A DNA stretch of 36,909 bases from Pseudomonadota bacterium (lineage in GTDB: Bacteria; Verrucomicrobiota; Verrucomicrobiia; Chthoniobacterales; UBA6821), in contig RFPR01000003.1 in the NCBI GenBank assembly GCA_009928265.1, positions 1-36,909 on the forward strand, read 5' to 3'. Positions 1 to 36,909 of this stretch are shown here, piece after piece; positions within the stretch are counted from its first letter, which is position 1, and each line of letters begins with the position of its first letter. The position numbers were made by a program, and so were the translations under genes. The notes under the pieces are model-generated. The model was not told the origin of the DNA. It saw only the letters and a program-made list of their open reading frames with translations, and made no database searches.

Positions 1-1092
1 GCCGGTGAGCAGGACCAACTTGCCGGACTCGTCGCGTGCGGCGACACCCATGCGGTCGTCATCGGGATCGGTCGCCTGAACAAGATCGGCTTTTTCTCGA
101 TCAGCCAACTCGAGACCTAGACTCAGTGCTTCAGGATACTCAGGATTGGGAGACTTGACGGTAGGGAAAAGGCCATCGGGTACCATCTGGGCCTGCACGG
201 GAAAGCACTCAACCCCTAGGCGGTGGAGCATCGGGACAATGATGACACCCCCCACCCCGTGAAGCGGTGTGTAGACCGTCTTGAGAGCGGGCTTCCGGCG
301 GAAAAGCTCCGGGTCGACGATCAGCTTCTCCAAGCGCTCCATGTAGGCCTCGTCGACCTCACGACCGATCGTGATCACCTTACCCCTCTCGGATTCGGGC
401 AGCGCCTCGTAGCTATCATCCCCGGCGTTCACCCGATCAATGATCCCCTGGTCATGCGGCGCAACGACCTGACCGCCGTCATCGAAGTAGACCTTATAAC
501 CATTGTATCCGGGAGGGTTGTGGCTGGCGGTGATGTTGATGCCGGCAGCGGCTTTCTTGAGACGCACCGCAAAGGAAAGCTCGGGCGTGGAACGCGGTCC
601 CTCGAAGAGAAGGGCATCGCAACCGAGATCGGTCATCACCTTGGCGGCGAGTTCAGCAAACTCCCGTGAGAAGAAGCGTGTGTCGTGGCTGATCGCGATC
701 GCGGGGCGGCCTGGCTTGCCCTCGCGGAGATGCCAGTCGCGGACATACTGCGCGAGCCCCCGGGTGGCACGCGCGATGTTGTACTCGTTCATCGCGTTGG
801 TGCCGATGCAGGCATGCTCGGGGCGCCCGTCGGGTAGGCCGGGGCCGGCCTCGGCCTTGGTCACCACGGCGCCGATCGTCTTACCGCGAAGACCGCCGGT
901 ACCGAAAGCCATGGTGCGGAAGAAGCGGTTGTTCAGTTCTTCCCAGCGCCCCTCGGCTGCGAGTTCTGAGATCACGGTCTCGGCAAGCTTCGAAGTTCCC
1001 TTGGACAGCATCGCTCGGATGTTTTCCGCGGAGGATTTCAGAAGGGCTCCCGAGGACTCGGCGGACGCGATGGAATCAAGCAGGGTGGACAT
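1..1092 (-). CDS. Phospho-sugar mutase (phosphoglucomutase/phosphomannomutase family), truncated by the window start
   Basis: Own minus-strand translation from ATG at 1092: MSTLLDSIASAESSGALLKSSAENIRAML...FGTGGLRGK...ISHDTRFFS...GINITASHNPPGYNGYKVYFDDGGQ...; contains the TASHNP active-site motif and a DPDDDR metal-binding motif near the edge. Not in the ORF track because it runs off the edge. Confidence 0.93.
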   Translation of the reverse strand, partial: MSTLLDSIASAESSGALLKSSAENIRAMLSKGTSKLAETVISELAAEGRWEELNNRFFRTMAFGTGGLRGKTIGAVVTKAEAGPGLPDGRPEHACIGTNAMNEYNIARATRGLAQYVRDWHLREGKPGRPAIAISHDTRFFSREFAELAAKVMTDLGCDALLFEGPRSTPELSFAVRLKKAAAGINITASHNPPGYNGYKVYFDDGGQVVAPHDQGIIDRVNAGDDSYEALPESERGKVITIGREVDEAYMERLEKLIVDPELFRRKPALKTVYTPLHGVGGVIIVPMLHRLGVECFPVQAQMVPDGLFPTVKSPNPEYPEALSLGLELADREKADLVQATDPDDDRMGVAARDESGKLVLLTG

Positions 1093-1168
1093 CTCGAAAG
1101 GATGAATCTAGAACCCAGAAACTTGAAAGCCGAAAGCGGCGGTATTTTTACCCGTTACAAACGTACCC

Positions 1169-1990
1169 ATGATGGCCCTTGCTTCCCGTTTTGAAAAATA
1201 CCGAGCCATCTTCTCCATTGGCCTTCAAAATACCTTCGTCTACCGCTGGAATTTCCTCCTGCGATCTCTCTTCGCGCTGATCCCGCTCTTCGGCACGGTC
1301 TTAGTCTGGCGCTCCATCTACGGAGGGACCTCGGGAACGATCGCCGGTTACGATTTCGGCGAGATGATCCTCTATTTCCTGATCGTCCTGTTAGTGGAGA
1401 ATCTGATCACCCCCGCCGAGGACGAGTGGCAGATCGCCGCTGAAATCCGGGAGGGACAACTCAGCTCCCTTCTTCTCAAGCCTTTTGACTTCCTAGCCTA
1501 CCGCTCCTGCCTCTTTGTCGGCTCACGTCTTCTCTACACATCCGTGACGCTCCTGCCGGTTCTCGGCGTCTTCTGGTGGTATCGCGGTTTCTTGCACGCC
1601 CCGGCCCATTCCTCCACGTGGTTGGTGTTCTTTCCCAGCCTCATCATGGCCGGGGCGATCCAGTTCCTGATCGCCTTCTCGATGGCCATGCTGGCTTTCT
1701 GGATCCTCGAGATCTCGACGGTCGTCTTCATCCTCTACTCCTTCGAATATTTCCTCAGCGGCAAACTCTTCCCACTCGATACGATTCCCGGGACAGCCGG
1801 CACCCTGCTGCGTCTACTCCCCTTCCCCTACGAGCTCTACTTTCCGGTGGCCGTGCTGATGGAGAAGATTACCGGCCAGTCGCTGATACGCGGCCTCTGT
1901 ATACAGGCAACCTGGGTACTACTCTGCTTCCTTCTCGCCCGGAGCCTGTGGCGTGCGGGTATTCGCCGCTACGAGGCGGTTGGGATTTAG
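1169..1990 (+). CDS. ABC-2 type transporter permease (multi-pass membrane protein)
   Basis: Hydrophobic multi-TM protein; N-terminus FVYRWNFLLRSLFALIPLFGTVLVW and C-terminus LWRAGIRRYEAVGI resemble ABC-2 family permeases. Confidence 0.8.
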   Translation: MMALASRFEKYRAIFSIGLQNTFVYRWNFLLRSLFALIPLFGTVLVWRSIYGGTSGTIAGYDFGEMILYFLIVLLVENLITPAEDEWQIAAEIREGQLSSLLLKPFDFLAYRSCLFVGSRLLYTSVTLLPVLGVFWWYRGFLHAPAHSSTWLVFFPSLIMAGAIQFLIAFSMAMLAFWILEISTVVFILYSFEYFLSGKLFPLDTIPGTAGTLLRLLPFPYELYFPVAVLMEKITGQSLIRGLCIQATWVLLCFLLARSLWRAGIRRYEAVGI

Positions 1991-2575
1991 AAAATTCTTC
2001 AGGGAGGGTTCACGGCCCGGCAGATGGTCTGAGGTAATCGTGACAAGTGCTCCGGTACCGACACGATCGCAGAGAGTCGCGACATCGGCAGAACGCATGC
2101 GGATGCAGCCATAGCTTGCGGGTCTGCCGAGCAATTTTTCCTGAGGGGTTCCGTGGATATAGATGCCCCGGGCAAAAGCGTTGTGGTTACGGGACTCCAT
2201 TCCCTCGAGCCAAAGGATCCGGGTCACGATCGGATCCCGACCGGGCGCATTGGGCTTGAGGATCTCGCCGGTGGGGACACGTGAACGGAAGACACTCCCC
2301 AAGGGGCGCCCCATACCGATCTTCACCTTCACGAAAAGTTTCCCGAGCGGCGTGGCATAACTGCCAAAACGATCGCCGATCCCGAACCGTGAAGTTGAAA
2401 CGGGATAGACGGACTCCGGCTTTCCGTCGGTCTTAAGCAGGAGTTGCTGATCCTTGACGCTGACCACGATCTCGTGGTGTGGATCCGATTCGGCGCGGAG
2501 ACTGCCGGTTGCTACCATCAGAATGGCAACGAAATTGTAGGAGAGGGTCCGCAGGGCGCTTTGGAAAAACATCAA
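1919..2575 (-). CDS. L,D-transpeptidase (YkuD domain) with N-terminal signal sequence
   Basis: HGTPQEKLLGRPASYGCIRMRSADV matches the catalytic HGT...SxGCIRM motif; hydrophobic N-terminus. Confidence 0.92.
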   Translation of the reverse strand: MMFFQSALRTLSYNFVAILMVATGSLRAESDPHHEIVVSVKDQQLLLKTDGKPESVYPVSTSRFGIGDRFGSYATPLGKLFVKVKIGMGRPLGSVFRSRVPTGEILKPNAPGRDPIVTRILWLEGMESRNHNAFARGIYIHGTPQEKLLGRPASYGCIRMRSADVATLCDRVGTGALVTITSDHLPGREPSLKNFLNPNRLVAANTRTPQAPGEKEAE

Positions 2576-2629
2576 TCTATAAGTTCATCTTATAGGATCG
2601 ATTCGTCAACCCCGAGTCCTGAAAGACCC

Positions 2630-3184
2630 TCAGGGTGCAACAGGGCCGACCTTCAGGGAATTCTCCGTGATCACGACATGGGCACCGTTGCCCACCAAGT
2701 CATAAAGCTTGGCGACATCAGAGGATTTCATCCGGATGCAACCATAGCTGGCTGGCATGCCGATCATCGATTCCTGGGGTGTACCATGAATGTAGATGCA
2801 GCGTCTGAAAGCATTCCGGTTGTGGGACTCCAAACCATCCAGCCGGAGGATACGCGTCACGATCGGGTCGCGACCGGGAGCATTGGGCGGCAACACCTCA
2901 CCCGTCGGTTTGCGTGAATGGAAGACAGCGCCGAGGGGAGCTCCTCCCCCGATTTTCCGACGTACGCAGAGATGTCCGAGCGGTGTGGCATAGCTACCCT
3001 CACGATCCCCGGCACCAAACTTAGAAGTGGAGATCGGATAGATGGCCCCGGGCTTTCCATCGGTGAGCACGAGCATCTTCTGATCAGGAATGCTAACAAT
3101 CAGGCGGTGATGCGTGTCGGCGCAACCTGACAAGAGCAGAACGAATCCGCAAGCAAGGGCAACGGCAATGCGAGTCGGGTTCAC
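2630..3184 (-). CDS. L,D-transpeptidase (YkuD domain), putative lipoprotein; paralog of the downstream gene
   Basis: IYIHGTPQESMIGMPASYGCIRMKSSDV; lipobox-like LLLSGC; GTG start overlapping the hemB TGA stop (GTGA). Confidence 0.93.
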   Translation of the reverse strand: MNPTRIAVALACGFVLLLSGCADTHHRLIVSIPDQKMLVLTDGKPGAIYPISTSKFGAGDREGSYATPLGHLCVRRKIGGGAPLGAVFHSRKPTGEVLPPNAPGRDPIVTRILRLDGLESHNRNAFRRCIYIHGTPQESMIGMPASYGCIRMKSSDVAKLYDLVGNGAHVVITENSLKVGPVAP

Positions 3185-4197
3185 CGCAGTGCTTCCGCAA
3201 CCTCCGTCGCGAAGTAGGTGAGGATCATGTCGGCACCTGCCCTCTTGATGGCCAGCAGCGCCTCGTCACGCGTCGAGGCGTAGTCGAGCCAGCCGAGTTT
3301 TGCGGCCGCATGAATCTGGGCGTATTCACCCGATACCTGATAAGCAGCCAACGGAAGATTGGTCGCCTCACGGATCGCCCGGATCACGTCAAGATACGGA
3401 CCAGCCGGTTTGACCATTACCATATCGGCGCCCTCCTGCTCATCGAGTTCCACTTCAAGGATGGCCTCGCGCACATTGGCGGGATCCATCTGGTAGGTCC
3501 GCTTGTCAAGAGGGGCTGAGACCTTGCCACTACCCACCGCATCGCGGAATGGGCCGTAGAAAGCGGATGCATATTTGGCGGAGTAAGCAAGGATACCCAC
3601 TCCCCGATGACCAGCGGCATCAAGAGCCGCTCGGATCGCCTTGACCCGACCGTCCATCATGTCCGAGGGGGCGACGATGTCGGCTCCTGCTTCGGCCTGT
3701 GCAACTGCCAACCGACAAAGAGCCTCCACGGTGGAGTCATTTTCGATCGATCCCTTACCGTCAAGGATCCCATCATGCCCATGATCGGTGTAAGGATCCA
3801 GTGCCACATCGACGATGAGAGTGAGGTGAGGGACCGCCTTCTTTACCGCACGAATTGCAGCGAAAAGTACATTTGCAGAATCCGTTGCATGGGTGCCGGT
3901 TGGATTCTTCAGGGTAGCATCGATCCTGGGAAAAAGGGCCACGGCCGGTATCCCGAGATCAGCAACCTTCCGGCATTCCTCGGCAAGGGTGGCAACATTG
4001 TGGCGGACAACTCCCGGCATCGAGGCAATAGGCTCAGGCGCCCCATCACCCGCTTGCACAAAAAGGGGCTGAATCAGATCCTCGGGACGCAAGACCGTTT
4101 CACGGACAAGAGACCGTATGAATGGTGTCGTACGGTTACGACGCATCCTGCGAACCAGATCGACTCCTGCATTGGTTGCCATGGCCGATATCTTCAT
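3181..4197 (-). CDS. hemB: Delta-aminolevulinic acid dehydratase (porphobilinogen synthase)
   Basis: RMRRNRTTPFIRSLVRETVLRPEDLIQPLFV; DIVAPSDMMDGRV; MVMVKPAGPYLDVI; AAYQVSGEYAQI are HemB signatures. Confidence 0.98.
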   Translation of the reverse strand: MKISAMATNAGVDLVRRMRRNRTTPFIRSLVRETVLRPEDLIQPLFVQAGDGAPEPIASMPGVVRHNVATLAEECRKVADLGIPAVALFPRIDATLKNPTGTHATDSANVLFAAIRAVKKAVPHLTLIVDVALDPYTDHGHDGILDGKGSIENDSTVEALCRLAVAQAEAGADIVAPSDMMDGRVKAIRAALDAAGHRGVGILAYSAKYASAFYGPFRDAVGSGKVSAPLDKRTYQMDPANVREAILEVELDEQEGADMVMVKPAGPYLDVIRAIREATNLPLAAYQVSGEYAQIHAAAKLGWLDYASTRDEALLAIKRAGADMILTYFATEVAEALR

Positions 4198-4278
4198 CCA
4201 GTCCCGTGTCTAGTCAAGGAAGGGTGAACTTTGCTTGAATTCAGCCACGCTTCAGGCATCTTCTTCCCTCCCACTCAC

Positions 4279-4354
4279 GACCCTATCGTCCAGTGGCCTA
4301 GGACACTCCCCTTTCACGGGAGTAACACGGGTTCGAATCCCGTTAGGGTCGCCA
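4279..4354 (+). tRNA. tRNA-Glu (anticodon UUC), CCA encoded
   Basis: Acceptor GACCCTA/TAGGGTC, anticodon stem CTCCC/GGGAG with loop CTTTCAC (anticodon TTC), T-arm ACGGGTTCGAATCCCGT, discriminator G, then CCA at 4352-4354. Confidence 0.96.
4337..4354 (+). repeat. 18-bp direct repeat, copy 1 (3' end of tRNA-Glu): ATCCCGTTAGGGTCGCCA
   Basis: Exact match to 4473-4490. Confidence 0.95.
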
Positions 4355-4405
4355 CTTCAGTGGCGATCGCCGTTTGGCGAATTCGAACCCGTAGGTTTTG
4401 ACTGC

Positions 4406-4429
4406 AATGCCGCGATCAGCGGCATTTTT
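4406..4429 (+). terminator. Rho-independent terminator downstream of tRNA-Glu
   Basis: AATGCCGC-GATCA-GCGGCATT hairpin followed by TTT; GC-rich 7-8 bp stem plus T-run. Confidence 0.8.
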
Positions 4430-4472
4430 CATTTTCCGCAGGGAAACTGCAGAGCCTGCCAATGGCAGGATC

Positions 4473-4490
4473 ATCCCGTTAGGGTCGCCA
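4473..4490 (+). repeat. 18-bp direct repeat, copy 2 (orphan tRNA-Glu 3' end incl. CCA): ATCCCGTTAGGGTCGCCA
   Basis: Exact match to the tRNA 3' end at 4337-4354; preceded by the hairpin CCTGCC-AAT-GGCAGG (4455-4469). Confidence 0.95.
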
Positions 4491-4494
4491 TCAA

Positions 4495-7400
4495 TTACTC
4501 CTGCACCACCTCGATCTGTTTATCGAGAAGTTGGCCTGTCAGTCGATCGATCGCTAGGTGCACCCAGAGGCGTTGCTCACCCTCCACTTGGAATTGGTCG
4601 AGACCCGTGGCCTGGGGAGGGTAGCGCCCCGTCTGCACAATCAGGTCGATCATGAGATTCCAAACGCGTGTCTGACCGGTGGATGCAAGCCCCCTGACAG
4701 AGGCCTCGCGGAAACGTTCGATGCGTATTTCAGGATCCGTTCCGTAAGTCGCAAGAACGGAGGTCAGGTCATTGGTGGAGGAAGATATCGTGTCGTCACT
4801 GAAACCGGTGTAGGAGGCGCTCCCATTGATCGTACCGCCGGAGGTATTCACCTGGGAATTCCACGATCCGGTGAGCTCCGAAATATTCATGAGGGGACCC
4901 GAGGGATAGTTGGTGGAGTGAGTCCTCGCTACCAAGGCCGAGGCAACGGCGTTGGCCAGATTGGTGGACATAGTTCCATTGACGAGGGTATTGCCGAGGT
5001 TGAACTCGTCCTTGTAGGCACCCGAGAGAATCGCCCTCAGGACCGGAACCTGGCTGGTGTTGAGATTGACCCTCCCCGCCACCATGGCCCTCGAATCCGA
5101 GGTATCATTCAGGCAGAACAGGTCGAGCAGTGCGGCGGCGCCGCTTTCAGGCACGGTAAAGTCGAGATTCCGCCATGGTGTTCCGCTGAAGACGACCCCC
5201 AACTCGGATACGGAACGGAACGGTCTATTCAGCACCACGGGGCGACCCAGATACTCGTTGGCTGCAGTGCCGCTGACGGTGGGGCTTCCGCTTCCAGAAC
5301 CATAGGTTGTCGCCGGAAATGTCGGCAAACCGGATGGATTACTGCCTGTGGAGGGTAACACCGGCATTCCGCCGCCGAACGGCACATTGGCCGACATGCC
5401 GCGACGAACCACCCCGTCGGGATCCGCAAAGTACTGACTCGCGGAGGAAGGTGGATTCTGCGGGTCGTTGGTAAAGCGGTCGACCACGCTGATGGTCACG
5501 TTGGGATTGTTCTGGGAGAGCATTCCCGGACGCACTCTGCCTGTAACCCCCGAGGGGTACCAACCGGCGGCTCCCGGACCGGAATTCGTGGCCACAAGCA
5601 TGCCGGGCAATTCGTCGGGACGGTCAGTCAGGACTCCGTTCTGCGACGCGGCGTTGGTCATAGCGGAAGAGGCAACAGCCGTACCGATCGGAGCGGACCA
5701 TCCGGCGGCGTACAGGGGAGAGACTCCCGAGGAATAGCCGCCGGGTGACGCGCCAAGAGGGAAAGCTGAGGAGGGATCGGAGGCCCCAGCGGAGCCGATC
5801 TTCAGCATCCCGAAGCGGCTGCTTCTCGGGTCAACCGCGGCGGCGCAGAGTTCCGCACCGATGGCATTTTTCGACCATGCCGAGTTGCTGTCACGATAGA
5901 ATGTCTTGTTGACGTTGTACTTGAACACCGTGGCGTTGGTGTTCGTGCCGGTGGCGGGGAGGCCGTAGCCGGTGGATGAATTGGGAGCGGCAAGGTATTT
6001 CTGGTCGTAGGTGACCCAGTTGCCGCCTGAATCCTGATACTGGAGGCTGATAAGGACGCAAGGGGAGGTGACTCCAGCAGTGCCGCCTGAAGGATACCAG
6101 ACGTATCCGGAAGGCACGATGCCATCGGTTGCCGAGGAGGGAACGCCCGCGGCGATACCTTCCGAGGGAAGCGTCGCTGTGAAGGCCATCGGCACGACCC
6201 CCATGGGGATCCCCGTAAACGACCGATAGGCTGCGCCGAGGATTCCGTTGGAGGCATGCTGAGCGGCAGGGAAAAGCGAGGTGTAGGGGCCGGGTCCACT
6301 CAGTGAACTGCCGGATGGAATTCCGGGAGTGATCAAAAGTGTCGGTTCACGGAAGAGATCACCCCGTCCGAACGGAATCATGAAACTCATGGTGGCGTTG
6401 AGCGTTGTGGCTACATTGCTTTGCCATCCGAGGGTTGAGCCACTCTGCGGTATCCACTGGGTGCCGATCGTGTAGGAAACAGGCGCCAGTGTGATGGGAT
6501 TCACCGTGGTGGCAATGAGTTGGAAATTCGTCGGGCCGTTGGTTTGGGAAGAGACCTGTGCATGGGGATTCCAGATTTCCGGCTCAAGCTGGACAACTCC
6601 CGATCCGGCGTTGGTGAGGGTGCCCCCTCTCATCGGCAACACGCTCACCGAGGGGGAGGAGTCCGCCGTCATCACCTTGCCCTCACGCACCCGGTAAAGG
6701 TAGGGAAGATCCTTCACCCCACGGTATTCGTTGGTGATCCCGCCGAAGAGGCTCCCGTCGTTAAACTGGATCCTCGGACAATAACCGTCGGGAGAGGACT
6801 GGGCGATGATGTTGGCCCCGATCTGCATGACTTGGGAATCAAGCGAGTTATCCCTCTGCTGGTTGTATCCTTCAGGAGTCGAGTTTGCGGCGCCAGGCGC
6901 CGCGTAGGCTTTGCCCAAGGACCCCGCCGTCAACCCTGCCTTGAGTAGTTCGAAAAAATCCGGATCCCGACCAAGCGCTGCAACTTGGGAAAGAGTTCTA
7001 ATCGGTTGATTGGTTCCGGATCGATACGACCAAAAACCCTGACTGTTGGCGGCGGATCCGTTGTTCCAAGCAAGACCGAAGTAACTCTGGATTTTTGCCG
7101 CAGTCCCCTGTTGAAGGATCCCCAGAGGAGCGCCCGCGTTGGTATAGGCTGTGATGACGGATGCGGGCGCCGTTGCACTCGGCCCCTGATAGGTAAGCCA
7201 TGACAGGTAACTCAGAGGAAAGCGTTTTCGGACCAAGGGGTCTCCTAAACTGGCCAAGGTTCCGTCGCTGCGGACAAAGTTCGTGGTGACACAGATCGTC
7301 AGGAAAGGGGGATTGATCTGGTTGTCCTTGCCGGCACCATCACTCCCTCCGGAGGCAACCGGCAGGATGGTCGGACGAGATGGGTCGGGAGCAATGGAGG

Positions 7401-8523
7401 GTTGATTGAGGTCGCGGCTGTAAGATGTGAGGTAGCGCAGCGCGTTGAGTGCAGCCGGAACGTTCCCCGGATCGGCCGCGCTTAGGAAGGAGATCAGTTC
7501 CTGACGGTTCACGAACTTGTGGTCGGTGATGGGAAATCCGGCTGCATTCGTACTGGTGGTATTCGTGCTGGCAGTCAGGAGGAAGCCGTTGGTCACCCCG
7601 AGCACCGCTGAGAGATAGGCTGAGGCACCGTCAGAAAATGTGTAGGAAGGATAGGTGCCGGAGGCATTTCCAGTAACGAAGTTACGCCATCCTGTCAGCG
7701 CGTTGATCTGGGCGGAGTTGAGACCAATCTGCTTCAGATCAGCAGAGAAGACCCCCGACTTTCTGGCCAAGGATGCGGAGACCGAGGCATTCGTCGCGGA
7801 GGGGTATCCCGCCACATTCGCATCAAGCAGGCCACCTTCGTCGAAAATCTGGTAGGCCAAGCGTCCGATCACCGTGTTGGGGTTGGTGAGGGACCAACGA
7901 AGAGAGGTGTTCCAGGCAACCGGATTGGAGAGACTCCTACTCAGCAAGATCCAGTCGGGCGGGACATAGGATGGCACGGGTGAGTAGTCCGAGGCGCTGT
8001 TCGTGTTGGCCCGAGCGATCAGGAGGCTTTTGTTCCATCGGTTGAGGGAGATATTGCGACCATTCCAGGAAAGATTCGTCGAGGAAGAGGAACAGGCCCT
8101 GATGATGCCGCTCTGGTAGTAGTTGGCACCGCTGTAGAAGGGGACGGATGCAGCACTCCGCTTGACGAGATTTTCCAATCCCGCACCTCCCGTAGATCCG
8201 GCCATATCCGGCAACATGGTGCTTCGATTAATGGGAACAAAGAGCACATTGGTGACTCCGCCGGCAACAAAATTGGTAAGATTGGACCCGTCGGAAACTT
8301 CCTGTGTCAGATCACTGACAACCATGTCGATGCAGCCGGAGGAAAAGATATTCTTTGCGGCGAGCGAGGCACTGGCATTGGCGCTTCCCCTCTGAAGGGA
8401 ACTCTGGGAAAAGAACGCCATCAGCAGAAAAAGCATCAGCGTGATGATGATCAGCGTGATGACAAGGGCTGTGCCGGAGTCACGACCCATTCTGCCCGTG
8501 AATGAATGGGGATATAGCCTCAT
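4495..8523 (-). CDS. Verru_Chthon cassette protein A-like: very large envelope protein with N-terminal TM (PilX/GspK-like placement)
   Basis: GRDSGTALVITLIIITLMLFLLMAFFSQSSLQRGSANASASLAAKNIFSSGCIDMVVSDL N-terminus; ~1.34k aa; last gene of a four-gene prepilin cassette. The likely ATG at 8523 overlaps the upstream TGA (ATGA); the ORF track extends to 8613. Confidence 0.8.
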   Translation of the reverse strand: MRLYPHSFTGRMGRDSGTALVITLIIITLMLFLLMAFFSQSSLQRGSANASASLAAKNIFSSGCIDMVVSDLTQEVSDGSNLTNFVAGGVTNVLFVPINRSTMLPDMAGSTGGAGLENLVKRSAASVPFYSGANYYQSGIIRACSSSSTNLSWNGRNISLNRWNKSLLIARANTNSASDYSPVPSYVPPDWILLSRSLSNPVAWNTSLRWSLTNPNTVIGRLAYQIFDEGGLLDANVAGYPSATNASVSASLARKSGVFSADLKQIGLNSAQINALTGWRNFVTGNASGTYPSYTFSDGASAYLSAVLGVTNGFLLTASTNTTSTNAAGFPITDHKFVNRQELISFLSAADPGNVPAALNALRYLTSYSRDLNQPSIAPDPSRPTILPVASGGSDGAGKDNQINPPFLTICVTTNFVRSDGTLASLGDPLVRKRFPLSYLSWLTYQGPSATAPASVITAYTNAGAPLGILQQGTAAKIQSYFGLAWNNGSAANSQGFWSYRSGTNQPIRTLSQVAALGRDPDFFELLKAGLTAGSLGKAYAAPGAANSTPEGYNQQRDNSLDSQVMQIGANIIAQSSPDGYCPRIQFNDGSLFGGITNEYRGVKDLPYLYRVREGKVMTADSSPSVSVLPMRGGTLTNAGSGVVQLEPEIWNPHAQVSSQTNGPTNFQLIATTVNPITLAPVSYTIGTQWIPQSGSTLGWQSNVATTLNATMSFMIPFGRGDLFREPTLLITPGIPSGSSLSGPGPYTSLFPAAQHASNGILGAAYRSFTGIPMGVVPMAFTATLPSEGIAAGVPSSATDGIVPSGYVWYPSGGTAGVTSPCVLISLQYQDSGGNWVTYDQKYLAAPNSSTGYGLPATGTNTNATVFKYNVNKTFYRDSNSAWSKNAIGAELCAAAVDPRSSRFGMLKIGSAGASDPSSAFPLGASPGGYSSGVSPLYAAGWSAPIGTAVASSAMTNAASQNGVLTDRPDELPGMLVATNSGPGAAGWYPSGVTGRVRPGMLSQNNPNVTISVVDRFTNDPQNPPSSASQYFADPDGVVRRGMSANVPFGGGMPVLPSTGSNPSGLPTFPATTYGSGSGSPTVSGTAANEYLGRPVVLNRPFRSVSELGVVFSGTPWRNLDFTVPESGAAALLDLFCLNDTSDSRAMVAGRVNLNTSQVPVLRAILSGAYKDEFNLGNTLVNGTMSTNLANAVASALVARTHSTNYPSGPLMNISELTGSWNSQVNTSGGTINGSASYTGFSDDTISSSTNDLTSVLATYGTDPEIRIERFREASVRGLASTGQTRVWNLMIDLIVQTGRYPPQATGLDQFQVEGEQRLWVHLAIDRLTGQLLDKQIEVVQE

Positions 8524-9386
8524 CGTTTCAGCGGGAACGTCCTGATGTACAGGCGGGCCCTGTTGGCGAGGAGAGGGGGAAGACCATTTGAGAGAGTGAG
8601 ATTGGTTTCCCACCCGTTCAGGGGGATTCCCCCATTTGTCATGCAGTCCTGAAGCAAAGCGCTCATGTTACTCAACTGCGAGGGAGGGACGGTAGCCTTA
8701 CTTGAAGGATCCAGCAATCCCATGGCGACCACCACGGCGGCCACATTCGCAAGACCATGCCTGGGCTTGGAAGGATTGCCTAGATAGGCATAGGAGTTGA
8801 CCTGGTTGGTGCTGCCGTCGGCATTAACGGTTCCCGGTTTCATCATGAGGCCGATCTCCATGCGAAAGACCGCGGGTCCCACCACATGCCAGTAGTTGGT
8901 AGCATTTCCAAGGCACTGCGGGAGATTTGTCGTGTTGAATCCCGTGACGGACACGTTAGTGGTCAGGAAAGGGAGATCATCCCAACCCTTCGTCATCGCC
9001 ATCCGTGAAAGCTGCTGATTGGTCACCATGTATCCAACCATCGAGAGGGGACTCAATCCTCCCGTCGATCCTGAATAACCGGGAGCTTGGCTGTAAAAGT
9101 AAAATTGGTCGTTGCGGTCACCTCCCCCGCTCCCATCTTGGGGAAGCCCCAGAAAAAGAGTATCCACATCCTGCCTGATCACCATGGAGGTGATGTCAGC
9201 GTCCATCCTGTCGAAGACGGAGCGCGCCTCGGCGTCCATGTCGAGACGGCGCTTCATCATGGCTGAGGAGGAGGATGTCGCTCCGATGGTCTGAAAAAGG
9301 AGCAGGACCACCATGCTGAGCACGGCAAGCGCCACCAGCATCTCCAGCAGGGTGAATCCCCGAGCGGGATCCACCCCGGACTTCAT
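8520..9386 (-). CDS. Verru_Chthon cassette protein C-like, prepilin-type N-terminal methylation protein
   Basis: MKSGVDPARGFTLLEMLVALAVLSMVVLLLFQTIGATSSSSAMMKRRLDMDAEARSVFDRMDADI; class III prepilin signal. ORF track start (9641) lies inside the upstream gene; ATG at 9386 is the more likely start. Confidence 0.82.
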   Translation of the reverse strand: MKSGVDPARGFTLLEMLVALAVLSMVVLLLFQTIGATSSSSAMMKRRLDMDAEARSVFDRMDADITSMVIRQDVDTLFLGLPQDGSGGGDRNDQFYFYSQAPGYSGSTGGLSPLSMVGYMVTNQQLSRMAMTKGWDDLPFLTTNVSVTGFNTTNLPQCLGNATNYWHVVGPAVFRMEIGLMMKPGTVNADGSTNQVNSYAYLGNPSKPRHGLANVAAVVVAMGLLDPSSKATVPPSQLSNMSALLQDCMTNGGIPLNGWETNLTLSNGLPPLLANRARLYIRTFPLKR

Positions 9387-9387
9387 G

Positions 9388-10083
9388 TCAGAAATCCTTT
9401 CCGCATTCGCGGTCGTCATCGCAACGGTCGTCACGGTCACGGCGGCTGCGACGGTCGTCGTCACAGTGGTCATCGTCATCGTCGCAACTTCCGGACTTGG
9501 TGTAATTCTTGTCGCTGTCCGATTCGCCGCAACTGGATGATCCGCTTCCATTGGTGGCACTTTGATTTGGTTGGTAGACAACCTTCGCACGGTAAACGCC
9601 TCCCAACTGCATCGCACGGTTAAATGACGTGACCGTTTCAACAGCCCCCTGCGGTTTATCAGCCGAAGACTGAGGCGGCCAGAAGACCTTGATCCGGGCC
9701 GTGGTCAAGGATGAGACCGTGGTGGACGGGGCGTTGGTGATGGACACGGTGACACCGAACCTGGCTTTTCCAGGATCGGACACCATGCTGCCGTCTCCGG
9801 AGAGGAAGAGGCTGGTGGCCCCTCCCTGCCCTGAGGCCGGCAGAGTAATCCCGTACTTAGGCGAAGTCGCCGAAGAGGACGGTGTATATCTGAGATCGGA
9901 AGCCACTGACGAGAGCATCGTCGCGCAGGCGGTCTGCTCCGTGGTATCCCTCGCGATGCGGATGCCGGCGGGAAGCAGGCCCTGCATCGTGGCGACGCAG
10001 ACGCCGGTGATCCCGACAGCAAGACAGACTTCGACGAGGGAGAACGCTCCCCGCGATGTCTTTGCTGACTTTTTCGTTTTCAT
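9388..10083 (-). CDS. Verru_Chthon cassette protein B-like, prepilin-type protein with Asp/Arg/Cys-rich C-terminal tail
   Basis: SRGAFSLVEVCLAVGITGVCVATMQGLLPAGIRIARDTTEQTACATMLSSVASDL; tail SCDDDDDHCDDDRRSRRDRDDRCDDDRECGKDF. Confidence 0.82.
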   Translation of the reverse strand: MKTKKSAKTSRGAFSLVEVCLAVGITGVCVATMQGLLPAGIRIARDTTEQTACATMLSSVASDLRYTPSSSATSPKYGITLPASGQGGATSLFLSGDGSMVSDPGKARFGVTVSITNAPSTTVSSLTTARIKVFWPPQSSADKPQGAVETVTSFNRAMQLGGVYRAKVVYQPNQSATNGSGSSSCGESDSDKNYTKSGSCDDDDDHCDDDRRSRRDRDDRCDDDRECGKDF

Positions 10084-10120
10084 GTTCTTTGGGGGTTGAG
10101 GGTTTTCTACTCGGTTAAGA

Positions 10121-10855
10121 TCAGGGGCCGGGCCGCAATGCCTTCACGATGCCGTTAACGGCGTCGACCTCGACAACGGCGGTGTCCAGAGAGTTCACGG
10201 CGACCATCCCTCCTTTGGAGGGACGAAGCGCTAGATGGAGGCCTTCCGGCAGTGCTTGGGAACCTGGGAGTGAAGCGGATCCCCTCGGATCGAACCGGAT
10301 GACCGCAACGGAGAATCCCGGGATCGTGGCCTTGGTATTCACCGGCCATCCGAAAGGCGCATTCACCGGGGTAACGCCCAGAAGGATCGAATTGGTCAAC
10401 ATGGCTGCATTGCCGAACGGGAGACTTTGATCCAGATGAAGATTCTCCATCTGCTGAAGCTTGCCGATCGGCATCAGATTGGAGGGGGCAATAACGGACG
10501 AGGGATCGGAGGGGTTGTAGCCCGGCGTGCCGTCCTTGGTTGCCACGGTCCCTATCCAGATTTTTCCGACACCGGATGTTGCCGGCAGCTTGCCAGCCGG
10601 TTGCATACCGTCTGATTCAAAGAAACCCACATAAACGTAGGTGTTGAGCTGCATCGCCTGAGAGCGGGCCAACTCGAGGATGGACTGCATGTCGGAAACC
10701 CTTCGGTTCATCGCAATTCCACCAGTAATTCCCCAGAGGGCTGTGATGGAGGCCCATGCCATCCATGCCATGATGTTGATGACCACAAGCAACTCGAGGA
10801 GCGAAAACCCAGCACGGCGGTCTCTGGAACCGGAAGTGTGGAAACTGATTCTCAT
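10121..10855 (-). CDS. Verru_Chthon cassette protein D-like, prepilin-type protein
   Basis: RRAGFSLLELLVVINIMAWMAWASITALWGITGGIAMNRRVSDMQSILELARSQAMQLNTYVYVGF; start uncertain (ORF track extends to 11041). Confidence 0.82.
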   Translation of the reverse strand: MRISFHTSGSRDRRAGFSLLELLVVINIMAWMAWASITALWGITGGIAMNRRVSDMQSILELARSQAMQLNTYVYVGFFESDGMQPAGKLPATSGVGKIWIGTVATKDGTPGYNPSDPSSVIAPSNLMPIGKLQQMENLHLDQSLPFGNAAMLTNSILLGVTPVNAPFGWPVNTKATIPGFSVAVIRFDPRGSASLPGSQALPEGLHLALRPSKGGMVAVNSLDTAVVEVDAVNGIVKALRPGP

Positions 10856-11055
10856 CGGGGGGAGAGCGGTTGCCCCCTGCATCCTTTGACTCTTGGGAAC
10901 GATGCCGCGTTCACCTTGTTTTTCCCACATCGCCGGAACAAACGACCTCTCCCCGGCGGCCGGATTTTTCCGGTCTCCTGCCCCCGTAAACCGGAGCAGT
11001 GTCTTCATGGTGCAAACTCGCACCACTTCCATCATCCGCAAGCGGAAGATTTCAA

Positions 11056-11586
11056 TCAGGGCAATGCCGTCATCACCCTCTCCCTGCTCTCGGGCAGCCT
11101 GTGCAGCAGGGCTCCCAGCGAGCGGTAGGCGGTCACCGAGGGATCGTGGATCCCGAGCACTTTGGCCAACTCGGTTTCAAAATGGAGGATCGCCTTCTGA
11201 TCGGGGGCGTTTGTTCGCAGGAAACCCCAGGCCCGCTGGAGCAGCGAAAACATCTCCGGGACGGGATGCATCGGCTCGGTCGCGAGATCGCAAAGCTCGG
11301 CGAAGTAGGAAGCGGCAAGCACCGTCGCATAGGTCGTCTGGAGTGCGCTGGCCGGATCGCCCGAAACCTCGGAGAGCGAGTGGAGATCGCCTGACTTCTG
11401 CGGCTTGAAGGCGATGTCAGCCTCGGTGAAAAGTTCCAACCTTCCTGCAAAGGCGCCGCCTGGTTTCGTTGCACCGCGCACCGCTGTCTTCACCTTGCCA
11501 TGGCGGTCGGTCAGCCAGACCACGACGAGGCTGTTCTCCGAATAACGGTAGCGTCTTAACAGGATCGCGCGGGCTTGTTCCATCAT
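11056..11586 (-). CDS. recO: DNA repair protein RecO-like (short)
   Basis: MEQARAILLRRYRYSENSLVVVWLTDRHGKVKTAVRGATKPGGAFAGRLELFTEADIAF...YFAELCDL matches RecO N-terminal OB fold and following region. Confidence 0.85.
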   Translation of the reverse strand: MMEQARAILLRRYRYSENSLVVVWLTDRHGKVKTAVRGATKPGGAFAGRLELFTEADIAFKPQKSGDLHSLSEVSGDPASALQTTYATVLAASYFAELCDLATEPMHPVPEMFSLLQRAWGFLRTNAPDQKAILHFETELAKVLGIHDPSVTAYRSLGALLHRLPESRERVMTALP

Positions 11587-12068
11587 CCCTCGCCCATCGC
11601 GCGGATCAGGCACTCCTGCATAAAGCCGAAGAGGTTCACCTGCAGCAACGCCATCCCTTTGGCTGTCGAGAAATCGGCCTCCTCCTCATCGGCAGCCATA
11701 TCGGCTTCCGTGAGGTCATGCTCGGAGGCAAGGGCAAGACGGACTGCATTGAGCGTGGTGAGCCACGCATCGGTGTGGTCAGCGGGGATGGTCAGCGACC
11801 AGTCCCCTTTCTTGCCCTGGGTCATTGCTCCCAGATCAGCCTCGACGACGGAACGGGCTTTGGAAAATCCCTCGCGTAGTTCAGGCCGGACATGATCCTC
11901 CCAATCCTCGATCAGTTCCGTGTCCTCACCCGGCGGAGGCAGTAGACGAGCACTTCCCTCCGGACAGCGCTCCCACGGATCGGCAGCCGCGGCGCGCAGG
12001 ATCGCCTCCAGCACGGGATGGATTCCGTGGAAGCGACCTCCCCCACCCTCTGCGAACTCGAACGTCAC
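11583..12068 (-). CDS. DUF2017 family protein (ClpS-associated)
   Basis: Likely GTG start at 12068 overlapping the clpS TGA. Pattern WEDHVRPELREGFSKARSVVEADL...DAWLTTLNAVRLALASEHDLTE resembles DUF2017, known beside clpS in actinobacteria. ORF track start is 12215. Confidence 0.75.
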   Translation of the reverse strand: MTFEFAEGGGGRFHGIHPVLEAILRAAAADPWERCPEGSARLLPPPGEDTELIEDWEDHVRPELREGFSKARSVVEADLGAMTQGKKGDWSLTIPADHTDAWLTTLNAVRLALASEHDLTEADMAADEEEADFSTAKGMALLQVNLFGFMQECLIRAMGEG

Positions 12069-12352
12069 AGTGCCTTCTCCATCGTGGCCAGCAGGAGAAA
12101 TCCGTGCAGTTGCTGAACATAGTGCTCGGCTTTTTCCTTGCCGCCGCTCCAGACGATCGAGCGACCCTTGTGATGGACTTCCATCATGTGCTGCTCGGCC
12201 TTCTCCGAGGTCCATCCGAAAACCCTCCGGAAGACCATCGTCACATAGCTCATGAGATTGACCGGATCGTTGTGCACCATCACTAGCCAGGGGCGATCGA
12301 GTTCCTGCCTCAGATCTGTCTCCGGGGAATCAAGGAGATCGGGATTCGCCAT
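12065..12352 (-). CDS. clpS: ATP-dependent Clp protease adaptor ClpS
   Basis: RPWLVMVHNDPVNLMSYVTMVFRRVFGWTSEKAEQHMMEVHHKGRSIVWSGGKEKAEHYVQQLHG: HND...MEVHxxGR ClpS core. Confidence 0.93.
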   Translation of the reverse strand: MANPDLLDSPETDLRQELDRPWLVMVHNDPVNLMSYVTMVFRRVFGWTSEKAEQHMMEVHHKGRSIVWSGGKEKAEHYVQQLHGFLLLATMEKAL

Positions 12353-12354
12353 GA

Positions 12355-12936
12355 TCAGACGATGGAAATGGGGGCCTCGACCTCCTCCCGACCGAGAATT
12401 CCGAGGATCAGGAATCGTGAGATGTCACGCCCGTCGAGACCCGCACCCATTCCCTCCTGCAGGAGATAGGCTCCCTCCATGACTCGAGGGGGAAGACTGA
12501 AGAGAGCGGCGCGAAGCGCGTGGATCACGGCAAGATGGCCCGGAGCATCGCCCGCAAGGACCATCGTGCGATAGCGTTCCAGCATCCGATCACCCCGGGG
12601 CGGCAGAAGACCACCGATGAGACGCTTCCCCTCCGTGCGGCTCTGAAGAGAAAGATGTTTGGGAAGAAGGGTCTCCAACCGGCAATCGATCAGAGCAATC
12701 TCGAGATTCCCACCCAGCGAATACTCCCGGCGCACATCCTCCATCGCTGGCCGGATCGCCGGAGAAAAGAGGGAGGCGTTCCAGTTCACCACGGAAGCGG
12801 CTACCGGGCCACGGACCTCAAGGGTCACTTCGCCCACGGCATCAAGGAAGGGATTGCAAAGTTCCGCCGCACGGACGATCACCCCGAGATCACTCCCGGA
12901 GTCGACCTGTTCTTGTCGTAGAGCGGCTTCTCCCAT
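12355..12936 (-). CDS. Conserved hypothetical protein between ybeY and clpS
   Basis: Long ORF in operon with close spacing to ybeY (13 nt) and clpS (2 nt); no motif I can assign. Confidence 0.65.
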   Translation of the reverse strand: MGEAALRQEQVDSGSDLGVIVRAAELCNPFLDAVGEVTLEVRGPVAASVVNWNASLFSPAIRPAMEDVRREYSLGGNLEIALIDCRLETLLPKHLSLQSRTEGKRLIGGLLPPRGDRMLERYRTMVLAGDAPGHLAVIHALRAALFSLPPRVMEGAYLLQEGMGAGLDGRDISRFLILGILGREEVEAPISIV

Positions 12937-12949
12937 GCTGGAGAAGCTA

Positions 12950-13381
12950 TCACACCCCCTTCAGGGCTTCTTCTAAAATCTCCTCCTGACGGGCATGCAT
13001 AATCACCCGCTCTTTTTCGGTCAGATCGTCGTACCCAAGCAGATGCAGAAGGCCGTGGATCGCACAGAGAGCGACCTCATGATCAGCGGGGTGACGGAAC
13101 TTCTTCGCATTGGCCGCCGCAATGGGAACCCCGATCAGGATCTCCCCATGCTCGAATGTGATCACATCGGTTGGCGTCGGATCTTCGAGGAACTCCCCGT
13201 GCACCTTGGCGATCGCCGCCTCACCCAGCAGCGTGATCTCCACCTCAGGCGGAAGAGTCAGCCCCTTCTTCCTAGGCTTCCCTACACACAAGGGCAACGC
13301 CACCTCTACGATCCGCCGAATCTTCGGCAGATCGACTTTCAACGCGCGTTGGCGGTTGGCCCAGAGGAGAGTTGGAAGCAT
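12950..13381 (-). CDS. ybeY: rRNA maturation endoribonuclease YbeY
   Basis: ALCAIHGLLHLLGYDDLTEKERVIMHARQEEIL: HGxLHLxGYDH-like metal site. Confidence 0.93.
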   Translation of the reverse strand: MLPTLLWANRQRALKVDLPKIRRIVEVALPLCVGKPRKKGLTLPPEVEITLLGEAAIAKVHGEFLEDPTPTDVITFEHGEILIGVPIAAANAKKFRHPADHEVALCAIHGLLHLLGYDDLTEKERVIMHARQEEILEEALKGV

Positions 13382-13536
13382 GTGGAAAGGCTTTTAGACT
13401 GAAGACAACCAAGCTTGTGGGTGCAAGCGCGGAAGACTGACGCAGTTAGCCCCAAAGGGGTGGCACTGTACGCCGGGAGGCGGATGCCATCAATTAGACT
13501 GTTAGGAAAAACTGTAGAGTTGGTGGTGGTATTACA

Positions 13537-13552
13537 GGATTAATATTAATCC
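13537..13552. repeat. Perfect 16-bp palindrome GGATTAATATTAATCC
   Basis: Read directly; overlaps the stop codon of the 154-aa ORF. Confidence 0.9.
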
Positions 13553-14010
13553 TCTTGTTCCGAATCAGACTCACCTGTTCCCATCAAATCCCAATAAGCT
13601 TTCATATAGTAGGGCCCCCAATAACCCTCCCGGAGATGCACGGGTGTTCGCCTTATCGCATCTTGTACTGTATCAGAGTCTGGCAACATGCATGAATCCA
13701 AATCCTTTTGAGCAAGGTAGTAGAGCATCCCTCTTGGAGTGATCTCAATTTCCGCCTGATTGAGAATCTCTTCAGGAGGAACACAAAATGTAGGTCCATC
13801 GCATGTGCCCTGGTTGTACTGCTCGATATTTAGGTAATCACCATAACCTAAAACCAGTATTGTTTCACTTTCTGTCCGAGGAATTTCGGGTGTTGTTTGG
13901 GGGGCTAAACTGTTTTCTTCATTAAGATTTAATGCTTCAGAAAGAAGAATTTTATTCTTTAAAACTAATTTAGCCAAGTCTTTGCCAATAGTAACAAATA
14001 TGAATTTCAA
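13546..14010 (-). CDS. Hypothetical acidic protein in low-GC island (apparent TTG start)
   Basis: 154-aa ORF directly following the membrane-protein ORF (4-nt gap); no recognised family. Confidence 0.6.
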   Translation of the reverse strand: MKFIFVTIGKDLAKLVLKNKILLSEALNLNEENSLAPQTTPEIPRTESETILVLGYGDYLNIEQYNQGTCDGPTFCVPPEEILNQAEIEITPRGMLYYLAQKDLDSCMLPDSDTVQDAIRRTPVHLREGYWGPYYMKAYWDLMGTGESDSEQED

Positions 14011-14014
14011 TTTA

Positions 14015-14626
14015 TTATGTTTTTATGCTCTTGTTGAAAAATAATGCTAAACCCTGAATAGGTATTCCCAACGCCATACCTACTAACAAAACTTTGACAG
14101 CATTTGCAAAATCATACTTTAAAAATATAATAGCTGCAATAGTAGCAAGATATGAAGCAGAAATAATTACTGCTTGGATTTTTGCATCATTATTTTCCTC
14201 TTTGGAAGCCATTAATGCCCATGGAGTTGAAACTATTCCATATGACCAAATTAGTAATGGAGTTCGAATTCCCTCATCTCCAAAGAAATAGAAAAATCTA
14301 AGCACCAAAAAAGAGTATCCGCACATTACTCCATAATTCCACACAGCAACGGGAAGCATCATCAAACATCCAAAGAATGATGATATCGCTTGTTTTTTAT
14401 TTAAGAGAAAAACTGCAGGCATTGCCAAAATCAGACCAAATCCCAATGCTAATGGAATAATAAATTGGGACAAAATAAGTGCCCCTAAACCAATTCCAAT
14501 TGCTTTCCACTGTCCAAGAATAACTAGCCAAAAAAATGAAACAATTCCACTAAATGTATTAATGAATACAAAAATTGCACTAACTAATATTAGCGGAGCT
14601 GCTAAAATGTAAATTATTTTCTTCAT
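14015..14626 (-). CDS. Hypothetical multi-pass membrane protein in low-GC island
   Basis: MKKIIYILAAPLILVSAIFVFINTFSGIVSFFWLVILGQW... several hydrophobic segments. Confidence 0.7.
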   Translation of the reverse strand: MKKIIYILAAPLILVSAIFVFINTFSGIVSFFWLVILGQWKAIGIGLGALILSQFIIPLALGFGLILAMPAVFLLNKKQAISSFFGCLMMLPVAVWNYGVMCGYSFLVLRFFYFFGDEGIRTPLLIWSYGIVSTPWALMASKEENNDAKIQAVIISASYLATIAAIIFLKYDFANAVKVLLVGMALGIPIQGLALFFNKSIKT

Positions 14627-14694
14627 TTTATTATTGAATCGCTAGTAACTAGAGCTTCTAGACTTCGACGCTACATACAGTCAACTCTTATTCA

Positions 14695-18462
<3,768 letters not shown>

Positions 18463-18500
18463 GGATTGGAGAAGGTGGCGGCGCCTGCTACGGCTGAGGA

Positions 18501-19136
18501 ATGGCTATGGAAAAGACCAAGGATCTGACGATCAGTCTTCCCGAGGGCTATGCGTCCGGAACGCAGCGTTACGCGTTGCTGCTGTCGCTTGATCCGGGAA
18601 TGCCCGCTGCAGAAATCGCCACCCGACTGAAGGATAAAGGTCTCCTGCCCCGACTGATCGTGGCGGTCCGAGCGGAAGGAAGTAACGCGGATGCGGCGAG
18701 TTTGCTGGAACGACTGACCGACTCGCACCGAATTCTGGAAGCCCCCCAGGCACGCTGGATCTGCGGGACAGGACACTCCGCCGCCGAGGCGCTGCGATTT
18801 GTTCTCGACCACCCTGATCTGGCGGGACGAGCAGCCTGTCTCTCGACATCCTTTGAGGGAGCGGAGGGAGCGCCTCCCCTGCACTCGCGCCTGCTTCGGG
18901 AGTTGGAGGAGAGGGTTGATCTTCCAGCCGGAGTGAAGCTGTTCCTTGATTATGGCACCATCGGTCTCGACGAATGCTATGAGCCGTATCACCGGGATGC
19001 CGGTGCAATCTTCCGCGCGAAGGGATGGACTGATGATCGAGAGTTCCGGATTACCCGTAGCATTGGAGGATCGCACGATCCCGCCTCGTGGCGCGATCGT
19101 CTCAGTCCGGCCCTGTGCTGGCTGGCGGAACGCTGA
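18501..19136 (+). CDS. Putative esterase-like alpha/beta hydrolase
   Basis: [11 protein letters not shown]...[33 protein letters not shown]...[31 protein letters not shown]...[20 protein letters not shown] resembles the putative-esterase (esterase D) family. Confidence 0.65.
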
Positions 19137-19140
19137 CATT

Positions 19141-19719
19141 TCAGGCAATTACCCGGGCCTTACGCTGTGTCAAGGCTTGCTCCATCACCACAAAGAAGGC
19201 TGCAGAGAGCAGATCCCCCGCGAGACTGTTACGAAAGAAGGTCCAAGTCGGGGGGTAGCCAGGAAGCCCTACCGTCAGCGCCTGCACCCATCCCGCAAAA
19301 GTCTGCGGATAGGCGGTGAGGCCAGACCAGCTTCCCGTATTGGTCACCACATAGAAAAAGACAGATGCAGCGAGTGTGCCGCCCAGAACAGGAATCAATC
19401 CGGTGCGACCCCGGAGGCTCCAACCGATCGCGACAGCCACAAGGTAGCCGGGCAGAGTCCAGAGGAGTTGAGCGGATAAGAGGGGTGCTCCGTAGTGGAG
19501 ATTGAGCAAGAGATCAGAAACCAGCAGAGCCACCACCGGCACAGCCAGACCGATCCATCCCGGCAGGAAGAGAGCCCCGCAAAGGGCCGAAGCCATCAGC
19601 GGCGAGAAATTCGGCAGGACCTCAGGCGCCACCTCAACGCGGAGGACACGGAAGAACGTGCCTAGCAGGAGAAGTGTAAAAGCTGTCAGGAGTGCGGGAG
19701 AGGCAAGGAATCTGTTCAT
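19141..19719 (-). CDS. Membrane protein, DUF6580-like (ECF S-component-like topology)
   Basis: NFSPLMASALCGALFLPGWIGLAVPVVALLVSDLLLNLHYG and repeated TM segments. Confidence 0.6.
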   Translation of the reverse strand: MNRFLASPALLTAFTLLLLGTFFRVLRVEVAPEVLPNFSPLMASALCGALFLPGWIGLAVPVVALLVSDLLLNLHYGAPLLSAQLLWTLPGYLVAVAIGWSLRGRTGLIPVLGGTLAASVFFYVVTNTGSWSGLTAYPQTFAGWVQALTVGLPGYPPTWTFFRNSLAGDLLSAAFFVVMEQALTQRKARVIA

Positions 19720-20465
19720 TGTGGCTTGATCATATTGGGATCGAGTCGACCGATGTTGGCACCAGGCATCCGGGAATCAAGAGATCCCGGCATCATTGGA
19801 AGGCATCCCGCGGAGCCATCAGCGAATCCGACCATCGCCTGGCCGCCGACACGGAAGTGAACGGTCCTTTCGGTGGCGTTGAAATAATAGAACTCCTCGA
19901 CCATTGGTTTTTTGGCAGAGGCAGGTGCCTGGAAGGTATTCACCTGGGCACAGGTCGCAAAGACGGGGATCTTTCCCGGACTCGATAAGGCCAACTGGCT
20001 CTTTCCCTGCAAAAGAAGGTTGTACCCGTAGGCGAAATGGGTGGAGCCATACTTCGGCTTGAAGGTGTTGCCTGCCCTAGAAAACGAGGGGTCGACGGCC
20101 ATTCCTCCAGAAGCGGCGATGTAGGGGCCGAGCGGACCTTGATTGAGATCTAGCCACCTCTTGCCCTCAGGAGCGGAGAGACTAGCGGAAGGTTCGAGCC
20201 CAAACCACCACTGGGTTCCACCATTGGTTCTGGAACTGTACTGCCAGTAAACCATGCCATTCTCAGCAAGATACGATTGGGCTGCAGCATTCAACTGGGC
20301 GATGACATGGGCGCTTGTAGCATCCGTTGAGGAGGCGTAGACACTCCGTACTGCGGGAAAAAGCAGTGCTGCAAGTACGGCCACAATGGCTAACCCAACA
20401 AGCAGTTCAAGAAGAGTGAAGGCTCCCCGCCTAGCGGAATTCAGGATTTCTTTAAGATTTTCCAT
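19716..20465 (-). CDS. Prepilin-type N-terminal cleavage/methylation domain protein
   Basis: MENLKEILNSARRGAFTLLELLVGLAIVAVLAALLFPAV; C-terminal VHFRVGGQAMVGFADGSAG. Confidence 0.9.
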   Translation of the reverse strand: MENLKEILNSARRGAFTLLELLVGLAIVAVLAALLFPAVRSVYASSTDATSAHVIAQLNAAAQSYLAENGMVYWQYSSRTNGGTQWWFGLEPSASLSAPEGKRWLDLNQGPLGPYIAASGGMAVDPSFSRAGNTFKPKYGSTHFAYGYNLLLQGKSQLALSSPGKIPVFATCAQVNTFQAPASAKKPMVEEFYYFNATERTVHFRVGGQAMVGFADGSAGCLPMMPGSLDSRMPGANIGRLDPNMIKPQ

Positions 20466-21172
20466 CTGGCGAACAGAAGCACAGTGAGGGATAGAAGACA
20501 CAAGAGGCCGACTCTTGGCTCGGGAATCACTTGGGGATCCAATCCGTAATAGGTACCGAAAGTCACAGGCTGAACGATTCCGTCAGTGTCGGTGTAGTAA
20601 TGAGTGTCGCTCACTGCACCAGAATATGAAAACGGACTGATTGTCCACCCGTCATAGGATCCGTTGGAAATCCAGCGGGTGGCAGCATAACTCGGAGAGA
20701 CGATCCATGGTCCCGATGGCACCTCGAAGGAAAACGACCCATTGTCACCGTACTCCACAAACTCGCTCCCACCCGAGATCCAGTAGGTCCATACCGGAGA
20801 ATCCAGGGGGTCGACACTTACGGACTTGGTTCCGCCGATCGTGAAGTCCGTGAAGAGTCCATAGGCACCCGTGCTGACACTGAGAGCGTAGTCGGTTCCC
20901 TGTGATGCTGAGAGAACTCCCTGAAAAAGATCTTCTCCCGACCAGTTGGTGCCGGTCAGTGGATTGAGGAGTCCGTCGTAGTGCCATGCGTAGCAGATCG
21001 GGTCATTCGACAACGTGGACTCATTAAAGATCAGGTAGGAGACATTCGATCCGCTCCCGAGATTCACCGTAACAGGCTCTTGCCCTGTGATCACCGCAGC
21101 ATGGACGTGGTACAGACCCAAGAGAAGAGATGCCGATAGGAAAAGTAGGTTTTTTATATTTTTAATCAACAT
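20441..21172 (-). CDS. PEP-CTERM sorting-domain protein (exosortase substrate)
   Basis: N-terminal signal MLIKNIKNLLFLSASLLLGLYHVHA; C-terminal VIPEPRVGLLCLLSLTVLLFARWKILKKS (PEP + TM + basic tail). ATG at 21172 preferred over the ORF-track start 21226. Confidence 0.85.
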   Translation of the reverse strand: MLIKNIKNLLFLSASLLLGLYHVHAAVITGQEPVTVNLGSGSNVSYLIFNESTLSNDPICYAWHYDGLLNPLTGTNWSGEDLFQGVLSASQGTDYALSVSTGAYGLFTDFTIGGTKSVSVDPLDSPVWTYWISGGSEFVEYGDNGSFSFEVPSGPWIVSPSYAATRWISNGSYDGWTISPFSYSGAVSDTHYYTDTDGIVQPVTFGTYYGLDPQVIPEPRVGLLCLLSLTVLLFARWKILKKS

Positions 21173-21233
21173 ATGTGTATTTGATGATATGTTTTTAAAG
21201 AGGTCAACCCTTTTGATTTCTATCAAAGAAAAT

Positions 21234-21698
21234 CTACCTCCCCCCTTCCAAGACCCTGTTGGGCTTGGTGATCACTTCGATCTTCTTAAGGACCTCGATT
21301 TTTACGGGAACAATGCCCTCGGAAATCATCTCGATTTGCCTGGCAGGCACCATGGTCAAATCGATCGAACGTCCTTTGATAAAAGGACCCCGGTCATTGA
21401 TCCGTACAAGAACGCTCTTACCGTTCCTGAGGTTTGTCACTCGAACCATCGTGTTGAAAGGCAACTTCTTATGAGCTGCCGTGCAGTTGCTGGCATGGTA
21501 GCGTTCGCCATTGGCGGTGGGCTTTCCGATATCCCTACCTCCGTAAAAGGAGGCCTTTCCGAACTCGACCGAGACAGGCTTGGGGTCATAGAGCGAAACC
21601 ATGGAGCCCTTTTCCGTCAGCAACGTAGCACACCCCGTCATGACGAGCGCTCCAACGGTGAAAAAACAAAGGCGAAACGGCGCGGGGGAAAAGCGCAT
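21234..21698 (-). CDS. rlpA: Septal ring lytic transglycosylase RlpA family lipoprotein
   Basis: GKASFYGGRDIGKPTANGERYHASNCTAAHKKLPFNTMVRVTNLRNGKSVLVRINDRGPFIKGRSIDLT (RlpA/DPBB); lipobox VMTGC. ATG at 21698 preferred. Confidence 0.9.
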   Translation of the reverse strand: MRFSPAPFRLCFFTVGALVMTGCATLLTEKGSMVSLYDPKPVSVEFGKASFYGGRDIGKPTANGERYHASNCTAAHKKLPFNTMVRVTNLRNGKSVLVRINDRGPFIKGRSIDLTMVPARQIEMISEGIVPVKIEVLKKIEVITKPNRVLEGGR

Positions 21699-21802
21699 TC
21701 CATGATCAAGCTTGGAAATCCCCCGTGGCGCAAGTCCCGAGAAAGTCTGACGAGACTGGCTTGCCGTCCCCACCATGAAGCGTGTACCTCTTGCCGCGTT
21801 CC

Positions 21803-22444
21803 ATGAGTCACGCTCCAAAAAAGAAGAAGACCGAAGCCAATCTGATCGCTCAGGCAGCGGAAGCCCTCGCCTTTCTGGCGCGCTTTGCCGCCCGACCCAC
21901 ACAGGTCGGCGCTCTCTTTCCCAGTTCGAGGGAACTGGCCGAGGCAATGCTCGAAGGGATCGAGTTGAAATCAGGCGATATCGTCATCGAGTTCGGCCCC
22001 GGCACGGGAGCATTCACTGAGGCGGTTTTGGAACGTCTTCCCGAGGGGGCAAAGTACCTCGGCATCGAGCGGGATCCCCACTTTCATGGACACCTTGAGG
22101 ACCGCTTTCCGGGAATTGATTTTCATCATGGCTCAGCCGAGGAACTTCCCGATCTGCTCTCCCATCGGGGTTGGGAAAAACCGCGACTAATTCTCTCGGG
22201 CCTCCCCTTCGCCAGCATGCCACTGGAAATCCAGGAACTCATCCTGACAGCCACCCGGGATACCCTGCACGAGGATGGCGAATTCCGGACCTTCACCTAC
22301 CCGGTCTGCTGGTATCTCTCGGGCAGCATGCGTTTCCGCAAAGTGGCCCTAAATCACTTCGGGGAACACCGCAAAAGCAAGACCATTCACAAGAACATCC
22401 CGCCCGCCAAAGTTCTCAGTTACAGCAAGCCGGCGAAGAAATAG
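21803..22444 (+). CDS. SAM-dependent methyltransferase (phospholipid N-methyltransferase / rRNA dimethylase-like fold)
   Basis: GDIVIEFGPGTGAFTEAVLERLPEGAKYLGIERDPHF...LILSGLPFASMP (motif I and NLPF-like motif). Confidence 0.8.
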   Translation: MSHAPKKKKTEANLIAQAAEALAFLARFAARPTQVGALFPSSRELAEAMLEGIELKSGDIVIEFGPGTGAFTEAVLERLPEGAKYLGIERDPHFHGHLEDRFPGIDFHHGSAEELPDLLSHRGWEKPRLILSGLPFASMPLEIQELILTATRDTLHEDGEFRTFTYPVCWYLSGSMRFRKVALNHFGEHRKSKTIHKNIPPAKVLSYSKPAKK

Positions 22445-22538
22445 GAGTTTGCAGATGGGGCCCGGAATGACCGATACGCGGCCTCGTTAATTAGCGTGCG
22501 CCCAAGCCCTTCTTTACTGCCGTCTACTTTAAAAAAAG

Positions 22539-22612
22539 TGGCTGCCTCGCATGGATTCGAACCATGACAAGCAGATCCAGAATCTGCTGTGCTACCGTTA
22601 CACCACAAGGCA
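22539..22612 (-). tRNA. tRNA-Gln (anticodon CUG), CCA encoded
   Basis: Minus strand TGCCTTGTGGTGTAACGGTAGCACAGCAGATTCTGGATCTGCTTGTCATGGTTCGAATCCATGCGAGGCAGCCA; anticodon loop TTCTGGA. Confidence 0.95.
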
Positions 22613-22669
22613 GTGGTTCCAAAATGGTCGGATAGAATGCCCGATCATGATTCGGGTTTCAAGCACTAG

Positions 22670-23260
22670 CTAAACCGATTTCGCCAAAACCACCCTCTCG
22701 GAGGTTCCTCCGAACTTCGGAAAAACATGCTTGGATGCGACCGTCTTGTCCCTGGTGATCCCACAAGGGGCGGTCACTCCGGCCTCGGCAAGTGCTACCA
22801 ATGAGGCATGAAGAAGGCGTGATCCGATGCCTCGGTTGCGGTATTCCATGAGGACGGAAGGACCGCTAACCAAATGAAACGAGGCCTCGGGAAGTGGGTC
22901 GAGCAACGATGCGGCAATCATCCTGTTCCCCTTTGGAATCACGAGACAGAGCGGTTCGGTGGAATTGAAAATGCGGGAGACAGCCTCGGAAAGATACCTC
23001 TCGGCTTGGGCAAAGGAATCGTTCCAATCGGAATCCATCGACAGCGAAAGAAGCAGAACTCGGAGCACCTCCTCGCCTTCCTCACGCGTCGCAGGACGGA
23101 TTAGATCGGATCCTGCGGGAGCCTGTCCCAAAGAGGAGGTATTCCAGGAGAAACGAAGCCACGGGGTGGTGGTGTCACCTCCACCGGGCTGGAGATCAGG
23201 AGAGAAGGATGCTCCCTGACCCGGCACCGGAAGAGGGAAGGAAAAGTTTCTGAGCGCCAT
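22670..23260 (-). CDS. GNAT family N-acetyltransferase
   Basis: VLMEYRNRGIGSRLLHASLVALAEAGV acetyl-CoA binding motif (RGIGSRL). Confidence 0.8.
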   Translation of the reverse strand: MALRNFSFPLPVPGQGASFSPDLQPGGGDTTTPWLRFSWNTSSLGQAPAGSDLIRPATREEGEEVLRVLLLSLSMDSDWNDSFAQAERYLSEAVSRIFNSTEPLCLVIPKGNRMIAASLLDPLPEASFHLVSGPSVLMEYRNRGIGSRLLHASLVALAEAGVTAPCGITRDKTVASKHVFPKFGGTSERVVLAKSV

Positions 23261-23345
23261 CGGAAAAGCGGAGAAGCGAACGGAAAAATCATCCTCCGGT
23301 CAACCGCAATCTCCGGTAAGGGCACTCCCGCGATCAATTTTCCAA

Positions 23346-24908
23346 ATGATGTTTGAAGAGTCGGCTCAAAGATGGAAATCTCATTCCACATCCACGCCGC
23401 GCGCGGTTGCCCACTTGACTCACGCCTTCACCTCCGAGCTTTCCTTGTCCGAATCCCATCGTCCCAAACATGAGTGCGGCGTCTTCGCCGTATATGGCCA
23501 CAAGGATGCAGCCCTATTGACCTACTATGGTCTTTTCGCTCTCCAACACCGCGGGCAGGAAAGCGCCGGCATTGCCTCGGGCGGCCTCGATGGGAAGCCC
23601 TTCCATCTTCACAAGGGGATGGGACTCGTCTCGCAGGTCTTCCATCAGGAGGATCTCTCCTCACTCACAGGAACGCGTGCGATCGGCCATGTCCGCTACT
23701 CGACCACCGGTTCAAGCACCCTGCTTAACTCACAACCACTCGGTGTCGACACGGCGCGCGGCCAACTCGCCGTCGCCCATAACGGGAACTTGGTCAACGC
23801 AGCCGCCCTGCGTGCAGAACTCGAGTCCCGTGGATCCATCTTTCAGACCACGGTCGACAGCGAGATTGTCCTCCACCTCCTCGCGCAACCCGACGACACG
23901 ATGGGTGGCCCGATCGGGGCACTGCGCCGGTTAGAGGGAGCCTTTTCTCTCGTCGTCATGGGAGAACAGGAAGTAATCGGTGTACGCGATCCCAACGGCC
24001 TCCGCCCTCTCTCCCTAGGCAAGGTGGATGATGCTTGGGTTCTCTCCTCGGAAACCTGCGCCTTTGACCTGATCGGGGCCGAATTCGTGCGGGATCTGGA
24101 GCCGGGCGAGGTCGTGGTCATCAATGAGCGTGGGATCCGCTCCGAGTTCCCCTTCTCTCCCTCTCGCGAGGCCTTCTGCATTTTCGAGTACGTCTACTTC
24201 GCCCGCCCAGACAGCCGTCTGCGCGGGGCGACCGTCAGCAAGGTGCGGGTGAACATGGGCCGGGAGCTGGCACGCCTCCATCCGGTCGAGGCCGACGTCG
24301 TCGTCCCGGTGCCCGACTCCGGCATCTATGCGGCCCTTGGATTCGCCGAGGAGCTCGGTATTCCGTACGATCCGGCTTTCGTCCGCAACCACTACATCGG
24401 GCGCACCTTCATTCAGCCGACCCAACTGATCCGCGACTTCAATGTCCGTGTGAAACTCAACCTCATCGGCGATGCGGTGAAGGGGAAACGTGTTGTCGTC
24501 GTCGACGATTCCGTTGTCCGCGGCACCACCGCCAAGGCGCGCGTCGTGAATCTCCGGGAGGCCGGGGCCAAGGAGGTTCACCTCCGCATCAGCTGTCCCC
24601 CACACAAGCACGCCTGCTACTACGGCATCGATTTTCCCGATCCCGAAAAGCTCATCGCCAACCAGCACACCCATCAGGAGATCTGCGACTACCTCGGCGC
24701 CGACAGCATCGGCTACCTCGACACCGACGGGATGGTGCGGGCGACGGGACTGAAGAGGGACTCCTTCTGCATGGCCTGCTTCAACGGCGAGTACCCCGTC
24801 CCCTACGACGCAGCCTTTGACAAACTCGTGATGGAACGCCGACGCGGGCTTGCCCAACTCCTTCCTGACCAGACCGCGCAACCGCCGCTGTTCTCCCCGC
24901 GCGCCTGA
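23346..24908 (+). CDS. purF: Amidophosphoribosyltransferase
   Basis: HECGVFAVYGHKDAALLTYYGLFALQHRGQESAGIA; VVVVDDSVVRGTTAKARVVNLREAGAKEVHLRISCPP PRPP loop. Confidence 0.98.
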   Translation: MMFEESAQRWKSHSTSTPRAVAHLTHAFTSELSLSESHRPKHECGVFAVYGHKDAALLTYYGLFALQHRGQESAGIASGGLDGKPFHLHKGMGLVSQVFHQEDLSSLTGTRAIGHVRYSTTGSSTLLNSQPLGVDTARGQLAVAHNGNLVNAAALRAELESRGSIFQTTVDSEIVLHLLAQPDDTMGGPIGALRRLEGAFSLVVMGEQEVIGVRDPNGLRPLSLGKVDDAWVLSSETCAFDLIGAEFVRDLEPGEVVVINERGIRSEFPFSPSREAFCIFEYVYFARPDSRLRGATVSKVRVNMGRELARLHPVEADVVVPVPDSGIYAALGFAEELGIPYDPAFVRNHYIGRTFIQPTQLIRDFNVRVKLNLIGDAVKGKRVVVVDDSVVRGTTAKARVVNLREAGAKEVHLRISCPPHKHACYYGIDFPDPEKLIANQHTHQEICDYLGADSIGYLDTDGMVRATGLKRDSFCMACFNGEYPVPYDAAFDKLVMERRRGLAQLLPDQTAQPPLFSPRA

Positions 24909-24938
24909 GTAAGAAACCTAGAAGCCAATTTTCAAACC

Positions 24939-26030
24939 ATGAGCACCAAGAAAACGAAAACGTCTTCCAAGCCCCGCGCAATCACCACCCGCAAAAGCTC
25001 CTATGCTCAGGCGGGTGTCGACGTGAACCTTGGAAATGTGGTTAAGTCCGGTATCGGCGCCCTGGTGCGTCCCACTCATGGACGGGAAGTACTCGGAGGG
25101 ATCGGTGGTTTCGGAGGACTCTTCCGCCCTGATTTCAAGGGACGCGGCATCAAGGACCCCGTCCTTGTCTCAAGCGTCGACGGCGTCGGCACCAAGCTCA
25201 AGATCGCCTTTGCGACCGACAAGCACGACACCATCGGCCAGGATCTGGTCAACCATTGCATCAATGACATCGCGGTCACCGGAGCGCGTCCCCTCTTCTT
25301 CCTCGACTACATTGCCGCGGCGAAGCTTGATCCCCGTGTCCTGAAGCAGATCATCACAGGCCTCTCCAAGGCCTGCAAAGCCGCTGGATGCGCCCTGATC
25401 GGTGGCGAAACGGCCCAAATGCCGGGCCTCTACGGCGAGGGTGAGTATGATCTGGCCGGCTCGATCACCGGTGTGGCCGACCGCAAGGATCTTCTCGACG
25501 GCAGCCGAGTCAAAGTGGGCGATGCCTTGATCGGACTCCCCTCCAATGGTCTTCACACCAACGGCTACTCGCTTGCCCGCAAGGTCCTCTTCGACTTGCT
25601 TGGCCTCAAACTCACCGACCGCCCAGCCGGACTCGGTACGACCGTCGGCGCTGAACTCCTCAAGGTTCACCGGAGCTACCTACCGGCCTTCGAGAAACTC
25701 GCCAAGATGAAGGGTAAACCCCTTCACGCCGCAGCCCACATCACCGGCGGCGGCCTCATCGATAATCTCCCCCGGGTGCTCCCAAAAAACTGCGACGCCC
25801 TGATTGATCCCGGTTCCTGGCAGGTGCCGGCGATCTTCGGGATCATCGGCAAGGGTGGGAATGTTGATCCCCTCGAGATGTACCAGGTCTTCAACATGGG
25901 CATCGGCATGGTGCTTGTCGTCCCCGGCAAGGAGGGCGAGAAGATCGCAAAGACTCTCGGCGGCAAGGTCATCGGCGGCATCATAAAGGGAAGCGGAATC
26001 GTTCGTTTCTTCCCGGAACCTGGCCGCTGA
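24939..26030 (+). CDS. purM: Phosphoribosylformylglycinamidine cyclo-ligase
   Basis: SYAQAGVDVNLGN...VSSVDGVGTKLKIA...HCINDIAVTGARPLFFLDYIA...GGETAQMPG. Confidence 0.98.
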   Translation: MSTKKTKTSSKPRAITTRKSSYAQAGVDVNLGNVVKSGIGALVRPTHGREVLGGIGGFGGLFRPDFKGRGIKDPVLVSSVDGVGTKLKIAFATDKHDTIGQDLVNHCINDIAVTGARPLFFLDYIAAAKLDPRVLKQIITGLSKACKAAGCALIGGETAQMPGLYGEGEYDLAGSITGVADRKDLLDGSRVKVGDALIGLPSNGLHTNGYSLARKVLFDLLGLKLTDRPAGLGTTVGAELLKVHRSYLPAFEKLAKMKGKPLHAAAHITGGGLIDNLPRVLPKNCDALIDPGSWQVPAIFGIIGKGGNVDPLEMYQVFNMGIGMVLVVPGKEGEKIAKTLGGKVIGGIIKGSGIVRFFPEPGR

Positions 26031-26037
26031 TTCCTTC

Positions 26038-27060
26038 ATGAACGACGACCCCTCCGAAACTCCCGGCCGGCGCAAGGCGCTGGGTGTGGGACTCGGGGCG
26101 GGACTTCTGGGCGCCGTCGCCCTTGCTATGCGGTACGGTTGGCGAAAAACCCTGCGAACCATCATACCGGACTCCATCTCTCCTGCTGTCTTTGCGACCA
26201 GGGTGACCGACACCTCGGCAGGCGAGATCGTCTATCACACAGCTGACAGCCAGTTTCCGGGCCCTCCGCTGCTTTTCCTCCACGGTGTTTTTCCCGGCGC
26301 CTCCTCATTTGAGTGGTCGAGGATCTATACCCGCTTTGCCGAGGCATGGCGCGTCCTCGTTCCCGACATGGTCGGCTTCGGCGAATCCCAGCGGCCCGAC
26401 CCTGCACCGACGGCAGAGGAGCAGGTACGCTCGCTTGCGGAGTTCCTCGATACCATCGTTCCGGGGGAGCCTGCGGTGATCGTTGCCTCGGGACTCTCGG
26501 CCAACATCGCCCTGCTCTTCGCATCCCGTCATCCCGAGAAGTCATCCCGTCTCATCCTCTGGATGCCCGACATCGCCCTGGGCAAGGCCAACCCTTCGCG
26601 CGGTTGGCATCGGCTTGGTTGGTTCCCCAGGCTCGCCCGGATGGTCTACAGGCATCAACTTGCCACAGAGACCTTCCTGCGCGCCTGGATGCTCCGCTCT
26701 GGCTTCAACGCCGAGGATTCCTCGCTGGAGGAATCGCTCTCGGTGATCACCTCCACCGCTCAGCAGTATGGCGCGGAGCATGCCTTCCTCTCCCAGTGCT
26801 CCAAATCTTACTGGCGCAGCCTCCGCACCGGACTCCGGGCCCTCACCGCCCCCGTCTCCATGTTGCTCGCCACGGGCGATAACCGGGACTCCTCGGCCGC
26901 GATCGCCGATCTGCGTCCGCTCCTCGGCCGCTTCTCCATCAGGGAGGTGACGGCGCGCGGAATCCTCGCCCCGCTCGCGGAGCCTGATGCGGTCACCGAG
27001 GCTCTCGCCCGCGAACTCGCACCTCTCCCGCCGGAGACTCCCCTTCCCCCGATAAATTGA
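26038..27060 (+). CDS. Alpha/beta hydrolase fold protein with N-terminal TM
   Basis: GPPLLFLHGVFPGASSFEWSRIYTRFAEAWRVLVPDMVGFGESQRP; VASGLSANIALLFASRHPEKSSRLIL. Confidence 0.8.
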   Translation: MNDDPSETPGRRKALGVGLGAGLLGAVALAMRYGWRKTLRTIIPDSISPAVFATRVTDTSAGEIVYHTADSQFPGPPLLFLHGVFPGASSFEWSRIYTRFAEAWRVLVPDMVGFGESQRPDPAPTAEEQVRSLAEFLDTIVPGEPAVIVASGLSANIALLFASRHPEKSSRLILWMPDIALGKANPSRGWHRLGWFPRLARMVYRHQLATETFLRAWMLRSGFNAEDSSLEESLSVITSTAQQYGAEHAFLSQCSKSYWRSLRTGLRALTAPVSMLLATGDNRDSSAAIADLRPLLGRFSIREVTARGILAPLAEPDAVTEALARELAPLPPETPLPPIN

Positions 27061-27100
27061 TTGCACCTCCCGAGGTGACAGACACACCATCGCTGTACTT

Positions 27101-28396
27101 GTGAACGTCTCCGATCTCCGCGAAATTCTCCAATACGTCCCCCGCTTCCGGGAGCGGATCTTTGTGATTGCCGTCGATGGAGCGGTGGCCGCCTCCGAGA
27201 ATTTCTCCAACATCCTGCTAGATCTCGCCGTCCTGCGCTCGCTGAGCGTCCGGGTGATCCTCGTGCACGGTGCGAGCCGGCAGATCTCCGATCTGGCCAC
27301 GAAGCGGGGCATCAAGGTTTCAAACACCGACGGAACCGGCATTACCGATGACGCGACCCTCGAGGTTGCAATCGACGCGGCGATCCGGCTCACCAACGGA
27401 ATCATGGAGGGCCTTTCTGCGGTCGACCTGCGGGCGGCCTACGCCAACGCGATTATCGCTCACCCGGCGGGCATTCTCGGCGGGACCGACCAACTCTTCA
27501 CCGGACGGGTGGAGCGGGTCGACAACCACGCCCTGGAACTGCTCCTCAAGGAGGGAATCATCCCTGTCATTCCGCCTCTCGGTTTTGATGGTGAGGGAAG
27601 GACCTACCGGGTCAATTCCGACGGTATCGCACTCGAGGTGGCGGAGGCACTGCATGCGGCCAAGATCATCTTCCTCGGTGCGGACGACGTAGTGGGTGGC
27701 CCAAGCCCACTGCCCAGGCAACTCTCCATCGATGAGGCGGAAGATCTCACCAGGAAACTCCGCGCCTCGGGTGGTTCCTCCGGCCTCATCTCAAAGCTGG
27801 AATGCGCCGCACGGTCCTGCCGGGTTGGAGTACCCCGGGCCCATCTGCTCGACGGCAGGATCAACGAGGCCCTTCTGACCGAAATCTTCAGCCACGAGGG
27901 TTCCGGCACAATGGTTTATTCCAACGAGTACCAGCAGATCCGGCGGATCTTCAAAAAGGATGTGCGGGCCGTGATGAACCTGATCCGACAGTCGGTCGAG
28001 GACGAGGAGATCGCGCGGAGAACCAGGGCCGACATTCTCTCTCGAATCGAGGATTACTGGATCCTAGAAATCGACCGGACGCCGATCGCCTGCGTGGCGC
28101 TCCATGTCGACTCTGCCAACTCCCTTGCCGAGATGGCCTGCCTATACGTCAGCAAGGCCCACGAGAACAAGGGCTACGGCCGGAAGCTTATGGCCTTTGC
28201 CGAGAACCTTGCGAAGGAAAAAGGGATCGAGCGGGTCTACGCCCTTTCCACGCGGGCCGTGAACTACCTTCAGCAGAAGGGTGGGTTCACCGAGGCCGAC
28301 ACCTCGATGCTCCCTGGGGAACGTCGCGCCCGCTACGAGGTCAGCGGAAGGAACTCGAGGATCCTTGTGAAGGAGCTCCGGCCGAAGTCCTCCTGA
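27101..28396 (+). CDS. argA: Amino-acid N-acetyltransferase (N-acetylglutamate synthase; kinase-like + GNAT domains)
   Basis: GTG start; LSVRVILVHGASRQISDLATKRG...TDGTGITDDATLEVA; C-terminal GNAT ACLYVSKAHENKGYGRKLMAFAENLAKEKGIERVYALSTRA. Confidence 0.92.
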   Translation: MNVSDLREILQYVPRFRERIFVIAVDGAVAASENFSNILLDLAVLRSLSVRVILVHGASRQISDLATKRGIKVSNTDGTGITDDATLEVAIDAAIRLTNGIMEGLSAVDLRAAYANAIIAHPAGILGGTDQLFTGRVERVDNHALELLLKEGIIPVIPPLGFDGEGRTYRVNSDGIALEVAEALHAAKIIFLGADDVVGGPSPLPRQLSIDEAEDLTRKLRASGGSSGLISKLECAARSCRVGVPRAHLLDGRINEALLTEIFSHEGSGTMVYSNEYQQIRRIFKKDVRAVMNLIRQSVEDEEIARRTRADILSRIEDYWILEIDRTPIACVALHVDSANSLAEMACLYVSKAHENKGYGRKLMAFAENLAKEKGIERVYALSTRAVNYLQQKGGFTEADTSMLPGERRARYEVSGRNSRILVKELRPKSS

Positions 28397-28420
28397 GGCG
28401 CACCCGTCGATCGATCCTCC

Positions 28421-30037
28421 ATGCCGGCCCTCACCCACCGGGGATTCTGGATCGATACGGCGGTTATCCTCGCCTACTTTGCCGGCATCGTCTGGGTCGG
28501 TCTGCGGGCGGGCCGTGGTAACGCGACGCTGAAGGAATTCGCCCTCGGAGGCCGATCCATCCCGTGGTGGGCGGTCCTTGCCTCGATTTTAGCCGCGGAA
28601 ACAAGCGCAGCCACCTTTCTTGGCACGCCCGCCGAGGGATACAAGACGCGAGCCTTGTTCTACGGGCAGCTCGCCATCGGTACGGTGATCGCCCGCGTGG
28701 TGATCGCCTTCACCTTCATCGGCCCCTACTACAAATACGGCGTCGAGAGCATCTACGAATTCCTGACCGTACGCTTCGGCCCGAGGACCAAGAACATGGC
28801 CAGCGCCATCTTCCTCTTCACCCGAGTGCTGGGGATCGGCGTGCGCCTCTATCTCGGCGGAGTGATCCTCGTGGTGATCTGGCAGCATTTTTTCCCGGGA
28901 GCCCCTGTGACACTGGCGACCTATTTCTGGGGTATCCTGTTCGTGACCTTGATCACCACGGCCTACACGGTCGTTGGCGGGATCAAGGCGGTGGTCTGGA
29001 CAGATCTGATCCAAGCGAGCCTGATGCTCGGATCGGTCGCGTTCGTGCTTTGGTACCTCGTCGCCCATCTGGGCGGAATCGCGTCGGTGGATTCGGCGCT
29101 GGGTGGCTGGGATCAGCTGCTGTGGATCCAGGTGGGATGGGATTCCTCCCTGCCGTTTGGAAAGGCCCTCTCGGCCATGCTCTCGGAGCCCTACACGATT
29201 TTTGCGGCAGTAATCGGCTCGACCTTTCTCACCATGGCCACCCACGGCACGGATCAGGACATGGTTCAGCGGATGCTGACGGCTCCTGACCCGCGCCGCT
29301 CTCGTCTTTCGCTGATCCTGAGCGGACTGGCCGATATCCCGATCGCCCTGGCCTTCCTCTCCATCGGTATCCTGCTCCGGCTCTACTACAAGGGAGCGGG
29401 CGGACTTCCGGACATCCCGGACAACCATGTCTTCGCCCATTTTATCGTCAATAACCTGCCCGCTGGAGTTCGTGGACTCATCATCGCAGGGGTCTTTGCC
29501 ACAATGATGGGTTCTGCCTCTGCCGCCCTCAATGCACTGGCTACGAGCTTCACCGCTGATTTTTACCTTCCCTATCTGAATCCGGGAGCCGACGACCGGT
29601 CATCAGTCCGTGCTGCGAGGATCGCGACGGTGGTTTTCGGCCTTCTTATGGTGCTGGTCGGCACGCTCGCGGCCTATTCTGTCATCAGGGACCGGCACCT
29701 CACGATCATCCCGATCGCCATCGGGATTCTCGGTTACACTTATGGGGCCCTGCTCGGGATCTTTCTACTGGGCATGCTCAGTTCGGGACGGGGCAATGAC
29801 CGGACCAATCTTGTGGCGATGGCGGCAGGTATCATCGCCGTCCTGTTTCTGGGAAAAGTCCATCTGCCTGGAATCGTCGATTTTGGACAATGGATGCCCG
29901 ATTGGTGGCCCGAAATCGCGTGGCCATGGTACGTGCTGATCGGATCGCTGACGACGCTCGCTGTTGCCCTCCCTTTCCGGACTCCCTCGTTGGCAACTAA
30001 GGGGAATGGTCAAGCCCTTTCAGACTCCCTGAAATAA
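28421..30037 (+). CDS. Sodium:solute symporter (SSS) family transporter
   Basis: KEFALGGRSIPWWAVLASILAAETSAATFLGTPAEGY; multi-TM; TDQDMVQRMLTA; GVFATMMGSASAALNALATSFTADFY. Confidence 0.92.
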   Translation: MPALTHRGFWIDTAVILAYFAGIVWVGLRAGRGNATLKEFALGGRSIPWWAVLASILAAETSAATFLGTPAEGYKTRALFYGQLAIGTVIARVVIAFTFIGPYYKYGVESIYEFLTVRFGPRTKNMASAIFLFTRVLGIGVRLYLGGVILVVIWQHFFPGAPVTLATYFWGILFVTLITTAYTVVGGIKAVVWTDLIQASLMLGSVAFVLWYLVAHLGGIASVDSALGGWDQLLWIQVGWDSSLPFGKALSAMLSEPYTIFAAVIGSTFLTMATHGTDQDMVQRMLTAPDPRRSRLSLILSGLADIPIALAFLSIGILLRLYYKGAGGLPDIPDNHVFAHFIVNNLPAGVRGLIIAGVFATMMGSASAALNALATSFTADFYLPYLNPGADDRSSVRAARIATVVFGLLMVLVGTLAAYSVIRDRHLTIIPIAIGILGYTYGALLGIFLLGMLSSGRGNDRTNLVAMAAGIIAVLFLGKVHLPGIVDFGQWMPDWWPEIAWPWYVLIGSLTTLAVALPFRTPSLATKGNGQALSDSLK

Positions 30038-30128
30038 AAATAACATCCCGGGGGATTTTCTTTTCTTTCTGCTTGAGGGGTCTTGGAGGCGGTTCTTATT
30101 CTGATCCTCCCCCGAATTTTCCACGCCC

Positions 30129-31535
30129 TTGAAACCGTCCCTCCGATCCCTTTCCTCTCCGCGCGTCGCGGTTCCAGAATCCTTCTGGGAGAAACTCTGT
30201 GGAGTTATCCGCACCCGAGTCAGCCCCGATAGCTTTGACCGATGGTTCTCGAACGTCACCCTGCTCTCGGCCACGAGCGAGACGGTGACCCTCGGGGTCC
30301 CCAATCCGATCCACCAATTCTTCATCGAAAGCAATTACTCCGACCTTCTCTCCTCTGCCCTCTCGGAAATCTGTGGATCCCAAGTAGCCCTGCGCTTCCA
30401 GTCGCTCCAAGAAGGAAATGGGGAGTATGAGGAAAAGGATCCCCTTCCGAACGAAGCCGAGACCGCCGGGGTAGCTACAGCCAGGAAACAACAGGCCAAG
30501 GCGGTCCCCGCCCCCACGGGGATGAACCCCTCCTACACCTTCGAGAGTTTCATCGTCGGCGCAAACAACCAGTTCGCCCACGCTGCAGCTCAGGCTGTGG
30601 CCAATGCCCCGGCACGTACCTACAATCCTCTTTTCATCTATGGGGGCCCCGGTCTCGGCAAAACCCACCTCCTGCAGGCCATCGGCCACCATCTGCTCTC
30701 CCTTAAGAAGGGAGCCAAGGTCGTCTACCTGCGCAGCGAGCAGTTCACCAACGAGTTCATCGACGCGATTCAGAACAATGCTCTGGTCGCCTTCCGTAAG
30801 CGCTACCGTCAGGCCGATATCCTGATGATCGACGATATCCAGTTCTTCGCTGGCAAGGCCGCTACTCAGGAGGAGTTCTTCCACACCTTCGGAGCCCTCC
30901 ATGACGGACACAAGCAGATCGTCCTCTCCAGCGACCGACCTCCCAGCGAGATCGCTAATCTTGAGCAGCGCCTCGTCTCCCGCTTCGAGTGGGGCATGAC
31001 CGCCGAGATCCAGCCCCCTGACATGGAGACCCGAATTGCCATCCTTCAGGGCAAGGCCTCCCGGATGCATATCGAGATCGAGCATTGGGTCCTGGAATTC
31101 CTCGCCGACAAGATCCGCAGCGACATCCGTCGCCTCGAGGGTGCACTGATGCGCGTGGCTGCTTACAAATCACTCAGCGGCAACGCTCTCACCTCCGATG
31201 CCCTGGAGCATCTCCTGCGGGACGTCCTTCAGGAGCAGGCCCGCAAGGCCGTCACGATCGACCAGATCCAGAAGAAGGTTGCCGAACACTTTGATATCCG
31301 TCTTGCCGACATGACCAGCAAGCGCCGCACGGCCTCCATCGCCTATCCCCGGCAGGTCGCCATGTACCTTGCCCGTGAACTGACCCCCTCGACACTCATC
31401 GAGATCGGGGATGCCTTTGGAGGCAAGGATCACGGCACCGTCATCCACGCATGCAAGCTCGTCAAGAAGCGCATGGAGGACGAGCCCAAGACGCGACATC
31501 TGGTGCGTCTCCTCGATCAGCAGCTCCAGCGGTAG
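30129..31535 (+). CDS. dnaA: Chromosomal replication initiator protein DnaA (TTG start)
   Basis: YTFESFIVGANNQFAHAAAQAVAN; FIYGGPGLGKTHLLQAIGHH; DILMIDDIQFFAGK; KRRTASIAYPRQVAMYLARELTPSTLIEIGDAFGGKDHGTVIHACKLV. Confidence 0.99.
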   Translation: MKPSLRSLSSPRVAVPESFWEKLCGVIRTRVSPDSFDRWFSNVTLLSATSETVTLGVPNPIHQFFIESNYSDLLSSALSEICGSQVALRFQSLQEGNGEYEEKDPLPNEAETAGVATARKQQAKAVPAPTGMNPSYTFESFIVGANNQFAHAAAQAVANAPARTYNPLFIYGGPGLGKTHLLQAIGHHLLSLKKGAKVVYLRSEQFTNEFIDAIQNNALVAFRKRYRQADILMIDDIQFFAGKAATQEEFFHTFGALHDGHKQIVLSSDRPPSEIANLEQRLVSRFEWGMTAEIQPPDMETRIAILQGKASRMHIEIEHWVLEFLADKIRSDIRRLEGALMRVAAYKSLSGNALTSDALEHLLRDVLQEQARKAVTIDQIQKKVAEHFDIRLADMTSKRRTASIAYPRQVAMYLARELTPSTLIEIGDAFGGKDHGTVIHACKLVKKRMEDEPKTRHLVRLLDQQLQR

Positions 31536-31541
31536 TGGTTG

Positions 31542-31559
31542 CTCCCGGTTTTTCGGGAG
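31542..31559 (+). other. Hairpin CTCCCG-GTTTTT-CGGGAG just after dnaA
   Basis: Perfect 6-bp stem read from sequence; no T-run, function unknown. Confidence 0.5.
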
Positions 31560-31637
31560 AATCGCTTTGACACCATCCCCCCTGGAAACTATCCAAGGAG
31601 ATCCTCGGGATCATCCCGTGGAATCTTCCCACTTCCC

Positions 31638-32750
31638 ATGAAATTCACGGTCACCAAGCAGGCGCTCCTCGACGGACTTCAGCGCATCCAGAACATCGTC
31701 TCCAACCGGGTCACCCTGCCCGTCCTCTCCAATGTCCTCTTGGAGACAACGGACAACGGCCTGCAGTTGACCGCCACAGACCTCGAGGTCAGCGTCCGCA
31801 CAGAGACCCCGGCCACCGTCGAGAAAGCGGGATCGACCACCCTCCCCGCCAAGCGACTCTTCTCAATCATCCGAGAGCTTCCCGCCGAGGAAATCGAGAT
31901 CGAGACCGATAGCCGCAATATCGCCTCCATCCGGAGCGGCGCGAGCTTCTTCAAGGTCTTCGGTCTCCCCAAGGAGGAATATCCCGCCTTCCCCTCGCTC
32001 GAGGAAAAGCGCGGCTTCTCGATGAAGCAGTCCGACCTCAAGGATGGCCTCAAGAAGACCTCTTACGCGATCTCGCTTGACGAGACCCGCTACGTACTCA
32101 ACGGCATCCTCTTCTCGTTCCGCGACGGGCGCCTCACCCTCGTGGCGACCGATGGCCGGCGCCTTGCACTCTGCGACGCCGAACTCGGCGAGATCAAGTA
32201 CCCCGAGGGTCACGAGCGCGACTTCATCGTCCCCACCAAGGCCATCAACGAGCTCCAGCGCCTGCTCACCGATGAAAAGGAGGTCCGCCTCCATGTCGGC
32301 GACAATCTCGTCGCCCTTGACCTCGGCGGCACGGTTCTCGCCACCAAACTCGTCGACGGCACCTATCCGAATTACCGCCAGGTCATTCCCGGCGAGGCCA
32401 AGGAGCGCGTTTCCCTCGAGCGTGAGGTGCTTCTCCAATCGACGCGCCGCGTCGCCCTGCTCAGCAGCGACAAAAGCGGGTCGGTCCGCCTCAACTTCAC
32501 GAAAAACAACCTCGATATCACCTCTAACACCCCTGAGGTCGGCGAGGCGAAGGAATCACTGGCCGTGGCCTACAAGGGACGTGACCTCTCGATCGCCTTC
32601 AATCCCGAGTTCCTGATCGACCCGCTCCGCAACCTTTCCGACGATACGATCGCCCTCGAACTCATAGATGAGATGAGCCCCGGCGTCATCAAGATCAACT
32701 CGGCCCAGCGCTTCCTCTACGTGCTCATGCCGATGCGCGTCTCGGTCTGA
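31638..32750 (+). CDS. dnaN: DNA polymerase III beta subunit (sliding clamp)
   Basis: MKFTVTKQALLDGLQRIQNIVSNRVTLPVLSNVLLETTDNGLQLTATDLEVSVRT...; C-terminus YVLMPMRV. ATG at 31638 preferred over 31539. Confidence 0.98.
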   Translation: MKFTVTKQALLDGLQRIQNIVSNRVTLPVLSNVLLETTDNGLQLTATDLEVSVRTETPATVEKAGSTTLPAKRLFSIIRELPAEEIEIETDSRNIASIRSGASFFKVFGLPKEEYPAFPSLEEKRGFSMKQSDLKDGLKKTSYAISLDETRYVLNGILFSFRDGRLTLVATDGRRLALCDAELGEIKYPEGHERDFIVPTKAINELQRLLTDEKEVRLHVGDNLVALDLGGTVLATKLVDGTYPNYRQVIPGEAKERVSLEREVLLQSTRRVALLSSDKSGSVRLNFTKNNLDITSNTPEVGEAKESLAVAYKGRDLSIAFNPEFLIDPLRNLSDDTIALELIDEMSPGVIKINSAQRFLYVLMPMRVSV

Positions 32751-32751
32751 C

Positions 32752-33249
32752 GTGCCCTCAACCTCGACCACACGCCGTAGTTGGCTGACCTACTCCCTGG
32801 TGGGGGTAGCTCTTCTAATGACGGGTTGCGAGGCCCCGATCATCTACCAGACCTCGCGGGATCGGCAGGCCGTCTCCGATGCGGTCGCCTCGGAAAAGCC
32901 TGGTGACTATTACGTCGGCTACCGTTTCTATAAAGTCGACTACCATATGTGGGGTTGGGTCAAAAAGCCGGGCCAACCTTGGAAGGATTCCCAGCTCGTG
33001 ATGTTCAATGAGCAGAAGAAACTCGCCCCGGACCGCGAACGTCTCTCCATCGGCTCAGATAACAACACCGTCTACAAGCTCACCGGCTCGTTCTCCGGGC
33101 AGAAAGTCTACGAACCCGCCAGCGACAGGTTTTATCCCGAATTCGTGCTCACCGCAGCATCAGTGATGACCACCAATCCCCCGCTAATCTTTCCCGATAA
33201 GCGATGGACCGATCCCGCGATCCGCCTGATCGCCCCCCCCCAATTCTAA
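32752..33249 (+). CDS. Hypothetical lipoprotein immediately downstream of dnaN
   Basis: GTG start 1 nt after the dnaN stop; N-terminal hydrophobic stretch with lipobox LLMTGC. Confidence 0.65.
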   Translation: MPSTSTTRRSWLTYSLVGVALLMTGCEAPIIYQTSRDRQAVSDAVASEKPGDYYVGYRFYKVDYHMWGWVKKPGQPWKDSQLVMFNEQKKLAPDRERLSIGSDNNTVYKLTGSFSGQKVYEPASDRFYPEFVLTAASVMTTNPPLIFPDKRWTDPAIRLIAPPQF

Positions 33250-33263
33250 TACAACCCAAAACC

Positions 33264-34085
33264 ATGAAAACCTCTCCTGAGAACCCGTTTAACCTCACAG
33301 GAGAGACTGCCGTCGTCATCGGCGCCACGGGTGTCCTCGGCGGGTCACTGGCCGAGGGATTGGCTGCTGCTGGGGCCGCTGTGGCCGTCGCGGGTCGCAA
33401 CAGGGAACGGGGTGAGGAACGTGTAGCCTCCATCGTGAAGGCCGGGGGCAGGGCTCGCTTTGTAACGGTGGACGCCTCCGACCGCGTGAGTCTGGAGAAG
33501 GCTCTTGCAGAAATCACTGCGGAACTGGGCCGTCCCACGATCCTGGTGAACGCTGCTGGAGGAAACGATCCCTCGGTGACCGTCACTCCGGAGCACCCCT
33601 TTGAGTCGATCACGGAGGAGGCCTGGACTAAGAGCTTCGACACGAACCTTGTCGGCGGGGCCCTCCTTCCCTGCCAGGTGTTCGGGCCTCATATGGCGGC
33701 TAACGGGGGCGGCAGTATCATCAATATCGCGAGCGTTTCGGCGCATCTGCCCCTCTCCCGCGTGGTCGCGTACTCGGCGGCGAAGGCTGCCGTGCTCAAC
33801 CTGACCCGCTTCCTCGCCCGAGAGTGGGCGACCAAAGGGGTCCGCGTGAACTCCGTGACCCCCGGATTCTTCCCGGCGGAACAGAATCGCAAGCTGCTCT
33901 TTAACGAGGATGGCTCCCCCACGGCCCGCGCTGCCAGCATCTTGGGGCACACTCCGATGGCCCGCTTTGGTAAAGCCGAGGAACTCAACGGGGCGGTCAT
34001 CTTCCTCGCCAGCCGTGCAGCCAGCGGGTTCGTGACCGGCATTGATCTCAAGGTCGACGGCGGCTTCCTCTGCCAGACGATCTGA
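33264..34085 (+). CDS. SDR family oxidoreductase, D-mannonate oxidoreductase (fructuronate reductase)-like
   Basis: VVIGATGVLGGSLAEGLA; LVNAAGGNDP; YSAAKAAVLNLTRFLA; GVRVNSVTPGFFPAEQNRKLL; HTPMARFGKAEEL; resembles the SDR D-mannonate oxidoreductase subfamily (NAAGGNHP, PGFFxTEQNR, HTPMGRFG). Confidence 0.85.
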   Translation: MKTSPENPFNLTGETAVVIGATGVLGGSLAEGLAAAGAAVAVAGRNRERGEERVASIVKAGGRARFVTVDASDRVSLEKALAEITAELGRPTILVNAAGGNDPSVTVTPEHPFESITEEAWTKSFDTNLVGGALLPCQVFGPHMAANGGGSIINIASVSAHLPLSRVVAYSAAKAAVLNLTRFLAREWATKGVRVNSVTPGFFPAEQNRKLLFNEDGSPTARAASILGHTPMARFGKAEELNGAVIFLASRAASGFVTGIDLKVDGGFLCQTI

Positions 34086-34095
34086 AGACTCCGTC

Positions 34096-35355
34096 ATGGC
34101 CGCCTTCCTCACCCCCGAGCAGGTAGAGCAGATCGTCGCCAAGGGACTTCCCCGGGAGGAACTCTCTGGTAAAAAGATTCTTTTGATTGTTCCGGACGCC
34201 ACCCGGAGCTGCCCACTTGGCGATGTCTTCAAGGAGTTACATCGACAACTCTCGGGATCAGTTAAGGCCCTCGACGTGATGATCGCCCTGGGAACCCATC
34301 CCCCCATGAGCGAGGAGGCTATCTGCGAGCGGCTGGAAATCACCCGCGAGGAACGCGCTGGACACTACGCCTCCGTTCGCTTCCTCAACCATGAATGGGA
34401 TAATCCGGCCGCCTTGCGCAGGATCGGGACCCTTAGCCCTAGGGAAACCGACGAACTCTCCGGCGGCCTCTTCTCAATGGAAGTACCGGTCGACATCAAT
34501 GCCCGCCTCTTCGACTACGATGAGGTTGTCATAATCGGCCCGGTTTTCCCGCACGAGGTCGTCGGATTCTCTGGGGGGAATAAGTATCTTTTCCCGGGCG
34601 TTGCCGGTCCCGAGATTCTCAATTTCTTTCACTGGCTCGGAGCCGTGGTTACTAACCCGATGATCATCGGCCACAAGTGGACCCCGGTCCGTAAGGTTGT
34701 CGACCGGGCCGCCGCTCTCCTCTCGATCCCGAAACGCTGCCTCTGTATGGTCGTCGAGAAGGGCGGTTTGGCGGGACTCTTTGCCGGTACGCCTGAGATC
34801 GCATGGGACGAAGCCTCGGAGCTTTCGCGTAGGCTTCACATCACCTACAAGCCGAAGCCCTTCCACACCATCCTCTCGTGCGCCCCGGCGATGTATGATG
34901 AGCTTTGGGTGGGAGGGAAGTGTATGTACAAGCTCGAACCCGTGCTGGCCGACGGAGGGGAACTCATCATTTATGCCCCGCACATCCACGAGATCTCCGT
35001 GGTCCACGGGAAGCTGATCGAAGAGCTCGGCTATCATTGCCGCGACTACTTCCTCGGCCAATGGGACAGGTTCAAACACTACCCTTGGGGTATCATCGCC
35101 CACAGCACGCACGTCCGCGGCATCGGCACCTATGAGAACGGTGTCGAGAAATGCCGTGCCCGCGTGACGCTGGCCACAGGGATTCCGAAGGAGATCTGCG
35201 AAAAGATCAATATGGGCTACCGTGACCCCGCCTCGATCAATCCGGCCGATTATGCCGACCGCGAGGAAGAGGGCATCCTCCATGTACCCAAGGCGGGAGA
35301 GATGCTCTACCAGTTGGAGAATCCAGCTGCTTGGGCGGCCGGCGTCCCCGCCTGA
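34096..35355 (+). CDS. LarA-family (lactate racemase domain) nickel-pincer-dependent hydroxyacid racemase/epimerase homolog
   Basis: KILLIVPDATRSCP (DxTRxxP), MIALGTHPPMSEEAI, and GPVFPHEVVGFSGGNKYLFPGVAGPEILNFFHW (His/Lys motif anchoring the cofactor in LarA). Confidence 0.85.
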   Translation: MAAFLTPEQVEQIVAKGLPREELSGKKILLIVPDATRSCPLGDVFKELHRQLSGSVKALDVMIALGTHPPMSEEAICERLEITREERAGHYASVRFLNHEWDNPAALRRIGTLSPRETDELSGGLFSMEVPVDINARLFDYDEVVIIGPVFPHEVVGFSGGNKYLFPGVAGPEILNFFHWLGAVVTNPMIIGHKWTPVRKVVDRAAALLSIPKRCLCMVVEKGGLAGLFAGTPEIAWDEASELSRRLHITYKPKPFHTILSCAPAMYDELWVGGKCMYKLEPVLADGGELIIYAPHIHEISVVHGKLIEELGYHCRDYFLGQWDRFKHYPWGIIAHSTHVRGIGTYENGVEKCRARVTLATGIPKEICEKINMGYRDPASINPADYADREEEGILHVPKAGEMLYQLENPAAWAAGVPA

Positions 35356-35364
35356 ACACGAGCC

Positions 35365-35859
35365 ATGGGACCATTTGTCGTCATGGGCGTCTCTGGCTGC
35401 GGCAAAAGCAGTATTGCCGAGAAACTGGCCAAAGCCATGGGTGGCACCTTCCTTGATGCCGACGACTTTCACCCCCCGGCCAATAAGACCAAGATGGCCT
35501 CCGGGATCCCGCTCACGGACGAGGACCGCTGGGGCTGGCTCGATACCCTTAATGAGGAGCTCAGGAAGCGTTCCGATGACAAGACCCCGACGTTCCTTGC
35601 CTGCTCCGCCCTCCGCAAGGTGTACCGCGAGCGTCTGGCGGCGGAACTTCCGTGGCTGCGTTACCTCTACCTGAAGGGTTCCAAGGAACTGATCCGCTCC
35701 CGCATGGAATCACGCAGCGACCACTTCATGCCCCCGACCCTCCTCGACAGCCAATTCGCCGCCCTTGAGGAACCGACCGAGGCCGAGGCCGCCATCATTC
35801 CGATCGATCCCCCAGTGGAGAAAATCGTGGCCGGAATCCTTGATTTGATAAGACCTTGA
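35365..35859 (+). CDS. gntK: Gluconokinase
   Basis: VVMGVSGCGKSSIAEKLAKAMGGTFLDADDFHPPANKTKMASGIPLTDEDRWGWLDTL...LACSALRKVYRERL are GntK signatures. Confidence 0.96.
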   Translation: MGPFVVMGVSGCGKSSIAEKLAKAMGGTFLDADDFHPPANKTKMASGIPLTDEDRWGWLDTLNEELRKRSDDKTPTFLACSALRKVYRERLAAELPWLRYLYLKGSKELIRSRMESRSDHFMPPTLLDSQFAALEEPTEAEAAIIPIDPPVEKIVAGILDLIRP

Positions 35860-35885
35860 AGAAGTCCTAAAGGTGCGGAAGCGCC

Positions 35886-36416
35886 TCAGGAAACGCGGCT
35901 TTTTTCCAGGATCGCCGTCGTTGAGCGCCCGGGGACGAGCTGAAGGATCCGAATCTCGGCGCCCACCTCGTGGAGGGCCGCCTTCTCGCTGGGATCGAGC
36001 GTTTCTGGGGTGTAATCGCCGCCCTTGGCATAGACGGCGGGCTTCAGCAGGCGGATCACCTCGGTCACCCGCTTGCCCGTGAAGATTGTCACATGATCGA
36101 CGCAACGAAGAGCGGCCAACACCTCCGCCCGGTCGAGTTCACTATTCACAGGACGGGAGGGGCCCTTGAGTTCGCGGACCGAATCATCGGAATTCACCGC
36201 CACAACCAGTGCGTCACCGCAGCGACGGGCCTCCTCTAGATAGCGGACATGGCCGGTATGCAGGAGATCGAAGCATCCATTGGTCAGGACAAGCCGTTTC
36301 CCTGCGGCAGCGTATTCCGCCCCCAGGGCTTTCAGTGCATCAGTGGCCACTAAACGTGTCATGCCCTTATGGGAAACCGCAGTCACGAAGGTTGAAAGAA
36401 GATTCTCCTGTTTCAT
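35886..36416 (-). CDS. rfaE2: D-glycero-beta-D-manno-heptose 1-phosphate adenylyltransferase (RfaE2/HldE C-terminal type)
   Basis: KRLVLTNGCFDLLHTGHVRYLEEARRCGDALVVAVNSDDSVRELKGPSRPVN; AKGGDYTPETL; LVPGRSTTAIL. Start may be at the internal ATG near 36362. Confidence 0.92.
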   Translation of the reverse strand: MKQENLLSTFVTAVSHKGMTRLVATDALKALGAEYAAAGKRLVLTNGCFDLLHTGHVRYLEEARRCGDALVVAVNSDDSVRELKGPSRPVNSELDRAEVLAALRCVDHVTIFTGKRVTEVIRLLKPAVYAKGGDYTPETLDPSEKAALHEVGAEIRILQLVPGRSTTAILEKSRVS

Positions 36417-36444
36417 CCTCCGTCCGATTCCCTAGCTTTTGTAA

Positions 36445-36909
36445 ATGCCATCCGATATCCCGTCCGCTTCCCTGTTCTCGCGCCTGTGGGCAGGGTGCGC
36501 GGCCTGCTGGCCAAGATATGCCTCGCGGGAACATTCTCCCTTTGGGGAGGACGAAGACCATGAGGAATGGCGTCTGATGGCTGTGCTGGCGGCAGGGTGC
36601 CTGATCTTTGGGATCCTGGGACTCCTCGCTGAATTCCTGAAGGCCGCCCCCTGCATTTCGGTGGCATTCTATATCCTGGCTTACCTCTGCGGCGGATGGG
36701 ACGCGGCGGGCGACGCCTGGGAGCGGATCCGCAAGGGACAACTCGACGTCCATTTCCTAATGCTTGCGGTGGCTGTCGGCGCGGCGGTCATCGGAGCTTG
36801 GCGCGAGGGGGCCCTGCTACTCTTCCTCTTCTCGGCCTCCGGGGCCATGGAGCACTTTGCGATGGGTCGCACCAAGAAGGCAATCGACGCCCTCTTCCGT
36901 GGTGCCCCC
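36445..36909 (+). CDS. Heavy-metal translocating P-type ATPase, N-terminal part (truncated by window end)
   Basis: Own translation MPSDIPSASLFSRLWAGCAACWPRY...GQLDVHFLMLAVAVGAAVIGAWREGALLLFLFSASGAMEHFAMGRTKKAIDALFRGAP matches the P1B-ATPase transmembrane entry region. Confidence 0.85.
   Translation, partial: MPSDIPSASLFSRLWAGCAACWPRYASREHSPFGEDEDHEEWRLMAVLAAGCLIFGILGLLAEFLKAAPCISVAFYILAYLCGGWDAAGDAWERIRKGQLDVHFLMLAVAVGAAVIGAWREGALLLFLFSASGAMEHFAMGRTKKAIDALFRGAP

Follow-up and report, generated by a model that had tools for sequence, protein, structure and literature searches.

The window analyzed here is the 36.9-kb contig C113 (36,909 nucleotides) of a 2.22-Mb, 93% complete freshwater verrucomicrobial draft genome whose closest named relatives are Spartobacteria MAGs. 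It harbors a four-gene cassette in the order D-B-C-A, entirely on the minus strand (Table 1), and reading the DNA bore out the initial annotation of this cassette in its coordinates and prepilin signals. The latter are present in all three small proteins for which they had been claimed (AGFSLLELLVV in D, GAFSLVEVCLAV in B and GFTLLEMLVAL in C), while the fourth and giant protein, A, reaches its 1342 aa from an ATG overlapping the C stop (a 1372-aa ORF uses an upstream GTG). Translational coupling, proposed for the cassette, holds for two of the three junctions: a single nucleotide separates the B stop (TGA) from the ATG of C, and C and A overlap as ATGA, but D and B lie 37 nt apart and are not coupled. 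All four frames are intact across 6.3 kb, and scans for promoters and terminators gave chance-level results only.

Table 1 Features of the D-B-C-A cassette and its proteins (window coordinates)
Feature	Position	Strand	Description
Gene D	10121..10855	-	Prepilin, GspH-like; first gene of the cassette; 244 aa
Gene B	9388..10083	-	Prepilin, GspI-like; 231 aa
B, C-terminal tail	9391..9567	-	59 aa, 5 Cys, 19 Asp/Glu
Gene C	8520..9386	-	Prepilin, GspJ-like; 288 aa
Gene A	4495..8523	-	Giant GspK homologue; 1342 aa
A, membrane/filament helix, residues 14-78	8290..8484	-	PilX/GspK-type, no Glu5; GTALVITLIIITLMLFLLMAFF
A, first GspK-homologous block, residues 218-280	7684..7872	-	GRLAYQIFDEGGLLDAN; aligned to GspK 86-139
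A, insertion relative to GspK, residues ~300-1090	5254..7626	-	~25 residues at this place in GspK
A, beta-rich module within the insertion, residues 575-930	5734..6801	-	AF2 mean pLDDT 66, pTM 0.74
A, second GspK-homologous block, residues 1098-1225	4849..5232	-	RPFRSVSELG...AGRVNLNT; aligned to GspK 164-216
A, C-terminal beta meander, residues 1285-1342	4498..4671	-	Strands in the model of a relative; strongly conserved

The cassette lies between recO and the pair tRNA-Glu and hemB (gene names read from the sequence). Its neighborhood is one of housekeeping genes (recO, hemB, metH), with no sugar genes near it and neither gspG nor any other gsp gene next to it, the ordinary GspG-H-I-J-K set of the genome lying separately on contig C26. 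Beside hemB, two adjacent paralogous small envelope-type proteins (1919-2575 and 2630-3184) are kept side by side across the genus. Elsewhere in the window, a lone prepilin (19716-20501; 28 bits with TIGR02596, below the cut-off) adjoins a DUF6580 membrane protein and a PEP-CTERM-like secreted protein (20441-21226).

The initial annotation had matched the locus to the TIGRFAM-defined Verru_Chthon cassette, and the HMM search that it proposed matched all four proteins to the corresponding NCBIfam models (TIGR02596/98/99/600), with every score below the curated cut-off: 20.1 bits for D with TIGR02596 (cut-off 70), 47.3 for B with TIGR02598 (51.4), 24.5 for C with TIGR02599 (256.5) and 23.5 for A with TIGR02600 (332.3; residues 47-111 of the longer ORF). 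Except for B, these matches cover little beyond the N-terminus. Past the membrane helix, profile comparison aligned A with Verru_Chthon_A over 209 columns (Prob 98.3, E 1.1e-14), and by this measure the canonical and the D-B-C-A-type A subfamilies are homologous. In a tree of A proteins, canonical (i.e., TIGR02600-scoring) and D-B-C-A-type proteins split at 100/100 along a branch of 2.55, and the A of the window falls in the latter, separate clade, where it groups with those of three congeners at 100/100. Thus, the family assignment stands in that the four gene types are adjacent on one strand and A is homologous, but not in its scores or in the placement of A, and the window cassette represents a distinct subfamily of order D-B-C-A. 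Canonical cassettes in multi-copy genomes are ordered A-B-C-D or B-C-A-D; the genome studied here also carries one of these, apparently split across contigs C25 and C46 (TIGR02600 261 and 462 bits), and its contig C91 bears a third cassette, a divergent one.

Resemblance to the minor pseudopilins GspH/I/J/K, with A in the place of GspK, had likewise been suggested, and profile-profile comparison backs it. D, B, C and A were compared one to one with profiles of the ordinary T2SS pseudopilins of the same order rather than through database searches (a first HMM sorting of G/H/I/J mixed the families, and gene order was used instead to tell them apart). With the membrane helix kept or removed, the best scores lie on the diagonal: D with GspH among G/H/I/J, B with GspI (106 columns) and C with GspJ (98 columns), the similarity being weak once the helix is removed. 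As D, B and C score best with H, I and J in turn, D-B-C-A corresponds to H-I-J-K in order. Among single models, C scored 32 bits with gspJ TIGR01711 and D fell just short with Pfam GspH (20.4, cut-off 21); no cassette protein exceeded the cut-offs of the gspH/I/J models or Pfam T2SSK. Full-length A aligned with GspK through the membrane helix alone, and the match requires the insertion to be removed. With both insertion and helix taken out, the two aligned colinearly with an hhalign score of 59.4 (Prob 93.4); by comparison, reversed columns scored 17.9, none of 60 block shuffles exceeded 35.8 and no other pseudopilin exceeded 25.0. Homology extends over both conserved blocks, YA.IYDEGGLLDxN of A pairing with GYSVVLSDDSGLINPN of GspK in the first, which is conserved in all 17 aligned A proteins, and RPFRSVAELG...AGRVNLNT with APFTSPEEMT...GKVNLLHAP in the second; a profile search of A against PDB sequences returned nothing relevant. 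By these comparisons, A is a GspK homologue with ca. 800 extra residues between two conserved halves, and it is far larger, as had been noted (the GspK of the same genome has 315 aa). Of 58 related genomes, 49 have a GspK, usually in a single copy, and with the ordinary set on C26 the cassette genes do not fall into an ordinary, complete T4P or T2SS minor-pilin family.

The insertion is the least conserved part of A, a protein that is 31-60% identical to its relatives with motifs conserved. In the structure predicted for a full-length relative of 1087 aa (AF2, pTM 0.83), the N-terminus forms a helix of 61 residues and the C-terminus a beta meander. Foldseek searches of the beta-rich module against PDB and viral structures gave no match with E ≤ 0.001, and searching with the full model of the relative gave no significant one either; weak similarities to C2, CBM9 and p53-like folds were set aside, so no carbohydrate-binding fold is demonstrated for the extra module. 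Cys-rich repeat tails of differing sequence also end the B proteins of the three nearest relatives and are absent from other B proteins. In the four congeners (the window and loci L201, L202 and L203), the tails contain Cys and are of low complexity and differing make-up, i.e., acidic in the window, with GYD/GYN pentapeptide-like repeats in G010 and G015 and with Gly-Ser-Cys repeats in G007.

A check for T2SS/T4P genes found the filament machinery outside the cassette: one prepilin peptidase, a secretin with a GspE neighbor, two further PilB-type (MshEN-bearing) ATPases (hence three GspE/PilB-type ATPases in total), four PilT-type ATPases, two GspF/PilC platform proteins, and pilins. Having no machinery of its own, the cassette would have to borrow that of the cell, and we infer that it uses the shared T4P/T2SS apparatus. 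Platform genes beside the cassettes of the three nearest relatives are ca. 55% identical to the PilC-type platform of this genome (contig C261) and ca. 29% to the one on C30.

The order D-B-C-A recurs in at least 45 of 76 named loci, all of them bearing verrucomicrobial record titles, and a possible start lies within 5 nt of the preceding stop at 35 (D-B), 24 (B-C) and 30 (C-A) of 45 junctions; this recurrence, mostly with overlaps or gaps of up to 5 nt, makes the cassette more than a chance arrangement. Relatives were absent from viral contigs. Counting copies, as had been advised, we found that, among 147 genomes of the order, 103 have a B homologue and several have at least 24 each, and a search of ten genomes gave, for several of them, 12 to 43 TIGR02600 match pieces, fragments included. 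Some soil MAGs (L181, L195, L184) have cassettes in tandem and A genes that are divided between two frames. A fifth gene, E, encoding a secreted protein of ca. 250 aa with no Pfam family, directly follows A in ca. 39 loci (e.g., L154:12248-13054 and L128:11843-12529), mostly with an ATGA overlap; it is absent from 32 loci with room for it and from the window.

The chromosomal slots of these cassettes differ between species. In the congeners G007, G010 and G015, a sister cassette adjoins a platform gene, the order in G007, read across two contigs, being glgB-pilin-ilvB-cassette-platform-priA. The genome studied here has an intact glgB-pilin-ilvB-priA without a cassette, ilvB and priA being 116 nt apart (contig C147, 1461-8627, which lacks both the cassette and the platform gene of G007), and its cassette occupies the recO/tRNA-Glu/hemB slot. 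In another congener, G011, that slot is occupied by a D-B-C-A cassette whose A belongs to another clade (contig C50, 3154-10085; L239). The presence of different cassettes in one slot of two species points to exchange or repeated insertion; a single insertion event for the recO-hemB slot was dropped, as just two genomes have recO beside the cassette.

Related cassettes are enriched beside glycan-degradation genes in relatives. Pfam matches of the neighboring ORFs comprise LacI/sugar-binding regulators, MFS_2 sugar transporters and PATR repeats, together with GH35, GH38, GH43, GH106, GH130, alginate lyase, heparinase and acetylesterase. At least 25 of 196 cassette neighbors match glycoside hydrolases, lyases, esterases or deacetylases, against none of 100 control ORFs from the same genomes among the matches listed for these (the top 25 families, to about E 1e-12). 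The corresponding hypergeometric figure (2e-5) counts genes, which within one locus are not independent, and is a guide only.

Taken together, we postulate that the cassette is a second, specialized minor-pilin tip complex whose likely job is polysaccharide capture by interchangeable tips, a reading to which we assign a probability of roughly 58%. That it is a tip complex at all seems very probable, and the function, formerly given as unknown, would thereby narrow to the tip of a filament, with glycan capture as its leading, unproven role; taken alone, that role would stand slightly short of even odds. The GspH-I-J-K tip complex crowns the pseudopilus (PMC6211770), and by analogy D, B, C and A should prime a filament and form its cap, A taking the outermost position. 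D, B and C would be processed by the prepilin peptidase, A would be exported into the inner membrane too, and all four would come together there in a complex that first primes and later caps the filament. The filament itself would consist of shared major pilin and be built by the ATPase, platform and secretin of the cell's own T4P or T2SS. At the extreme tip, A would display its 800-residue extra region to contact the outside, and interchangeable tips of this kind might capture particular polysaccharides. A may be a modular tip pilin, the insert being seen in its sequence and the tip location suggested by its homology with GspK. Polysaccharide capture appears the most likely task given the multiple copies, the poor conservation of the extra region, the moves between slots and the sugar-locus neighbors in relatives, where LacI regulators, glycoside hydrolases and sugar transporters lend it support. 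It is favored, too, by known tip pilins that bind DNA or glycans and by pilus-like genes linked to mucin uptake: ComZ of Thermus, a large tip pilin that serves as a DNA receptor, has a solenoid inserted (PMC6561018), PilC/PilA of Streptococcus sanguinis form a glycan-binding minor-pilin tip complex (PMC9934059) and the Akkermansia mul genes are needed for mucin uptake (PMC13174399). Counting against this reading are the housekeeping surroundings of the window copy, the failure of the extra module to match any fold significantly and the weak similarity of B, C and D to I, J and H outside the membrane helix.

Instead of catching glycans, the cassette could cap a T2SS pseudopilus and export a cognate substrate, e.g., a PATR-repeat protein, whose gene often lies upstream, the secreted E or the enzymes of the locus. 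The closest matches are indeed T2SS pseudopilins, 15 loci encode large autotransporter-repeat proteins close to the cassette and about half of the loci have an E coupled to A; the window cassette, however, has neither a PATR nor an E gene alongside, its three nearest relatives have as neighbors a pilin and a platform closer to the PilC type of C261 than to that of C30, and a full ordinary GspG-K set is already present, all of which leads us to regard such a dedicated secretion tip as unlikely. Considerably less probable are general T4P minor pilins that lack glycan specificity and serve twitching, surface adhesion or DNA uptake, for although the genome encodes PilB, PilT, PilC and pilins, and ComZ sets a precedent for a large DNA-receptor tip pilin (PMC6561018), a single general-purpose tip would not be expected to have dozens of divergent copies per genome or sugar-locus neighbors. 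That the cassette is missing from the glgB-pilin-ilvB-priA slot and found in the recO-hemB slot might be accounted for if it were a mobile or decaying copy of the pseudopilin operon with no present function in this species, yet the four intact frames and an A that keeps its motifs and its identity to relatives make this highly improbable.

Going beyond polysaccharide capture by this one complex, Verrucomicrobia might carry a whole library of interchangeable tips, with a cassette of four or five genes for each polysaccharide locus, the cassettes being swapped between slots, served by a single shared filament machine and fulfilling the role that SusD-like glycan-capture proteins have in Bacteroidota, an extension that we consider rather doubtful. 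The Verru_Chthon families have been named without a stated function, no mention of them was found in the open-access literature searched, and their sets are among the most amplified in Verrucomicrobia (more than 20 copies in several genomes). The colinearity with GspH-I-J-K and the giant GspK provide a concrete structural and functional hypothesis for these highly amplified gene sets and, if the glycan link is true, would account for substrate capture in a major polysaccharide-degrading phylum.

Among known systems, the window cassette shares with the Verru_Chthon cassette the four gene types and an A that is homologous between subfamilies, and differs in its D-B-C-A order (canonically A-B-C-D or B-C-A-D) and its separate A clade. 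With the T2SS GspH-I-J-K set (the XcpU-V-W-X tip complex, PMC6211770) it has in common the gene order and the gene-by-gene best profile matches, whereas its A is 1342 aa long against 315 aa for the GspK of the same genome, gspG does not adjoin it, and it belongs to a multicopy type and is accompanied in its genome by a full ordinary set. In Akkermansia, MUL1/MUL2 are also verrucomicrobial pilus-like proteins linked to glycan uptake, but MUL2 consists of PilM plus a pilin-like protein, and the portion of that paper accessible to us names no Verru_Chthon genes (PMC13174399). ComZ (PMC6561018) and PilC/PilA of S. sanguinis (PMC9934059) carry an extra module on a tip-located minor pilin, as A would if it sits at the tip, whereas A combines a GspK-type backbone with a much larger, unmatched beta-rich insert.
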